The notes under the pieces were generated by a model that saw only the letters and a program-made list of their open reading frames with translations, had not been told where the DNA came from and did not search any database. A DNA stretch of 60,901 nt from a bacterium (lineage in GTDB: Bacteria; Pseudomonadota; Alphaproteobacteria; Rhizobiales; Aestuariivirgaceae): NCBI GenBank assembly GCA_022842165.1, contig JALHQC010000022.1, positions 1 to 60,901 of the forward strand, read 5' to 3'. The position numbers and the translations under genes are program-made. The stretch's first letter is position 1, and each line of letters begins with the position of its first letter. Of the stretch, positions 1 through 60,901 are shown piece after piece.

Positions 1-760
1 CGGTGGCGAAGGTTTTCAGAGCTTCGCTCTCGCGCAGCACCTTGTCTGGGAAAGCATTGGGAATGCCGTGGTGGTGGATGGCGATGAGCGAGATGTTGCG
101 CTGGTCGGTCAAGTCGCCCAGCCGCTCACGGACGCGGGCGGTGGGAAGGCCGCGGCCACGGTCCTTGACGATTTCGGCTTCTACCAGCTCGCCGTTCAGG
201 GCTTCGTTCTCGTCGCCCTTCAACACCTGCAATTCGTGGCGGGCCTTCTTGTCGACGGGGATGATGCGCGCGCCCAATCCTGCGAGCACGCGGTAGACGC
301 CCAGCACCTTGTTGGAGCGGTCCGAGAGAACCTTGATAACGCGGGCGCGGAACCTGTACCGGCCGTCCTTCGAGGGCTGGATCTTGGCAAGCACGCGATC
401 GCCCTTGCGGGGCGCGGCCTCGGTTCCTTCAATTACGACCAGCGGGGGTTTGCCGGCCATGCGCTCGTCCCACTCGACGGGTTCGGCAAAGGGTTCGCCG
501 TCCTTGTCGGTGCCGATGACTTCAAGCACGGTGACGGGTGGAAGCGAGGTGCGGTCGATGAGCTTCCGCTGGCGCTTCGAGAGCTTGCCGTCGTCCTCCA
601 TCTGGCGGAGCAGGGCCTTGAGGCCGACCTTGTCGCCGCCCTTGACGCCAAAATGCCGGCCGATCTCGCGTTTTCCGACAATTCCGGGCGAGGACTGGAT
701 GAATTCCAGAACTTCCGCTTCGGTGGGGAGTTGGGGCTTCTGAAAGGGCCGTTTTGCCAT
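1..760 (-). CDS. rnr: Ribonuclease R, N-terminal part (3' end outside window)
   Basis: This is a 3'-to-5' exoribonuclease that degrades structured RNA. About 253 codons are visible from the ATG at 758-760, and the frame runs off the left edge still open, so the RNB catalytic and S1 domains are not in view. The start reads MAKRPFQKPQLPTEAEVLEF, followed by a winged-helix-like segment with VGKREIGRHFGVKGGDK. Cold-shock-like OB segments follow (RKGDRVLAKIQPSKDGRYRF), and then GDLTDQRNISLIAIHHHGIP, which is typical of the region just before the RNB domain. It lies divergent from the phosphate-uptake pair and upstream of topA. In related bacteria rnr and topA are commonly neighbours, although here four other genes separate the two. 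The family call is firm; the completeness of the gene cannot be judged. Confidence 0.9.
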   Translation of the reverse strand, partial: MAKRPFQKPQLPTEAEVLEFIQSSPGIVGKREIGRHFGVKGGDKVGLKALLRQMEDDGKLSKRQRKLIDRTSLPPVTVLEVIGTDKDGEPFAEPVEWDERMAGKPPLVVIEGTEAAPRKGDRVLAKIQPSKDGRYRFRARVIKVLSDRSNKVLGVYRVLAGLGARIIPVDKKARHELQVLKGDENEALNGELVEAEIVKDRGRGLPTARVRERLGDLTDQRNISLIAIHHHGIPNAFPDKVLRESEALKTFAT

Positions 761-876
761 GGAACCAGGAATAGCCAGAACTGGACCGAACAATCCAGAA
801 GATTGCATGTGGGTTCCCATTTACAGCGGTTCATGACAGGCGTAACCGCGATGATGGGGGCCTATGGGGTTTTTAC

Positions 877-1521
877 ATGCTGGACTGGTTCAAGAAACTG
901 ATGCCGAAGGAGGAGAAGTTCTTCGATCTTTTCGAGGCCCATGCCGTCAAGGCGCAGGAAGCGGCGCGGTCGCTGCGGCTGATCGTGGATGGCGGCGCGG
1001 ACACCGTGGCGAATTGCGCCGTGCTCTCGCGCCAGGAAGAGGAAGCGGACGTGATCTCCTACGAGGTGATGCAGGCGATCCGCCGCAGCTTCATCACGCC
1101 CTTCGACCGTTCCGACATCAAGGCGCTGTCAAGCGCGCTGGACGATGCGATCGACCAGATGAACAAGACAGGCAAGACCGTCATCCTCTATGATGTTGTC
1201 AGCTTTGAGCCGAACATGAAGATCATGGCGGACAAGGTCATCGCCATGGCAGACCTTATCGCAGAGGGCCTGCCGATGATGCGCAATGTCGGAATGCATT
1301 CGTCCAAGCTTCATGCGCTCACCGGTGAACTGACGAAGCTGGAAGGCGAGAGCGATCAACTGAACGATGACGGGTTGAAGGCGCTGTTCAAGGGGCCCGC
1401 GAGGCAGGATCCGCTCGCCTTCGTCATCGGTTCTGAACTCTATGAGCATCTCGAGAAGGTGTGCGACCGCTTCGAGGATGTCGCGCATGTGATGAGCGAC
1501 ATCGTCATCGAACACGTCTGA
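877..1521 (+). CDS. DUF47 / PhoU-like protein, partner of a PiT phosphate transporter
   Basis: This 214-residue protein is all-helical and belongs to the DUF47 (YkaA/PhoU-like) family, whose members are usually encoded next to PiT phosphate transporters and are thought to modulate them. The start MLDWFKKLMPKEEKFFDLF is characteristic of the family. Further recognisable segments are EEADVISYEVMQAIRRSFIT and DRSDIKALSSALDDAIDQMN. It is soluble, with no signal peptide. The stop is 18 bases before the start of the transporter, so the two are almost certainly co-transcribed. The ribosome binding site is weak, and the start rests on the conserved N-terminus. Confidence 0.9.
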   Translation: MLDWFKKLMPKEEKFFDLFEAHAVKAQEAARSLRLIVDGGADTVANCAVLSRQEEEADVISYEVMQAIRRSFITPFDRSDIKALSSALDDAIDQMNKTGKTVILYDVVSFEPNMKIMADKVIAMADLIAEGLPMMRNVGMHSSKLHALTGELTKLEGESDQLNDDGLKALFKGPARQDPLAFVIGSELYEHLEKVCDRFEDVAHVMSDIVIEHV

Positions 1522-1539
1522 CAGGACAGGGTTGCCACC

Positions 1540-2541
1540 ATGGAAATGGGCGTTTCAATCACCCTTGTGCTGCTGATCCTCGTGGCGCTGTCGTTCGACT
1601 TCATGAACGGGCTGCATGATGCAGCGAACTCGATTGCCACCATTGTTTCGACCCGTGTGTTGAAGCCCCAATATGCGGTTCTGTGGGCCGCCTTCTTCAA
1701 TTTCGCGGCTTATTTCGTGTTTGGCGTCCATGTGGCCAATACGGTGGGATCGGGAATCGTCGACCCGAACCTCGTTGATGATCCGCTGATTTTCGGAGCG
1801 CTGATGGGGGCTATCGCGTGGAATGCCATCACCTGGTGGGGCGGCATCCCGTCGTCGAGTTCTCATGCGCTGATCGGCGGCATCGTGGGGGCAGGAGTCG
1901 CCAAGGCAGGCTTCTCCGCCGTCGTATGGTCGGGCTTGAGCAAGACGATCTACGCCATCGTGCTCTCGCCGTTCACCGGCTTCGTCCTCGCGCTGCTGCT
2001 CATGCTGCTCATCAGCTGGGCCTTCGTGCGCGCCAACCCCGCCTTTGCGGATGGCTTCTTCCGCAAGTCGCAACTTGTCTCGGCGGCGCTCTATTCGCTG
2101 GGACATGGCAGCAATGATGCGCAGAAAACCGCTGGGTTGATTGCAGTGCTGCTGTACTCGCATGGCGTCTATGATGAGTTCACGGTGCCAGGCTGGGTCA
2201 TCCTGTCTTGCTACCTGGTGATGGGCATGGGTACATTGATGGGCGGCTGGCGCATCGTCCACACCATGGGATCGAAGATCACGCGGCTTACGCCGATGCA
2301 AGGCTCCGCTGCGGAAACGGCGGGTGCTGTCACCCTGTTCGGCGCCACATATCTCGGCATCCCGGTGTCGACCACGCATACGATCACCAGCGCCATCGTC
2401 GGCGTCGGTTCCGCCAGACGTGTATCGGCGGTGCGCTGGAATGTGGCGACCGGCATCGTCTATGCCTGGGTGGTCACCATGCCTGCGGCGGCGATCATTG
2501 CAGCATTGTTCTACTGGCTGGCATCGCTTCTGCAAGGCTGA
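1540..2541 (+). CDS. Inorganic phosphate transporter, PiT family
   Basis: This is a 333-residue polytopic inner-membrane protein that takes up inorganic phosphate, probably with protons or as a metal-phosphate complex. The two family signature repeats are present. The N-terminal one contains SFDFMNGLHDAANSIAT, and the C-terminal one contains YSLGHGSNDAQKTAGLIA. TYLGIPVSTTHTITSAIVG and GGIPSSSSHALIGG are also typical. The short length matches the bacterial two-gene DUF47-PiT type rather than the longer E. coli PitA. It is the second gene of a pair with the DUF47 protein. Confidence 0.93.
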   Translation: MEMGVSITLVLLILVALSFDFMNGLHDAANSIATIVSTRVLKPQYAVLWAAFFNFAAYFVFGVHVANTVGSGIVDPNLVDDPLIFGALMGAIAWNAITWWGGIPSSSSHALIGGIVGAGVAKAGFSAVVWSGLSKTIYAIVLSPFTGFVLALLLMLLISWAFVRANPAFADGFFRKSQLVSAALYSLGHGSNDAQKTAGLIAVLLYSHGVYDEFTVPGWVILSCYLVMGMGTLMGGWRIVHTMGSKITRLTPMQGSAAETAGAVTLFGATYLGIPVSTTHTITSAIVGVGSARRVSAVRWNVATGIVYAWVVTMPAAAIIAALFYWLASLLQG

Positions 2542-2642
2542 CCTGGAACCACTTATTTACTTATATGTTGTCAAGCTGAGGCTCCCGTTGTGAAGTTACT
2601 CTTGCGGAGTCGAATCGCTTGCTCTGGACAGGTGCCGTGAAG

Positions 2643-3050
2643 ATGCCGGGACAAAAGAAACAATATGCAGCACTGGCCTGGCGCTATGCCGGCGCCAACC
2701 GGGAGGTGCTGCTTATTTCGTCCCGCGATACCGGGCGCTGGGTCATCCCCAAGGGCTGGCCGATCAAGGGACTGTCGCCGTCCGAAACTGCGGCGCGCGA
2801 GGCTTATGAGGAAGCGGGCCTTGGCGGGCAAGTGGACAAGAAGCCCATTGGAAAGTTCGAATATGGAAAGCGTCTCGACGATGGCGGCGTTCAACCCTGC
2901 AGCGTCGAGGTATTCGCGCTCGAGCAGATGATACAGCATCCGACCTGGCCCGAGCAGGGACAGCGGAACATGCAATGGTTTTCAATTCCGGAGGCGGCGA
3001 AAGCCGTTCAGGAGCCGGAGCTGAAGGAAATCATCCGCAAGTTCGGCTGA
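2643..3050 (+). CDS. NUDIX hydrolase
   Basis: This 135-residue protein hydrolyses a nucleoside-diphosphate-linked or diphosphoinositol-type substrate; the exact substrate is unknown. The NUDIX box is mostly intact, ending in REAYEEAGL after PKGWPIKGLSPSETAA. The position where the consensus has its first Glu (G-x5-E) is Leu, as the alignment from REAYEEAGL backwards shows. I chose the ATG at 2643 (MPGQKKQYAALAWR) because it starts just before the first NUDIX strand. An in-frame TTG at 2619 would add eight residues. It converges with topA, with four bases between the two stops, and no terminator is visible there. Confidence 0.85.
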   Translation: MPGQKKQYAALAWRYAGANREVLLISSRDTGRWVIPKGWPIKGLSPSETAAREAYEEAGLGGQVDKKPIGKFEYGKRLDDGGVQPCSVEVFALEQMIQHPTWPEQGQRNMQWFSIPEAAKAVQEPELKEIIRKFG

Positions 3051-3054
3051 AGCC

Positions 3055-5724
3055 TCAGGCCGCCTTCACTTTCCTGGCGGCAATCTTCTTCGCAGGCGAT
3101 TTCTTCCTGGCCGGCTTCTTCGCAGGCGGCTTCTTGGCCGTCGCATCGGTGGCTGGCGCAGATTTCCTGGCAGTGGCCTTTTTAGCTGGCGTCTTCTTTT
3201 TCGGCGATGGCTCCTTGCCCGCGCGGACTGCGACGAGGGCCACGGCCTCTTCCACCGTCAGGGCCTGCGGATCGGCACCCTTCGGCAGCGTGGCATTGAC
3301 CTTTCCGAACTTCACATAAGGCCCGTACTTGCCGCTCATGATCTGGAGGTTGCCGCCTCCGGCAGGATGAGGCCCCAGGTCCTTCAGTGCACCAGCCTTC
3401 GGCCGCGAGAAGCCGCGCAGCTTCTTTTCGGCCAGAATATCGACCGCGCGGTTGATGCCGACCGTGAACACATCTTCCGGCGTATCGAGATTGGCATAGG
3501 TGCCGTCATGCAGGATGAACGGCCCGAAGCGGCCAAAATTGGCGACAATCGGTTTGTTGGTTTCGGGATGGATACCAACCTCGCGCGGCAGAGACAGAAG
3601 CCTGAGGGCTTCCTCCAGCGTGATCTCTTCCGGTTTCTTGCCCTTGGGGATCGAGGCGCGCTGCGGCTTTTCGCCCTCGGCGGCTTCGCCCAGTTGCAGG
3701 TAGGGACCGAAGCGTCCGGCGCGGCGGGTGATCTTCTCGCCGGTCTCAGGATCGACGCCCAGCAGCACGCCATCGGCCGGAACGGCCTCTGGGCCATCGG
3801 CGCCGGGCGACATGGGCCTCGTGAACTTGCAGTCGGGATAGTTCGAGCAGCCGATGAAGGAGCCGAACTTGCCGAGTTTCAATGACAGCTGACCATTGCC
3901 GCAAGACGGGCAGGCACGCGCATCGCCGCCATCTTCCTTCGGAGGGAAGATATGGGGTGCAAGGATATCGTTCAACGCATCCAGCACGTTGGTGACACGC
4001 AGTTCCTTGATGTCCTCGAGAGCGCCGGTGAACTCCTTCCAGAAGTTCCGCAGCAGTTCCTTCCAGTCCATTTCGCCCGCTGAAACCTTGTCGAGCTGTT
4101 CCTCGAGATTTGCCGTGAAATCATATTCCACATAGCGGCGGAAGAAGCTTTCGAGGAAGGCGGTGACAACGCGGCCCTTGTCTTCAGGGATCAGCCGCTT
4201 TTTGTCGAGACGGACGTAGCCGCGGATGCGCAGCGTCTCCATGATCGAGACGTAGGTGGAGGGGCGGCCGATGCCCAATTCTTCCAGCTTCTTGATGAGC
4301 GAGGCTTCGGAATAGCGGGGCGGCGGCTCGGTGAAGTGCTGGATGCCTTCGATCTTCTTCACACCGATCGAATCCTCGCGCGCCATGGCGGGCAAGCGGC
4401 GCGAATCCTCGTCTTCCTCGTCGTCGAGGCTTTCGAAATAGACCTTCAGGAAACCATCGAACTTGACGACCGAACCATTGGCCCGGAACACGTAATGCTT
4501 GCCGTCCCTGCCATCGGTGCCGATGTCGGCGGTGGTGCGCTCAAGCTCGGCACTTTCCATCTGGCTGGCGATGGTGCGCTTCCAGATCAGCTCGTACAGC
4601 GCGAACTGGTCCTGATCGAGGGCCTTCCGCACCGCCATCGGATGGCGCGACATTTCGGTGGGGCGGATCGCCTCGTGGGCTTCCTGCGCGTTCTTGGCTT
4701 TTGTCGTGTAGTGGCGCGGAACGGAGGGAAGATAGGGCTCGCCGAAGTTCTTGAGGATCGCATTCCGCGTGGCGGCGATGGCTTCGCCAGCCATATCGAC
4801 ACCGTCGGTTCGCATATAGGTGATGAGGCCCACGGTTTCGCCGCCAATGTCCACACCCTCATAGAGGCGCTGGGCGATCTGCATGGTGCGGGAGGACGAG
4901 AAGCCAAGCTTCCGCGAGGCCTCCTGCTGAAGGGTGGAGGTGCGAAAGGGCGGGTAGGGGTGGCGCTTGGCGGGCTTCGACTCGATCGAGTCAACCTTGA
5001 AAGGCTGGCCCTTTACCGCCTGCTCGATGGCGCGGGCCGAAGCCTCGTTGCCGATATCGAGCTTGCCCAGCTTCTTGCCGGAAATCTGGTTCAGCGAGGC
5101 CTGGAATTCCTGGCCCTGCGGCGTGGTGAAGGTGCCATCCAGCGACCAGTATTCCTGGGCGCGGAAGGCCTCGATCTCGAGCTCACGGTCGCAGATGATA
5201 CGCAGCGCCACCGATTGCACGCGCCCCGCCGACCGCGAGCCCGGCAGCTTCCGCCAGAGAACGGGCGAGAGCGAGAAGCCGACGAGATAGTCCAGCGCGC
5301 GGCGGGCCAGATAGGCATCAACGAGCGCTGAATCAACGTCGCGGGGGTGCTGCATCGCTTCCAGCACGGACGACTTGGTGATGGCGTTAAACACCACCCG
5401 CTGCACGGCCTTGCCCTTGAGCGCGCCCTTCTTCTTTAAAACCTCCAGCACATGCCAGGAAATGGCTTCGCCTTCGCGGTCAGGGTCGGTGGCGAGGATG
5501 AGCCGGTCGTCGGATTTCAGGGCTGTAGCAATATCGGACAGGCGCTTGGCCGACTTTCCGTCGACCTCCCAGGACATGTCGAAATCCTCATCCGGGCGCA
5601 CCGATCCATCCTTAGCGGGCAGGTCGCGGACATGCCCGTAGGAGGCCAGGACGGTGAAGTCCTTGCCCAGATATTTGTTAATGGTCTTGGCCTTGGCCGG
5701 AGATTCGACGACGACAACTGTCAT
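3055..5724 (-). CDS. topA: DNA topoisomerase I
   Basis: This is an 889-residue type IA topoisomerase that relaxes negative supercoils. The N-terminal Toprim domain begins MTVVVVESPAKAKTINKYLG and includes ATDPDREGEAI. The catalytic tyrosine is about residue 303 in GLITYMRTDG. A four-Cys zinc finger (ACPSCGNG and GCSNYPDC) starts near residue 605. Two or more degenerate topo C-terminal repeats follow (GRFGPYLQLG, GRFGPFILHD, SGKYGPYVKFG). The last 45 or so residues form a Lys/Ala/Pro-rich tail resembling histone H1, which in related alphaproteobacteria is a usual DNA-binding extension. A 169-base gap separates its start from the next rightward gene. Confidence 0.96.
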   Translation of the reverse strand: MTVVVVESPAKAKTINKYLGKDFTVLASYGHVRDLPAKDGSVRPDEDFDMSWEVDGKSAKRLSDIATALKSDDRLILATDPDREGEAISWHVLEVLKKKGALKGKAVQRVVFNAITKSSVLEAMQHPRDVDSALVDAYLARRALDYLVGFSLSPVLWRKLPGSRSAGRVQSVALRIICDRELEIEAFRAQEYWSLDGTFTTPQGQEFQASLNQISGKKLGKLDIGNEASARAIEQAVKGQPFKVDSIESKPAKRHPYPPFRTSTLQQEASRKLGFSSSRTMQIAQRLYEGVDIGGETVGLITYMRTDGVDMAGEAIAATRNAILKNFGEPYLPSVPRHYTTKAKNAQEAHEAIRPTEMSRHPMAVRKALDQDQFALYELIWKRTIASQMESAELERTTADIGTDGRDGKHYVFRANGSVVKFDGFLKVYFESLDDEEDEDSRRLPAMAREDSIGVKKIEGIQHFTEPPPRYSEASLIKKLEELGIGRPSTYVSIMETLRIRGYVRLDKKRLIPEDKGRVVTAFLESFFRRYVEYDFTANLEEQLDKVSAGEMDWKELLRNFWKEFTGALEDIKELRVTNVLDALNDILAPHIFPPKEDGGDARACPSCGNGQLSLKLGKFGSFIGCSNYPDCKFTRPMSPGADGPEAVPADGVLLGVDPETGEKITRRAGRFGPYLQLGEAAEGEKPQRASIPKGKKPEEITLEEALRLLSLPREVGIHPETNKPIVANFGRFGPFILHDGTYANLDTPEDVFTVGINRAVDILAEKKLRGFSRPKAGALKDLGPHPAGGGNLQIMSGKYGPYVKFGKVNATLPKGADPQALTVEEAVALVAVRAGKEPSPKKKTPAKKATARKSAPATDATAKKPPAKKPARKKSPAKKIAARKVKAA

Positions 5725-5893
5725 TAATAGTCCTGATCGGGTTTCGCCGCCTCATATAGGGATCGGCCCGCCGTCGCAAGGAGCGGCACTTTTTCCACAT
5801 TACCCATCGAATGCAATCTATAGGTGCTTTCATATTCTGAATGCACCATCTAGGTGTTGCTAAGTCAATTTCCTGTCTCCGAAGGAGCATTCC

Positions 5894-6199
5894 ATGGCAG
5901 ATCTTGCCGCTATCCGTGCGACTGTGCACACTCGCAAAGCGGGCAAACCATCGACAAACGCAAGCATTGGTGTCGGCGATTCGCCCGACATCCGGCGAAA
6001 GGAAGCTGCGCAGTATATCTCCGACCTGATTCTGGAATTGCGGAACCTCGCGAAGGCGAACGAACTTTTCCACGTCATGGTGCCGCTGGAGTATGCCTAT
6101 TACGAAGCCTTCGCGGCCGCCAACAAGGTGGAGGCTCCGGCCAGTGAAGTGGAACGGCTGAAGGAACTCTCGAAAGTTTCGGAAGGTCTTGAGGCCTAG
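5894..6199 (+). CDS. Conserved small protein of unknown function
   Basis: I do not recognise this 101-residue protein. The ATG is preceded at good distance by GAAGGAGC, which supports translation. The first 35 residues are Thr/Ser/Gly-rich and probably flexible (KAGKPSTNASIGVGD). The rest looks helical and acidic, with a segment of leucines (YISDLILELRNLAKANELFH) and a Tyr-rich stretch (EYAYYEAFAAANKV). It has no Cys, membrane segment or signal peptide. It stands alone between topA (divergent) and the MFS gene. The region before it contains AT-rich sequence and repeated AGGTG words around 5822 and 5852, which may be promoter or operator sequence. Confidence 0.7.
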   Translation: MADLAAIRATVHTRKAGKPSTNASIGVGDSPDIRRKEAAQYISDLILELRNLAKANELFHVMVPLEYAYYEAFAAANKVEAPASEVERLKELSKVSEGLEA

Positions 6200-6207
6200 G
6201 GCGGACA

Positions 6208-6224
6208 CGGCAAGTAACTTGCCG
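6208..6224. repeat. 17-base palindrome CGGCAAGT-a-ACTTGCCG
   Basis: A perfect 8-base inverted repeat with a single-base centre lies just after the stop of the 101-residue protein, in a 193-base gap before the MFS gene. It could be a transcript-end hairpin for the small gene, though no T-run follows, or an operator for the MFS gene. The rest of the gap shows no gene. Confidence 0.45.
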
Positions 6225-6392
6225 GCTCGCTAGTCCCGCAAGGTGTCGCCGGGCCACCATTGATCGCAGAAGCAGACATATCTCGCATACCCGGTGTCCC
6301 GGGTTCCAGCCATACGCCGCCTGCATGCTGCAAGGTGGTTTGCGCAGTTGCAAGCGCGGGGCAAATGATGCTCGGTTAGACTGCAGCCGATC

Positions 6393-7598
6393 ATGCCGTC
6401 AGATTCATCCGCCACGAGCCTGCCGCTCCAGATGCCGCGCCGCGCCGGAGCCTATACCTTCGCCGCGATCTTCGCGGTGGAATCATTCGTGCGCTCACTG
6501 AATTCCACCGTCGTATCGCTGCAGGCCTATGACATTCTCGGCAACTCGCAAAAGGTGAGCGTGCTGTCGACGTCAGTCTCGATTACCGTGCTGGCGGTGA
6601 CGCTGCTTCTGCCGCATGTGCTGGGGCGAATGCGGCGGCGCTGGGCGTATACGTTTGGCATTGCGCTGATGATGATGGCGAGTCTGGCGCTGGCAAGCCA
6701 CGTGCTGGCGGGGCAGGCCGCCGGCATGCTGATGCGGAACACCGGTGCAGCGGTAATGAATATCACGCTGTCGCTCTACATTCTCGATCATATCCGCCGA
6801 TCCGACCTGGCGCGCGCCGAGCCGCTACGCCTGAGCCTATCCACCTTCTCATGGATGACGGGGCCGGCGCTCGGCGTATGGCTCTATGTCGGCTTCGGGC
6901 CGTGGGGGCCGCAGCTTGCGGCAATCGGTGCCGCCGTCGCGCTGCTGGGAGTGTTCTGGTATCTGCGGTTGTCCGACAATGTGAACGCGCTGCCAGCGGG
7001 CAATCTCGAACCCTTCAATGCGCTGAGCAATGTTTGGCGGTTCCTGCGCCAACCCCGGCTGCGGCTCGCCTGGCTCATCGCCTTCGGCCGGTCGTGCTTC
7101 TGGACCACCTTTTTCATCTATGGCCCGTTGCTCATCGTCGAGAGCGGCCTCAGCAAGACGCTAGGCGGCCTGATGATTTCCGCCAGCCAGGCGGTGCTGC
7201 TGACGGCGTGGCTGTCTGGCCGGATCGCAAGGCGGCATGGTGTGCGGAAGGTGATCGCCGGGGCTTTCGCGCTGGCCTGCATCATGTCGCTTTGCGCAGG
7301 CATCGCCGGAACCGCCGCGCCCTATGCGGCCATGGGGTTCCTGCTGATGGGATCGGTTGCCGCATCAGCGCTCGATGGGGTCGGAGGCATACCTTTCCTG
7401 CGGGCGGTGCGCCATCATGAGCGGGCGCAAATGGCGGCGGTCTATCGGACCTACATCGACTTCTCGGAACTGATCCCGTCGTTTTTGTTCGCCATTGCCC
7501 TGCTGTTCCTGCCAATCGGCATGGTCTTCGTCATTCTCGCGGCGGGGCTCGCGCTGATCGGGCTCGTCTCCTGGCAATATCTTCCCCGGTCATTGTAA
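6393..7598 (+). CDS. MFS transporter
   Basis: This 401-residue major facilitator protein has about twelve hydrophobic segments and acts as an inner-membrane secondary transporter with unknown substrate. The protein begins MPSDSSATSLPLQMPRRAGAYTFAAIFAVE. The loop between segments 2 and 3 carries LPHVLGRMRRRWAYTFG, and the equivalent loop in the second half is SGRIARRHGVRKVIAGAFAL, as expected for two six-helix halves. It is monocistronic, with 78 bases before the rhodanese gene. Nothing nearby indicates the substrate. Confidence 0.82.
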   Translation: MPSDSSATSLPLQMPRRAGAYTFAAIFAVESFVRSLNSTVVSLQAYDILGNSQKVSVLSTSVSITVLAVTLLLPHVLGRMRRRWAYTFGIALMMMASLALASHVLAGQAAGMLMRNTGAAVMNITLSLYILDHIRRSDLARAEPLRLSLSTFSWMTGPALGVWLYVGFGPWGPQLAAIGAAVALLGVFWYLRLSDNVNALPAGNLEPFNALSNVWRFLRQPRLRLAWLIAFGRSCFWTTFFIYGPLLIVESGLSKTLGGLMISASQAVLLTAWLSGRIARRHGVRKVIAGAFALACIMSLCAGIAGTAAPYAAMGFLLMGSVAASALDGVGGIPFLRAVRHHERAQMAAVYRTYIDFSELIPSFLFAIALLFLPIGMVFVILAAGLALIGLVSWQYLPRSL

Positions 7599-7676
7599 GG
7601 CCGGCCCGCTTCATTTCGCTTGACGGGAATGCCGGGCGGGCGTCAATTCCCGCCTCCATTGCTCAGGGGGAGTGCA

Positions 7677-8081
7677 ATGCCGCAGCATATCACCGTTGGC
7701 CACAAACAGCTCATGGCGGAAGCCGAAGCGCAGGTCTCGCATGTTTCCGCCGCCGAGGCCATGGAACTGGCCAAGCGCGACGACGTAGTGGTCGTCGATA
7801 TCCGCGACCCGCGCGAGGTGCAGCGCGAAGGCCGAATTCCGGGCTCGTTTCACGCGCCGCGCGGCATGCTGGAATTCTGGGTCGATCCCGAGAGCCCCTA
7901 TCACAAGCCGGTTTTCGCCGAGGACAAGACATTCATCATCCATTGTGCGTCGGGCTGGCGGTCGCTTCTCGCCACGCAGATCCTGCAGCGCATGGGGCTG
8001 AAGCCCGTTCTCAACATGAAGGGTGGGTTTGGCGCGTGGAAGGAAGCGGGCGGCGCCATCGAGAAGGTCGAACCCAAATGA
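7677..8081 (+). CDS. Rhodanese-like sulfurtransferase (single domain)
   Basis: This 134-residue single rhodanese domain transfers sulfane sulfur, for example from thiosulfate or persulfide, to an acceptor thiol. The catalytic Cys is at about residue 90 in IIHCASGWRSLLA, and the substrate loop CASGWRS has the expected six-residue form. DVVVVDIRDPREVQREGRIPG is the usual N-terminal signature. I chose ATG 7677 because CAGGGGGA precedes it; an upstream in-frame start adds residues that do not fit the fold. The stop overlaps the start of the glutathione S-transferase (ATGA), so the two are one unit linking persulfide and thiol chemistry. Confidence 0.9.
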   Translation: MPQHITVGHKQLMAEAEAQVSHVSAAEAMELAKRDDVVVVDIRDPREVQREGRIPGSFHAPRGMLEFWVDPESPYHKPVFAEDKTFIIHCASGWRSLLATQILQRMGLKPVLNMKGGFGAWKEAGGAIEKVEPK

Positions 8082-8734
8082 GCAAGTTGCATCTCGTCAT
8101 CGGCAACAAGAACTATTCCTCATGGTCGCTCAGACCATGGATGGCGCTGACCATGGCGGGCGTTCCATTCCGCGAGACGGTGATTCCGCTCGACACGCCG
8201 GATACGGAACGGCTGATCGCTGAGCACTCGCCCGCAGGCCGGGTTCCGGTCTTGTCGCATGGCCGCAATGTGATCTGGGAATCACTCGCCATCATGGAGT
8301 ACCTGGCCGAGCTTTTTCCGGAAAAGAATTTCTGGCCGAAGACGGCCGCGGCGCGCGCCGTGGCGAGGTCGGTTTCCAACGAAATGCACGCCGGCTTCGG
8401 CGCGCTGCGCAATGCCTGCCCGATGAACCTGCGGCGGCCGCGCAAGGCTGTGGCGATGAACGATGGCGTCCGCAAGGACGTGAAGCGGATCGAGCACATC
8501 TGGCGGGATTGCCGGGCGCGCTTCGGCAAGGGCGGCAAGTTCCTGTTCGGAAAATTCTGCATCGCCGATGCAATGTATGCACCGGTCGTTACCCGGTTCG
8601 ACACCTATGACATTCGGATAGCCGAGGATACGCGCGCCTACATGGATGCCGTCATGGCTTCCGCTGCGTTCCAGTCCTGGCATGAAGCGGCGATGAAGGA
8701 AACGTGGCTGGTGCCGTCCGACGAGGTGGATTGA
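8078..8734 (+). CDS. Glutathione S-transferase family protein
   Basis: This 218-residue soluble protein has a thioredoxin-like N-terminal domain and a helical C-terminal domain. The N-terminus MSKLHLVIGNKNYSSWSLRP is characteristic of a bacterial GST subgroup. SWSLRP holds the likely catalytic Ser or Tyr, and GRVPVLSHGRNVIWESLAI is the glutathione-binding segment. The C-terminal domain contains FLFGKFCIADAMYAPV, the N-capping box region. The gene overlaps the rhodanese gene by four bases and converges with the TauE-like gene nine bases beyond its stop. The substrate is unknown. Confidence 0.9.
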   Translation: MSKLHLVIGNKNYSSWSLRPWMALTMAGVPFRETVIPLDTPDTERLIAEHSPAGRVPVLSHGRNVIWESLAIMEYLAELFPEKNFWPKTAAARAVARSVSNEMHAGFGALRNACPMNLRRPRKAVAMNDGVRKDVKRIEHIWRDCRARFGKGGKFLFGKFCIADAMYAPVVTRFDTYDIRIAEDTRAYMDAVMASAAFQSWHEAAMKETWLVPSDEVD

Positions 8735-8743
8735 GGACGAATT

Positions 8744-9526
8744 TCAAAATACCACCTTGGCGATTTCGTAGGCGGACAGGATAACGACCAGGGCGCCGAC
8801 CGCGATCATGAGCGGTTTTCGCGGGGCGATCTTCAGCAGCCAGCCGGCCATTACCGCGGCCGGCAATCCGCCGGCGACGAGGCCCGCGATCGCCAGCAGG
8901 TGATCGGACACGCCGCTTGCTTCTTCCCATACGCCGAAAATCATGGTGGCCGCGAAGGCCGAGACGACCGCGCAGGTGACCACGAACTCCGCCGCGTTGA
9001 CGGTGCCGACGACGAAGCGCGGCGCGGCGCCCGCGCCGATGAGGCTTGAGGTGACGACCGGGCCCCAGCCGCCGCCGCCGATGGCATCAAGGAAGCCGCC
9101 GAGGGACCCAAGTGGCGCAATGAACTGCCCGGCTACGGTCTTGTTGGCTGGGAACATCAGGCCGCGCCAGATGATGACGAGGCCCATGATGCCGAGATAG
9201 CCGAAGACATAGGGTCTGATCGCACCACTCGCGATGTTAACGAGTACCAGCGCACCGATGATGCCGCCTAGCGACCCCGTCGCACAGAGAATGATCAGTA
9301 TGCGTTTATCGACATTGCCATGAACGATGTGGGAGATTCCCGAGGCGGCGGTGGTGAAGAGCTTTGCCGCGTGGACGCTGGCTGAAGTGTGGGCCGGCGG
9401 AACGCCGGACGCCAGCAGCACGACGGACGAAATGACGCCATAACCCATGCCGAGGGCGCCATCGATCAGCTGGGCCATGAAGCCGACTGCCGCGAAGATC
9501 AGGAAGTCCATCAACCACGGTTCCAA
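8744..9526 (-). CDS. TauE/SafE family sulfite/sulfonate exporter-like membrane protein
   Basis: This 260-residue protein has about eight hydrophobic segments and belongs to the TauE/SafE (DUF81) family, whose members export sulfite, sulfoacetate or related anions. FMAQLIDGALGMGYGVISS and IGGGGWGPVVTSSLIGAG are the paired family motifs. The start is decided by the ribosome binding site: GAGGAGGAA sits six bases before a TTG at 9526, while the first in-frame ATG at 9511 has no site near it. It lies 88 bases downstream of cysH on the same strand, so it probably acts as a relief valve for excess sulfite or another sulfur anion. Confidence 0.85.
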   Translation of the reverse strand: MEPWLMDFLIFAAVGFMAQLIDGALGMGYGVISSVVLLASGVPPAHTSASVHAAKLFTTAASGISHIVHGNVDKRILIILCATGSLGGIIGALVLVNIASGAIRPYVFGYLGIMGLVIIWRGLMFPANKTVAGQFIAPLGSLGGFLDAIGGGGWGPVVTSSLIGAGAAPRFVVGTVNAAEFVVTCAVVSAFAATMIFGVWEEASGVSDHLLAIAGLVAGGLPAAVMAGWLLKIAPRKPLMIAVGALVVILSAYEIAKVVF

Positions 9527-9614
9527 ATGATTCCTCCTCGCTCGGCCGGCTCACCCCGGCTGCGGTCTAGTACCTGGCGCATGATCAGGCAACGATACGA
9601 AGTGCCGAAGGTGT

Positions 9615-10325
9615 TCAGTTGTGAACGGTGGACAGGGCAGGAATCTCCCTGCCATTGTGCGTCCAGTGAATGCCGCACTCGGTCTTGTTGGTGCCGGCCC
9701 AGCGGCCCGCGCGTGGATCGGTCGAATTACCGCCCGGCGTGGTGCAGGGTTCGCAGCCGATAGAAAAATAACCAATCTCTGTCAGTGGATGTTGCGGAAG
9801 GTCATGCGACTTCATGTAAGCGCCGAGATCGAGCGCCGAAAATCCTGCCAATGGCTCGACCTTCAGGCGGCCTTCGGCAATTGACAGGAAATCAAGCGTT
9901 GCCCTGGCTGCGCCATGATAGCGCTTGCGGCCGGAGATGATGACGTCGAAGCCCTGAAGCGCATTCTGCAAGGGAATGGTCTTGCGGACGTTGCAGCACA
10001 GATCGGTGTTCGACTTGTGCAGCATGCCATCGGGATCTGTCGCGGCGAGATCAGCCGCATCCGGCGAAATCGAGCGGACACCGGTGAGGCCGAGCCTGTC
10101 GATCAGCTTTGAGCGGTAGCTCAGCGTTTCCCAGAAATGCTTGCCGGTATCGAGGAAGATGACTGGCGTTGCGGGATCGACTTCCGCCACCATGTGGAGC
10201 AGCACCGAGGATTCCGCGCCGAAGGACGAGACCACGGCGGCGCGGCCGCGAAAATCGCGCAGGATCGGCTCCAGCAGCTGGCGGCCCTCGAGGCCTGCGT
10301 AATTCTCGAAGATGCGCTTGTCCAT
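9615..10325 (-). CDS. cysH: Assimilatory adenylyl-sulfate (APS) reductase
   Basis: This 236-residue enzyme reduces activated sulfate to sulfite using thioredoxin or glutaredoxin. It has the iron-sulfur signature that separates APS reductases from enterobacterial PAPS reductases: paired Cys110-Cys111 in TDLCCNVRKTIPL and Cys191/Cys194 in IGCEPCTTPG. The catalytic Cys217 lies in the C-terminal TECGIH. The substrate loop is VVSSFGAESSVLLHM, and FLDTGKHFWET is the usual second motif. Preference for APS over PAPS is inferred from the 4Fe-4S cysteines. The gene follows the DUF934 gene by six bases within the sulfate-reduction operon. Confidence 0.94.
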   Translation of the reverse strand: MDKRIFENYAGLEGRQLLEPILRDFRGRAAVVSSFGAESSVLLHMVAEVDPATPVIFLDTGKHFWETLSYRSKLIDRLGLTGVRSISPDAADLAATDPDGMLHKSNTDLCCNVRKTIPLQNALQGFDVIISGRKRYHGAARATLDFLSIAEGRLKVEPLAGFSALDLGAYMKSHDLPQHPLTEIGYFSIGCEPCTTPGGNSTDPRAGRWAGTNKTECGIHWTHNGREIPALSTVHN

Positions 10326-10331
10326 AGCCGC

Positions 10332-10862
10332 TCAGCCGGCGTGGGGCTGTTCGAGCCAGGGCTCGGCATCGGTGTGGCGTTCGGTCCAGATTTCAGCTTC
10401 CGAGCCACGGCGGAACAGGCCGCGCTGATAGGCGAGCGACATCTGCTTTGAGGCCTGCTGCCAAGTAGAGAGCGGAAAACGCTCGCCAATGTCGAAAGTG
10501 TCAAAGCCCACCTGCAGCATCAGCTGAAGCTGGTCGGGCAACACATTGCCGGTGGCGCGCAATTCGCCGCGATAGCCCATTTCGCGCAGCTGGCGGGCAA
10601 TCGAATAGGCGCGGCCATCGTTGAAGGCGGGGAAGGGAAGGATGACCGCCGAGAGTCTTGGCAGGAACATCGAGAGGGCTTCGGCGCGGTCCACGTTGCC
10701 GAGCTCCACGCCCAGTTTGCCATCGCGCTGCGAGAGGCTTTCCCATTCCTTGAGCAGCCGCACGAATGGCACGATCACGTCGCCCGCATTTGGAAGCTCG
10801 CCATCCACACCTGCATGAATCCATGTGTCGGAAATCAGCGTGTTGTTCTTAAGCAGTGGCAT
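10332..10862 (-). CDS. DUF934 protein of the sulfite-reductase operon
   Basis: This 176-residue protein belongs to DUF934, a family found almost only between sulfite reductase and APS reductase genes and assumed to help sulfate reduction; its biochemical role is unknown. Family features visible are GDVIVPFVRLLKEW near the N-terminus and FPAFNDGRAYSIARQLRE in the middle. The start at 10862 (MPLLKNNTLISDTWI) has an ideal AAGGAGG upstream and overlaps the end of cysI by 14 bases, which suggests coupled translation. A longer start further upstream would lie deep inside cysI and is unlikely. Confidence 0.88.
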   Translation of the reverse strand: MPLLKNNTLISDTWIHAGVDGELPNAGDVIVPFVRLLKEWESLSQRDGKLGVELGNVDRAEALSMFLPRLSAVILPFPAFNDGRAYSIARQLREMGYRGELRATGNVLPDQLQLMLQVGFDTFDIGERFPLSTWQQASKQMSLAYQRGLFRRGSEAEIWTERHTDAEPWLEQPHAG

Positions 10863-12504
10863 AGAGCGCCTCCTTGAAAGGTTTGGGGCCGACACGGCGA
10901 TAGGCGGCAAGGAATTCCTCGTCCGGCTCGCGCAGCTTCAGATAGGTGTCGAGGATCGTCTCGATGGCGTCGGCCACTTCATGACCCGCAAAGCCCGGCC
11001 CGAGGATGGTGCCGATCGAGGCGTTCTCGGCGGAGGAACCGCCAAGCGTGATCTGGTAATATTCCTCGCCCTTCTTGTCGAGGCCGAGGATGCCGATGTG
11101 GCCGACGTGATGGTGGCCGCAGGCATTGATGCAGCCCGAGATGTTGATCTTCAGCTTGCCGATCTCGTCCTGCCTGGCGCTGTTGGCGAATTTCCGCGAA
11201 ATCGACTGCGAGATGGGGATCGAGCGCGCGGTGGCGAGCGCGCAATAATCGAGGCCGGGGCAGGCGATGATGTCGCCCGCGAGGCCATAATTTGCTGCCG
11301 CCAGATCAGCGCCCTGAAGGGCCTGCCAGATTGCGAAGAGATCGTCTTTCTTCACATGCGGCAGCACGATGTTCTGGGCGTGGCTGACGCGCAGTTCATC
11401 GAAACTGTAGCGCTCGGCAAGATCGGCCATCACGCGCATCTGGTCGGATGTCGCGTCACCCGGAATGCCGCCATCGGGTTTGAGCGAAATGTTGACGATC
11501 GCATAGCCATCGGCATGGTGGGGGCCAAGGTTGTTCTTGGCCCAGCGCGCGAAATCAGGGCTCTTGAGCTTCGCTTCCTCGAAGGCTGCGGACCAGCGCG
11601 GCAGTTTCTCCAACTGAGGTGCTGCGAAATATGCTGCGATGCGTTTCAGCTCACGCTCTTCGACTTCGGTCGAGGCATGCGGGCGCCTGGCATATTCGGC
11701 CTCGACTTCGGACTTGAATTTCTCGGCACCCAGCTCGTGGACGAGGATCTTGATGCGGGCCTTGTACTTGTTGTCGCGGCGGCCATAGAGATTATAGACG
11801 CGCATGATGGCTTCGAGATAGCCGATCAGCTCATGCTCGGGCAGGAAATCGCGCACGGTGACGCCCACCATCGGGGTGCGGCCAAGTCCGCCGCCGACGA
11901 TCACTTCCCAGCCCACGGCGCCTTCCGCATTCTTGTGCAGACGAAGCCCGATGTCGTGCACCTTGACGGCGGCGCGGTCGTTGGGAGCACCCGTCACCGC
12001 GATCTTGAACTTGCGCGGCAGGTAGGAGAATTCGGGGTGGAGCGAGGACCACTGCCGCAGCAATTCGCCCACCGGGCGGGGGTCGGCGATCTCGTCAGCG
12101 GCGGCACCGGCCCAATGGTCGGTCGTCACGTTGCGGATGCAATTGCCGGATGTCTGGATCGCATGCATCTCGACTTCGGCCAGCGCATCGAGAATGTCGG
12201 CAGTGTCTTCCAGCTTGATCCAGTTGTACTGGATGTTCTGGCGCGTGGTGAAATGGCCGTAGCCCTTGTCCCACTTGTCAGCAATGAAGGCGAGCTGGCG
12301 CATCTGGCGGCTGGACAGCGTGCCATAGGGAATGGCGACGCGCAGCATATAGGCGTGAAGCTGCAGGTAGAGGCCGTTCATCAGGCGCAAGGGCCGGAAT
12401 TCTTCCTCCGTCAGCTCGCCCTTCAGGCGGCGGTCCGCCTGGTTGCGGAACTGGTTGGTGCGGTCGCGCACGAACTGGTGGTCGAACTCGTCATAACGAT
12501 ACAT
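10849..12504 (-). CDS. cysI: Sulfite reductase, siroheme/4Fe-4S hemoprotein (ferredoxin-dependent type)
   Basis: This 551-residue siroheme protein performs the six-electron reduction of sulfite to sulfide. The duplicated ferredoxin-like and nitrite/sulfite reductase domains are visible. The cluster and siroheme cysteines are Cys415 and Cys421 in ACPGLDYCALA, and Cys458 and Cys462 in SGCINACGHHHVGH. The substrate-side motif FTTRQNIQYNWI is typical. No flavoprotein subunit (cysJ) lies nearby, whereas a 2Fe-2S ferredoxin heads the operon, so electrons probably come from ferredoxin. Nitrite reductase is the alternative within the superfamily, but the cysH/DUF934 context makes sulfite reductase far more likely. 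Confidence 0.93.
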   Translation of the reverse strand: MYRYDEFDHQFVRDRTNQFRNQADRRLKGELTEEEFRPLRLMNGLYLQLHAYMLRVAIPYGTLSSRQMRQLAFIADKWDKGYGHFTTRQNIQYNWIKLEDTADILDALAEVEMHAIQTSGNCIRNVTTDHWAGAAADEIADPRPVGELLRQWSSLHPEFSYLPRKFKIAVTGAPNDRAAVKVHDIGLRLHKNAEGAVGWEVIVGGGLGRTPMVGVTVRDFLPEHELIGYLEAIMRVYNLYGRRDNKYKARIKILVHELGAEKFKSEVEAEYARRPHASTEVEERELKRIAAYFAAPQLEKLPRWSAAFEEAKLKSPDFARWAKNNLGPHHADGYAIVNISLKPDGGIPGDATSDQMRVMADLAERYSFDELRVSHAQNIVLPHVKKDDLFAIWQALQGADLAAANYGLAGDIIACPGLDYCALATARSIPISQSISRKFANSARQDEIGKLKINISGCINACGHHHVGHIGILGLDKKGEEYYQITLGGSSAENASIGTILGPGFAGHEVADAIETILDTYLKLREPDEEFLAAYRRVGPKPFKEALYATA

Positions 12505-12507
12505 GGA

Positions 12508-12849
12508 TCATACTCCTTCGGGCGCGGCAAAGCCTGCGCCCTTTCCCTCAGCCTGCTTGCCGAGGTCAAGTCTTACTGTCGGCCCCAGCGCGCGCATGCG
12601 CTCGCGGATATGCGCGGCGCGGACGCGGCCCTCGCGGCGCTCGGCATCGATCAGATAGGCGCCGGTGACGAGCGTTGCCTTCTCATCGTCCTTGGCGCGC
12701 AATTCGAGAGCGGCGGCGGCCTGGGGTTCAAGCGCCAGCGCGGCATCGTCGATTACTTCGCTCCACTGACCGGAGCGGGTGAGGAAAACGGCGATCCCGT
12801 CCCGCAGCCGGTTGGCAGTAACGAGCTGGCCTTTTTCGGTGGCGGTCAT
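12508..12849 (-). CDS. DUF2849 protein of the sulfite-reductase operon
   Basis: This 113-residue soluble protein belongs to DUF2849, a small alphaproteobacterial family that is regularly encoded just before cysI. The first half has LVTANRLRDGIAVFLTRSGQWSEV split around a short beta-rich region, then an Ala-rich helix (ALALEPQAAAALELRA) and the segment VTGAYLIDA. It contains no Cys and no membrane segment. Its start overlaps the siroheme synthase stop (ATGA), and its stop lies three bases from the cysI start, so it is tightly embedded. Its function is unknown; the constant location suggests help in sulfite reductase assembly or siroheme delivery. Confidence 0.85.
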   Translation of the reverse strand: MTATEKGQLVTANRLRDGIAVFLTRSGQWSEVIDDAALALEPQAAAALELRAKDDEKATLVTGAYLIDAERREGRVRAAHIRERMRALGPTVRLDLGKQAEGKGAGFAAPEGV

Positions 12850-13874
12850 GATGCGGCCCTCAGCAATGCTTCACGGAAATCTTCGCGGATGGGGAAGGGG
12901 GTGGCTTCGGCCGGTTTCGGAGCGGCGACGGCAGGAACCGTTTCGAAGGCCAGGCCTTCTGCCGCGACCGATACCGTTTCCTCGACCGAAGGCTCGGCCA
13001 TGGACAGCCGCACCACCAGCTTGCCGGCCTTGGCTTCGGCGATGAGCACATCCGTCGCGCCATCGAAGAGTTCACCCTTCACGGGCACACGAACGGCATC
13101 GCGGCGCGCCATTTCGAGAAGGGCAGGCGGAACAGCGCGGTCATGCACGATCACATCTGCCTCATGCAGCTTGCGCTGCGCCTTGATAGTCAGGAGTTCG
13201 GGATCATCCGAGGCAATGCCGACGAAGGAGACGCGGCCCACAGGAGGTGCTGCCTCATCCGCGAAAAGGCCTTCGACGCCTGCGAGGTAGTTGCAGGATT
13301 CCTTTGCGATGAAGGCATCGCGCACATTGCCAAAAAAGAAGCGATACCAGAAGCCACGGCGGCGGTTGCCCGCGGGAACCGTTGCGGCGACACGTTCACG
13401 AAGGTCTGCCCCGGCCTTGGCGAGATCGCCCAGGGCCATTGGCAGCATCGCATCGATGCGGGCGCGGAGGCCCTGGCCGAGGATGGGTGCGGTGCCTTCA
13501 GTGCCGATCGCGACGACGACCGGATCGCGGTCGACGATCGACGGTACGATGAAGGTCGAGATTTCCGGGTTGTCGACGGCGTTGACAGGGATGCCAAGCG
13601 TCTGTGCATCGGCGGCGACCTTCTCATTCAGCGCGGGATCAGCCGAATAGACCAGTGCCGCACCTTCGATGAGGGAGGCGTTGTAGTGGCGTGCGATCCA
13701 GTTGACGCGCGGCTCGGCGGCCAGTTCATCGTGGAGCGCTGGCGCGATGACGGCGATCTTCGCTTCCGTTTTGAGCAGCAGGCGGATCTTGCGGACGGCT
13801 TCCTCGCCGCCGCCGACGACAATGACGGGGCGATTGCGGAGATCGAAGAAAATCGGGAAATAGCGCATGTCCAA
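12846..13874 (-). CDS. Siroheme synthase with intact dehydrogenase/chelatase part and degenerate methyltransferase part
   Basis: The 342-residue product resembles CysG but is much shorter than the usual 460-480 residues. Residues 1 to about 200 match the precorrin-2 dehydrogenase/sirohydrochlorin ferrochelatase module. The NAD-binding loop is VIVVGGGEEAVRKIRLLL, and VNAVDNPEISTFIVPSIVDR holds the catalytic Asp region. From about residue 215 the sequence resembles the start of a uroporphyrinogen-III methyltransferase (DDPELLTIKAQRKLHEADV, VIVHDRAVPPALLEMARRDA). However, the glycine-rich SAM loop reads GIASDD instead of GAGPGD, and the RLKGGDP segment is replaced by RLSMAEP. The C-terminal subdomain is absent. 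Methylation of uroporphyrinogen III must then come from a separate enzyme. Confidence 0.88.
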   Translation of the reverse strand: MDMRYFPIFFDLRNRPVIVVGGGEEAVRKIRLLLKTEAKIAVIAPALHDELAAEPRVNWIARHYNASLIEGAALVYSADPALNEKVAADAQTLGIPVNAVDNPEISTFIVPSIVDRDPVVVAIGTEGTAPILGQGLRARIDAMLPMALGDLAKAGADLRERVAATVPAGNRRRGFWYRFFFGNVRDAFIAKESCNYLAGVEGLFADEAAPPVGRVSFVGIASDDPELLTIKAQRKLHEADVIVHDRAVPPALLEMARRDAVRVPVKGELFDGATDVLIAEAKAGKLVVRLSMAEPSVEETVSVAAEGLAFETVPAVAAPKPAEATPFPIREDFREALLRAAS

Positions 13875-13877
13875 TCC

Positions 13878-14189
13878 TCAGCCGTTTGCCACGAGCTTGA
13901 CCTCGAGGCCTTCGAGTTCAGGTGTGAAAATGATCTGGCACGACAGGCGCGAGCCGCCGGAGAGGATCGGCACGCTGTCGAGCATGGCTTCCTCGTCGTC
14001 ATTGGCGGGGTGAAGTTTCGATACCCACTCATCCGCCACTTCAACGTGGCATGTCGCGCAGGCGCAGGCACCGCCACAGATGCCGATCTCGAATCCATGG
14101 TCGCGGATGATCTCCATCACGCGCCAGCCTTCGACCGCATCGAGGATGTGGCTGACACCGTTCTGGTCGGTTATCCTGATCGTGCTCAT
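13878..14189 (-). CDS. 2Fe-2S ferredoxin (adrenodoxin type)
   Basis: This 103-residue electron carrier has cluster ligands Cys38, Cys44, Cys47 and Cys84. They sit in ICGGACACATCHVEV and RLSCQ, the C-x5-C-x2-C...C spacing of adrenodoxin/Isc-type ferredoxins; Cys42 is extra. It is the first gene of the leftward sulfate-reduction operon, three bases before the siroheme synthase, so it is the likely electron donor to CysI. The ATG at 14189 gives the normal N-terminus MSTIRITDQNG. An upstream TTG at 14210 would add seven residues not seen in the family. Confidence 0.92.
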   Translation of the reverse strand: MSTIRITDQNGVSHILDAVEGWRVMEIIRDHGFEIGICGGACACATCHVEVADEWVSKLHPANDDEEAMLDSVPILSGGSRLSCQIIFTPELEGLEVKLVANG

Positions 14190-14250
14190 CGCTACCGTTC
14201 GCTTCTTCAAACGTTCGATGTTCCGTACGAGCGCTTCACCATGGCCACGA

Positions 14251-14274
14251 TTTCGTTTGATCTTTAAAACGAAA
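14251..14274. promoter_or_regulatory. Palindrome TTTCGTTT-N8-AAACGAAA in the cys divergent promoter region
   Basis: A perfect 8-base inverted repeat with an AT-rich centre lies 62 to 85 bases upstream of the ferredoxin start, where the leftward operon promoter is expected. It shares the TTCG/CGAA core with the neighbouring GTGTTCG palindrome but has a different spacing. It may be an operator or part of the promoter. Confidence 0.45.
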
Positions 14275-14297
14275 AAGCGGTATCAGAAGGGCATACA

Positions 14298-14335
14298 GAA
14301 CACCGGCCATCGGTGGTGTTCGTTTTATCGAACAC
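14298..14335. promoter_or_regulatory. Operator-like cluster: GAACACC, then GTGTTCG-N6-CGAACAC
   Basis: A 20-base palindrome with perfect 7-base arms (GTGTTCG at 14316-14322 and CGAACAC at 14329-14335) surrounds the AT-only centre TTTTAT. A third half-site in inverted orientation, GAACACC, lies at 14298-14304. The cluster ends 24 bases before the regulator's ATG, so it is placed for autorepression and for control of the divergent ferredoxin-cys operon. Very similar palindromes occur at 33564-33583 and, degenerated, at 27537-27552. Confidence 0.65.
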
Positions 14336-14359
14336 TAGTTCTAAGTACAGGACGGCGAA

Positions 14360-14986
14360 ATGTCAACGCGTCGCGGCAAGAAACCATCCGATTCACAAGA
14401 CTTTGATCCGACGCCATCGCTGGGCAAGACCATCCAGAGGTTGCGGAAAGCCTACAACATGTCGCTAGGCGACCTGTCGGAGCAGTCGGGCGTTGCGAAG
14501 TCGATCATCTCGCAGATCGAACGGAACGAGACGAACCCAACCCTTTCAACGGTTTACCGGTTATCGCGGGCGCTGGACACAACAATTGACGAAGTTCTGC
14601 GCACCGATGACCAGAAGGTATTCCTTGAACACCAGCTGAAGTCGGGGGTTCCGATCCTCGAAAGCCAGGATGGGCTGTGCCGGCTGGCCATCGCCGGGCC
14701 GCTCAATCTCGTCGAGCAGGTGCAGTGGTATGATTTCCGGGCGCGGCCCAAGGGTGTGCTCGAGTCCGATCCGCATCCGCCGGGAACCGTCGAGCATCTG
14801 TATATCTTGGCGGGCGAGGTAGAGGTGACGACTGGCGAGATGACCAAGCGGGCAAAGACCGGCGAGACCCTGCGCTTCCGGGGCGACCTGCCGCACCGGA
14901 TCGAGAATGTGGGCGAGGGCGATGCCCACGCCACCATGGTGCTGGTGCTGCGGCAGCTCGGCGGAGCCGAGGCCGTCACGCAGTAG
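14360..14986 (+). CDS. XRE-family regulator with C-terminal cupin domain, probable regulator of sulfur assimilation
   Basis: This 208-residue DNA-binding protein has an N-terminal HTH at about residues 18-75 (LGKTIQRLRKAYNMSLGDLS, then SGVAKSIISQIERNETNPTL). A C-terminal cupin follows at about residues 115-200 (HPPGTVEHLYILAGEVEVTT, then RFRGDLPHRIENVG), a fold that usually binds a small effector or metal. It is transcribed divergently from the ferredoxin-cys operon across a 170-base gap containing palindromes, and it is followed by a ChaC-like enzyme. Control of sulfate reduction in response to a sulfur metabolite is inferred from this arrangement; no cysB is visible here. Confidence 0.87.
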   Translation: MSTRRGKKPSDSQDFDPTPSLGKTIQRLRKAYNMSLGDLSEQSGVAKSIISQIERNETNPTLSTVYRLSRALDTTIDEVLRTDDQKVFLEHQLKSGVPILESQDGLCRLAIAGPLNLVEQVQWYDFRARPKGVLESDPHPPGTVEHLYILAGEVEVTTGEMTKRAKTGETLRFRGDLPHRIENVGEGDAHATMVLVLRQLGGAEAVTQ

Positions 14987-14998
14987 GGTCGCTCGTTC

Positions 14999-15748
14999 AT
15001 GCGGGGGAAGATCGCACTCACGTCCAGCCTCGTGGCTCATGTCGACCGTACGATCCCGCAGGAGCATTTGGGGCCCGATCCCAGCCGCGTGCCGATGACG
15101 GAGGAGGACTACGCGGCCGCCGCTGCGGATATCCTGGCAGCGTCAGGAAAAGGTCCATTGTGGGTTTTCGGCTACGGGTCGCTGCTGTGGAATCCTGGTT
15201 TTGCTTTTGTAGAGCGGCGGGCTGCGTGCCTGCGTGGCTGGCACCGGGCCTTCTGCATGCAATTGCTGCGGTTCCGGGGCTCGCCCGAGCAGCCGGGCCT
15301 GATGCTGGCGCTGGACCACGGCGGAAGCTGCAAGGGCGAAGTGTTCAGAATCGATGAGGCCAGTGCGCCTGCGGAAGTGGACAAGCTGCTGCGGCGCGAA
15401 ATTCCCTATCGCCGCCTGGCGCGGGCCTGGCGCTGGGTCGACGTTGATACCGGCGACAGGCGCCAGAAGGCGCTGACCTTCTATGCCGGAATGCGGCGCG
15501 ACCGGTTTTACGTGCGGCTGCCGCTGGACGTTCAGGCCCACATGCTGGCGCGCGCCGCAGGGCATGGCGGATCGGGCGCGGCCTACCTGCACCAGACCGT
15601 CATGAAGCTCGAGGAACTCGGCATTCATGATCGTTATCTGTGGCAGTTGCAGCATCTCGTTGCGGCCGAAATCCGCACGATGTTTCCCGATCTGCCGGAT
15701 GATGGGGCGGCGTCGCCTCAGGCGAGCGACACCGCGCCGTTGGGGTAG
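14999..15748 (+). CDS. ChaC-like gamma-glutamylcyclotransferase
   Basis: This 249-residue protein probably cleaves glutathione to 5-oxoproline and Cys-Gly, recycling cysteine. The signature loop is LWVFGYGSLLWNPGFAF, where YGSL binds the gamma-glutamyl group. RAACLRGWHRAFCMQLL and KGEVFRIDEA are typical of the ChaC family. A catalytic acidic residue is expected in the central region. The start at 14999 lies 12 bases after the regulator's stop, so the two are probably co-transcribed, which fits a sulfur-recycling role. The ATG at 15095 is an alternative start that would remove an atypical 32-residue leader; no strong ribosome binding site decides between them. It converges with dprA with a 31-base overlap. 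Confidence 0.87.
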   Translation: MRGKIALTSSLVAHVDRTIPQEHLGPDPSRVPMTEEDYAAAAADILAASGKGPLWVFGYGSLLWNPGFAFVERRAACLRGWHRAFCMQLLRFRGSPEQPGLMLALDHGGSCKGEVFRIDEASAPAEVDKLLRREIPYRRLARAWRWVDVDTGDRRQKALTFYAGMRRDRFYVRLPLDVQAHMLARAAGHGGSGAAYLHQTVMKLEELGIHDRYLWQLQHLVAAEIRTMFPDLPDDGAASPQASDTAPLG

Positions 15749-16821
15749 CGGATGGCCCGGCCCGCCAGCGACAATTCGAGGATGATCGCGGTGACAGCGC
15801 CCGGCGGCAGGCCGCTCTCGCGGATCAGGTCATCGGCATCGACGGGGCTGGGCGACAGCAATTCCAGGATCAGGTCGCGGTCATTCTCGCTGGTGCCGGG
15901 CGGCTCGATCGCCGGCTGGTCCGGCTCGAAGAATTGCATCTGGCGCGGAGTGAAGCTGGTGGAAAGCTGTTCCAGAACATCGGCTGATGACATCAGCAAT
16001 GCCGCGCCATCGCGGATCAGGCGGTTGCAGCCCTCGCAGCGCGGATCGAGCGGCGAACCCGGAACGGCGAAAACCTCGCGGCCCTGCTCGTTTGCGTAGC
16101 GCGCGGTGATGAGGGAGCCGGAGCGCAAAGCCGCCTCGACGACGATGAGGGCGCGCGCGATTCCGGAAATGATGCGGTTGCGGCGCGGAAAATGCTCCGC
16201 ACGCGGAACGGTTCCGGGCGTCATCTCGGTCACCAGCACGCCGCGTTCGGCGATTCCTGCCTGAAGCGCGTCGTTCTCGGGTGGGTAAACGACATCGAGA
16301 CCGCCTGCAAGGACTGCGATGGTGCCGGTTTCGAGCGAGGCCTCGTGTGCCGCAGTGTCGATGCCGCGGGCGAGGCCCGAGACGATGGCATGGCCGGCGC
16401 CGCCGATCTCCATCGCCATCTGGCGGGCGAACTTGCGGCCGACGGCGGAAGCATTCCGCGCGCCGACGATGCCGACAGCACTCTTGCGCAACAGCCCTGC
16501 ATCGCCCTTGATGCAGATGAGCGGCGGCGCGCCATCGGCCATGCGGAGGAGCGGCGGATAGTCGGGCTCTGACATCGCCACGAAGCGGGCGCCGATCGCT
16601 TGGGCGCGGTCGATATCGCGCTGGGCTGCTTCGGTGCCATACAGCCTGGGCGAACGGGCAAGGCCGCCCTTGCGCGTCAGCTCGGGGATTGCCAGCAAGG
16701 CATCGCCTGCATTGCCGTAGCGGGTAAGCAGCGTGCGGAAGGTCGCCGGACCGACGTTTTCGCTCATCGACAGGCGAAGCCAATCGCGGCGCTCCACGTC
16801 GCTGAGGACCTGATCCATCAT
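15718..16821 (-). CDS. dprA: DNA processing protein DprA
   Basis: This 367-residue protein binds single-stranded DNA and loads RecA during natural transformation; many non-competent bacteria also carry it. The Rossmann-like DprA domain shows GIVGARNASAVGRKFARQMA, SGLARGIDTAAHEASL, and the diagnostic FPRRNRIISGIARALIVVEA. A short N-terminal SAM-like region and a C-terminal winged-helix region (DDLIRESGLPPGAVTAIILE) complete the usual alphaproteobacterial architecture. The start overlaps the plsY stop. In rhizobia dprA commonly sits between plsY and topA; here the gene order downstream differs, with ChaC converging. Confidence 0.94.
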   Translation of the reverse strand: MMDQVLSDVERRDWLRLSMSENVGPATFRTLLTRYGNAGDALLAIPELTRKGGLARSPRLYGTEAAQRDIDRAQAIGARFVAMSEPDYPPLLRMADGAPPLICIKGDAGLLRKSAVGIVGARNASAVGRKFARQMAMEIGGAGHAIVSGLARGIDTAAHEASLETGTIAVLAGGLDVVYPPENDALQAGIAERGVLVTEMTPGTVPRAEHFPRRNRIISGIARALIVVEAALRSGSLITARYANEQGREVFAVPGSPLDPRCEGCNRLIRDGAALLMSSADVLEQLSTSFTPRQMQFFEPDQPAIEPPGTSENDRDLILELLSPSPVDADDLIRESGLPPGAVTAIILELSLAGRAIRYPNGAVSLA

Positions 16822-17423
16822 GCCGACGTGGACTTGCCGATGCGGGGCTCCTCACCCTTCATGATTCGCGCGATGTTGGCCCGGTGCTTGATGAAGACTG
16901 CGGCAGACATCATGGCGGCGGGAAGGATGAGGCTGGTTTCGCCCGTGAAAAATGCGGCGATGGGCGATACAAGGCTCGCCGTGAGCGCCGAGAGCGACGA
17001 CATGCGGAAGGTGGCGGCCATCAATACCCACACGACGATGAAGATCAGCCCCAGCGGCCAGTAAAGCCCGAGCAGGACGCCGATGCTTGTCGCCACGCCC
17101 TTGCCGCCCTTGAAGCCAAGCCACATCGGGAAGAGGTGGCCGAAAAACGCCGCAAGCCCGGCAAGGATTGCCGCCTGCGGCCCATAGAGCCAGCCCATGA
17201 GGAGCGCCGGCACCGTGCCCTTGAGCGCATCGAGGATCAGGGTCAGGGCCGCAACCGTCTTGTTACCAGTACGGAGCACGTTGGTGGCGCCGATGTTGCC
17301 CGAGCCGATGGTGCGGATATCGCCGAGGCCCGCCGATTTTGTGAGGATCAGGCCGAAGGGGATTGTGCCGCAGAGATAGCCGAAGACCAGCGAAACCAGC
17401 ATTTCAAGGCCGGACAGACCCAT
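16818..17423 (-). CDS. plsY: Glycerol-3-phosphate acyltransferase PlsY
   Basis: This 201-residue inner-membrane enzyme acylates glycerol 3-phosphate from acyl-phosphate, the first step of phospholipid synthesis. It has the three conserved cytoplasmic motifs: TIGSGNIGATNVLRTGNK, GFKGGKGVATSIGVLLG, and a C-terminal HRANIARIMKGEEPRIG. About five membrane segments are visible. It starts 24 bases after pyrC' and overlaps dprA, continuing a pyrB-pyrC'-plsY-dprA order that is conserved in Hyphomicrobiales. Confidence 0.95.
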   Translation of the reverse strand: MGLSGLEMLVSLVFGYLCGTIPFGLILTKSAGLGDIRTIGSGNIGATNVLRTGNKTVAALTLILDALKGTVPALLMGWLYGPQAAILAGLAAFFGHLFPMWLGFKGGKGVATSIGVLLGLYWPLGLIFIVVWVLMAATFRMSSLSALTASLVSPIAAFFTGETSLILPAAMMSAAVFIKHRANIARIMKGEEPRIGKSTSA

Positions 17424-17447
17424 CGTTTTCTCCAGAGGACCCGAGTA

Positions 17448-18764
17448 TCAGCGAGCGTAGGCGTAAACGCTTTCGCCCGCAACGATGGTCTCGACGCAGC
17501 GGCCTTCCAGCGTCCGGTGCTCGAAGGGCGAGTTCTTGGCGCGGGAGCGCAGCGACTCTTCCTCCACCGTCCATGACAGGTTGAGGTCCACCAGAGCGAA
17601 ATCGGCCGGGGCACCGGGGGCGAGGCGGCCGGTTTCCAGCCCGAGGATTTCGGCGGGCTTTGAAGACATCGCTTCCACAAGCCGTTGCAAGCTCATGTTT
17701 TCATTGTGATAAAGGCCGAGCGTAGCGGAGAGCATGGTTTCCAGCCCGATGGCGCCGAAAGCCGCTTCGGCGAAGGGCAGGCGCTTGGTGTCGGCGCTTT
17801 GCGGGTCATGGCCGGAGACGATGACATCGATGGTGCCGTCGGCCACGGCGTCGACCAGGGCGCGGCGGTCCTGCTCGGTCCGGAGCGGCGGGGAAAGCTT
17901 GAAGAAGGTGCGGTAGGCGCCGATGTCGTTCTCGTTCAGCACGAGGTGGTGGACCGATACGCCGCAGGTGACGGGCAGGCCACGGGCCTTCGCCGCGCGG
18001 ATCACCTCGATCGAAAGCTGGCTCGAAATCTGCGAGGCGTGATAGCGCCCACCCGTCATCTCGACAAGCCGCAGGTCGCGCTCGAGCATGATGACTTCAG
18101 CCATCGCAGGGTTGCCGGACAGGCCCAGCCTGCTCGCCGTTTCGCCGGCGTTCATGACGCCCGATGAGAGGTGCGGCTCCTCCACATGCTGAACGACCAG
18201 CATGTCGAAATCCCTGGCGTAGGTGAGGGCGCGGCGCAGCACATTGGCGTTCTGGAGGGATTTCGTGCCTTCGGTGATGGCGACGGCCCCGGCTTCCTTG
18301 AGGCCGCCGATCTCGGTCATCAGTTCCCCGCCCAGGCCCTTGGTGATGGCGGCCATGGGCGCCACCCGCACCAATGCCGTATCGCGCGCGCGGCGGAGGA
18401 TAAAGTCGACGATTGCGGCATCATCGATGATCGGCTGCGTGTTGGGCATGACGATCATGGTGGTGACGCCGCCGGCAGCCGCTGCCTCCGAAGCGCTCGC
18501 CAGCGTCTCGCGGTATTCGGTGCCAGGCTCGCCCGTAAAGACGCGCATGTCGATCAGGCCGGGAATGAGAGTGAGGCCCGAACAATCGGTGATGGCGGTT
18601 CCGGCACCGGCCGATTCGCGGGTGACCTTCGGGCCGACGCCGAGGATCCAGCCATCCTCGATCAGGATGCCGCCCTTGCCGTTCAGATCTTGAGCAGGGG
18701 CCACGATGTTGGCGTTGACATAGGCACGGCGGGCCGAAGTGGCGCGCGAGGCGGGCGTTTTCAT
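17448..18764 (-). CDS. pyrC': Dihydroorotase-like PyrC' (non-catalytic partner of aspartate carbamoyltransferase)
   Basis: This 438-residue amidohydrolase-fold protein has the overall length and pattern of a type I dihydroorotase but lacks key metal ligands. The usual D-x-H-x-H motif before REPG reads [13 protein letters not shown], so both histidines are gone. The usual TDHAPH segment reads [26 protein letters not shown] is still present. In Pseudomonas and others such an inactive PyrC' is a structural subunit needed for PyrB dodecamer assembly; I infer the same here. The start overlaps the pyrB stop (ATGA). A real dihydroorotase must be encoded elsewhere. Confidence 0.9.
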
Positions 18765-19720
18765 GCGTTGCCTCCGCCCGGCATGTTGCGCGAAAGCGCA
18801 TCCAGCACCGCCATGCGCACGGCCACACCCATTTCCACCTGTTCGCGGATGACAGACTGCGCGCCATCCGCCACGTCCGAGTCGATCTCGATGCCGCGGT
18901 TCATCGGGCCGGGGTGCATCACCAGTGCATCGGGCTTCGCCAGCTTCAGCTTCTCGGCGTTGAGGCCGAAGAAGCGGTAATACTCTCGGATCGACGGCAC
19001 GAAGGCGCCCGACATGCGCTCGAGCTGGAGCCTGAGCATCATGACGACATCGGCATTCCGCAACCCGTCTTCCATGTTGCGGTGAACCTCGACGCCGAAG
19101 TTGGCGATGCCCGAGGGCAGCAGCGTCGATGGCGCCACGACGCGGACATGGACGCCCAGCTTGTTCAGGAGATGGATGTTGGAGCGGGCCACGCGCGAGT
19201 GCAGCACGTCGCCGCAGATCGCCACGACGAGCCCCTCGAACCGCTTCTTGTGGCGGCGGATCGTCAAGGCATCGAGCAGGGCTTGCGTCGGGTGCTCGTG
19301 CTGGCCGTCGCCCGCGTTGATGACGGCACAGGAGACTTTCTGGGCCAGAAGCTCGACCGCGCCGGAGGACTGGTGGCGCACCACCAGGAAATCCGGCTGC
19401 ATGGCATTGATGGTCATCGCGGTGTCGAGCAGCGTTTCGCCCTTCGACACGGCAGAATTGGCGATCGCCATGTTCATGACGTCGGCTCCCAGCCGCTTTC
19501 CGGCGATCTCGAAGGAGCTTTGCGTGCGGGTGGAGGCTTCGAAGAACAGGTTTACCTGGGTGCGGCCCTGCAGAACGCTGTGGCGCTTGTCGATCTGGCG
19601 GCTGACCTCGACATATTTCTCGGCAAGGTCGAGGAGGGCTGTCGCCTCCAGATGGTTGATGTCCTCGACCGCCAGCAGGTGCTGGCTTTTGAAGAGCGGC
19701 AATCGCGCGGGGCTGGTCAT
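18761..19720 (-). CDS. pyrB: Aspartate carbamoyltransferase catalytic subunit
   Basis: This 319-residue enzyme makes carbamoyl-aspartate in pyrimidine synthesis. The carbamoyl-phosphate loop is [20 protein letters not shown], and [14 protein letters not shown] and [12 protein letters not shown] are the aspartate- and phosphate-binding regions. I chose ATG 19720 ([20 protein letters not shown]) because the family starts there; in-frame codons upstream add only unrelated residues. It is the first gene of pyrB-pyrC'-plsY-dprA. No regulatory pyrI is present, consistent with the PyrBC' type. Confidence 0.95.
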
Positions 19721-19869
19721 TAAAACCGGGTGTGTAGGGGTGAATGCCCGGCGCAGCAAGGGCGAAATTCCGGATGTTCACCGGGTTTGCCGCCTGGGGC
19801 ATCCAGCGTCCCAAAATGCACGTAATTTGGGGGCAGGTTCGAGTTCAACAAGGAAGGTTGGGTATCGCG

Positions 19870-21429
19870 ATGACCGTCAATATCATTCAGAACGCTGCAC
19901 AGGTTCTGGCGGGCTCTTTCATGGCCCGTGCCGTCTATGGCGGGGAGTATATCCAGCCTGCCTTCGACATCGGCGGAGACGATGATGCCGAGAAGGCCGA
20001 CAACTATCGTGGCTACCTCGAATCGGTGGGGAACTGGATTGTTCTCGACGATACGACTCTTTCCGGATTCGACGGTTCAGGAGGCGATGCGGAGTTCACC
20101 GGCGGCGGGCTGTACAATGCCCGTGTGAAGTTCACTGGCAGCTTCGATGCCCAAGGGATGCTGGCTGTCGAAAACGGCGATACGCTGGTCCTCACTTTTC
20201 GAGGGACGGACGGCAAGGACCCCGCGCTGACCGGGCAAACCTTCACGGGGAAGGGCCTCGCCTCGCATTATGAGGCTTTCGCGCCGCTGATCGATGCGGC
20301 CTATGATTATCTCGCGGCGCATTCGGAGATCACCGATGTCGTCGTTTCAGGGCACAGCCTGGGCGGTGCGCTGGTCGATGTCTTCGCCCTCGTCGATGCC
20401 GAGCGCTTCCGCACCCTGCGGCCCGATGGTCTGACGCTTGTCTCCCTTGGGTCGTCAGGCGTGCCGGAGGACATTGGCGACCATCTTGACGGCGTGGGCG
20501 CGTTCGTAGCACCGGCGGATTACATCTCGATTGTCAACAGCGAGGACCGCGCCCATTTCGCCGACCAGTTCCCCGATTTTCCGGAAGATATCGGGCTGAT
20601 CCCGATTTTCGTGCTCAAGGATAATGCCCAGCTGGGGGCTGACCTGGTTTTCGATGTGCCAAACATCAGAAACCGGGACGTCGAGTACCTGGACCCCGAC
20701 GACAATCCGCTAACCTATCGCGGACTAGGAGCCGAGCATAACAGCGCCCTCATCTGGGCCAATCTGCAGGGCCTGGTTTCCGATCCGCTGTTCGAATTCC
20801 ACAACGGGCACAGGCTGATCGCGGGCGTCACCGACTACGGCGCGCTTCCCGACTATGACGGCGAGGCGATCTCGCTATTCAAAGGCTATGAGGGGCTTGG
20901 CGATCCCGCCGACGACAATGACCGGGGCGGCAAGATGCTGCTGGGCAGCGCCGGCAGGGACTATATCTACGGGATGACGGGCGAAGACCGGATCGACGGC
21001 AGAGCCGGCAACGACCTGCTTTCAGGCGGAGACGACGCTGACATCGTCATCGGAGGGCGCGGTAACGACATTCTGGCTGGCGGGCTTGGCGGCGATCAGC
21101 TCGCCGGTGGCCCGGGCGGCGACTGGTTCTTCTACGACCAAATCGCCCAGTCGGTCAGCGCCGGGCGGGACTCGATCATCGATTTTCAGCTGGGCGTGGA
21201 CAAGATCGCCGTCAGCGCTATCGATGCGCAGACAGCGACCCCCGGCGATCAGGACTTCGTGTTCATTGAAGCGGGCGGATTTACCGGCGAAGGCCAGATC
21301 CGGGCCGCGCAGGTGGGCGCCAATACTGTGCTGCTGTTCAATACCACGGGGGCCGGCGGTGCCGAAATGACCATACTGCTGCGCGGCATCCTCGCGGCGG
21401 ACGTGACCGGTTCCGATTTCATCCTGTGA
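19870..21429 (+). CDS. RTX-type class 3 lipase-like protein, probably secreted by a type I system
   Basis: The 519-residue protein begins MTVNIIQNAAQVLAGSFMAR and has no Sec signal. Residues 110-230 look like a fungal-type (class 3) lipase. The nucleophile Ser lies near residue 163 in VVVSGHSLGGALVD, preceded by GDTLVLTFRGTDGKD. From about residue 355 come calcium-binding RTX nonapeptides (GRAGNDLLSGGDDADIVIGG, GGRGNDILAGGLGGDQLAGG), then a typical C-terminal type I secretion region with FFYDQIAQSV and DSIIDFQLGVDKIAV. No transporter is nearby. AAGGAAGG precedes the start. Its last 11 bases overlap the convergent AEC transporter gene. Confidence 0.88.
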   Translation: MTVNIIQNAAQVLAGSFMARAVYGGEYIQPAFDIGGDDDAEKADNYRGYLESVGNWIVLDDTTLSGFDGSGGDAEFTGGGLYNARVKFTGSFDAQGMLAVENGDTLVLTFRGTDGKDPALTGQTFTGKGLASHYEAFAPLIDAAYDYLAAHSEITDVVVSGHSLGGALVDVFALVDAERFRTLRPDGLTLVSLGSSGVPEDIGDHLDGVGAFVAPADYISIVNSEDRAHFADQFPDFPEDIGLIPIFVLKDNAQLGADLVFDVPNIRNRDVEYLDPDDNPLTYRGLGAEHNSALIWANLQGLVSDPLFEFHNGHRLIAGVTDYGALPDYDGEAISLFKGYEGLGDPADDNDRGGKMLLGSAGRDYIYGMTGEDRIDGRAGNDLLSGGDDADIVIGGRGNDILAGGLGGDQLAGGPGGDWFFYDQIAQSVSAGRDSIIDFQLGVDKIAVSAIDAQTATPGDQDFVFIEAGGFTGEGQIRAAQVGANTVLLFNTTGAGGAEMTILLRGILAADVTGSDFIL

Positions 21430-22354
21430 TGCCCGCCGCGTAGAGGACAAGCGGGATGGTGATCACCGCGGCGATCACCTGTAGCGTCAGGATATTGGCG
21501 ACCATCGGCGCATCGCCGCCCATTTGGCGGGCCAGCACATAGGCGCCTGAACCGGTGGGCACAGCACCGCAGAGCAGCGCCACTGCAAAGGCATCGCCCG
21601 TTACGCCCATCAGCATCAGGGCTGCGGCCATCAAGGCGGGCATGACAAGAAGTTTCAGGATGGTGGCGGCCGCCACCGGTGGCCAGGCCGACATCGCCTC
21701 GCCGAGGCGCAGGCCGGCGCCGACCGTCAGCAATGCGAGGCCGAGCGCGCCACGGCCGATCATGTCCAGCACCTGGATGCCCATCGCCGGCAGGGTCAGC
21801 CCGGACAGTTGCCATGCGACGCCGCCCAGGGAAGAAAACACGAAGGGATTGCGGATGATCGACAGGACCATCGTCTTCGCATCGAGCTTCGACTCGCGGG
21901 CAAAGCGCGCCATCACCATGACGCAGAGGATATTGAGGAGCGGCGTCATTGCGGCAGCGCTGACGGCGCCAAGCGACAAGGCCTTCGGTCCGAACTGCAG
22001 GGGAATGATCGCGAAGGCGATGAAAGTATGCCAGCGCGCGGCGCCCTGGACGAGGCTGGTGAATTGCGGGCCGTCGATCTTCAATGCCGCCATGACGGGC
22101 CGGTGGAAGATAAGCAGCAGCGCAAACATGGCGAGTACGGCCATGATCATCGCCAGCGCCATCTGCAGCACCGGCACGGACGAAAAATCCGCCGCGGCGA
22201 TTTCCTTGAAGATGATGGCGGGGAAGAGGACGAAATAGCAAAGCTGGTCCAGAGCCAGCCATTGTTCCTCGCGGATGATATGGAAGCGCCGTAACGCGAA
22301 GCCGATCAGGATGACGATGAAGACCGGGAGCAGGGCGAGAAAAATCGTCGTCAT
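21419..22354 (-). CDS. AEC-family (auxin efflux carrier-like) transporter
   Basis: This 311-residue membrane protein has about ten hydrophobic segments in two inverted halves and belongs to the AEC family, which exports or imports small organic acids such as malate or malonate. It starts MTTIFLALLPVFIVILIGF. The typical RRFHIIREEQWLALDQLCYF follows the first helix, and FFLFP-like FVLFPAIIFKEIA ends the second. LLCGAVPTGSGAYVLARQMG is the conserved segment before the penultimate helices. The start overlaps the ruvX stop by four bases, so the two are co-transcribed. The substrate is unknown. Confidence 0.88.
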   Translation of the reverse strand: MTTIFLALLPVFIVILIGFALRRFHIIREEQWLALDQLCYFVLFPAIIFKEIAAADFSSVPVLQMALAMIMAVLAMFALLLIFHRPVMAALKIDGPQFTSLVQGAARWHTFIAFAIIPLQFGPKALSLGAVSAAAMTPLLNILCVMVMARFARESKLDAKTMVLSIIRNPFVFSSLGGVAWQLSGLTLPAMGIQVLDMIGRGALGLALLTVGAGLRLGEAMSAWPPVAAATILKLLVMPALMAAALMLMGVTGDAFAVALLCGAVPTGSGAYVLARQMGGDAPMVANILTLQVIAAVITIPLVLYAAGITG

Positions 22355-22815
22355 CGAAGCGAATCCAGCGCGGCCTGCAGGATCCAGGCGGCGGCCAGCT
22401 TGTCGATGACCTGGTCGCGCTTGGCACGCGAGGCATCGGCGGCGATCAGCATGCGTTCGACTGCGGCGGTCGACAGCCGCTCGTCCCAATAGACGATCGG
22501 GATATCCGACAGCTTCGCAAAATTGCGGGCGAAGGCGCGGGTCGACTGGCAGCGGGGGCCCTCGGTACCGTCCATGTTGACGGGCAGTCCCAGGACGATC
22601 AGCCCGATATTCTCGCGCGTGGCAATCGACATCAGTCGCTCGGCATCGGCGGTAAATTTCTTGCGTTCGATCGTCTCGATGGGGGTCGCGATCATCCGCG
22701 TGCGGTCGCTGGTGGCGACGCCGATGGTTTTCGAGCCGAGATCGAGCCCCATCAGCCGCTTGTCAGGGAGAACGGTTTCAAGTGCTGTCTTGAGCGGGAC
22801 GTCGGGGGGTGCCAT
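22351..22815 (-). CDS. ruvX: RuvX/YqgF RNase H-like nuclease
   Basis: This 154-residue RNase H-fold protein (YqgF family) is a putative Holliday junction resolvase that in practice is linked to 16S rRNA 5' maturation. It has the expected acidic active-site regions: MGLDLGSKTIGVATSD near residue 22, VLGLPVNMDGTEG, the motif VYWDERLST, and the C-terminal DKLAAAWILQAALD. The N-terminal 19 residues before the first strand are normal for rhizobial homologues. It lies divergent from the UPF0173 hydrolase. Confidence 0.93.
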   Translation of the reverse strand: MAPPDVPLKTALETVLPDKRLMGLDLGSKTIGVATSDRTRMIATPIETIERKKFTADAERLMSIATRENIGLIVLGLPVNMDGTEGPRCQSTRAFARNFAKLSDIPIVYWDERLSTAAVERMLIAADASRAKRDQVIDKLAAAWILQAALDSLR

Positions 22816-22911
22816 GGCGCTGCACTAGCTCATTTGGCAGGTGGGGCAAACGGCTAACTTGCCATCGGCGCCACGCCGGTGGATCATGGTTGCCAGTCTG
22901 GAGCATCGCTT

Positions 22912-23619
22912 ATGAAAATCACCTACCACGGCCATTCGGCCTTCCGCATCGAGACCGGCAAGGCGGTGATTCTCATCGATCCGTTCTTCACTGGAAACCC
23001 GGCAGCGACAGCAGGCTGGGAGGAGGCATCGAGAGGCTGCACGCACCTGCTGCTGACCCATGGCCATGGCGACCACACAGGCGACTCGCTCGAAATTCTC
23101 AAGGCCACGGGCGCCATGCTGGTATCGAACTTCGAAATCTGCACCTGGCTCAGTTCCAAGGGTGTCGAGAACTACAGCCCTGGCAATCACGGCGGGCGGA
23201 TATCGTTCGACGATTTCGATGTGATCTTCACCAACGCCTGGCATTCCTCCTCTGATACATCGAGCGGCACGCCACTCTATCTGGGAAATCCAGCGGGCTT
23301 CATCATCGAACCCCGGACAGAGCCGGGAAAGACACTCTACATCGCGGGCGATACCGGATTGTCGCTGGACATGAAGCTGATCCAAGAACTTTACAAACCG
23401 GTATTCGGCATTCTGCCGATCGGCGACCGCTTCACCATGGGCGGCGACCAGGCGGCCTATGCGTGCCGCAACTTCTTCGATTTCAAGATGGTCATCCCCT
23501 GCCACTACGCCTCGTTCAAGGGTTTTGTGGCGGAGGACGCCTCGCAATTCCTTGCCGCCATGGGGCCAGATGCAAGCAAGGTGAAAGTCATGGCTTCAGG
23601 CGAGATGGCGGAGTTTTGA
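22912..23619 (+). CDS. UPF0173 metal-dependent hydrolase
   Basis: This 235-residue protein has the metallo-beta-lactamase fold. The start MKITYHGHSAFRIETG is highly conserved in the family. The metal site is LTHGHGDHTGDSLEI, and further ligands are expected in YSPGNHGG, IAGDTGLSLDMK and VIPCHYASF. The substrate is unknown; the UPF0173 family is broadly conserved. The ATG at 22912 fits the family start better than an in-frame TTG 33 bases upstream. One base separates it from the acetyltransferase gene. Confidence 0.9.
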   Translation: MKITYHGHSAFRIETGKAVILIDPFFTGNPAATAGWEEASRGCTHLLLTHGHGDHTGDSLEILKATGAMLVSNFEICTWLSSKGVENYSPGNHGGRISFDDFDVIFTNAWHSSSDTSSGTPLYLGNPAGFIIEPRTEPGKTLYIAGDTGLSLDMKLIQELYKPVFGILPIGDRFTMGGDQAAYACRNFFDFKMVIPCHYASFKGFVAEDASQFLAAMGPDASKVKVMASGEMAEF

Positions 23620-23620
23620 C

Positions 23621-24316
23621 ATGGTCAGGAAACCCGCAAGGCCCGTCGGAGCCATCGTTGATCCGCCGCCGCCGGGGTCGAAGCCCGACATGCGGCCGCT
23701 GCACGGGTTGTGGATGCTGCTGGAGCCTGTCTCGGCAGAGAAGCATGCCAGGGGGCTCTATGACTCGTTCAAGGATAGCGACCCCGATGGCGCGGTTTGG
23801 ACCTATCTGGGCTATGGCCCGTGGGCCAGTTTCGAGGCTTTCGAAGCATGGGTGAAGGAGCGCGAGGCCTCGCGCGATCCGTGGTTCTATGCCTTCGTGA
23901 AGCGCGAGGGGCACAAGCCCGTTGGCATGGGCTCCTTCATGCGGAGCGATGCGCCGAACGGGGTGATCGAGATCGGCCATATCTGGATGTCGCCCGGCCT
24001 GCAGAAGACCAGGGAAGCGACGGAGGCGATCTTCCTGATGATCCGCCATTGTTTCGACGACCTCGGCGTCAGGCGGCTGGAATGGAAGTGCGATGCGCTC
24101 AACGCGCCGTCCCGCCAGGCCGCCGAGCGGTTCGGCTTCACCTTCGAGGGCATTTTCCGCCAGCACCTGATCGTCAAGGGCCGGAACCGCGATACGGCAT
24201 GGTACGCCATGCTGGACAAGGATTGGCACCGGGTGAGGGCTGGTTTCGAGGCCTGGCTGAAACCCGGTAACTTCGATGCGAAGGGACGCCAGAAGGCCAA
24301 GTTGCAGTTCGATTGA
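23621..24316 (+). CDS. GNAT-family N-acetyltransferase (RimJ/RimL-like)
   Basis: This 231-residue protein belongs to the RimJ/RimL branch that acetylates N-terminal amines or small amines. The acetyl-CoA region is GVIEIGHIWMSPGLQKTREA followed by EAIFLMIRHCFDDLGVRRLE. WKCDALNAPSRQAAERFGF is the conserved C-terminal half, where Asn and the following Ser/Arg are standard. GIFRQHLIVKGRNRDTAWYA completes the fold. It is the second gene of a two-gene unit after the UPF0173 hydrolase; the substrate is not evident. Confidence 0.9.
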   Translation: MVRKPARPVGAIVDPPPPGSKPDMRPLHGLWMLLEPVSAEKHARGLYDSFKDSDPDGAVWTYLGYGPWASFEAFEAWVKEREASRDPWFYAFVKREGHKPVGMGSFMRSDAPNGVIEIGHIWMSPGLQKTREATEAIFLMIRHCFDDLGVRRLEWKCDALNAPSRQAAERFGFTFEGIFRQHLIVKGRNRDTAWYAMLDKDWHRVRAGFEAWLKPGNFDAKGRQKAKLQFD

Positions 24317-24426
24317 CCGGCAGACTCTTTGCTTGATCGAACGAAAGTCGAACAAAGCTCCCTTATTCCCGGAGGGTTGGCGTAAGTCTAAGCTACCTTG
24401 GCAAACTGTCGATGCTGGAGGCCGCC

Positions 24427-24927
24427 ATGCTGAAAAGGAAATCTGCGCTCGATCATCTGAACAATGGCCGCGAGCCACATATTGTGCATCATATACCAGC
24501 GGGCGCGCCAGGCTACGCCGAAGCGAAGGGCGGGGCCATGGTCGTCTCAAGCCCTGCGGAAGTTGACGCGCTGATAAAAGGCATCAAACCCGGCGAAGTC
24601 GTGACCCTCGACGATCTTCGGGCTGCACTGGCGAGACGCCATCAGGTGGCGGTTGCCTGTCCGGTTTCAACGGCTATCTTCGCCAACATGGCAGCACGTG
24701 CGGCAGAAGAGCTGCGCGCACAAGGCGTTCCCCTTAGCGCATTGACCCCGTGGTGGCGGGTGCTGCGGAAGGGCGGCTTCCTGAACCCGAAGCTGCCCGG
24801 GGGCATCGAGCGGCAGGCAATTCTCTTGCGGGCCGAGGCGGTGCAAGTCTCGCCACTGCGCAAACATCTTGCGGTGTATGACTTCGAGGCACGCCGGCCC
24901 AACAGAAATATCGAGGAAACGGCCTGA
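24427..24927 (+). CDS. MGMT-like (alkyltransferase-like) protein without the acceptor cysteine
   Basis: This 166-residue protein resembles a family annotated as MGMT-type DNA-binding proteins in other bacteria. Similar parts are GEVVTLDDLRAALARRHQ, CPVSTAIFANMAARAAEE, and LTPWWRVLRKGGFLNPKLPG. The position of the methyl-acceptor PCHRV motif reads PWWRV, so the active-site Cys is missing, as in alkyltransferase-like proteins that only flag alkylated guanines. The ATG at 24427 is preceded by CTGGAGG at good spacing, better than an in-frame ATG at 24412. The assignment is by recollection of family pattern and is moderately sure. Confidence 0.65.
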   Translation: MLKRKSALDHLNNGREPHIVHHIPAGAPGYAEAKGGAMVVSSPAEVDALIKGIKPGEVVTLDDLRAALARRHQVAVACPVSTAIFANMAARAAEELRAQGVPLSALTPWWRVLRKGGFLNPKLPGGIERQAILLRAEAVQVSPLRKHLAVYDFEARRPNRNIEETA

Positions 24928-25017
24928 CTTCTTTCCGGCGAGACCAGAAAGCCAAGTTGCAGGTGGCTTGAGCCAATGCTATTCGGCGCGCTCTGAATTC
25001 TCGAAGGATTGGATCTC

Positions 25018-25305
25018 ATGTCGGTCGATCAGGCAACCGTCAAGCGGGTGGCGCGTCTTGCGCGGCTCAAGGTGAAGGATGAGGACTTGGGCAAGCTGGC
25101 AGGCGAGCTCAATTCCATTCTCGGCTGGATCGAGCAACTGAACGAAGTCGATGTTTCACAGGTCGAGCCGCTAACCTCTGTCGTCACCATGAGGATGAAG
25201 ATGCGGCAGGACGTGGTGACGGACGGTCATTATCCCGCGAAGGTGGTCGCCAATGCGCCTATGCAGGAAGACGCCTTCTTCATGGTTCCGAAGGTGGTGG
25301 AATGA
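25018..25305 (+). CDS. gatC: Asp/Glu-tRNA(Asn/Gln) amidotransferase subunit C
   Basis: This 95-residue subunit stabilises GatA in the GatCAB complex, which converts Glu-tRNA(Gln) and Asp-tRNA(Asn) to the amidated forms. The whole length matches the family: [20 protein letters not shown] at the start, [20 protein letters not shown], and [20 protein letters not shown] at the end. AAGGA sits nine bases before ATG 25018. It overlaps gatA by four bases. gatB is not in the window. Confidence 0.96.
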
Positions 25306-26768
25306 GCTCTCTCACCTCCCTCACCATCGCCGCGGCGCGCGATGGGCTGAAGAAAAAGCAGTTTTCCGCTCTCGAACTGACGGATGCCTATCTCTCCGCA
25401 ATGGAAAAGGCCCGCGTGCTGAACGCCTATATCGTCGAGACGCCGGAGAAGGCGCGCGGGATGGCAAAGGCCTCGGACGCGCGGCTGGCCAGTGGCGAGG
25501 CCGGTGCGCTGGAAGGGATTCCGCTTGGCATCAAGGACCTGTTCGCCACCGAAGGCGTTCACACCCAGGCCTGCAGCCATGTGCTGGACGGTTTCAAGCC
25601 GCAGTATGAATCGACCATCACCGCCAATCTCTGGCGCGATGGCGCGGTGATGCTGGGCAAGCTCAACATGGATGAATTCGCCATGGGTTCGTCCAACGAG
25701 ACGAGCTACTACGGCAACGTCATCAACCCGTGGAAGCGCAACAATTCCAATGCGGCGCTGGTGCCGGGTGGTTCCTCGGGCGGTTCTGCCGCAGCGGTTG
25801 CCGCGCATATCTGTGCTGCCGCGACCGCCACCGATACCGGCGGCTCGATCCGCCAGCCGGCGGCCTTTACCGGCACGGTCGGCATCAAGCCGACCTATGG
25901 GCGCTGCTCGCGCTGGGGTGTAGTGGCTTTTGCATCTTCGCTCGACCAGGCCGGACCGATCGCGCGCGACGTGCGCGATGCCGCGATCATGCTGAAGTCG
26001 ATGGCGAGCGTCGACCCCAAGGATACGACCTCGGTCGATCTTCCCGTGCCGGACTACGAGAAGGCCATTGGCCGCCCGATCAAGGGCCTGCGCGTGGGTA
26101 TTCCGAAGGAATACCGGATGGACGGCATGCCCGCCGAAATCGATGCCCTGTGGTCGAAGGGCGCCGAATGGCTGAAGGCGCAGGGTGCGGAGATCGTCGA
26201 TATCTCGCTGCCGCACACGAAATATGCGCTGCCCGCCTATTATATCGTGGCGCCGGCGGAGGCTTCCTCCAACCTCGCCCGCTATGACGGTGTGCGCTAT
26301 GGATTGCGGGTGCCGGGCGACGACATTGTCGACATGTACGAGAATTCCCGCGCCGCCGGTTTTGGTCCGGAGGTCAAGCGCCGCATCCTGATCGGCACCT
26401 ATGTGCTGTCGGCGGGCTACTATGACGCCTACTATGTGCGCGCCCAGAAGGTCCGCACACTGATCAAACGCGATTTCGACGAGGCCTGGAGAAAGGTAGA
26501 CGTGGTGCTGACGCCGGCAACTCCCAGCCCCGCCTTCGCGCCGGGCGAGATCACCGATCCGGTGCAGATGTACCTGAACGATATCTTTACGGTGACGGTG
26601 AACATGGCAGGCCTTCCCGGCATTGCCGTTCCGGCCGGCATGTCTTCCGACGGGCTACCATTGGGCCTTCAGCTGATCGGCAAGCCGTTCGACGAGGAAA
26701 CCCTGTTCCAGACCGCCGCGGCGATCGAGCAGGCGGCGGGGGGGTATACTGCCAAGCCCTGGTGGTAA
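25302..26768 (+). CDS. gatA: Asp/Glu-tRNA(Asn/Gln) amidotransferase subunit A
   Basis: This 488-residue amidase-signature enzyme releases ammonia from glutamine for tRNA-bound Glu/Asp amidation. The catalytic Lys is in [12 protein letters not shown]. The Ser-cisSer pair lies in [20 protein letters not shown], followed by [14 protein letters not shown]. The length is normal. It is translationally coupled to gatC. A GC hairpin without a clear T-run follows about six bases after the stop and may mark the transcript end. Confidence 0.96.
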
Positions 26769-26773
26769 AGAAA

Positions 26774-26794
26774 CCCCGGCCATTGAGGCCGGGG
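26774..26794. terminator. CCCCGGCC-attga-GGCCGGGG hairpin between gatA and the peroxiredoxin
   Basis: A perfect 8-base GC stem with a 5-base loop sits just after gatA and before the convergent peroxiredoxin. No long T-run follows on either strand, so intrinsic termination is only probable; a bidirectional role is plausible. Confidence 0.55.
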
Positions 26795-26837
26795 CCGAGT
26801 TCGCAGGGGAGAACGTTGCCGAAGAATTGCCCGTCGG

Positions 26838-27494
26838 TTACTTCGGCTGCGGCACCATGCGCAGATAGGGCTTGAGCGTCTTCCAGCCGCCGGGGAACTT
26901 CTCCTTCGCCGCATCGTCCGAGACAGAGGCGAGAATGATGACGTCCTCACCCTGCTTCCAGTCCGAGGGTGTGGCGACGGACTTCGTCGCGGTAAGCTGC
27001 AGCGAGTCGACCACGCGGACGATCTCATTGAAATTGCGCCCCGTGCTCATCGGATAGGCGGCAATGAACTTGATCTTCTTGTCCGGCCCGATGATGAAGA
27101 CGTTGCGCACCGTGGCATTGTCCGCTGCCGTACGGTTGGGGTTGGCGGACGCGTTCGGGTGGATCATGCCATAGAGCTTGGCGACATCCAGGCTTTCGTC
27201 TCCAATCATCGGATAGTTCACGGAAGCGCCGGTCACGTCCTTGATGTCGTTCTTCCAGCGCTGGTGAGCCTCTACCGGATCGATCGAGATGCCGATCAGC
27301 TTGACGCCGCGCTTGTCGAACTCGTGCTTCATCTTCGCGACAGAGCCAAGCTCGGTCGTGCAGACGGGGGTGAAATCCTTCGGGTGAGAGAAGAACACGA
27401 CCCAGGAGCCTTCGATGTAATCGTGGAACCTGATGCGGCCTTCGGTGGTCTCAGCCTCGAAGTCCGGTGCGATATCGCCGATCTGCAGTGCCAT
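26838..27494 (-). CDS. 1-Cys peroxiredoxin (Prx6 type)
   Basis: This 218-residue thiol peroxidase reduces hydrogen peroxide and organic peroxides. The peroxidatic Cys45 lies in SHPKDFTPVCTTELGS. The long C-terminal domain (about residues 165-218) and the segment LIGISIDPVEAHQRWKNDIK identify the Prx6 class. GRNFNEIVRVVDSLQLT holds the conserved Arg region. The ATG at 27494 has GGAGG five bases upstream, which settles the start. A degenerate copy of the GTTCG-N6-CGAAC palindrome lies 43 bases upstream, suggesting shared control with sulfur genes. It lies divergent from a small membrane protein gene. Confidence 0.93.
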   Translation of the reverse strand: MALQIGDIAPDFEAETTEGRIRFHDYIEGSWVVFFSHPKDFTPVCTTELGSVAKMKHEFDKRGVKLIGISIDPVEAHQRWKNDIKDVTGASVNYPMIGDESLDVAKLYGMIHPNASANPNRTAADNATVRNVFIIGPDKKIKFIAAYPMSTGRNFNEIVRVVDSLQLTATKSVATPSDWKQGEDVIILASVSDDAAKEKFPGGWKTLKPYLRMVPQPK

Positions 27495-27536
27495 GGTAGC
27501 CTCCATCTTTGCGTGGTCCAATGTAGTTCAGAAATC

Positions 27537-27552
27537 GTTCGTTTAAAAGAAC
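27537..27552. promoter_or_regulatory. Degenerate operator-like palindrome GTTCG-TTTAAA-AGAAC
   Basis: This site matches the GTTCG-N6-CGAAC pattern with one mismatch in the right arm and an AT-only centre. It lies between the divergent peroxiredoxin and membrane-protein genes. Compare the perfect copies at 14318-14333 and 33566-33581. Confidence 0.45.
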
Positions 27553-27635
27553 AAATCGTCCGGTTTGCCGTGCATTCCGGCTTTGCAGGAATCGCACGAC
27601 TGGGGCATCAAAGGCCGCCCACTGGAGTTTGCGAC

Positions 27636-28040
27636 GTGACCTATATCATTTCGATCCCCGTTCTTGCCATCGTGTTCGCGGCCTATCTCGTGATGGGAGC
27701 CGGTGGCGGCCTCATGCTGGATGCCGACGCCTATTTCACGACACTGGCGTCAGGCTCGGTGTTCGCGTTGCGGGCAGGGGACTTCTTCATTCTGGCGGGG
27801 CTTTTCGCGCTGTTCTTCGAAATGCTGAAGGCGGCGCGGGCAGGGCGCGGCACGATTGCCGATCACATGATGTCAACCGCCGTCTTCGTGGTGGCTCTGG
27901 TGTGCTTCCTGCTGGTGGAATATTGCGGCACGGCGACCTTCTTCCTGCTGACCGTCATGGCCCTGATCGACGTGGTCGCGGGGTTCTCGATTTCGATTTT
28001 CGCAACGCGCCGCGACTTCTCGATGACGCGCGAAGAATGA
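27636..28040 (+). CDS. Small four-helix membrane protein of unknown function
   Basis: The 134-residue product starts with GTG at 27636 (MTYIISIPVLAIVFAAYLVM), preceded by GGAG at fair distance. It has four hydrophobic segments, at about residues 3-25, 38-60, 76-98 and 101-121, separated by short loops including EMLKAARAGRGTIADHMMST. The C-terminus is charged (ATRRDFSMTREE). I do not recognise a named family beyond small inner-membrane proteins common in Hyphomicrobiales. It lies divergent from the peroxiredoxin. Confidence 0.7.
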   Translation: MTYIISIPVLAIVFAAYLVMGAGGGLMLDADAYFTTLASGSVFALRAGDFFILAGLFALFFEMLKAARAGRGTIADHMMSTAVFVVALVCFLLVEYCGTATFFLLTVMALIDVVAGFSISIFATRRDFSMTREE

Positions 28041-28452
28041 GGCTGAAGGAATCTTGTGCCGCCTGACGCAATGCTTACTCCAGCGGCTACTTCCACAACC
28101 TGGAATTTGACTATGGTTTACAAAGCATTGACCGCGGGCTGAACAAAGGCGCTGCCAATAGCTCTGTCCCGCGTCAGGCGGCGCCTTGAAAACCGTTTGG
28201 AATCAAGCGGTAAGGCTCATCTCTCATTTGATCGAAGTTTTACGGTAATTTACCTGGTGCAAACCGGGTCCGGAAGAATGCGCGGGTTGCGTTAAGCGGG
28301 TTTTGATCTTTGTCGGGTTAATTCAACGTTGTGGATTGTAGGGCGAGCTTGGCCTTCCAGGGTGCGGCATGTGCAGCTGGTGGAACGACAGCCGATCAAT
28401 CACCAAGCTTTTGAATCCGACGTAACCGACAACCGAGGCAAGGATACCCCAA
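28041..28452. other. 412-base intergenic region upstream of the RTX-repeat protein
   Basis: No convincing gene is present. It contains a widely spaced inverted repeat (28058-28069 with 28171-28182) and then an AT-richer stretch at about 28200-28320 that may hold the promoter of the RTX gene. A ribosome binding site, GCAAGGAT, occurs just before the next ATG. A short leftward open frame covering 28323-28511 is discounted because it overlaps the RTX start and lacks a ribosome binding site. Confidence 0.6.
28058..28182. repeat. Widely spaced 12-base perfect inverted repeat
   Basis: GCCGCCTGACGC at 28058-28069 is repeated exactly in reverse complement as GCGTCAGGCGGC at 28171-28182, enclosing 101 bases. 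The right arm is followed by GCCTTGAAAACC. It could be the stem of a structured RNA leader, a terminator for the membrane-protein gene, or the ends of a very small non-autonomous element; no target duplication is obvious. Confidence 0.6.
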
Positions 28453-30876
28453 ATGGCCGCTCCCGTCTTTACATCTTCAAATCTGGTCTCCCTGAACGAG
28501 GGCCTGACCACCGTTCAGCTGCTGACCGCGACCGATGCCGATGTCGGCGATACCGTCACTTTCACGCTGAAGTCCGGTTTCGACAGGTCGAAATTCAAGC
28601 TGAACGGCAACACGCTCGAGTTCATCAATGCCCCGGATTTCGAGAACCCGCTCGACGGCGGCACCAACAACTCCTACCTCGTGACGGTGATCGCCACCGA
28701 CAGCACGGGCGCGAAGACCGAGCAGACGGTGACGGTCCTCGTGACGGACGTGGTGGGCGTAACCCTCGACGGCGGCACCGGTGACGATCTGGTCGGCCCG
28801 GTTGGCGCCACGGTCGACGGCGACACGCTGAACGGCCTTGCCGGCAACGACACCCTCGATGGCGGCCTTGGCAGCGACACGATGAATGGCGGCGACGGCA
28901 ATGACGTATACATTGTCGAGAGCGTCGGCGACACCGTCAACGAAACCGGAACGGTTGCCTCGACCGCCGACGAAGTGCGCGCCGGCATCACCTATGTGCT
29001 CGGCGCCAACCTCGAGCGGCTGATCCTGACAGGTACGGACAAGATCGACGGCACGGGCAATGAGCTTGCCAACTTCATCCAGGGCAACAACGACAAGAAC
29101 ACGATCGACGGCGGCACAGGTGCCGATACGATGGCGGGCGGCGCTGGCAGCGACATCTACATCGTCGACAACACCGGCGACGTGGTGACTGAGAACAGCG
29201 GCGAAGGCTTTGACGACGAAGTCAGGTCCAGCGTCAACTACACACTGTCGGCGAACATCGAAATCCTGAAGCTCACGGGTACGGCTTTCGAAGGCCGCGG
29301 CAACACCGGCAACAATACCATCCACGGTAACGCCTCCGACAACGATTTGTATGGCGATGATGGCGATGACGAGCTTTTCGGCAACGGCGGGCACGATCAC
29401 TTCTACGGCGGAAAGGGCAACGACACCTTCTACACCGACGGCAATGCCCATTTCTACGAAAACGCCAACGAAGGCACCGACACCATCGTCACCACGGCGA
29501 ACATCAACCTCACGAACCTCATCAATGCTGGTGCCGCCGACGTCATCAACATCGAGAATGTTACCCTGACCGGTACAGCGATCTCCGCCATCGGACACAA
29601 TGGCAAGAATACGCTGGTGGGCAACGAGCTTGCCAACGTTCTGCAAGGCCGTGGCGGCGATGATCGTCTGGAAGGCGGCGCTGGCACCGACACGATGACC
29701 GGCGGCAGTGGCGACGACACCTATGTCGTCGACGACAGCACCGACGTCATTGTCGAACTCGCGGGTATCCTCGGCGAAGGCTACGATACCGTCATTGCGA
29801 ACGTCACCTACACGATGGCCGACAACGTCGAAAAGCTAAACATGGGCTTCTCGGCAGGCAACATCAGCGCCACCGGCAACGGCGGCAACAACGTCATCAA
29901 TGGTAATGTCGGCAACAATACGCTGACTGGACTTGACGGCAACGACAAGCTGAACGGCGGCCTCGGCATCGACACGATGATCGGCGGCAACGGCGACGAC
30001 CGCTATTACCTCAACGTGCTGGCGGACGTCGTTACCGAGGTATCCGGTGTGGGTACCGGCACCGACATCATGTTCGTCTCGGGCTCGGCCGGCACCAGCT
30101 GGACGATCGCGGAGAACGTCGAGAACATCAAGATCCAGGGTCTCGTCGCGCAGAACGCGACCGGCAACACCCTGGCCAACGAGATGGTCGGCAACGGTCA
30201 GGCCAACATGCTCACCGGTCTTGCCGGCAATGACACGATGGACGGCGGCCGCGGTGCCGACACCATGATCGGCGGCGCCGATAACGACACCTACTTCGTC
30301 GACAACATCGGCGACGTGGTGACGGAAGCGTCCTCGCAGGGCACGGACACCGTGAACTCCTACATCGACTTCACGCTGGCCGACAACTTCGAGAATCTTT
30401 CGCTGTTGAGCACCGGCAACATCGACGGCACCGGCAACAGCGTCGCCAATGTCATCAACGGCAACCGCGGCAACAACGTGCTGAATGGCGCTGGTGGCAA
30501 CGACACCATCAACGGCGGCGCCGGCAACGACACGATTAACGGCGGCTCGGGCGCCGACACGATGGACGGCGGCCTCGGCACCGACAAGTTCGTGTTCAGC
30601 TCGGCTTCCGACGCGAATGGCGACAGCATCGTGAACTTCACCTCCGGTGAAACGATCGATCTTTCGGCGATCGACTGGGATACCGTCACCGGCGGCGACC
30701 AGGCCTTCGTGATGGACGCCAACGGCACATTCGTCGCCGGCGAGATCGACATCGTGGTGGTGGGAACCACCGCGACCGTCAACCTCTACACCAACAATAT
30801 CGCCGGGGTGGATGCATCCTTCACCGTGGCGCTGCCGACCGGCGCCACCGAGCTGGACATGCTCTTCATTCTCTAA
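28453..30876 (+). CDS. Large RTX calcium-binding repeat protein with N-terminal cadherin-like domain
   Basis: This 807-residue acidic, Gly/Asn/Asp-rich protein is probably secreted. Residues 1-100 form a cadherin-like domain (LTATDADVGDTVTFTLKSGF, LEFINAPDFENPLDG). The rest consists of repeated modules of about 90-110 residues. Each joins RTX nonapeptides (GLAGNDTLDGGLGSDTMNGG) to a beta-helical segment such as VTYTMADNVEKLNM. At least five modules are visible, and the end DSIVNFTSGETIDLSAIDWD resembles the C-terminal part of type I secretion substrates. There is no Sec signal and almost no Cys. No catalytic domain is recognised, so an adhesin or S-layer-like role is possible. A strong terminator follows. 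Confidence 0.85.
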   Translation: MAAPVFTSSNLVSLNEGLTTVQLLTATDADVGDTVTFTLKSGFDRSKFKLNGNTLEFINAPDFENPLDGGTNNSYLVTVIATDSTGAKTEQTVTVLVTDVVGVTLDGGTGDDLVGPVGATVDGDTLNGLAGNDTLDGGLGSDTMNGGDGNDVYIVESVGDTVNETGTVASTADEVRAGITYVLGANLERLILTGTDKIDGTGNELANFIQGNNDKNTIDGGTGADTMAGGAGSDIYIVDNTGDVVTENSGEGFDDEVRSSVNYTLSANIEILKLTGTAFEGRGNTGNNTIHGNASDNDLYGDDGDDELFGNGGHDHFYGGKGNDTFYTDGNAHFYENANEGTDTIVTTANINLTNLINAGAADVINIENVTLTGTAISAIGHNGKNTLVGNELANVLQGRGGDDRLEGGAGTDTMTGGSGDDTYVVDDSTDVIVELAGILGEGYDTVIANVTYTMADNVEKLNMGFSAGNISATGNGGNNVINGNVGNNTLTGLDGNDKLNGGLGIDTMIGGNGDDRYYLNVLADVVTEVSGVGTGTDIMFVSGSAGTSWTIAENVENIKIQGLVAQNATGNTLANEMVGNGQANMLTGLAGNDTMDGGRGADTMIGGADNDTYFVDNIGDVVTEASSQGTDTVNSYIDFTLADNFENLSLLSTGNIDGTGNSVANVINGNRGNNVLNGAGGNDTINGGAGNDTINGGSGADTMDGGLGTDKFVFSSASDANGDSIVNFTSGETIDLSAIDWDTVTGGDQAFVMDANGTFVAGEIDIVVVGTTATVNLYTNNIAGVDASFTVALPTGATELDMLFIL

Positions 30877-30897
30877 GTGCCTAGCCCCTGCAAAGAA

Positions 30898-30926
30898 CCC
30901 CGCCAGAGCAATCTGGCGGGGTTTTT
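30898..30926 (+). terminator. Intrinsic terminator after the RTX-repeat gene
   Basis: CCCCGCCAGA pairs perfectly with TCTGGCGGGG around a GCAA tetraloop and is followed by TTTTT. This is the clearest rho-independent terminator in the window. Upstream of the hairpin the sequence AAAGAA gives a weaker T-run on the other strand, so it may also act on the convergent flavoprotein gene. Confidence 0.9.
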
Positions 30927-30949
30927 CGGTTTGCCGGGGCCTGCGGGGA

Positions 30950-33409
30950 TCAGGCCTTGATGCGTTCGCCCTTGGGGTCATAGAAGCTCTGCAACTGTAC
31001 TTTCGCGGCGTAGCGCTTCCACGCGAGCTCCACTTCCCAGGTTCCGCTTTCGATCCAATCCTTTGTAACGCCGGCGTCGTTCTTTACATAACCAAGGCCC
31101 AGGGAAAGATTGACGCGATGACCCCAGGCGCCAGATGTCGTAGAACCGACGATGACGCCGTTCCGGTAGATTGGCTCCTCGTGATAGATCATCGGTGCGC
31201 TTGCAGAATTGTCTTCAAGCGCCAGGCACACGAAGCGCTTGGGAAGGGTGCCTTGCGCCTTCTGCCTGGCGAGAGCTTCCTTGCCAATGAAGCCGCCGGG
31301 CTTGTCCCATGAAACGGCGAAGCCCATGCCCGCTTCGAGCGGCGTGTCCTCATCGGCGATGTCGTGGCCCCAGTGGCGATAGGCTTTCTCGGTGCGGCAG
31401 TTGTTCATGGTGTGCATGCCGGCAGGCGTGAGGCCGAAGTCCTTGCCGGCCGCCCACAGGGTTTCGAAGACATGGGCGGTGAATTCGGTCGGGATGTAAA
31501 GCTCCCAGCCCAGTTCGCCCACATAGGTGATGCGGCTGGCGCGGACGCGGGCGTAACCGATCTCGATTTCCTTCGATGTACCGAAGGGGAAGGCGGCGCT
31601 CGAGAGATCGGCGCCCGAGACCTTCTCCAGCAGCGCACGGGATTTCGGACCCATGATGGCGATCATCGGCAGGCCTGAGGTAATGTCGGTTGCCACGCAG
31701 TTGGCATCGGATGGTGTGTGGCGCTTCAGCCATGCCATATCGCGCGTCTGCGGGGCTGCACCCGTCACCACGAGGAATTTCTGCTCATCCAACCGCGTGA
31801 CCGTCAGATCCGCCTCAATGCCGCCGCGCTCGTTCAGCCATTGCGTGTAGACGATGCGGCCGGGCTCCACATCGACATTCGCGGCGCTGACATGGTTCAG
31901 GACCATGCAGGCATCGCGGCCCTCGACGGAATATTTCGCGAAGCTCGACTGGTCGAAGAAGGCGCAGTTGGTCATCAGCGACTTTGCTTCGTGATCAGCG
32001 CAAGGGAACCAGTTCTGGCGGCCGTAGCTGTATTCATATTCCGGCTTCACGCCATCGCGCGCATACCAGTTGGGGCGTTCCCAGCCGTTCACCTCGCCAA
32101 AGACGGCGCCCAGATCCTTCACATAGGAGTAAAGCGGCGAACGGCGGATGCCGCGGGCGGTTTCTGCCTGCCGGTAAGGCCAGTGCATCGCGTAGAGCAG
32201 GCCCAGACTCTCAGACGCGCGCTCGCGTACGTATGATTTCACCGACTGGAAGGGATGGATGCGGCGGATGTCGATGCCACTCACATCCATCGGCGGATGG
32301 CCGTTGCTGATCCACTTCGACAACACGAGACCGGCACCGCCCGATGACTGGATGCCGATCGAGTTGAAGCCCGTCGCCACATAGACGTTCTTCACTTCCG
32401 GCGCCTCGCCCAGATAATAGCGCACGTCCGGCGTGAAGCTTTCGGGACCGTTGAAGAAGAGCTGGATGCCTGCGGTTTCAAGCAGCGGCACGCGATTGAT
32501 GGCGCTGGTCAGGATCGGCTCGAAATGGTCCATGTCCTCCGGCAGCGTCACGAAGGCATGTTCCTCGTCGATGCCGCCGCCGCCCCAGGGCTTTGCCTTG
32601 GGCTCAAAGGCGCCGACCATCAGCTTGCCGGCGTCTTCCTTGTAATAAGTGCACTCATCCGGCACGCGGACGACCGGCATGTTGCGCGGCAGCTCTGCGA
32701 TCGGTTCCGACACGATATAGAAATGCTCGCAGGCATGAAGCGGGATGTTAACGCTGATGGAACGGCCCAAGTCGCGCGACCACATGCCAGACGCGACCAC
32801 CACCTTGTCCGCCAGGATAGTGCCTTCCGTGGTTTCAACGCCATAGGCGTGGCCGTTCTTCACCAGCACGCGGGTAACCTTGGTGTTCTCCAGCACCTTG
32901 GCGCCGCGCGAGCGTGCACCGGCTGCGAGTGCCTGCGTCACGTCGATGGGGTTCACCTGTCCATCCTTCGGCAGGAAGACGCCGCCCTTGACGTTTTCCA
33001 TGTTGTAGTGGGGGAGGCGCTCCCTGATCTCGTCGTTCGAGATCACCTGCACGTCGAGGCCGAAGCTTTTCGCCATCGATGCACCGCGCATCAGTTCCTC
33101 AAGCCGGCCATCGCTGAGGGCAATCGAGATCGAACCATTCTGCTTGAAGCCGGTGGCCTGGCCGGTTTCCTTCTCCAGCCCTTCGAACAGCGTGGTCGTG
33201 TATTTCGCCAGTTCGGTGAGATTGCGCGTGGCGCGGAGCTGGCCGACGAGGCCCGCTGCATGCCAGGTGGTACCCGATGTCAGCTGCTTTCTCTCCAGCA
33301 CCACGACATTGGTGATGCCTTCCTTCGTCAGGTGATAGGCAATCGAGCAGCCGACGATGCCGCCCCCGATGATAACGACGTCGGCACGCTGGGGCAGGGA
33401 CTTGGACAT
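30950..33409 (-). CDS. Dimethylglycine/sarcosine dehydrogenase-like FAD protein with GcvT domain
   Basis: This 819-residue protein oxidatively demethylates a secondary or tertiary N-methyl amine and passes the one-carbon unit to tetrahydrofolate. The N-terminal DAO-type FAD domain has VVIIGGGIVGCSIAYHLTKE and SGTTWHAAGLVGQLRATRNL, where the His is the usual covalent-FAD-type region. GFNSIGIQSSGGAGLVLSKW closes that domain. A central FAO_M segment is followed by an aminomethyltransferase (GcvT) domain from about residue 430 (SSFAKYSVEGRDAC, GELGWELYIPTEFTAHVFET) and its C-terminal barrel. Whether the substrate is dimethylglycine, sarcosine or another methylated amine cannot be told. It lies divergent from the rhodanese-metZ pair. 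Confidence 0.88.
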   Translation of the reverse strand: MSKSLPQRADVVIIGGGIVGCSIAYHLTKEGITNVVVLERKQLTSGTTWHAAGLVGQLRATRNLTELAKYTTTLFEGLEKETGQATGFKQNGSISIALSDGRLEELMRGASMAKSFGLDVQVISNDEIRERLPHYNMENVKGGVFLPKDGQVNPIDVTQALAAGARSRGAKVLENTKVTRVLVKNGHAYGVETTEGTILADKVVVASGMWSRDLGRSISVNIPLHACEHFYIVSEPIAELPRNMPVVRVPDECTYYKEDAGKLMVGAFEPKAKPWGGGGIDEEHAFVTLPEDMDHFEPILTSAINRVPLLETAGIQLFFNGPESFTPDVRYYLGEAPEVKNVYVATGFNSIGIQSSGGAGLVLSKWISNGHPPMDVSGIDIRRIHPFQSVKSYVRERASESLGLLYAMHWPYRQAETARGIRRSPLYSYVKDLGAVFGEVNGWERPNWYARDGVKPEYEYSYGRQNWFPCADHEAKSLMTNCAFFDQSSFAKYSVEGRDACMVLNHVSAANVDVEPGRIVYTQWLNERGGIEADLTVTRLDEQKFLVVTGAAPQTRDMAWLKRHTPSDANCVATDITSGLPMIAIMGPKSRALLEKVSGADLSSAAFPFGTSKEIEIGYARVRASRITYVGELGWELYIPTEFTAHVFETLWAAGKDFGLTPAGMHTMNNCRTEKAYRHWGHDIADEDTPLEAGMGFAVSWDKPGGFIGKEALARQKAQGTLPKRFVCLALEDNSASAPMIYHEEPIYRNGVIVGSTTSGAWGHRVNLSLGLGYVKNDAGVTKDWIESGTWEVELAWKRYAAKVQLQSFYDPKGERIKA

Positions 33410-33563
33410 GGCGGACTCCGCGGGATGAGGTGGTGAATTCGTCTAACAGGTGAGCGGCATCAACCGGAAGCGCCAGACTGTCTCACGCCTGCGGGCCAGC
33501 CGTTCACCAGATGCCGGGCCAGCGGCAATTTCCTTTTGCGGGCGGAATCTGTTTGGACTATTG

Positions 33564-33583
33564 GTGTTCGAAATAACGAACGG
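33564..33583. promoter_or_regulatory. Operator-like palindrome GTGTTCG-AAATAA-CGAACGG before rhodanese-metZ
   Basis: A perfect GTTCG-N6-CGAAC core with an AT-only centre ends nine bases before the rhodanese ATG. The left arm GTGTTCG is identical to the left arm of the palindrome upstream of the XRE-cupin regulator at 14316. The position next to the start codon suits a repressor that blocks transcription. Confidence 0.6.
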
Positions 33584-33591
33584 GTCGTTCC

Positions 33592-33993
33592 ATGCATCAG
33601 GGTGATATCTCTCCGGCCGAGGCCTATCAGCGGCTTCAGAACAATCCTTCCGCCGTGCTGATCGATGTGCGCACGCAGCCGGAATGGGTGTTCGTGGGGG
33701 TGCCGGCGGTCGAGCGGCTGATCCGGCTGTCGTGGCAGGTTTTCCCGTCGATGCAGGTCAATGGCCAGTTCGTGGCGGAAATCGAGCAGATGGGACTGCC
33801 GAAGGATTCGGAAATCCTGTGCATCTGCCGTTCGGGCGCGCGCTCGGCCTCGGCTGCCTCGGCGTTGACGCAGGCAGGCTTCAGCAATGCCTGGAACGTC
33901 GCGGAGGGCTTCGAGGGCGACAAGGATGCCACCGGCCACCGCGGCAAGCTGGGCGGCTGGAAGGCGGCCGGGCTGCCATGGGTTCAAAGCTGA
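33592..33993 (+). CDS. Rhodanese-like sulfurtransferase (single domain) linked to metZ
   Basis: This 133-residue rhodanese domain has catalytic Cys79 in LCICRSGARSASAASAL, with the active loop CRSGARS. It starts MHQGDISPAEAYQRLQNNPS. WVFVGVPAVERLIRLSWQVF is an insertion after the usual VRTQPEW and is typical of this subgroup. VAEGFEGDKDATGHRGKLGG and WKAAGLPW end the domain. The gene is seven bases before metZ in the same direction, and this pairing recurs in alphaproteobacteria. A role in supplying sulfane sulfur for homocysteine formation is inferred. Confidence 0.9.
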   Translation: MHQGDISPAEAYQRLQNNPSAVLIDVRTQPEWVFVGVPAVERLIRLSWQVFPSMQVNGQFVAEIEQMGLPKDSEILCICRSGARSASAASALTQAGFSNAWNVAEGFEGDKDATGHRGKLGGWKAAGLPWVQS

Positions 33994-34000
33994 GGCGGTG

Positions 34001-35194
34001 ATGAAGAAACACAAATCCGACCCCAAGGGCTGGGGCGATGCCACGAAGCTGGTGCGGGGCGGGCTGGACCGTTCGCCCCATGGCGAGACTTCGGAAGCGC
34101 TCTATCTCAATTCGGGCTTCGTTTATGACGAGCCGGAGACGGCCGAGAAGCGTTTCGCCGGCGAGGATGATGGCTACGTCTATGGCCGGTATGGCAACCC
34201 GACGGTCTCGATGTTCGAGGAACGGCTCGCACTGCTTGAGGGCGCCGAGGCCTGTTATGCGCTGGCATCCGGCATGGCGTCGGTTTTCGGTGCGCTGGCC
34301 TGCCAACTGAAGGCGGGGGATCATCTGGTGTCGTCCAAGGCGCTGTTCGGATCCTGCTATCAGGTGGTGACGTCGATCCTGCCGCGCTTCGGCATCAAGA
34401 CGACGCTGGTCGACGGGGCCGACCTCAACGCATGGCGGGACGCGATCACCAGAGACACCAAATGCGTGTTCCTCGAAACGCCTTCGAATCCGACGCTGGA
34501 TGTCATCGACCTCGAAGCCGTGTGCGGCATCGCCAATGCGGCGGGTGCCAACATTGTGGTCGATAACATTTTTGCGACCCCTATCCTGCAGCGGCCCTTG
34601 AACTATGGCGCCGATGTCATCGTCTATTCCGGCACCAAGCACATGGACGGGCAGGGGCGTGTGCTGGGTGGGGCAATCATGTCCACCCGCAAGTTCAAAG
34701 AGGAGCAGCTCAAGCCTTTCCTCCGCCATACTGGACCTTCGATCTCGCCATTCAATGCGTGGATTTTGCTGAAGGGCCTCGAGACGTTGAAGCTCCGGGT
34801 CGAGGCGCAGTCGCATGCGGCGCACAAGATCGCTGAGACGCTCTCGGGATTCGATGGCGTGACGCGGGTGCTCTATCCGCATCTCGACTCGCATCCGGCC
34901 GCCGCACTGTCGCGCAAGCAGATGAAGCTTGGCGGCACGATGGTGACCTTCGAAGTGGCGGGCGGCAAGAAGAAGGCTTTCGACGTGCTGCGGCACCTCG
35001 GTATCATCGATATTTCCAACAATCTCGGCGATGCGAAATCGCTGATGACGCATCCGGCTTCGACAACGCACCGGAACATCGGTGCTGAAGCGCGCGCGAT
35101 GATGGGGATCACCGATGGCATGCTGCGGCTGTCAGTCGGGCTTGAGGACGTGGAAGACCTGACCGCCGACCTGAAACAGGCGCTGGCGGCCTAG
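34001..35194 (+). CDS. metZ: O-succinylhomoserine sulfhydrylase
   Basis: This 397-residue PLP enzyme of the Cys/Met metabolism family makes homocysteine from O-succinylhomoserine and sulfide. The PLP lysine is Lys213 in VIYSGTKHMDGQGRVLGG, and YGRYGNPTVSMFEERLALLE and ETPSNPTLDVIDLEAV are signature segments. HMDGQGR after the lysine is typical for MetZ rather than cystathionine enzymes. It therefore uses the sulfide made by the cys operon. The start ATG at 34001 (MKKHKSDPKGWGDATKLVRG) fits the family. Its stop overlaps the convergent MFS gene by four bases. Confidence 0.92.
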   Translation: MKKHKSDPKGWGDATKLVRGGLDRSPHGETSEALYLNSGFVYDEPETAEKRFAGEDDGYVYGRYGNPTVSMFEERLALLEGAEACYALASGMASVFGALACQLKAGDHLVSSKALFGSCYQVVTSILPRFGIKTTLVDGADLNAWRDAITRDTKCVFLETPSNPTLDVIDLEAVCGIANAAGANIVVDNIFATPILQRPLNYGADVIVYSGTKHMDGQGRVLGGAIMSTRKFKEEQLKPFLRHTGPSISPFNAWILLKGLETLKLRVEAQSHAAHKIAETLSGFDGVTRVLYPHLDSHPAAALSRKQMKLGGTMVTFEVAGGKKKAFDVLRHLGIIDISNNLGDAKSLMTHPASTTHRNIGAEARAMMGITDGMLRLSVGLEDVEDLTADLKQALAA

Positions 35195-36357
35195 ACCGGT
35201 TTCAGGGTCCTGCTTGAAGCCAGAAGGTGGAGGAGGGCGACGGCCGCTCCAGTGCCGCCAGCGATGCCGAGAATCGAAAGGCCTTGCCAGCCGAGCAGGG
35301 TACTGCCGATGCCAGAGCCTATGGCGATGCCGACATAGATCATTGCCGCATTGAGGGCGAGGGCCAGCGCCTGCGCTTCCGGCGCGATGGCGACGAGGCG
35401 CGATTGTTGCGGTGCCATGAAGGACCAGCCGAAACTGCTCCACACCGCAACGATGATGGCGAAAAGAACCGGGTTCCATGGGTAGACCGAGAACAGCGGC
35501 ATCAAGAGCATCTGCGCCACGCAGATGATGATGAGCGTCTGCCTCGGACCGATGCGGTCGGTAAGGAAGCCGCCCATGTAATTGCCGGCAACCGCACCAA
35601 GCCCGAACAGAACGAGATAAAAGGTGCGGGTTTCGGGGTTCGTTCCGGCCGATGCTTCGATCAGCGGGCCAAAGAAAGTGAAGACGACATAGACCGCCGC
35701 CATGATGGTGGCGGTAAAGGTGACGGCCAGCATGAGCCGCCCGTTTCGGAAGGCGCTCGCAATGGTCGAGATCGTGGTGGGCTGGAAACTGACCTCTTTC
35801 GGGATTGCCCATAGCAGGATCATGGCTGCCGCAGCCGAGAGAACGGCCACCACCCAGAATGTGGAATGCCAGCCGAACCGGTAGGCAAGCCATGCCCCCA
35901 GCGGCACTCCGACCACCTGGGCCAGTGTCAGCCCGCCGAACACCTTTGCTAGCGCGCGCCCGCGCTGCTGGGGCGGCGAAATGACAACGGCAAGGCTGGC
36001 GGCGAGAGGGGTGAAAAGGGCCGCGCCAAACGCCACAAGCACGCGCGAGGCGGTGAGCATCGGCAGCGACCAGGATATGGCCGAAAGCAGCGACCCAAGG
36101 CAGAACAGGACCAGGGCCCCGGTGAGCACGGCACGCCGCGAGAAGCTTCCCGTCAGCGCCGCACCGATAGGTGACAGAATGGCGTAAGCAATGGCATAGG
36201 ATGTAAGAATCATTCCGGCATCGGCCTTGGTGGCGTTCAGCCCCTCCGCGATCGGTGTGATGATGCCGATGACGACGAAGGCGCCCATGCCAACCGTGAA
36301 GTTGCCCAGGGCCAGAAGGTTGAGAATGGCTTTCGCCTGAGTGGAGGCGACGACCAT
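35191..36357 (-). CDS. MFS transporter (drug/sugar efflux-like)
   Basis: This 388-residue twelve-helix major facilitator protein resembles arabinose/drug efflux permeases (DHA1-like). The loop motif between helices 2 and 3 is AALTGSFSRRAVLTGALVLF, and the motif C region SLPMLTASRVLVAFGAALFT suggests an exporter. The second-half loop is GGFLTDRIGPRQTLIIICVA. It begins ten bases after the Rrf2 regulator on the same strand, so the regulator likely controls it. The substrate is unknown. Confidence 0.85.
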   Translation of the reverse strand: MVVASTQAKAILNLLALGNFTVGMGAFVVIGIITPIAEGLNATKADAGMILTSYAIAYAILSPIGAALTGSFSRRAVLTGALVLFCLGSLLSAISWSLPMLTASRVLVAFGAALFTPLAASLAVVISPPQQRGRALAKVFGGLTLAQVVGVPLGAWLAYRFGWHSTFWVVAVLSAAAAMILLWAIPKEVSFQPTTISTIASAFRNGRLMLAVTFTATIMAAVYVVFTFFGPLIEASAGTNPETRTFYLVLFGLGAVAGNYMGGFLTDRIGPRQTLIIICVAQMLLMPLFSVYPWNPVLFAIIVAVWSSFGWSFMAPQQSRLVAIAPEAQALALALNAAMIYVGIAIGSGIGSTLLGWQGLSILGIAGGTGAAVALLHLLASSRTLKPV

Positions 36358-36367
36358 GGCAATTTGA

Positions 36368-36784
36368 TCAGACGATGGCGGTTGCGACGTCGCGTATTGA
36401 CGTTTTTGCGAGTGACGTATGGAGCGCGCATTCAGCCGCGCGAAGCGGAGTGGACAGGATCTTTCCTAGCTGCGCTGCGACGGGGCAAGCCGAATTCGGA
36501 TCGACCTTGTGCATGCGGAAGACGTTTTCGTCCTCGACAGCGAAATAAACGTCCGCCAAGGTGATCGAGGATGGATCGCGGTTCAACTCGAAACCACCGG
36601 ACCGCCCGGCCACCGAACGCACGAGATTTGCCTTTTCCAACTCAGTCATCAATCGGCGGATCACTACGGGATTGGTGTGTACGCTTTCCGCGACCATGGC
36701 CGAGCAAACAGGCCCCTTGCCGGTGAACCGGGCAAGCACGCTCATGGCATGGACGGCAACAATGAATCGGCTGCTGGACAACAT
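36368..36784 (-). CDS. Rrf2-family transcriptional regulator
   Basis: This 138-residue winged-helix regulator has the HTH region VAESVHTNPVVIRRLMTELE and the wing LVRSVAGRSGGFELNRD, both typical of Rrf2. The cysteine cluster of IscR/NsrR is only partly present: SACPVAAQLGKIL and RAAECAL give two cysteines with wide spacing, so an iron-sulfur cluster is doubtful. ATG 36784 (MLSSSRFIVAVHAMSVLARF) is the family start. It is the first gene of a two-gene unit with the MFS transporter and may respond to a small toxic or redox signal. Confidence 0.88.
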   Translation of the reverse strand: MLSSSRFIVAVHAMSVLARFTGKGPVCSAMVAESVHTNPVVIRRLMTELEKANLVRSVAGRSGGFELNRDPSSITLADVYFAVEDENVFRMHKVDPNSACPVAAQLGKILSTPLRAAECALHTSLAKTSIRDVATAIV

Positions 36785-36908
36785 ATCGGTAACTCCGACA
36801 GTTACATCGGCATGACTGCGCAAAACGTCAAGCAAATATAATGCCTATGGTGACTGATTGTTAACCGAGTCCGCTGAAACCTGCGAGGGGAATCACCGGG
36901 AGTCCCCC

Positions 36909-37199
36909 ATGCGCCGCTTCGATTTCGTCGTTACCTGCGTCTGTTGCGCCCTGCTCGGCTATTTTGCCTGGCATGGCTGGAAGGGCCCCAGAGGTTTTCC
37001 CTACCAGGACGGGCTTCAGTCCAAAATGGCGATGCTGGAAACGAAATACGAGTCCCTTAAGGCTGATCGCCTGCAGCTTGAGAACAAGGTGACACTGCTG
37101 CGGCCCGAAAGCATCGACCCGGACCTTCTCGACGAGCTGGCGCGCGAAAACCTCGAGCTCGCCAAGCCAACGGACGTCGTCGCCTTCACCAATCGTTAA
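36909..37199 (+). CDS. ftsB: FtsB-like septum formation initiator
   Basis: This 96-residue bitopic membrane protein belongs to the FtsB/DivIC family of the divisome. It has one membrane helix at about residues 5-22 (FDFVVTCVCCALLGYFAWHG), then a coiled coil (LQSKMAMLETKYESLKADRL) and the conserved tail PESIDPDLLDELARENLELA. A GGGAG site precedes ATG 36909. In Hyphomicrobiales ftsB regularly lies just upstream of pdhA, as here. It lies divergent from the Rrf2 gene. Confidence 0.9.
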   Translation: MRRFDFVVTCVCCALLGYFAWHGWKGPRGFPYQDGLQSKMAMLETKYESLKADRLQLENKVTLLRPESIDPDLLDELARENLELAKPTDVVAFTNR

Positions 37200-37273
37200 T
37201 TTTGGCAAGAAAATCCGTGGTGTAAACCAAAATCCGGTTAACTTGTGAATCCGCCTGCGGTCTCAAGCGTTTG

Positions 37274-37292
37274 ATGCTATTCAAGATAGCAT
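37274..37292. promoter_or_regulatory. Palindrome ATGCTAT-N5-ATAGCAT upstream of pdhA
   Basis: A perfect 7-base inverted repeat with a 5-base spacer ends 24 bases before the pdhA ATG. It overlaps the area where a promoter or an operator would be expected. GGAGGA follows at 37304 as the ribosome binding site of pdhA. Confidence 0.55.
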
Positions 37293-37316
37293 TCGAACTG
37301 GCTGGAGGAAGCTCTT

Positions 37317-38363
37317 ATGGCGGTCAAGTCGGCCTATATCACGCGAAAGCTGGGCAAGGGCGAGAAGGGCGAAAAGCCGAACCTCACCAACAGCGGATTT
37401 TCAACTGAGGAAGAACTCCACGCCTACAGGGAAATGCTGCTGATCCGGCGTTTCGAGGAGAAGGCCGGCCAGCTTTACGGCATGGGCTTCATCGGCGGAT
37501 TCTGCCACCTCTATATCGGCCAGGAAGCGGTCGTGGTCGGCATGCAGATGGCGCAGAAGGAGGGTGACCAGGTCATCACCTCTTACCGCGACCACGGCCA
37601 CATGCTGGCCTGCGGCATGGATCCCAAAGGCGTGATGGCGGAACTCACGGGTCGGCGCGGCGGCTTGTCCAAGGGCAAGGGCGGCTCCATGCACATGTTC
37701 AGCCGCGAGAAACAGTTCTTCGGCGGCCACGGCATCGTGGGCGCGCAGGTGCCGCTGGGCGCAGGGCTGGCATTTGCCAACAAGTATCGTGGCAACGACC
37801 ATGTGTCGGTCGCCTATTTCGGTGACGGTGCCGCGAACCAGGGCCAGGTCTACGAGACCTTCAACATGGCCTCGATCTGGAAGCTGCCCTGCATCTTCAT
37901 CATCGAGAACAATCGCTATGCCATGGGCACGTCCGCCTCACGCTCGACCGCCAATCCCGAACAGCTTGGCGCACGTGGTGCTGCCTTCGGCATTCCCTTC
38001 GAGCAGGTCGACGGCATGGATGTGCGCGCGGTGAAGGAAGCGGGAGAGCGAGCGGTCGAGCATTGCCGCGCCGGCGAGGGCCCCTATATTCTCGAGATGA
38101 TGACCTACCGTTATCGCGGTCACTCGATGTCGGACCCCGCGAAATACCGCTCCAAGGAAGAAGTGCAGAAGATGCGCGAGGAGCATGACCCGATCGAGCA
38201 GGTAAAGGCGCGCATCCTCAACGGCAAGCTCGCAAACGAGGACGAGTTGAAGAAGATCGATGCCGACATCCGCACCGTGGTGACCGAGGCTGCGGAATTC
38301 GCGCAGAACGATCCGGAACCGGATGCGAGCGAGCTTTACACCGACATCTACGTGAACGCGTGA
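37317..38363 (+). CDS. pdhA: Pyruvate dehydrogenase E1 component, alpha subunit
   Basis: This 348-residue thiamine-diphosphate subunit of PDH decarboxylates pyruvate with PdhB. The ThDP motif is YFGDGAANQGQVYETFNMAS, closing with IFIIENNRYAMGTSASRS. LTGRRGGLSKGKGGSMHMFS and TYRYRGHSMSDPAKYRS (phosphorylation-loop region in eukaryotes) are standard. The N-terminal 25 residues are basic. It is the first gene of the long PDH cluster; a palindrome and a strong GGAGGA site precede it. Confidence 0.96.
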   Translation: MAVKSAYITRKLGKGEKGEKPNLTNSGFSTEEELHAYREMLLIRRFEEKAGQLYGMGFIGGFCHLYIGQEAVVVGMQMAQKEGDQVITSYRDHGHMLACGMDPKGVMAELTGRRGGLSKGKGGSMHMFSREKQFFGGHGIVGAQVPLGAGLAFANKYRGNDHVSVAYFGDGAANQGQVYETFNMASIWKLPCIFIIENNRYAMGTSASRSTANPEQLGARGAAFGIPFEQVDGMDVRAVKEAGERAVEHCRAGEGPYILEMMTYRYRGHSMSDPAKYRSKEEVQKMREEHDPIEQVKARILNGKLANEDELKKIDADIRTVVTEAAEFAQNDPEPDASELYTDIYVNA

Positions 38364-38377
38364 GATAGCACCGCCAC

Positions 38378-38965
38378 ATGCCGCTCGTGAAGACCAAGCC
38401 CGCAACCTATGCGGAAATCGAGGCGCTTCCGCCCAATGTGGTGGGAGAAATCCTCTATGGCACGCTGGTGACGCATCCGCGCCCGGCGCGGCGGCATGCT
38501 GTGGCGGCGCAGAATCTTGGCGCTTCCCTGACAACACCCTTTGGGTTTGGACAAGGCGGTCCGGGCGGATGGGTGTTTGCGACAGAGCCCGAACTCCACC
38601 TCGGACCTCACGTTGTCGTTCCCGATATTGCAGGATGGCGCCGGGAACGCTTTACCGAGACAGAAGAAGGCCCGTGGTTTGAAGTTGTGCCTGACTGGAT
38701 TTGCGAAATCCAGTCGCCTTCCACGCGTGCCTCCGATCTTGGCCCCAAGCGCCGGATCTATGCGGCATGGGAGGTCGAGTTTCTTTGGTATGTCGATCCC
38801 GCTCCAAGGTCACTCGAGGTGTTTCAACGCCAGGGCGAGAGCTGGCTTCTGACACATACGTTTCTCAATCAGGAGGCGGTCTCTGCGCCACCCTTCGACG
38901 CCATCAGTTTTTCTCTCGGCCAGCTCTGGCCATTCGATCCGACGCCTGCAGACGACAGCAACTAG
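38378..38965 (+). CDS. Uma2-family (PD-(D/E)xK nuclease-like) protein, copy 1
   Basis: This 195-residue protein belongs to the Uma2 (DUF820) family of putative restriction-endonuclease-like proteins with unknown biology. The core is intact: [21 protein letters not shown], and [20 protein letters not shown] hold the expected E, D, E and K positions, and [16 protein letters not shown] ends the fold. It lies 14 bases after pdhA and 20 before pdhB on the same strand, and is a paralogue of the gene at 40685. Its place inside the PDH operon is unusual. Confidence 0.85.
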
Positions 38966-38985
38966 ACAAGAGGCACGATACACAC

Positions 38986-40350
38986 ATGCCGAGCATCCTC
39001 ATGCCCGCACTCTCGCCGACGATGGAAGAGGGCAAGCTTGCCAAGTGGCTCAAGAACGTGGGCGACATGGTGAAGTCCGGCGATGTGATCGCCGAGATCG
39101 AAACCGACAAGGCGACGATGGAAGTGGAAGCCGTGGATGAGGGGCCGCTGTCGGCGATCCTCGTTCCCGAGGGCACCGAGAACGTGAAGGTGAATACGCC
39201 GATTGCTGTCATCGGCGAGGCGGATGCCGCACCGGCGCCAAAGGCCGAGGCACCGAGAGCTGAACGTGTGGAAGGGCCTCCTGAGCCTGCGCAGGAAAAG
39301 AAGGTTGCAGCGCCTGCCGTCGTTGCAACGCAATCGGCACCTTCTCCCGAGGTTCCCGAAGGAACCGAGATGGTATCGATGACGGTGCGCGAGGCGATCC
39401 GCTCCGCCATGTCGGAAGAGATGCGCCGCGATCCTGACGTTTTCCTGATGGGCGAGGAAGTGGGCCAGTATCAAGGTGCCTACAAGATTTCGCAGGGAAT
39501 GCTCGATGAGTTCGGGCCGAAGCGGGTGATCGACACGCCGATCACCGAGCATGGCTTCACGGGACTAGCTGTGGGCGCGGCCTTTGCCGGCCTCAAGCCC
39601 ATCGTTGAGTTCATGACCTTCAACTTCGCCATGCAGGCAATCGACCAGATCATCAATTCCGCGGCCAAGACGCTCTACATGTCCGGCGGGCAGATGGGCT
39701 GCCCCATCGTGTTTCGTGGCGCCAATGGCGCTGCGGCCCGCGTGGCAGCGCAGCATTCACAGGATTACGCCGCATGGTATGGCGCGATCCCCGGCCTCAA
39801 GGTGGTGATGCCCTACACGGCGGCGGACGCGAAGGGCCTGATGAAAGCGGCGATCCGCGATCCCAATCCGGTTGTGTTCCTCGAGAACGAAATCCTTTAC
39901 GGCAAGAGCTTCGAGGTGCCGAAACTCGACGACTGGATTGTGCCCATCGGCAAGGCGCGCGTGGCACGGGTTGGCAGGCACGTCACCATCGTGTCGTTCG
40001 GGATCGGTATGACCTATGCCACGGCGGCGGCGGACAAGTTGGCCGCTGAGGGGATCGAGGCTGAATTGATCGACCTTCGCACCATCCGCCCTCTGGACAT
40101 TCCAACCGTCATCGAGAGTGTCAAGAAAACCAACCGCTGCGTGGTGGTGGAGGAGGGCTATCCGCAGTTCTCGGTCACCTCCGAACTCGCCGCACAGATC
40201 ATGACGCATGCCTTCGACTACCTCGACGCGCCCGTCGCACGCGTCGCCGGCAAGGACGTTCCCATGCCCTACGCGGCCAACTTAGAAAAACTGGCGCTGC
40301 CCAATGCCGATGAGGTGGTCGCCGCAGCAAAGGCCGTTCTTTATGTCTGA
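38986..40350 (+). CDS. pdhB: Pyruvate dehydrogenase E1 component, beta subunit with N-terminal lipoyl domain
   Basis: This 454-residue subunit is longer than a plain E1-beta because residues 1-78 form a lipoyl domain with Lys42 in [17 protein letters not shown] Pro/Ala-rich linker ([20 protein letters not shown]) follows. The E1-beta domain then begins with [20 protein letters not shown] and contains [19 protein letters not shown] and [20 protein letters not shown]. The fusion is a known alphaproteobacterial feature. The start is at 38986, as the lipoyl domain begins [20 protein letters not shown]. Its stop overlaps the DUF5076 gene by eight bases. Confidence 0.96.
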
Positions 40351-40678
40351 TCACGATCATCATCATCACGACCACAGCCACGAAACCCATCCGCACCAGC
40401 TGCAGCCGCCGCATGAAGTGTTTCACGATCCGAAGGCTGGCGAAGTGGCCCGCGCCTGGATCACCGGCGGGGGATTGAGCCTGTCGCTGCACGCCATGGC
40501 ATTCGGCAAGGCCGAAACCTGGGGCCATGTGCTGGCCGGCATGGCGCAGCAGGTGGCGCAGGCCTGCGAGGAAATGGGCTCCGGCAACGCGGCCGACAAC
40601 TTCGCGGCGATCCGCAAGGTTCTGAATGAGGACCTGAACAAGGTGGCTGCACAGCTTTCGCCGCTTGCGAAGAAGTAG
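40343..40678 (+). CDS. DUF5076 protein with His-rich N-terminus
   Basis: This 111-residue protein overlaps the end of pdhB. Its first 22 residues are extremely His-rich ([19 protein letters not shown]), suggesting metal binding. The remainder matches DUF5076: [40 protein letters not shown], and a helical end with [20 protein letters not shown]. Small proteins of this type occur near pdhB in rhizobia; the function is unknown. It may modify or accompany the PDH complex. Six bases separate it from the second Uma2 gene. Confidence 0.82.
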
Positions 40679-40684
40679 GCTTCG

Positions 40685-41263
40685 ATGGCCGATCCCGCCC
40701 AGCGCCGCGCGACCTATGCCGATCTCGAGGCAGTGCCGCCGCATCTGGTAGCGGAGATCATCCATGGCGCGCTCGTCACCTATCCGCGGCCATCGCCGCG
40801 GCACGCGGGCGCGCAGAATAACCTGAGCGCCAGTATCACACCGGGGAACCAGTGGGGAAAAGGCGGTCCCGGAGGTTGGGTGTTCTTCAGCGAACCCGAA
40901 CTCCACTTGGGCGGCAATGTCGTCGTACCGGACATTGCCGGATGGCGCCGCGAAAGATTGCCGGCGCTTCCTGAAACCGCCTATTTCGATCTGCCGCCTG
41001 ACTGGATTTGCGAAGTCGTCTCGGATTCGACCGAACATTACGACAAGAATGCCAAGCGCAAGATCTATGGCGAGGCGGGTGTGCCATTTTTGTGGTTGCT
41101 CGATCCCCGCGGCCGATTGCTGGAAGTGTTCCAGCTCGCCGCAGGCAAGTGGCTGCTGTTCCAGACCTTCACGGGTAACGACGAAGTGCGTGCCATTCCC
41201 TTCGAGGCGACACCGTTTCCACTCGGCCAGCTCTGGCCGCTCGATCAACCTGACGCATTCTGA
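40685..41263 (+). CDS. Uma2-family (PD-(D/E)xK nuclease-like) protein, copy 2
   Basis: This 192-residue paralogue of the gene at 38378 matches it along the whole length (for example PGGWVF and EPELHLG, then [13 protein letters not shown], then PDWICE). The nuclease core is also intact here: PDWICEVVSDSTEHYDKNAK and RKIYGEAGVPFLWLLDPRGR follow the Uma2 consensus more closely than copy 1. It lies between the DUF5076 gene and pdhC, all in one direction with short gaps. Two intact, diverged copies in one operon suggest an ancestral duplication kept for some reason. Confidence 0.85.
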   Translation: MADPAQRRATYADLEAVPPHLVAEIIHGALVTYPRPSPRHAGAQNNLSASITPGNQWGKGGPGGWVFFSEPELHLGGNVVVPDIAGWRRERLPALPETAYFDLPPDWICEVVSDSTEHYDKNAKRKIYGEAGVPFLWLLDPRGRLLEVFQLAAGKWLLFQTFTGNDEVRAIPFEATPFPLGQLWPLDQPDAF

Positions 41264-41279
41264 GTGCGGAGAGAAATTC

Positions 41280-42590
41280 ATGCCAGTCAATGTCCTGATG
41301 CCAGCGCTTTCACCCACCATGGAGAAGGGCAAGCTTGCCAAGTGGCTGAAGAAGGAAGGCGACACGGTGAAGTCCGGCGACGTGCTGGCCGAGATCGAGA
41401 CCGACAAGGCGACGATGGAAGTCGAAGCCGTGGACGAAGGAACGCTCGGCAAGGTGCTGGTCGCCGAGGGAACCGACGACGTGCCGGTGAACACGCCGAT
41501 CGCCGTCATTCTGGGCGAGGGCGAGAAGGCGGGGGATGTGGTGGTGCCCAAGCCCAAGGCTGCACCCCATCCGTCGCCTTCGGCGACACCTTCCCCGCAA
41601 GCGAGGAAGGAAGAGAAGCAATCCTCCCTCGCGCCAGCGGGGGAGGTGGCAGCGCGAAGCGCTGACGGAGGGGGACGCGTCTTCGCCTCGCCCCTGGCGC
41701 GGCGGATCGCCAGGCAGAAGGGCATCGATATTGGCGGATTGCTGGGATCCGGGCCACATGGGCGGATCATCCTCAAGGACGTCGAGAACGCCAAGCCGGA
41801 CGCTGCTCCCGCGGCCAAGGCTGCCACTGCTCCGGCACTTTCCCAACCGCCATCGGACGATGCCGTCCTCAAGCTCTTCGAGCCTGGCTCCTATGACCTC
41901 GTGCCGCATGACGGCATGCGGAAGATCATCGCGCGGCGATTGGTCGAGTCGAAGCAGACCATTCCGCACTTCTATGTCTCGGTCGATGTGACGCTCGAAA
42001 ACCTCGTGGCGCTGCGCGAGCGGCTGAACCTTCATGCGCCGAAGGACAAGGACCAGAAACCCTTGTGGAAGATTTCCGTCAACGACTTCATCATCAAGGC
42101 AATGGCGATGGCGCTGATCAAGGTGCCGGAAGCCAATGTTTCGTGGACCGAAAGTGCCATGGTGAAGCACAGGCATGCCGATATCGGCGTTGCCGTGTCG
42201 ATCCCCGGCGGGCTGATCACGCCCATCGTGCGCAAGGCCGAGACCAAGGGCCTGTCGCAGATATCGATCGAGATGAAGGATCTGGCCGCCCGGGCCCGCG
42301 TCAAGAAGCTGAAGCCCGAAGAATACAACGGCGGCTCGGCCGCGGTATCGAACCTCGGCATGATGAATGTGAAGAACTTCGCGGCCATCGTGAACCCGCC
42401 GCATGCCACGATCCTTGCGATCGGCACGGGCGAGCGGCGTCCCGTGGTGCGCGGCAACGACATCGTCATCGAGCAGCAGATGACGATGACATTGTCGACG
42501 GATCATCGCTGCGTGGACGGCGCACTGGGGGCGGAGTTCATCGGGGCGATCAAGGCCTATCTCGAGGAGCCGGGCTTGATGCTGGTGTGA
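41280..42590 (+). CDS. pdhC: Dihydrolipoyl acetyltransferase (PDH E2)
   Basis: This 436-residue core subunit of PDH has one lipoyl domain (Lys43 in [15 protein letters not shown]) and a linker. The peripheral subunit-binding domain follows near residue 140 (VFASPLARRIARQKGID, GGLLGSGPHGRIILKDVE), and then the acetyltransferase domain ending with STDHRCVDGALGAEF (DHR-x2-DG active site). The linker at about residues 95-133 (PHPSPSATPSPQARKEEK, then QSSLAPAGEVAARSADGGG) is encoded by DNA built of palindromes, which looks like inserted repeat elements kept in frame. The ATG at 41280 follows GGAGAG. Confidence 0.96.
   Translation: MPVNVLMPALSPTMEKGKLAKWLKKEGDTVKSGDVLAEIETDKATMEVEAVDEGTLGKVLVAEGTDDVPVNTPIAVILGEGEKAGDVVVPKPKAAPHPSPSATPSPQARKEEKQSSLAPAGEVAARSADGGGRVFASPLARRIARQKGIDIGGLLGSGPHGRIILKDVENAKPDAAPAAKAATAPALSQPPSDDAVLKLFEPGSYDLVPHDGMRKIIARRLVESKQTIPHFYVSVDVTLENLVALRERLNLHAPKDKDQKPLWKISVNDFIIKAMAMALIKVPEANVSWTESAMVKHRHADIGVAVSIPGGLITPIVRKAETKGLSQISIEMKDLAARARVKKLKPEEYNGGSAAVSNLGMMNVKNFAAIVNPPHATILAIGTGERRPVVRGNDIVIEQQMTMTLSTDHRCVDGALGAEFIGAIKAYLEEPGLMLV
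41565..41675. repeat. Two palindromic repeat elements inside the pdhC linker
   Basis: The first unit contains GTCGCC-TTC-GGCGAC (41573-41587) and CCTTCC-N10-GGAAGG (41589-41610). The second contains CCTCC...GGAGG (41624-41645) and CAGCGC-gaa-GCGCTG (41650-41664). Such CATCCGTCGCC...CCTTC and CTCCC...GGGGGAGG words are typical of dispersed intergenic palindromes in rhizobia and their relatives; here they are translated without breaking the frame. Confidence 0.7.
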
Positions 42591-42591
42591 T

Positions 42592-42720
42592 ATGGCAAAG
42601 ACTGTCAGCGGCAAGGTGGTTGTGGTGCTGCTGATGTTGTCGATCCTGTTGTTCATTCTGGTTTTCACGCCGATTGGCTACGCGCTGTTCTGGGTTATCT
42701 TAAAGTCATGGGTCTGGTAG
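42592..42720 (+). CDS. 42-residue single-helix membrane protein
   Basis: A small open frame starts one base after the pdhC stop (TGATATG). The product has a basic start (MAKTVSGKV), one strongly hydrophobic helix (VVVVLLMLSILLFILVFTP) and a short hydrophobic tail ending in LKSWVW. The basic-then-hydrophobic layout and the tight spacing to pdhC and to the hydrolase (seven bases) support translation, but no ribosome binding site stands out. The function is unknown. Confidence 0.55.
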   Translation: MAKTVSGKVVVVLLMLSILLFILVFTPIGYALFWVILKSWVW

Positions 42721-42727
42721 TTAAGTC

Positions 42728-43366
42728 ATGAAAAACATCCTCGCATTCGGCGACTCGCTCACCTGGGGGTTTCAGGCGGGAACATGGACGCGCCATGCCT
42801 TTGAGAACCGCTGGCCGAACGTGCTGGCCGCGGGGCTTGGCGGCAAGGTTCATGTGATCGAGGAGGGCCACAATGGCCGCACCACGATCTATGACGACGG
42901 CACCTGCCTCGACAACCGCAAGGGTTCCGACGCGCTGCCGATGCTGCTGGCGACGCACCAGCCGCTCGATCTCGTCATCATCATGCTGGGCACCAACGAC
43001 ATCAAGTTCGCGGCCCGCTGCCGCGCCTTCGACGCGCGGCTGGGCATGGGACGGCTGATCGAGATTGTGAAGACCTTCGGGTATCTGCCATCCTATAAGG
43101 CGCCGCAGGTCCTCATCATGTCGCCGCCGCCGCTTGTTCCGACCACGGATGAATTCTTCAACAACCTGTGGAACCATGCCATTCCGGAGTCGAAGCTTTT
43201 CGCGCACCACTATGGAATCCTCGCACGGGAGACGGAGGTGGCATTCTTCGACGCAGGAAGCGTGGCCAAGGCCGATCCCACGGATGGCGGGCACCTCGAT
43301 GCGGCCAACACACGGGCAATCGGGCAAGCGCTGGCGCCGGTGGTGCGGGAAATACTTGAGATCTAG
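42728..43366 (+). CDS. SGNH/GDSL-family hydrolase (arylesterase-like)
   Basis: This 212-residue esterase or acyltransferase has its catalytic Ser in block I, ILAFGDSLTWGFQAG. Block III is IIMLGTNDIKFAARC, and the catalytic Asp-x-x-His is in PTDGGHLDAANTRAIGQAL. The pattern is close to bacterial arylesterases that also transfer acyl groups in water. It lies within the PDH cluster, after the 42-residue membrane protein and 124 bases before lpd, with a palindromic repeat between. A link with PDH is not evident. Confidence 0.9.
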   Translation: MKNILAFGDSLTWGFQAGTWTRHAFENRWPNVLAAGLGGKVHVIEEGHNGRTTIYDDGTCLDNRKGSDALPMLLATHQPLDLVIIMLGTNDIKFAARCRAFDARLGMGRLIEIVKTFGYLPSYKAPQVLIMSPPPLVPTTDEFFNNLWNHAIPESKLFAHHYGILARETEVAFFDAGSVAKADPTDGGHLDAANTRAIGQALAPVVREILEI

Positions 43367-43379
43367 TTCGGGGACGCAG

Positions 43380-43460
43380 GCCCTCATCCGCCCTGCCGGA
43401 CACCTTTTCCCATTTCGCTGTGCTCAACGGGAGAAGGTGACCGATAGGCAGGATGAGGGC
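43380..43460. repeat. RIME-like palindromic intergenic element
   Basis: Perfect 10-base ends, GCCCTCATCC at 43380-43389 and GGATGAGGGC at 43451-43460, enclose an inner imperfect stem. That stem pairs CACCTTTTCCC (43401-43411) with GGGAGAAGGTG (43429-43439). The words CCTCATCC, CACCTTCTCCC and GGGAGAAGGTG are those of rhizobial intergenic mosaic elements. As RNA it would fold into a long hairpin between the hydrolase and lpd. Confidence 0.8.
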
Positions 43461-43490
43461 GCCCCGGCGCAACACGGAAGGACTTGAATC

Positions 43491-44930
43491 ATGGCTGACA
43501 ACAACTTCGACATCATCATCATCGGCGGCGGCCCAGGCGGCTATGTGGCGGCGATCAGGGCCGCGCAGCTGGGGTTCAAGACGGCGGTGGTCGAACGCGA
43601 GCACTTAGGCGGCATCTGCCTCAACTGGGGCTGCATTCCGACGAAGGCGCTGCTGCGGTCCGCCGAGATCTATCACTACATGAAACACGCCAAAAGCTAC
43701 GGGCTTTCGGCAGACAATATCTCGTTCGATGCCGCCGCCGTCGTGCAGCGCTCGCGCGGGGTTTCGGGCAGGCTCAATGGTGGCGTCACCATGCTGCTGA
43801 AGAAGAACAAGGTCACAGTGATCTGGGGCGAGGCGAAGCTGACGAAACCCAACGAGGTCGTCGTCTCCAAACCGTCAAAGCCCGCCATGCAACCGCAACA
43901 CCCGGAACCCAAGGGGGCGGCGGGGGCCGGCACCTACACGGCCAAGCACATCATCGTGGCGACGGGGGCAAGGCCCCGCGTACTGCCGGGACTCGAGCCT
44001 GACGGCAAGCTGGTCTGGACCTATTTCGAGGCCATGGTGCCGAAGGCCATGCCGAAGTCGCTGCTCGTCGTCGGCTCCGGCGCCATCGGCATCGAGTTCG
44101 CGTCCTTTTACAATGCCATGGGCGTCGATGTGACGGTGGTCGAGATCATGGACCAGATCATGCCGGTGGAAGACGCCGAGATATCGAAGATCGCCCAGAA
44201 GCAGCTGGAAAAGCAGGGGCTCAAGATCAAGCTCGGTGCCAAGGTGGCGAAGCTGGAGAAGGGTTCTGAGAGCGTCACCGCCACCATCGAGGCGGCCGGA
44301 AAGAGCGAGACGCTCACCGTCGACCGGGTGATTTCAGCAGTCGGCGTTCAGGGCAATATCGAAGGTCTCGGCCTCGAGGCGCTGGGGGTGAAGACCGAGA
44401 AGGGTTGCATTGTCATCGACGGCTATGGCCGCACAAATGTGGCGGGCCTTTACGCCATCGGCGACGTCGCGGGGCCGCCGATGCTCGCTCACAAGGCTGA
44501 GCACGAGGGGGTCATCTGCGTCGAAAAGATCAAGGGCCTCGATGCGCATCCGATGAAGAAGGAACAGATTCCGGGCTGCACCTATTGCCACCCGCAGGTT
44601 GCGAGCGTCGGACTCACCGAAGCCAAGGCGAAGGCGGCGGGACATGAACTGAAGATCGGGCGCTTCCCTTTCCTCGCCAATGGCAAGGCCATCGCGCTGG
44701 GCGAGGATCAGGGGCTGGTCAAGACCATTTTCGATGCCAAGACAGGACGGCTGCTCGGCGCGCACATGGTGGGCGCCGAGGTGACCGAACTCATCCAAGG
44801 CTTCGTCGTCGCCATGGGGCTGGAGACGACCGAAGAGGAGCTGATGCACACGGTATTCCCGCATCCCACCCTGTCCGAGATGATGCATGAGAGCGTGCTC
44901 GACGCCTATGGCCGCGTCATTCATATGTAG
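43491..44930 (+). CDS. lpd: Dihydrolipoyl dehydrogenase (E3)
   Basis: This 479-residue flavoprotein reoxidises dihydrolipoyl groups of PDH with NAD. The FAD motif is IIIIGGGPGGYVAAIRAAQL, and the redox-active disulfide is in GGICLNWGCIPTKALLRS. The NAD-binding motif is LVVGSGAIGIEFASFYNAMG, and the C-terminal catalytic His-Glu lies in FPHPTLSEMMHESVLDAYG. A segment rich in Lys/Pro (SKPSKPAMQPQHPEPKGAAG) before TYTAKHIIVATGARP is usual for the PDH-linked rhizobial form. A GAAGGA site precedes the ATG. Confidence 0.96.
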   Translation: MADNNFDIIIIGGGPGGYVAAIRAAQLGFKTAVVEREHLGGICLNWGCIPTKALLRSAEIYHYMKHAKSYGLSADNISFDAAAVVQRSRGVSGRLNGGVTMLLKKNKVTVIWGEAKLTKPNEVVVSKPSKPAMQPQHPEPKGAAGAGTYTAKHIIVATGARPRVLPGLEPDGKLVWTYFEAMVPKAMPKSLLVVGSGAIGIEFASFYNAMGVDVTVVEIMDQIMPVEDAEISKIAQKQLEKQGLKIKLGAKVAKLEKGSESVTATIEAAGKSETLTVDRVISAVGVQGNIEGLGLEALGVKTEKGCIVIDGYGRTNVAGLYAIGDVAGPPMLAHKAEHEGVICVEKIKGLDAHPMKKEQIPGCTYCHPQVASVGLTEAKAKAAGHELKIGRFPFLANGKAIALGEDQGLVKTIFDAKTGRLLGAHMVGAEVTELIQGFVVAMGLETTEEELMHTVFPHPTLSEMMHESVLDAYGRVIHM

Positions 44931-45003
44931 CTAAACTGCTTGATGCAGGTGTGGCCGTAGGCCATATCTTGGCGTGGGACTCTTAACGGTGGAAGGGACT
45001 GAC

Positions 45004-45288
45004 ATGAACAACCTGATGGACCTTGGCGGCGGCGTGGGCTGGATCGGCACCCTGATCATCGGCGCGCTGGCAGGCTGGATTGCCGAGAAGGTGATGAAGA
45101 CCGACATGGGCATCATCATGAACATCATCGTCGGAATCATCGGCTCGTACATCGGCGCTTTTTTTGCGAACGCGCTTGGTATCCGGCTGGGCGAACTGTT
45201 CTCGGGCTGGTTCCTGGGCAACCTCATCGTGGCCGCCGTTGGCGCGATCATCCTGTTGTTTGTCGTCAAACTCGTGAGGAACCGCTAG
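45004..45288 (+). CDS. GlsB/YeaQ/YmgE-family small membrane protein
   Basis: This 94-residue protein has three hydrophobic helices rich in Gly. It matches the transglycosylase-associated (GlsB/YeaQ/YmgE) family, often induced by stress. IGTLIIGALAGWIAEKVMKT and GIIMNIIVGIIGSYIGAFFA are the two family repeats, and LGNLIVAAVGAIILLFVVKL ends it. The biochemical role is unknown. It lies between lpd and lipA, six bases before the latter. The start is ATG 45004. Confidence 0.9.
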   Translation: MNNLMDLGGGVGWIGTLIIGALAGWIAEKVMKTDMGIIMNIIVGIIGSYIGAFFANALGIRLGELFSGWFLGNLIVAAVGAIILLFVVKLVRNR

Positions 45289-45294
45289 AACCCG

Positions 45295-46245
45295 ATGGTT
45301 ACCATCCTCGACAGCAAGGCGAAGCCGCGGCATCCCGAAAAAGTCAACCGGCCTGATACGCCGCTGCTGCGGAAGCCGGATTGGATCCGGGTGAAAGCAC
45401 CCGGTTCGCCGGTCTATTCCGAAACCCAGAAGATCGTGCGTGACAACCAGCTCGTCACCGTGTGCGAGGAGGCGGGCTGCCCCAATATCGGCGAATGCTG
45501 GTCGAAGAAGCACGCCACCTTCATGATCATGGGCGATACCTGCACAAGAGCCTGCGCCTTCTGCAATGTGAAGACCGGCATGCCAAATGCCCTGACGCCG
45601 GACGAACCGGAGAAAGTGGCCGATGCCGTGGCCCGCATGGGGCTGTCGCATGCGGTTGTCACTTCGGTTGACCGCGACGATCTGGACGACGGCGGTGCCA
45701 GGCATTTCGCCCGCACGATCCGCGCCATCCGCGCGGCATCGCCCGGAACCACCATCGAAGTGCTGACGCCGGATTTCCTCAAGAAGGACGGCGCGCTCGA
45801 AGTGGTCGTCGAGGCCAAGCCCGACGTGTTCAACCACAATCTTGAAACGGTGCCGGCGCTTTATCTCAAGATCAGGCCCGGCGCGCGGTATTTCCATTCG
45901 CTGCGCCTGCTGCAGCGGGTGAAGGAACTCGATCCGACGATGTTCACCAAGTCCGGCATCATGGTGGGCCTCGGCGAAACGCGCGAGCAGGTGATGCAGG
46001 TGATGGACGACATGCGCTCCGCCACCATCGATTTCATCACCGTCGGACAATATCTCCAGCCGACGCGCAAGCATGCGGGCATCGACCGTTTCGTGACGCC
46101 CGAAGAATTCAAGGGCTACGAAACGATTGCCTATGCCAAGGGTTTCCTCATGGTGTCATCGTCGCCGCTGACGCGCTCGTCCCACCACGCGGGAGAAGAT
46201 TTCGCGCGGCTGAAAATTGCCCGCAACAAGCAGTCCGGATACTGA
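45295..46245 (+). CDS. lipA: Lipoyl synthase
   Basis: This 316-residue radical-SAM enzyme inserts two sulfurs into octanoyl groups on the E2 and H-protein lipoyl domains. The auxiliary cluster cysteines are in [18 protein letters not shown], and the radical-SAM cluster is in [15 protein letters not shown] (C-x3-C-x2-C). The C-terminal [10 protein letters not shown] carries the conserved Arg-Ser-Ser that binds the auxiliary cluster. It is in the PDH cluster, whose E2 and E1-beta lipoyl domains it modifies. GAGGA precedes the start at fair distance. Confidence 0.97.
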
Positions 46246-46247
46246 AC

Positions 46248-46721
46248 ATGCCGAAGTTCAACGTGACCCGCGTGGTGCCCTACAGTGTCGAGCAGGTCTA
46301 TGAAATTGCCGGCGACGTGAGCAAGTACAAGAATTTCATGCCGCTGGTGAAGAAGTCGATCGTGCGCAATCACGTCAAGAATCCCGACGGCACCGAGACG
46401 TTCGAAGCGGAACTCGAGATCGCCTACAAGAAGCTCGGCATCAAGGAAGTGATGAGGAGCCGGGTGACGATCGACTGGGTGAACAAGGTGGTCACGGCCG
46501 TTTCGAACGAACCGCCCGTCACCCATCTCAATGCGCAATGGCGGTTCAACGAGGTGGGCGCTTCGGCCTGCGAGATCGCATTCGGCGTCGACTATGCGTT
46601 GAAGAGCCGAGCCATGCAGTTCGTGCTGTCAGGCATGTTCGACATGGTGGTGCGCCGCGTGATGAGCGCTTTCGAGGAGCGCGCCCACGAACTCTACGGA
46701 CCGGGCAAGACCAGCGCATAG
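46248..46721 (+). CDS. Coq10/RatA-type START-domain protein
   Basis: This 157-residue protein of the Coq10/RatA family probably binds ubiquinone or another lipid and assists respiratory function. The family start VTRVVPYSVEQVYEIAGDVS is followed by YKNFMPLVKKSIVRNHVKNP and WRFNEVGASACEIAFGVDYA. It lies two bases after lipA. In alphaproteobacteria it follows lipA commonly. Its end overlaps the convergent cinA gene by 28 bases, a sizeable overlap. Confidence 0.9.
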   Translation: MPKFNVTRVVPYSVEQVYEIAGDVSKYKNFMPLVKKSIVRNHVKNPDGTETFEAELEIAYKKLGIKEVMRSRVTIDWVNKVVTAVSNEPPVTHLNAQWRFNEVGASACEIAFGVDYALKSRAMQFVLSGMFDMVVRRVMSAFEERAHELYGPGKTSA

Positions 46722-47197
46722 AGCATACCGATCGCTTCGGAGACCGCGGCCATTCTCACTTCGTCGCGGCCAATTGCACCGAGCTGAAGCTTGCGATGAA
46801 TGACAGCACCGTTGCGGCGGGCTGCTGCACAGTGCACCAGCCCCACTGGCTTTGTTGCGGTGCCGCCGCCTGGCCCGGCAATCCCAGTCACGGCTACCGA
46901 GATGTCCGCACCGCAATGCTGCAGCGCGCCCGAGGCCATGGCTCTGGCAACTTCCTCGCTGACGGCGCCATGCGCGGCGATGAGATCGGGCGAAACCCCA
47001 AGCAACCGGGCCTTGGCGGTGTTCGAATAAGTGACGAAGCCTGCTTCGAAGGCATCGGAGGATCCCGCGATCGATGTTATCAGCCCGGCGATCAGGCCGC
47101 CGGTGCAGCTCTCCGCCGACGCCAGCATCAGCTTCTGCCGCCTGCAGATGTCGATCAGTTCCGCAGCCCGTGCGGTGAGTTCCGCACCGAACATCAT
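46694..47197 (-). CDS. CinA C-terminal-domain protein (nicotinamide-nucleotide amidohydrolase PncC type)
   Basis: This 167-residue single-domain protein deamidates nicotinamide mononucleotide in pyridine nucleotide recycling. The core motif is MLASAESCTGGLIAGLITSI, with the conserved SCTGG. FVTYSNTAKARLLGVSPDLI and AVTGIAGPGGGTATKPVGLV are family segments. The start (MMFGAELTARAAELIDICRR) overlaps the ispDF stop by four bases, so the two are co-transcribed. No N-terminal MoaB-like domain is present, which is normal for the stand-alone form. Confidence 0.92.
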   Translation of the reverse strand: MMFGAELTARAAELIDICRRQKLMLASAESCTGGLIAGLITSIAGSSDAFEAGFVTYSNTAKARLLGVSPDLIAAHGAVSEEVARAMASGALQHCGADISVAVTGIAGPGGGTATKPVGLVHCAAARRNGAVIHRKLQLGAIGRDEVRMAAVSEAIGMLYALVLPGP

Positions 47198-48363
47198 GGC
47201 AGGCGCACGGTTGCCACCGCAAAGGCCATGATCCCTTCCTTGCGGCCGATCGCGCCCAGGCCTTCCATGGTCGTCGCCTTGATGGCGATGCGATCGGGCG
47301 TAAGGCGGAGGAGGGGTCCCAGGAACGCCTTCATCGCCTGCACATGAGGCGCGACTTTCGGGGCTTCGGCGAGGATGGTGATGTCGACATTGGCGAGAAG
47401 GCCACTGCGGGCTTCGAGTAGCGCCATGGCTTTTTCCAGGAAAATGCGGGAGGGCGCACCCTTCCACTGCGGATCGCTGGGCGGGAAATGCGTGCCGATG
47501 TCGCCTTCGCCTATGGTGCCGAGGATGGCATCAGTCAGGGCATGCATTGCGGCGTCGGCGTCGGAATGACCTTTCAGCTTCATGTTGTGGGAAATCGGAA
47601 CGCCGCAGAGCGTGACGGAATGACCCGCCTCGAACGGATGAATGTCGATCCCTTGGCCCGTCCGGATGTCGGGCAGGTTGGCCAAGTTGCGGCTCGTCAT
47701 CTCGCGGTCCGCCATTTCGATGTCCTCGGCCGTCGTCAGCTTGCGGTTGTCGTGACGGCCCGGAATCATCGATATGACAATTCCCGCATGTTCCGCAACC
47801 GAGGCATCGTCAGTGAGGTTTGCCGCCGCATCGGCAGCGGCCTTGCGGTGCGCGGCGGCGATCGGTTCGTATGAAAACCCTTGCGGAGTCTGCGCGGTCC
47901 ACATCCCGGCGCGGTCGACGGTGCGGCTGACGACGCCGCCTGGCGCGAATTTCAGGGTTTCCGCTACCGGCATGCCGGGGACGACGGCGGGATAGCGATC
48001 CAGCCAGGCGATGACGTGGCTGATCAGGTCGCGGGCGGCGAAGGGGCGGGCGGCGTCATGGATCAGCACCTTGGCGGGCCGGTGGCGGCCCACCGCTTCG
48101 ACGCCGATCCGGCAGGACTCTTGCCTGGTGGCGCCGCCGATGACGGCCGGCGGCAGTTGCAGTCCTTCGACAGATTCCGCAAACATGGCCTCATGGCCCT
48201 CGCCGATCACCGGCTGGACGTGAGCAATGCCCGGGTGGTCGAGAAAGGCCTTCAACGTCCACCAGATTACCGGTCTGCCGCCGATCAGCTGGTATTGTTT
48301 CGGTTTTTCGCCCCCAGCGCGCAGGCCGGACCCGCCGGCGACGATTACTGCCGCAACTGTCAT
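47194..48363 (-). CDS. ispDF: Bifunctional IspD/IspF isoprenoid enzyme
   Basis: This 389-residue fusion catalyses two steps of the non-mevalonate isoprenoid pathway. The IspD half (about 1-225) makes CDP-methylerythritol, with VAAVIVAGGSGLRAGGEKPK and VLIHDAARPFAARD. The IspF half (about 230-389) forms the cyclodiphosphate, with GQGIDIHPFEAGHSV (metal Asp-x-His) and LKGHSDADAAMHALTDAILG. Fusion of the two is common in alphaproteobacteria. It lies divergent from dusB and overlaps the downstream cinA. Confidence 0.96.
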   Translation of the reverse strand: MTVAAVIVAGGSGLRAGGEKPKQYQLIGGRPVIWWTLKAFLDHPGIAHVQPVIGEGHEAMFAESVEGLQLPPAVIGGATRQESCRIGVEAVGRHRPAKVLIHDAARPFAARDLISHVIAWLDRYPAVVPGMPVAETLKFAPGGVVSRTVDRAGMWTAQTPQGFSYEPIAAAHRKAAADAAANLTDDASVAEHAGIVISMIPGRHDNRKLTTAEDIEMADREMTSRNLANLPDIRTGQGIDIHPFEAGHSVTLCGVPISHNMKLKGHSDADAAMHALTDAILGTIGEGDIGTHFPPSDPQWKGAPSRIFLEKAMALLEARSGLLANVDITILAEAPKVAPHVQAMKAFLGPLLRLTPDRIAIKATTMEGLGAIGRKEGIMAFAVATVRLP

Positions 48364-48472
48364 AAATCTGCTCTAGCAAGCGCTACTCCGCCTCGCAACA
48401 AAGGCCCTTGACGCGCCGCAGCATAAGGCTAGATTGCTGAGAAATTATCCAAAGTATCGATGTGATTAAAAA

Positions 48473-49486
48473 ATGGGCATAAACATTGGCCCGATCAGAA
48501 CGAGAAACCGGGTTTTCCTTGCGCCGATGTCGGGCGTGACGGACGAGCCCTTTCGCGCGACGGCCCATGAACATGGGGCCGGACTTGTCGTCAGCGAGAT
48601 GGTGGCCAGCGAGGAACTGGTCAATGCGCGGCCAGACATGCTGCGCCGCGCGCTGGGGGCGGAGACCATATCGCCCTTTGTCATCCAGCTGGCAGGGCGC
48701 GAGCCGCACTGGATGGCGGAAGGCGCCCGCGTCGCGCAGGACATAGGGGCCACTATCATCGACATCAACATGGGGTGCCCGGCCCGCCAGGTAACGGGCG
48801 GTCTTTCCGGCTCGGCGCTGATGCGCGATCTCGACCACGCGCTGAGGCTGATCGAGGCCACGGTCGCGGCTTCCTCGGTCCCTGTGACACTCAAGATGCG
48901 GTTGGGTTGGGATCATGATTCTCTCAATGCGCCGGAACTTGCGCGGCGGGCGGAGGCTGCGGGTATCGTGCTTGTCACCGTTCATGGCCGTACGCGCTGC
49001 CAGTTCTACGGCGGTCGGGCCGACTGGTCCGCCATCGCCCGCGTGCGCGATGCCATCACGATCCCGCTCATCGCGAATGGCGATGGCAACAGCATCGCGG
49101 ATGCCAGGGCGATGCTCGAGAAATCGGGTGCCGACGGCATCATGATCGGCCGTGGTGCCTATGGCCGGCCGTGGTGGCCGGGCGTGATCGCCGAGGGGCT
49201 CGACCCCGGAAGCGGCATCGAAGAACCGGACCTTGCGGAGGAAGCGGAAATCGTGCGGCTGCATCATGATCGCATTCTCTCCCATCACGGTTCGCATCAT
49301 GGGAACCGCATCGCGCGGAAGCATGTCGGCTGGGTCATCACCCGTCTTGCCGAGCGCGGCCTGCTTTCCAACGCCGACGCCGCGCACTGGCGCGCCCGGC
49401 TGATGCAAACAAACGACAACGCACAGGTAAGCCGGGGACTGCACGCCCTGTATGACGCCGCCCGGGCGCAGGGAGAGGCCGCATGA
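48473..49486 (+). CDS. dusB: tRNA-dihydrouridine synthase B (NifR3-like)
   Basis: This 337-residue FMN enzyme reduces uridine to dihydrouridine in tRNA. FLAPMSGVTDEPFRATAHEH is the FMN-binding start. The catalytic Cys is in NMGCPARQVTGGLSGSALMR, and LVTVHGRTRCQFYGGRADWS and IMIGRGAYGRPWWPG are family signatures. The gene precedes ntrB and overlaps it by four bases, the classic nifR3-ntrB-ntrC order of alphaproteobacteria. Confidence 0.95.
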   Translation: MGINIGPIRTRNRVFLAPMSGVTDEPFRATAHEHGAGLVVSEMVASEELVNARPDMLRRALGAETISPFVIQLAGREPHWMAEGARVAQDIGATIIDINMGCPARQVTGGLSGSALMRDLDHALRLIEATVAASSVPVTLKMRLGWDHDSLNAPELARRAEAAGIVLVTVHGRTRCQFYGGRADWSAIARVRDAITIPLIANGDGNSIADARAMLEKSGADGIMIGRGAYGRPWWPGVIAEGLDPGSGIEEPDLAEEAEIVRLHHDRILSHHGSHHGNRIARKHVGWVITRLAERGLLSNADAAHWRARLMQTNDNAQVSRGLHALYDAARAQGEAA

Positions 49487-50631
49487 ACGGCAACTTGCGC
49501 GACAAGGGACTTTCGCTGTCCGGGGCGCCACTGGCCAAGGCGGTGGTCGATGCGCTGCCAAACCCGCTGATCGTTCTCGACGAAGACGATCACATCTGCC
49601 TCGCCAACGTCGCGGCGGAGAATTACTTCCAGGCGAGCAGCAATGTGCTGCTGCGTCACAAGCTGGGCGATCTCGTGCCGTTTTCAAGCCCGGTGGTAGG
49701 CGCCGTCGCGCAGGCGCGGAGCACGTCAGGCGTCGTCAACGAATATGCTATCGCGGTGGGCACGCCGCGGCTCGGCGGGGAACGCCTGGTCGACCTCCAG
49801 ACCGCAGTGATGGCGGAACAGCCACGCTATGTGATCGTGATGCTGATGGAGCGCTCGATGGCGCACAAGATCGACCGTCAGCTCACATCGCGGGGTGCGG
49901 CGCGCTCGGTTTCTGGTATGGCGAGCATGCTGGCGCACGAGATCAAGAATCCGCTGGCAGGAATTCGCGGTGCCGCGCAGCTGCTGGAACCGGCGCTCGG
50001 TTCCGAGGATCGCGCATTGGCGCGGCTGATCTGTGACGAGACCGATCGCATCCGCGATCTTGTCGACCAGATGGAAGTTTTCTCCGACGAGCGGCCGCTC
50101 GACCGAAAGCCCGTCAACATTCATGCCGTGCTGGAGCGCGTGAAGCAGCTGACCGTAGCCGGAATGGGCACGGGCGCCACCGTGCGCGAAGACTATGACC
50201 CGTCGCTGCCGCCGGTCCTCGGCAACAAGGATCAGCTGGTGCAAGTGTTCCTGAACCTCGCAAAGAATGCCGCCGAAGCGATCCAGAGCAGTGGCGATGC
50301 TGGCGAAATCATATTCACCACGGCGTTCCGGCCGGGTATCCGCCTCACCGTGCCTGGCACTTCCGAGCGCATCACATTGCCGCTCGAAGTATGCATTCAT
50401 GACACCGGGGGCGGAGTTGTCGAGGAACTGCGCCCCAACATCTTTGACCCCTTCGTGACGACGAAACCCGGCGGCCGCGGCCTCGGTCTGGCGCTTGTCG
50501 CCAAGATCGTGCGCGACCATGGCGGGATCGTCGAATGCATGGGGCGCGAGCGCGGCACAACGTTCCGCGTGCTGCTGCCCATGTTGCGCGGCAGTGCAGC
50601 CGTCCGGGAATCCGAAGGAGATACGCCATGA
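49483..50631 (+). CDS. ntrB: Nitrogen regulation sensor kinase NtrB
   Basis: This 382-residue cytosolic histidine kinase phosphorylates NtrC under nitrogen limitation and is controlled by PII. An N-terminal PAS-like domain begins at about residue 20 ([20 protein letters not shown]). The phospho-acceptor His lies in [20 protein letters not shown], and the ATPase boxes are [20 protein letters not shown] and [18 protein letters not shown]. There is no membrane segment. It is coupled by ATGA overlaps to dusB and ntrC. Confidence 0.96.
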
Positions 50632-52070
50632 GTGTCAAGACAGTGCTGATCGCGGATGACGACAGCACTATCAGAACGGTGCTGAGCCAGGCCTTGAGCC
50701 GCGCCGGCTACAGCGTGCGGTCCACCGCGACAGCAGCGGCGCTCTGGCGCTGGGTAACGGAAGGCCAGGGCGATGCCGTGGTCACCGACGTGGTGCTGCC
50801 GGACGAGAACGCCTTCGATGTCATCCCGCGCATCAAGAAGCTGCGGCCCACTTTGCCCGTTATCGTGATGAGCGCCAAGAACACGATCATGACGGCCATC
50901 ACGGCGGCTGAGCGCGGGGCTTATGATTACCTGCCAAAGCCATTCGATCTCAATGCCCTCGTCCAGACGGTCGGGAGAGCGCTCGAGCAATCTTCAAAGC
51001 CTGTCCCGGCGAACATCAACCAGCCGATGGAAAGCCTGCCGATCGTCGGCCGCTCGCCCGCCATGCAGGAAATCTATCGCATCATCGCGCGGCTGACGCA
51101 GACCGATCTCACCGTGATGATCGTGGGAGAATCCGGCACCGGCAAGGAACTCGTGGCGCGCGCGCTCCACGACTATGGCCGCCGGCGCAAGGGGCCGTTC
51201 GTCGCCGTCAACATGGCGGCGATCCCGCGCGAACTGATCGAGTCCGAGCTCTTCGGTCACGAGAAGGGCGCTTTCACCGGAGCAACCTCGCGGGTTGCCG
51301 GCAAGTTCGAGCAGGCCGAAGGCGGCACGCTGTTTCTGGACGAGATCGGCGACATGCCGCTCGAGGCGCAGACGCGGCTTCTGCGCGTGCTGCAGCAGGG
51401 CGAGTACACCACTGTTGGCGGCAATGCGCCGATCAAGACCAATGTCCGCATCGTCGCCGCGACGCACCGCGACCTGCGGCAACTGATCAACCAGGGACAG
51501 TTTCGCGAAGACCTGTTCTATCGCCTGAACGTGGTGCCGCTGCGGCTGCCGCCATTGCGCGAGCGTTCGGAGGACCTGCCCGATCTCGTCCGGCATTTCC
51601 TCGGCCAGGCCGTGAAGGAGGGCCTGCCTCGCAAGGAGCTTTCACGCGATGCGGTGGAGCGGATGCAGGCCTACCGCTGGCCGGGAAATGTGCGCGAACT
51701 CGAAAACCTCTTGCGCCGCCTCGTGGCGATCGAGATCGAAGACACAATTCCCGCGACGGCGGTCGAGCGCGAACTGGCCGCCGTTCCCGGCCAGCCGGCG
51801 GCCGAGCAGGCGGATTATTCGGGCACGAACCTGCCGGAGTTCATGGAAAACTACCTGTCGCGCTATTTTGCCGGCTTCGGGCAGTCCTTGCCCCCGCCGG
51901 GGCTCTATGACCGCATCCTCGCCGAAGTGGAGCCCGCACTTCTCCGCGCCGTGCTCGCCGCCACGTCGGGAAACCAGCTGCGCGCGGCCGAGCTGCTGGG
52001 CATCAACCGCAATACGCTGCGCGTCAAGCTGCGCGACCGGCAGGTAAAGGTGATCCGCGGCCTAGCATAG
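50628..52070 (+). CDS. ntrC: Nitrogen regulation response regulator NtrC
   Basis: This 480-residue sigma-54-dependent activator turns on nitrogen-assimilation promoters when phosphorylated. The receiver domain (about 1-120) starts [20 protein letters not shown] and has the phospho-Asp in [13 protein letters not shown]. The AAA+ domain contains [16 protein letters not shown] (Walker A), [20 protein letters not shown] (GAFTGA loop) and [13 protein letters not shown] (Walker B). The C-terminal Fis-type HTH is [20 protein letters not shown]. The full length is intact. Confidence 0.96.
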
Positions 52071-52142
52071 TCTAGGGGCACTGTCGCAAATCAGCCACAT
52101 TTGGTGTTGATTTCGTGCAACAGTGTCTACAGTCAGTATTTC

Positions 52143-54359
52143 ATGATCGATCGACCGCACTTCCGGCTGTTTGAAGGCTTGCGCCGCTTCACGGGCGTGG
52201 CGGGTTTCATGCTGGTTGTCGCGGGCGTGGTCTGCGGACTCTCGACATTTGCGATCCTCACCGGCCTGACGCCGATCCAGCCGACCAGCGAGAGCACGGC
52301 GATGCTGCTGGTTCTCAACGGCGTGGTGCTGCTGGTCATGGCGCTGATGATCATCGGCCAGCTGACCTACCTCATTCTCGAACGCCGCCGCGGCACGCCC
52401 GGCGCCTCGCTGCATCTGAGGCTGGTGTTGCTGTTCAGCCTCATCGCGGTCATCCCGGCCATCCTCGTCGCTGTGTTTGCGACGGTGACGCTCAACCGCG
52501 GCCTCGATGCCTGGTTTTCGGAGCGTACGCGCGCGATCGTCGACTCCGCAGTGAACGTTGCCGAGTCTTATGTCCGCGATCACGCGGAAGCGACGCGGAA
52601 CGACGTTGCCGGCGTGGCGGCCGATCTTTCGCAGCAGAAAGCGCTTTTCGATACCGACAGGGCGAGTTTCGTCCGCCGCGTTGCGCGTCATGCCGCCTTG
52701 CGGGGACTGCCGGGCATCTTCATCTATGATCCGGTCAACAAGCGGATCGATGTCAAGGTTACGGCAAACGACAAGGTCGATTTCTTCGCGCCGCAGGAAA
52801 ACCATGTCACGCGGGCGGAGAATGGCGAACTCGTGGTGATCCAGCCGGGCTTCGGCGGCAATGTGGTGCGTGCGTTGATCAAGTTGCAGAACTTTCCCAA
52901 TTCCTATCTGCTGGTCTACCGCGTCATCAATCCTTCGGTGCTCGACCAGCTGCAGAAGACCCGCGAAGCGAAACTCGAATACGACAGGCTGATGTCGCAG
53001 CGCCTGGGCGTGCAACTCACTTTCGGCCTGATGTACGCAGTGGTCGGTTTCGTTTTCCTGCTCGCCGCGATCTGGACCGGGCTGTGGTTCTCGGACAAGA
53101 TCGTCTCGCCCATCGTCCGCCTGCTCGACGCGGCACGCCGGGTTTCGGCGGGCGAACTCGATGCGAAGGTGACTGTCATCGAGGGGCCGAACGATCTGCA
53201 GAACCTCTCGCGCACCTTCAACCTGATGACGGGCCACATCAAGCTGCAGCGCGATGAACTGGTGGACGCGAACGAGGCCGTCGACCAGCGCCGGCGCTTC
53301 ACCGAAGCCATGCTCGCCGGCGTCAGCGCCGGCGTCATCGGCATTGATCCCTCGGGGCATATCTCGCTGGTGAACCGTTCGGCGTTGACCTTGCTCGGCA
53401 TGAGTGAGAAGGCTCTGATCGGGACTGCCGCCGAAGCGGTTCTGCCGGCCTTCATGCCGGTTTTCGAGCAGGCGCTCTCACGCCCTTCGGGTTTTGCCGA
53501 GGGGCAGGTCGACATCGAACGCCTGGGCGAGTCGCGCAGCCTGTTCGCGCGGGTGACCACGGAAAGCTCGGATGCCTCGTCGCATGGTCACGTGTTGACC
53601 TTCGATGACATCACCGACCTCGTTTCGGCGCAGCGGAATTCGGCCTGGGCAGATATCGCCCGGCGCATCGCGCACGAGATCAAGAATCCGCTGACACCCA
53701 TTCAGCTTTCCGCCGAACGCCTCAAGCGCAAGTATGGCGGCCAGATCCAGACCGACAAGCACATCTTCGATCAGTGCACGGAAACGATCATCCGGCAAGT
53801 GGGCGACATCGGGCGGATGGTGGACGAATTCTCATCCTTCGCGCGCATGCCGAAAGCTGTGCCGGAACCGCAGCAACTCGCCTCGATCGTGCGCGAGGCG
53901 ACGGTACTGCAGCGGGTTTCGTCCGCGGATATCGACATCGAGCTCGATGTCCGCGATGGCGAATTCGTCTTTCCCTTCGACCGGCGCCTCATCACGCAGG
54001 CGATCACCAATCTCGTCAAGAATGCGCGGGAGTCGATCGAGGCGCGAATGCAGAACGTACCGGACGTGCGGGGCGAAATCCTGGTTCAGGCCGGACTCCA
54101 GAACGAGCATCCCTTCATCCGCGTGACCGACAACGGCATCGGCCTGCCGAAGGAGAACCGCCATCGCCTCACCGAACCCTACATGACGACGCGCGACAAA
54201 GGGACAGGTCTTGGTCTTGCAATCGTCAAGCGCATCATGGAAGAACATGGCGGCAGGCTGCAGCTCGAAGACGCGCCGCCGTCGGGAAAGAATGTGCAGG
54301 GGGCGCAAGTAACGCTGATGTTCGACAGACTGGCCGTCGAGACGACTGCTGCTGAATAG
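52143..54359 (+). CDS. ntrY: Membrane sensor kinase NtrY
   Basis: This 738-residue membrane histidine kinase is partner of NtrX. Hydrophobic segments lie at about residues 17-40 (FMLVVAGVVCGLSTFAIL), 55-78 and 95-120, and a further segment near 300 (GLMYAVVGFVFLLAAIWTGL) frames a periplasmic region. A HAMP domain follows (VRLLDAARRVSAGELDAK), then a PAS domain, the His box [20 protein letters not shown], and ATPase motifs ITNLVKNARESIE and TTRDKGTGLGLAIVK. The start is ATG 52143, 72 bases after ntrC. Confidence 0.95.
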   Translation: MIDRPHFRLFEGLRRFTGVAGFMLVVAGVVCGLSTFAILTGLTPIQPTSESTAMLLVLNGVVLLVMALMIIGQLTYLILERRRGTPGASLHLRLVLLFSLIAVIPAILVAVFATVTLNRGLDAWFSERTRAIVDSAVNVAESYVRDHAEATRNDVAGVAADLSQQKALFDTDRASFVRRVARHAALRGLPGIFIYDPVNKRIDVKVTANDKVDFFAPQENHVTRAENGELVVIQPGFGGNVVRALIKLQNFPNSYLLVYRVINPSVLDQLQKTREAKLEYDRLMSQRLGVQLTFGLMYAVVGFVFLLAAIWTGLWFSDKIVSPIVRLLDAARRVSAGELDAKVTVIEGPNDLQNLSRTFNLMTGHIKLQRDELVDANEAVDQRRRFTEAMLAGVSAGVIGIDPSGHISLVNRSALTLLGMSEKALIGTAAEAVLPAFMPVFEQALSRPSGFAEGQVDIERLGESRSLFARVTTESSDASSHGHVLTFDDITDLVSAQRNSAWADIARRIAHEIKNPLTPIQLSAERLKRKYGGQIQTDKHIFDQCTETIIRQVGDIGRMVDEFSSFARMPKAVPEPQQLASIVREATVLQRVSSADIDIELDVRDGEFVFPFDRRLITQAITNLVKNARESIEARMQNVPDVRGEILVQAGLQNEHPFIRVTDNGIGLPKENRHRLTEPYMTTRDKGTGLGLAIVKRIMEEHGGRLQLEDAPPSGKNVQGAQVTLMFDRLAVETTAAE

Positions 54360-54373
54360 GATCGTGACGCCCA

Positions 54374-55762
54374 ATGGCTGCTGACATTCTGATCATCGAC
54401 GACGAGGCCGACATTCGCGGGCTGATCGCGGGCATCCTCGAGGATGAGGGGTTCGAGACGCGGCTTGCCCACAACAGCGATGCCGCATTGGCGGAAATCA
54501 GCCAGAGGCGGCCGTCGCTGATCATCCTCGATATCTGGCTGATGGGCTCGAAGCTCGACGGGCTCGACCTTCTCAACGTCATCAAGGAAAAGCACCCGGA
54601 AGTGCCGGTCATCATCATTTCCGGCCACGGCAATATCGAAACCGCAGTCGCTGCGATCAAGCGTGGCGCCTATGAATATATCGAAAAGCCGTTCAAGGCC
54701 GACCGGCTGCTGCTGGTCGTCGGGCGCGCGCTCGAAACGTCGCGGCTCAGGCGCGAAAACGAGGAACTGAAGGGACGCTCGGGCGCGGAATCGGAATTGC
54801 TCGGGAACTCACCGGCCATGCGCCAGCTCCGGCAGCTCTTGAAGAAGATCGCGCCATCGAACAGCCGGGTTCTCATCACGGGGCCGATGGGAGCCGGCAA
54901 GGAGCTGGCGGCCCGCACGCTGCATGCGATGTCGCTTCGCGCGGCGGGGCCTTTCGTGACGCTGAGCGCGGCGACCATGGCGCCGGAGCGCATGGAAGAA
55001 GAACTGTTCGGCGTCGAGGACGGCAGCGGCGCAACGCGCCGGGTGGGCGCTCTGGAGGAATCCCACGGCGGCACGCTCTATATCGATGAGCTGGCCGACA
55101 TGCCGATGGAGACCCAGGGCAAGGTGCTTCGCGTTCTCGTCGATCAGACGTTTCAGCGCGTCGGCGGCGCCAAGAAGGTGAAGGTCGATGTGCGGGTCGT
55201 ATCCTCGACCAGCCGCGACCTGCCATCGCTCATCACCATCGGCCGGTTCCGCGAGGATCTCTATCATCGCCTGGGCGTTGTGCCGGTCGCCGTCCCAAGT
55301 CTCGCCGAGCGGCGCGAGGATATTCCCGACCTCATCAACTATTTCTCGAAGAGCTATTCCACCGCGTCGGGCCAGCCGATGCGAACCTTCGCGAACGACG
55401 CCATCGCCGTTCTGCAGACGCGGGAATGGGCCGGCAACGTGCGCGAGCTTCGCAACAATGTGGAACGCATCCTCATTCTCGCGGGGGGCGATCCCTTTGC
55501 CGAGATCACCGCCGCCATCCTGCCGTCCGACACTGGCGGGGCCGCCGCCGCCGCCGCGACCTTCGGTATCGAGCACCTTCTCATTCACCCGCTGCGCGAG
55601 GCCCGCGAGGCTTTCGAGCGAGATTACATAACGGCACAATTGGGCCGCTTCGGCGGGAACATTTCCAAGACCGCACAGTTCATCGGCATGGAGCGCTCGG
55701 CTCTTCACCGGAAAATCAAGCTCCTTGGCCTCATGGGCCGCAACGACGAGGAGACGGAGTAG
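54374..55762 (+). CDS. ntrX: Response regulator NtrX, without a GAFTGA loop
   Basis: This 462-residue NtrC-family regulator has receiver residues 1-120 (DILIIDDEADIRGLIAGILE) with the phospho-Asp in IILDIWLMGSKLDG. The AAA+ domain is atypical: Walker A reads ITGPMGAGKELAARTL. Where sigma-54 activators have GAFTGA the sequence reads FGVEDGSGATRRVGALEESH. Walker B is LYIDELADMP. The Fis-type HTH is KTAQFIGMERSALHRKIKLL. Loss of GAFTGA is known in alphaproteobacterial NtrX and implies action without sigma-54. Confidence 0.95.
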   Translation: MAADILIIDDEADIRGLIAGILEDEGFETRLAHNSDAALAEISQRRPSLIILDIWLMGSKLDGLDLLNVIKEKHPEVPVIIISGHGNIETAVAAIKRGAYEYIEKPFKADRLLLVVGRALETSRLRRENEELKGRSGAESELLGNSPAMRQLRQLLKKIAPSNSRVLITGPMGAGKELAARTLHAMSLRAAGPFVTLSAATMAPERMEEELFGVEDGSGATRRVGALEESHGGTLYIDELADMPMETQGKVLRVLVDQTFQRVGGAKKVKVDVRVVSSTSRDLPSLITIGRFREDLYHRLGVVPVAVPSLAERREDIPDLINYFSKSYSTASGQPMRTFANDAIAVLQTREWAGNVRELRNNVERILILAGGDPFAEITAAILPSDTGGAAAAAATFGIEHLLIHPLREAREAFERDYITAQLGRFGGNISKTAQFIGMERSALHRKIKLLGLMGRNDEETE

Positions 55763-55831
55763 GGGGTATCTGCCCCCGGCATTTGTGTGATAGTTTACTT
55801 AACGCCAGTTGGCCCAACAAAGAGAAAAGCA

Positions 55832-56077
55832 ATGGCCCAAGAAAAACAGCAGAACCTGCAGGACACTTTCCTCAATCACGTTCGCAAACAGAAGATTCCC
55901 GTCACGGTATTTCTCGTGAACGGCGTGAAACTTCAGGGCGTCATCACATGGTTCGATAACTTCTGCGTTCTTCTGCGACGGGATGGCATGTCGCAGCTGG
56001 TTTACAAGCATGCGATTTCGACGATCATGCCAGGCGGCCCGATCAGCCTGTTTGATGAAGAGCAGGCAGGCGGTTGA
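55832..56077 (+). CDS. hfq: RNA chaperone Hfq
   Basis: This 81-residue Sm-like protein pairs small RNAs with their targets and controls translation of many mRNAs. Sm1 is [20 protein letters not shown], and Sm2 ends with [20 protein letters not shown]; the YKHA of Sm2 is diagnostic. The short acidic C-terminal tail (FDEEQAGG) is normal in this class. It lies 69 bases after ntrX and its stop overlaps the TTG start of hflX. Confidence 0.97.
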
Positions 56078-57456
56078 AGACTCCCAAGAAGCAGAAAACG
56101 GGCGGTGGCGTAAACTTCCAGATCGAAGGACCGACTCTGACGCGGGCAATTGTCCTGCATGTGGAAAGGCGCGACCGCAGGGCACCTGTCACTTCTGACC
56201 GGGCTTCGGAAGCAAGGCTTGCGGAGGCAGTCGGCCTTGCGGAAGCAATCGATCTGCAAATTGCTGCGAGGATCATCGCACCGGTATCCGCGCCACGGCC
56301 ATCGACGCTGCTCGGTTCCGGCAAGGTGGCCGAGATTGCCGAACAGGTGAAGGAAGCTGAAGCAGAGCTTGTGGTCGTCAACGCGCAGCTGTCGCCGATC
56401 CAGCAGCGTAACCTCGAAAAGGAATGGGGTGCCAAGGTCCTCGACCGGACCGGCCTCATACTCGAAATCTTCGGCCGGCGTGCTTCCACCCGCGAGGGCA
56501 CGCTACAGGTGGAACTTGCCCATCTCGAATACCAGAAAAGCCGGCTGGTGCGGTCATGGACCCATCTCGAACGCCAACGCGGCGGCTTCGGCTTTCTCGG
56601 CGGCCCGGGCGAAAGCCAGCTGGAAGCGGACAGGCGGCTCATTCAGGAACGTATCACGCGCATCGAAGGCCAGCTTCAATCGGTCGTAAAGACGCGGGCG
56701 CTGCACCGCAAGGGCAGGGCGCGCGTGCCCTATCCCGTGGTGGCGCTGGTCGGTTACACCAATGCGGGTAAGTCAACGCTGTTCAACCGCCTGAGTGGCG
56801 CTTCCGTGCTGGCGAAGGACCTGCTGTTCGCGACGCTCGATCCCACCATGCGGGTGATCTCTCTGCCACATGGGCGCAAGATCATCCTGTCCGACACGGT
56901 GGGCTTCATTTCGGATCTGCCGACCTCGCTCATCGCCGCGTTCCGCGCCACGCTGGAAGAGGTGCTGACGGCGGATGTGATCCTGCATGTGCGCGATGTG
57001 GCCCATGCCGATACCGAGGCGCAGTCGCAGGACGTGAGCCGGGTGCTGAACGAGCTTGGGATCGATGAGGTGCGGCGCGGCCAGATCATCGAAGTCTGGA
57101 ACAAGCTGGACCTGCTGCCACCTGAAGAGCGCGCGGCACGGGAAGCACAGGCGATGCGCAAACCCGGCTGCGTTCTGGTATCGGCTGTGACCGGCGAGGG
57201 CGTTTCACCACTTCTTGAAATGGTGGAAGGGCGGCTCGGCGCCGAGGACCTGATCTACGAGGTGTTTCTCGACCCGGCCGACGGGCAGGGCCAGGCCTGG
57301 CTACACGACCGCGGGGAGGTTCTGAGCCGCAGGAGCTATCAGGATGGGCGGACGCGCCTGAAGGTGCGTCTCACCGAAGACAAGGCAGGCCAGGCGCAGG
57401 CGCGCTTTGGCCGCAACATGAAGCTTCTGGCGGTGAAAAAGGCGGCAGCGGAATAG
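56074..57456 (+). CDS. hflX: GTPase HflX
   Basis: This 460-residue ribosome-associated GTPase of the OBG-HflX family rescues stalled ribosomes. Its N-terminal domain contains [20 protein letters not shown] and the family box [20 protein letters not shown]. The G domain has [18 protein letters not shown] (G1), [11 protein letters not shown] (G2/switch) and [19 protein letters not shown] (G3). The start is TTG at 56074, overlapping the hfq stop, because no in-frame ATG or GTG precedes the conserved region; this suggests translational coupling. It converges with mazG, with three bases between the stops. Confidence 0.95.
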
Positions 57457-57459
57457 GCA

Positions 57460-58254
57460 CTACAGCCCCCGCGTTTTCGCGTCGTTCCACAACCCGTCCA
57501 TCTCTTCGAGGTTCGATTCCTTCGGCTCCTTGCCGCGTTCGGCCAGCTTCGCCTCGATGTGGGCGAAGCGCCGCTCGAACTTGGCATTGGCGCCGCGCAG
57601 GGCTGCTTCGGGGTCGATCCCCAAATGGCGGGCGACATTGGCCATGGCGAACAGCAGGTCGCCGAATTCCTCGGTCTTCTTGTCATCAGGGGCTTCGCGG
57701 AATTCGGCAACTTCTTCGGCGATCTTGTCGTAGACATTGTCGACCGAGGGCCAGTCAAAGCCGATCTTGGCGGCTTTCGATTGCAGCTTCACGGCGCGTG
57801 TCAGGCCGGGGAGGGCGACGGGGACGCCATCCAGCGTCGCCCTGTTCTGCTTGCCGGCGCGCTCCCTGGCCTTGTTGTCTTCCCAGAAGCTCTTGGCGAG
57901 GGTAGCTGACCGGGCCTGCTCATCGCCGAAAACATGCGGATGACGGCGGATCATCTTGGCGACCACGGCCTCAACGACGTCATCAAAAGTGAAAGAGCCT
58001 TCCTCATCCGCCATTTGCGCGTGGTAGACCGACTGCAGGAGGAGGTCGCCCAGTTCATCACGAAGGTCCTCCCGCGATCCGCTCTGAATCGCATCCGCCA
58101 CTTCATAGGCTTCCTCGATCGTATAGGGGGCAATCGTCTCGAAATTCTGTTCAAGGTCCCACGGGCAGCCGGTGACCGGCGTCCTCAGCGCCTTCATGAT
58201 GGCGCGCAGCGTCTCAATCTTGCGGGGGTCCATGTCGACGGGATTCTGGCTCAT
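57460..58254 (-). CDS. mazG: Nucleoside triphosphate pyrophosphohydrolase MazG
   Basis: This 264-residue pyrophosphohydrolase removes pyrophosphate from NTPs, including unwanted ones. It has two MazG domains. The first contains TPVTGCPWDLEQNFETIAPY and EEAYEVADAIQSGSREDLRD with LGDLLLQSVYHAQMA. The second has VYDKIAEEVAEFREAPDD and EEFGDLLFAMANVARHLG. The E-E...E-x3-D metal motifs are intact in both. It converges with hflX and lies divergent from the sulfotransferase gene. Confidence 0.95.
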   Translation of the reverse strand: MSQNPVDMDPRKIETLRAIMKALRTPVTGCPWDLEQNFETIAPYTIEEAYEVADAIQSGSREDLRDELGDLLLQSVYHAQMADEEGSFTFDDVVEAVVAKMIRRHPHVFGDEQARSATLAKSFWEDNKARERAGKQNRATLDGVPVALPGLTRAVKLQSKAAKIGFDWPSVDNVYDKIAEEVAEFREAPDDKKTEEFGDLLFAMANVARHLGIDPEAALRGANAKFERRFAHIEAKLAERGKEPKESNLEEMDGLWNDAKTRGL

Positions 58255-58300
58255 GGCGCGAGGCCTAGCCGATTTGCGTTCCAGGCGCTAGCAAGACACC

Positions 58301-59050
58301 ATGACGTTCAATTCCTACATCATCTGCGGAACGCCACGCACCGGAAGCACGCTCCTATGCGATCTGCTGGCGAAAACCAATCGTGCGGGCCGTCCGGATT
58401 CCTTTTATGGCGGTGCGTTCCGGGGCGACTGGGCAAAGGAATGGAAACTGCCAGAGCCGGGCACCATGGACCGTGCTGCCTATGAAAGGCTCTATCTCGA
58501 CACCGCAATCCGCAAAGGGACGGGGGATACCCCGATTTTCGGCCTCCGGCTCATGAGGGAGGACGTTGCAAACCTGTCGGACCTGTTGAACCTCGTATAC
58601 CCGGGCTTTTCAGCCGACAATGCCCGGTTTGAGCGTGCCTTCGGCCGCTGCCTCTACATTCATCTCAACCGCGCGGACAAGCTTGCTCAGGCAGTGTCCT
58701 ACATCAAGGCGCGGCAATCGGGGCTCTGGCACATCGCGCCCGATGGCACGGAGATCGAGCGGCTGGGAGAGCCACAGCCGCTCCGTTACGACTACGGCCA
58801 GATCAGAGCGGAAACCGAGCGGCTCGAAGCTTTTGAGCATGACTGGCAAGCCTGGTTCGAGGCCGAGAACATCCGTCCGATCCGGATCAGCTATGAAGCG
58901 CTGGCTCACGAACCGGCCTCGACGCTGATCGACCTCTGCGCGGCGCTTGGCATCGAGCCGCCGGGGAGGACGGAGATTATGCCAGGCGTCGCACCGCTTG
59001 CGGACGCCATCAATGCGGAATGGATTGCACGCTACAGGGCCGAGGTGTAA
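58301..59050 (+). CDS. Stf0-family sulfotransferase
   Basis: This 249-residue enzyme transfers a sulfuryl group from PAPS to an acceptor, in mycobacteria the 2-OH of trehalose. The 5'-phosphosulfate loop is YIICGTPRTGSTLLCDLL, and GRCLYIHLNRADKLAQAVSY is the 3'-phosphate-binding segment. Acceptor pocket residues are not identifiable. It needs PAPS, while the cysH of this window uses APS, so a separate APS kinase would be needed. It is the last chromosomal gene before the presumed phage end. Confidence 0.85.
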   Translation: MTFNSYIICGTPRTGSTLLCDLLAKTNRAGRPDSFYGGAFRGDWAKEWKLPEPGTMDRAAYERLYLDTAIRKGTGDTPIFGLRLMREDVANLSDLLNLVYPGFSADNARFERAFGRCLYIHLNRADKLAQAVSYIKARQSGLWHIAPDGTEIERLGEPQPLRYDYGQIRAETERLEAFEHDWQAWFEAENIRPIRISYEALAHEPASTLIDLCAALGIEPPGRTEIMPGVAPLADAINAEWIARYRAEV

Positions 59051-59184
59051 TCCGACAGTGAGAGTGGCCACGGGCTGAGTGAGCGGGAATATCCGGGATT
59101 GAGCGGGAATTCGTGGGTTTTCAGGGGCTTGCATGGCGACGGCAGGTGCCGGGGCAAAAATTGCGGCGGGTTCGCGAGTTGGCC

Positions 59185-59285
59185 ATGGTCCCACTTCTGG
59201 TCCCACTTCGATTGAATGAGTTCAAGGGCTTAGGAAGTTGGGTGTGGCGCGCATGGTCCCACTTCTTGGGGATGGTCCCACTTCT
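59185..59285. repeat. Four copies of ATGGTCCCACTTCT-like site
   Basis: ATGGTCCCACTTCT occurs exactly at 59185-59198, 59253-59266 and 59272-59285. A shorter copy (TGGTCCCACTTC) lies at 59198-59209, overlapping the end of the first. A reverse-complement copy, AGAAGTGGGAC, lies at 59344-59354. Repeated sites in both directions at one end of the phage-like region suggest protein-binding sites. Confidence 0.75.
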
Positions 59286-59289
59286 CGGC

Positions 59290-59315
59290 AAATGCCCGTT
59301 TTAACAGGCATTTTT
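59290..59315. terminator. Hairpin AAATGCC-N10-GGCATTT with T-run
   Basis: A 7-base stem with an AT-rich loop is followed by T residues (GGCATTTTT). It could stop transcripts reading rightward from the sulfotransferase gene or, on the other strand, leftward transcripts from the phage genes. The stem is short, so confidence is limited. Confidence 0.4.
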
Positions 59316-59381
59316 GAAGGCCTGCGGCGCGGAAGGGGCGAGAAGAAGTGGGACGGTCTCAAAGCCCCTTCAAGAGGCGTT

Positions 59382-59636
59382 TTACCAGTTCGGGTAGGTG
59401 CCTGTGACGGCTTTCTGGCGGGGATCGGCAACCGCGCTGACCGGGTGATCGACATCGGTGTTCCTCGCGCCGCAGGCCTGGCAGCGGAAGCGGTTCTCGA
59501 TCTTCGGGACCGGCGTCGAGGCGGGCAGGCCGATGCTGCCCGGATCGACCTCGGCGCGGTGGCCGCAGCGGCACCAGACCAGGATCAAGATGCCCTCGCC
59601 GGCGAGCTGGCCGATGGTGACGGGGCCGCCAGGCAT
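59382..59636 (-). CDS. Small zinc-ribbon-like phage protein
   Basis: This 84-residue protein has a CxC...CxxC pattern. VWCRCGHRAEVDPGSIG carries the first two cysteines, and FRCQACGARNTDVDHP the second pair, which suggests a zinc ribbon. Proteins with this form (W-C-x-C-G-H-R-A-E-x-D-P) are common as hypotheticals in rhizobial phages and islands. It starts at the stop of the preceding leftward gene (TAATG), so the two are translationally coupled. No function is known. Confidence 0.65.
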   Translation of the reverse strand: MPGGPVTIGQLAGEGILILVWCRCGHRAEVDPGSIGLPASTPVPKIENRFRCQACGARNTDVDHPVSAVADPRQKAVTGTYPNW

Positions 59637-59872
59637 TACCTGACCGGCCGGCCGCCGGCCATGGCGCGCTGGTAGGGTGCGGGGTGAAGGATGACGCGCT
59701 TCAGCGGACGCTCGAAGGTCTGGCCAGCGATGGGCACGGCGTTGAGCGCGGCGAGAAGCTGGTTCACCCGCGCATCAGGTACGGGCCTCGCCGAGCAGGC
59801 GCAGGGCACGCGGTTTGAATTCGCGGGCCTCGCCGCAATCAGGATTTGCCGCACTTCATCGACGATATTCAT
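59636..59872 (-). CDS. Small unknown protein downstream of the phage repressor
   Basis: The 78-residue product begins MNIVDEVRQILIAARPANSN and is basic (FERPLKRVILHPAPYQRAMA). CTGGAGGA lies at ideal distance before ATG 59872. I do not recognise the family. It lies 18 bases after the repressor gene on the same strand and overlaps the zinc-ribbon gene by one base, so the three form a leftward operon. Confidence 0.6.
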   Translation of the reverse strand: MNIVDEVRQILIAARPANSNRVPCACSARPVPDARVNQLLAALNAVPIAGQTFERPLKRVILHPAPYQRAMAGGRPVR

Positions 59873-59890
59873 GCCGTCCTCCAGAGGGTT

Positions 59891-60289
59891 CTAAGAGGCG
59901 TCCGATCGCTTGCGTGCGGAATCGGCCTCTATTCCTAAAGAGTGCGCTTTAATCCTGTCGCTGTAAAGACGGGAAATCAGTTTTGCCTTGGCCTGTGGAT
60001 TAATCTCGGGCGTCTCCTGTTCGATCGCCTCGACGACGGCCAGCAGAATGGCCGAATCCAGCTGCCCCGAGGTCTCATGAATCCCGGTAGCCAGCCAGTT
60101 GAGATCAACGGCGGCGATGGCCTTCAATCGAATCAGCAATGCCATGTCCGGCCAGCGTTCTCCACGTTCGTAGAGGCCAAGCGTCTTTGGATCGATGCCC
60201 AGAAGCGCGGCAAAGACCGCTTGCGTGCGCGGCCCGCGCACTTGCCTAAGCCTATGACCGAAGGCTGGTTTTTCCGCCTCAGCCGACAT
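59891..60289 (-). CDS. XRE-family HTH protein, probable prophage repressor
   Basis: This 132-residue protein has an N-terminal HTH (GHRLRQVRGPRTQAVFAALL, then GIDPKTLGLYERGERWPDMA) and a helical C-terminus (LISRLYSDRIKAHSLG). It lies divergent from a Ner-like gene across a 97-base gap with several TTCGGTA-type half-sites. This is the position of the c repressor of Mu-like phages, which faces away from ner. It may alternatively be a general phage-encoded HTH regulator. Confidence 0.75.
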   Translation of the reverse strand: MSAEAEKPAFGHRLRQVRGPRTQAVFAALLGIDPKTLGLYERGERWPDMALLIRLKAIAAVDLNWLATGIHETSGQLDSAILLAVVEAIEQETPEINPQAKAKLISRLYSDRIKAHSLGIEADSARKRSDAS

Positions 60290-60291
60290 TG

Positions 60292-60370
60292 TACCGGACC
60301 GGAACCGTTTTTAGGGCCGTTTGGTATTGCAAATGACACCGAATGTGCCTAACAATAGGGTCATTCGGTA
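60292..60370. promoter_or_regulatory. Operator array between repressor and ner-like gene
   Basis: Four related half-sites occur: TACCGGA at 60292-60298, TTTGGTA at 60320-60326, ACCGAATG at 60338-60344 and CATTCGGT at 60362-60369. The last two form a perfect 8-base inverted repeat with a 17-base spacer. Such arrays in the gap between two divergent phage regulators are usually repressor and Ner operators overlapping the early promoters. Confidence 0.55.
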
Positions 60371-60386
60371 CTATCGAGCGAGCCAG

Positions 60387-60689
60387 ATGAACATTCCCCG
60401 AAAATCCAAATGGGATCAATTCGCCATCAAGGCGGAAATCCGCCGGCGAGGGCATACGCTGGAATCTCTGGCGAAAGACTTCGGATTGAGCGGCTCGTTC
60501 CTGCGCCGGGTGTTCAGGAATCCGTCCACGCGGGCCAATGGGCTGATCGCGCAATTCCTCGACGTTCCCGTTCATGAACTCTGGCCTGACTGGTTTGATC
60601 TCGACGGCGAGATGAAGCCCGCGAAGTACCGGCGGAAGCTTAGCAGACTGCGGGCCGACTCCGCGAGTCGTGAATCGCGGGCGGCCTGA
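60387..60689 (+). CDS. Ner-like (Nlp family) transcriptional regulator
   Basis: This 100-residue protein is similar to the Mu Ner protein: WDQFAIKAEIRRRGHTLESL, AKDFGLSGSFLRRVFRNPST and ANGLIAQFLDVPVHELWPDW follow the Ner pattern, including the closing WP. Ner represses both the repressor and early promoters during lytic growth. The C-terminal extension is basic. The ATG at 60387 has no strong ribosome binding site; in-frame upstream codons would run into the operator region. It is followed in the same direction by small phage genes. Confidence 0.8.
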   Translation: MNIPRKSKWDQFAIKAEIRRRGHTLESLAKDFGLSGSFLRRVFRNPSTRANGLIAQFLDVPVHELWPDWFDLDGEMKPAKYRRKLSRLRADSASRESRAA

Positions 60690-60692
60690 GCC

Positions 60693-60818
60693 ATGAGCGG
60701 ACCCAAAAAGGACAACCGCGCCGTGCTGGCGGCGATCGCCATGGGCCTTGCAGCCGCAACCCTTTCAACCTTTGCCGTGGTCCTCCCATTCCATGGCCTC
60801 CTGGGGTGGCTGCCATGA
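60693..60818 (+). CDS. 41-residue membrane protein of the phage early region
   Basis: A small open frame begins three bases after the Ner-like stop and ends at 60818. The product has a basic start (MSGPKKDNRAV) and one hydrophobic helix (LAAIAMGLAAATLSTFAVVL), ending in HGLLGWLP. Its stop overlaps the next start (ATGA), which supports translation. The function is unknown. Confidence 0.5.
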   Translation: MSGPKKDNRAVLAAIAMGLAAATLSTFAVVLPFHGLLGWLP

Positions 60819-60901
60819 CGGCCGGCCATCCCCTTTTCTTTCAATCCGCGCGGTCTCTCCCGCGTGGTGGTTGTGGCGCCCCGCCACGGCCGATGGCGAG
60901 G
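60815..60901 (+). CDS. Start of a further phage early gene, cut by the window end
   Basis: An open frame starts with ATG at 60815, overlapping the previous stop, and stays open to the window edge (29 codons visible, MTAGHPLFFQSARSLPRGG). The product cannot be identified from so little. In Mu-like phages the transposase genes lie a little further downstream. Confidence 0.4.
   Translation, partial: MTAGHPLFFQSARSLPRGGCGAPPRPMAR

Follow-up and report, generated by a model that had tools for sequence, protein, structure and literature searches.

The XRE-Cupin/cys Locus and Its Palindromic Sites

The window, by which we mean the whole 60.9-kb stretch of DNA analyzed, is contig C22 of a 4.3-Mb genome whose nearest named relatives are Aestuariivirga and other Hyphomicrobiales (G000; G and L numbers are labels for genomes and loci in this analysis). 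On its forward strand lies the gene for an XRE-cupin transcription factor (14360–14986; Pfam HTH_3 and Cupin_2), the predicted reader of the palindrome described below, with a ChaC-like gamma-glutamylcyclotransferase gene directly 3′ of it (14999–15748, forward strand; Pfam ChaC); a ChaC gene stands at that place in 5 of 36 scanned loci of relatives. The divergent cys operon, on the reverse strand, begins with a 2Fe-2S ferredoxin gene (13878–14210; Pfam Fer2) and continues with genes for a CysG-like siroheme synthase (12846–13874), a DUF2849 protein (12508–12849; domain search), a CysI-like sulfite/nitrite reductase (10849–12504; Pfam NIR_SIR, with the cut-off reached for none of the seven NCBIfam models listed), a DUF934 protein (10332–10910; domain search), and the phosphoadenylyl-sulfate reductase CysH (9615–10325; over the cut-off of NF002537). 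Just past cysH, on the same strand, is a gene of the TauE-type sulfite exporter family (8744–9526). The CysG-like protein is over the cut-off of NCBIfam cysG_Nterm and partly matches the C-terminal methyltransferase domain; at 342 residues it is short, with about half of that domain, and close relatives align with it over nearly its whole length. The cys-operon ferredoxin is present in some relatives and missing in close ones (L059–L112), a pattern suggestive of gain or loss uncoupled from that of the regulator.

Further along the window are a peroxiredoxin gene with a 1-Cys Prx C-terminal domain (26838–27521, reverse strand; over the cut-off of NF009668, and Pfam), and, on the forward strand, genes for a single-domain rhodanese (33592–33993; Pfam Rhodanese) and the O-succinylhomoserine sulfhydrylase MetZ (33887–35194; over the cut-off of TIGR01325), the MetZ ORF being given as listed, with its true start probably further in. 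An RTX calcium-binding repeat protein with a weak cadherin match is encoded at 28453–30876, between the peroxiredoxin gene and a dimethylglycine-dehydrogenase-like gene.

The main candidate operator, O1 (GTGTTCG-TTTTAT-CGAACAC, 14316–14335), lies between the XRE-cupin gene and the cys operon, 24 bases upstream of the XRE-cupin ATG, and is the perfect palindrome with 7-base arms that an initial annotation of the window had described. A degenerate tandem copy, O2 (GTTC-N8-GGAC, 14338–14353), follows 20 bases, or two helical turns, past O1; O2-like sequence occurs in many rows of the intergenic alignment, and the right flank is conserved in the XRE-cupin loci scanned for the site. This two-turn arrangement at the regulator's own promoter suggests side-by-side dimers and autorepression. 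The candidate peroxiredoxin operator (27537–27552; GTTCTTTTAAACGAAC on the gene's strand) is 15 bases upstream of a TTG-start ORF (27521) that has in-frame ATGs 5 and 9 codons inside. The candidate rhodanese-metZ operator (GTTCGAAATAACGAAC, 33566–33581) is also present as previously noted (GTGTTCG-AAATAA-CGAAC), but the distance from the end of its core to the ATG at 33592 is 10 bases rather than nine. The centers of all three sites consist of A/T only, as had been observed.

A weight matrix was built from 28 XRE-upstream sites of relatives, with the window excluded. It ranked the peroxiredoxin, O1, and rhodanese-metZ sites first, second, and third in the window (scores of 29.7, 27.8, and 26.1), the highest score in 40 simulated windows being 16.8. 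That a matrix made from XRE-upstream sites places these three at the top implies that all belong to one motif centered on the XRE-cupin promoter. The original inspection had not been exhaustive, and the matrix adds two places, both in the cys/XRE intergenic region: a possible extra site or promoter element at 14257–14276 (18.0, versus 16.8 in the simulations) and 14211–14230 (10.7). The latter is the scored form of 14213–14228, which with 14197–14212 (1.4) makes up a weaker pair of one-mismatch matches at the head of the cys operon (14197–14228), spaced by 16 bases; similar sequence is found there in close relatives.

Definition of the Motif and Its Distribution in the Genome

The motif had initially been written as the ten-base form GTTCG-N6-CGAAC. 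Exact copies occur twice in the window (14318–14333 and 33566–33581), against a shuffle mean of 0.16, and 2 of 100 shuffles reach two. Across the genome there are 12 exact copies, of which eight fall inside long ORFs taken as genes; the remaining four comprise both window sites, a site before a 2Fe-2S ferredoxin/reductase operon, and a site before arsenite oxidase genes, the last two also falling in opposite-strand ORFs (452 and 116 aa) judged spurious. Copies with one mismatch are about as frequent as a reversed-pattern control (261 versus 239). The ten-base form was dropped as a definition on the strength of these loose counts and of the eight copies in gene-like ORFs.

The core of the motif is GTTC-N8-GAAC with an A/T-rich center. 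The base next to the GTTC/GAAC arms is variable, being G or T, mirrored; the peroxiredoxin copy, which has T in 22 of 23 peroxiredoxin loci, is therefore a normal variant and not the one-mismatch site for which it had been taken. Written as GTTC-NN-WWWW-NN-GAAC, the core matches three places in the window (the same two and 27537–27552; expected 0.03, and in none of 100 shuffles). Checked genome-wide, as the initial annotation had asked, the loose form is not enriched, whereas the A/T-centered form is enriched over the reversed control (7 versus 1 in the whole genome, and 13 versus 3). In 37 genomes the spacing of 6 was found at 41 places versus 13 in the control; a spacing of 5 showed no excess (6 versus 16). 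The seven A/T-centered places comprise the three window sites, the ferredoxin/reductase operon (site ~20 bases upstream of it), fdxA (12 bases upstream; named in G000 from near-identity to L237), arsenite oxidase, and one place inside an ORF (C8:8205). The ferredoxin-operon and fdxA sites score 21.5 and 23.0 with the matrix. In G000 the predicted targets have sites at five promoters, spread over three contigs; the sites stand ~10–45 bases before likely start codons, i.e. in or near core promoters.

Two candidates were set aside. The LexA SOS box of Alphaproteobacteria is a direct repeat, GTTC-N7-GTTC; the present motif is an inverted repeat, GTTC-N8-GAAC, located before sulfur and redox genes, and a LexA assignment was dropped. 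The arsenite-oxidase palindrome, with a GGATTTCC center, was first counted in the regulon and then separated from it, as it precedes arsenite oxidase genes behind a sigma-54-type response regulator; it still scores 21.0 with the matrix.

Conservation at Unrelated Promoters

For four genes, the 30 best loci each were scanned, after correction for orientation, for a site near the start that departs from the ten-base form at no more than one position; one metZ locus (G040) comes from elsewhere in the order, and all the others from the window's genus. The site is before the XRE-cupin gene in 30 of the 30 loci returned, at −42 in most, and before the peroxiredoxin gene in 23 of 30. It precedes rhodanese-metZ in 18 of 30 metZ loci returned, two of these being without the rhodanese gene. 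The ferredoxin-reductase operon carries it in 15 of 30 and has it absent or degraded in the other 15, as is also the case in 19 of 20 of a second locus set (G014 is in both sets); 11 of those 19 loci are flagged as regulator-bearing, one of them (G045) only at 35% identity. Conservation before the orthologous genes holds with these exceptions at the ferredoxin operon and with a further one at rhodanese-metZ, where ten regulator-bearing members of the genus have no site (G036, G012, G021, G003, G022, G032, G007, G025, G004, and G008).

The four promoters are not homologous to one another. At all four the GTTC/GAAC arms are invariant and the flanks hold 0.3–1.2 bits; choosing rows under this one-mismatch limit favors the arms, yet no mismatch fell in GTTC/GAAC. 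In the order as a whole, 60 of 80 XRE-cupin orthologs have the site in their 390-base upstream tile, versus 64 of 2403 other tiles from the same loci; by the scan used, the remaining 20 orthologs had no upstream site.

A reading of the sites as chance palindromes, as terminator hairpins, or as RNA elements draws on the loose motif being about as frequent as its reversed control, and on the ferredoxin-operon copy, which lies within a perfect GCCGTTCG-A6-CGAACGGC palindrome that could also form a hairpin. We regard it as very improbable, given the fixed place of the sites at unrelated promoters, the invariant arms with drifting flanks, and the co-occurrence with a single regulator gene described below.

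Co-Occurrence of the Motif with the XRE-Cupin Gene

Among 199 genomes of the order that are at least 90% complete, the XRE-cupin protein has a match at E 1e-30 in 61, and in 53 of these at 51% identity or more (close orthologs). A strict form of the motif occurs in 30 of the 53 genomes with a close ortholog versus 7 of the 146 others (p = 7e-15), and the reversed-pattern control in 1 of 53 versus 17 of 146. The strict pattern was designed from XRE-upstream sites; as only the match of G150 rests solely on the regulator's own promoter, an exception found by comparing the ortholog and motif lists by eye, the motif lies outside that promoter in 29 of the 53. These genomes are related to one another, and the window's genus accounts for six of the 30 with both motif and ortholog, G000 included. 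Collapsed by family, with family labels entered by hand, the motif is present in 10 of 16 families with a close ortholog versus 5 of 32 others (p = 0.002). It is absent, in its strict form, from 23 of the 53 genomes and 6 of the 16 families with a close ortholog.

These counts also bear on whether another factor reads the palindrome, such as the Rrf2 or Lrp/AsnC regulators that are encoded divergently at some sites. At L230 the site lies between divergently transcribed genes for an Rrf2 protein and a sulfate-binding protein, and at L291 an Lrp-like gene is divergent from cysH. Genes of these two families turn up at a handful of the sites whose surroundings were read. The XRE-cupin gene, by contrast, tracks the motif across genomes and is itself preceded by the site, so that a different reader seems improbable.

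Genes Downstream of the Sites in Other Genomes

The genes following the sites were read in 32 regions of genomes with the XRE-cupin gene, picked for spread and not at random, three being from G018 of the genus. A gene fitting the regulon follows the site in 13 of 20 regions of a first set and 8 of 12 of a second, leaving 11 of the 32 without one. The fitting genes of the first set encode sulfonate-binding proteins (L288 and L290) and a NIL-domain ABC ATPase (L289), or are cysH (L291 and L301), rhodanese-metZ (L294), metX (L298), cysD (L300), metK (L303), GST genes (L297 and L299), fdxA (L285), and the XRE-cupin gene itself (L304); those of the second are metX (L337 and L338), cysH (L339, L340, and L343), an SsuA-like gene (L341), and cysD (L344 and L345). 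The regions that do not fit are L286, L287, L292, L293, L295, L296, and L302 in the first set, L292 having a homocysteine methyltransferase gene more than 500 bases from the site, and L342, L346, L347, and L348 in the second. Distances from site to ORF as called range from 3 to ~380 bases in the first set; in L298 and L299 the site is inside the listed ORF, whose true start is probably later. Family searches back the assignments at L288, L289, L290, L291, metZ of L294, L297, L298, L300, L301, L303, L337, L343, and L344, and those at L285, the rhodanese of L294, L299, L304, L338, L339, L340, L341, and L345 were made by reading the sequence.

Within the genus, sites were also found before a sulfate-binding protein gene (L230; read from the sequence in L233), a ferredoxin-NADP reductase-like gene (L234, where the model's cut-off is not reached; read from the sequence in L235), and fdxA (L237). 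In genomes lacking a close ortholog, the sequence was read at eight places; none precedes a recognizable sulfur gene, and two lie before an XRE/protease-like gene pair.

The XRE-Cupin Protein and Its Possible Signal

The XRE-cupin protein matches Pfam HTH_3 at residues 25–78 and Cupin_2 at 130–194, both over cut-off. In 22 aligned orthologs the HTH stretch SGVAKSIISQIERNETNPT (residues 43–61) is invariant, as are His139, Glu145, Arg172, Asp176, and His179 of the cupin domain; Cys107 is nearly so, being absent in L135. A structure model has a mean pLDDT of 73.5, with most of the cupin part above 90, and does not settle the ligand. The closest PDB match in both sequence and fold is the Vibrio cholerae XRE-cupin protein 1Y9Q (E 3.6e-14; Foldseek E 2.3e-15), albeit at 23% identity. 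The pocket of 1Y9Q is said to hold D-methionine (PMC7901475). The effector of the present protein is likely to be a small sulfur metabolite.

A different signal, oxidative or thiol stress, could act through the same site and the same XRE-cupin protein, in which case the regulon would defend thiols and Fe-S chemistry, and sulfur assimilation would be induced as oxidants use up cysteine. The peroxiredoxin, the ferredoxins and ferredoxin reductases, the ChaC gene beside the regulator, and the GST genes in other families would all suit such a role, as would the nearly invariant cysteine at residue 107 of the cupin domain. Many targets in other families are nevertheless assimilatory (cysH, cysD, metX, metZ, metK, and ssuA), a sulfate-binding protein gene is among those in the genus, and Cys107 is missing in L135; we consider a stress signal rather unlikely.

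A Predicted Sulfur-Assimilation Regulon

That the palindrome marks a regulon, as first suggested from the window, is supported by the conservation at four unrelated promoters, the transfer of the matrix, the co-occurrence with the XRE-cupin gene, and the sulfur genes found after the sites elsewhere. We predict, with a probability of roughly 0.8, that the palindrome is the operator of the XRE-cupin protein (14360–14986) and that this protein governs a sulfur-assimilation regulon with ferredoxins, reductases, and a peroxiredoxin. Judged from the genomic evidence, a repressor-type protein, uncharacterized so far and encoded beside the sulfite reductase genes of Aestuariivirga-like bacteria and related organisms, very probably binds the palindrome. 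An XRE-cupin dimer would bind inside core promoters at its own gene, the divergent cys operon, rhodanese-metZ, the peroxiredoxin gene, the 2Fe-2S ferredoxin/reductase operon, and fdxA. The cupin domain may sense a small sulfur metabolite, such that the regulon would open when reduced sulfur is short. Repression is the most likely mode of action, since the sites lie at core promoters, where Pseudomonas XRE-cupin proteins repress.

In Pseudomonas aeruginosa, XRE-cupin repressors (PsdR, PauR, ErfA, and others) are described as having sites in core promoters and acting by repression (PMC7901475). The protein studied here resembles them, as they are presented there, in combining HTH and cupin domains, in its palindromic sites and their core-promoter positions, and in having a site by its own gene (PMC7901475). 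In that section's account each of them, PauR excepted, acts on one or two local targets, in contrast to the five promoters predicted to be marked here (PMC7901475). The theme also differs, being sulfur and ferredoxin in the present case; the word sulfur is absent from the main text of that source (PMC7901475).

Sulfur assimilation in Enterobacteria, Bacilli, and Corynebacteria is under well-known master regulators. CysB, the main sulfur regulator of E. coli, CymR, and McbR/CysR control assimilation genes by sulfur status and belong to the LysR, Rrf2, and TetR families, respectively. The XRE-cupin protein would have a like role and differs in matching only Cro/C1-type HTH and cupin models, with no LysR-type features among its matches. 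The methionine regulons of Proteobacteria, which are governed by MetJ, MetR, SahR, SamR, or riboswitches, likewise include methionine and SAM synthesis among their targets but have other regulators and motifs (PMC4239095); XRE and cupin are absent from its main text. A further parallel is E. coli SutR (YdcN), so annotated in NC_000913.3, for which a role in sulfur utilization is indicated by its name and by a title cited in PMC8464067. In a pairwise comparison alone, SutR and the XRE-cupin protein can be aligned over the HTH and cupin regions (25% identity over 171 columns, E 8e-22).

Sulfur regulators and XRE-cupin regulators are both known kinds, and SutR is both. Full-text literature searches, with most subscription papers and RegPrecise outside their scope, returned no description of a regulon of this reach with this site, nor of a sulfur master regulator for these Hyphomicrobiales. 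The analysis provides one candidate protein, a site, and a target list for sulfur assimilation in these organisms.

Electron Supply to Sulfite Reductase

CysJ was searched for, with a strict family cut-off, in 37 genomes, 23 of them of the genus, and in 14 control genomes. The cut-off was reached in none of the 37, the window's included, and in 2 of the 14 control genomes; the window's genome has no CysJ match at E 1e-20. In G037 a full-length match falls slightly short of the cut-off, and G011, G018, and G019 of the genus have partial matches only. Since the regulon would hold ferredoxins and reductases and no CysJ was found by this search, it probably matches sulfite reduction to electron supply, and a ferredoxin/reductase system is a plausible electron source for sulfite reductase in this genome. 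The question of electron supply is now testable, with ferredoxin and ferredoxin-reductase genes bearing the same predicted operator and no CysJ over cut-off in the 23 genus genomes searched. A CysJ-like gene is seen by reading beside the cysH site in some other families (L301 and L339), and the ferredoxin/reductase route would thus not be general.

We more tentatively propose, at somewhat less than an even chance, that one XRE-cupin protein is the main sulfur regulator in a large part of the Hyphomicrobiales, that its regulon joins sulfate/sulfonate uptake to SAM synthesis together with ferredoxins and reductases, and that a ferredoxin/reductase pair is the physiological donor of assimilatory sulfite reductase where CysJ is missing. 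If this is true, such a regulon would connect sulfate/sulfonate uptake, activation, sulfite reduction, homocysteine synthesis, and SAM synthesis.

Palindromes Near Other Regulatory Genes

Several palindromes adjoin genes for regulators of other families. Those with a GGATTTCC-type center stand ~110–156 bases before arsenite oxidase genes in G000 (C32:17286–17301; L011 and L245), G005 (L231), and G019 (L236), the arsenite oxidase being assigned by family search for L245 and by reading the sequence for L231 and L236; a sigma-54-type response regulator gene adjoins them. The GTTC-N8-GAAC palindrome separates an Rrf2-family regulator gene from the divergent sulfate-binding protein gene at L230 (family search) and L233. 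At L291 (family search), L301, L339, and L340, cysH and an Lrp/AsnC-like gene are transcribed divergently and this palindrome lies between the two or next to them, so that a second regulator may share this promoter. Finally, in two genomes without a close XRE-cupin ortholog, GTTCTATATAGCGAAC was found by reading before a gene pair encoding an XRE-like and an ImmA-type-protease-like protein (L329 in G107 and L330 in G208), which suggests that other XRE families use near-identical palindromes.
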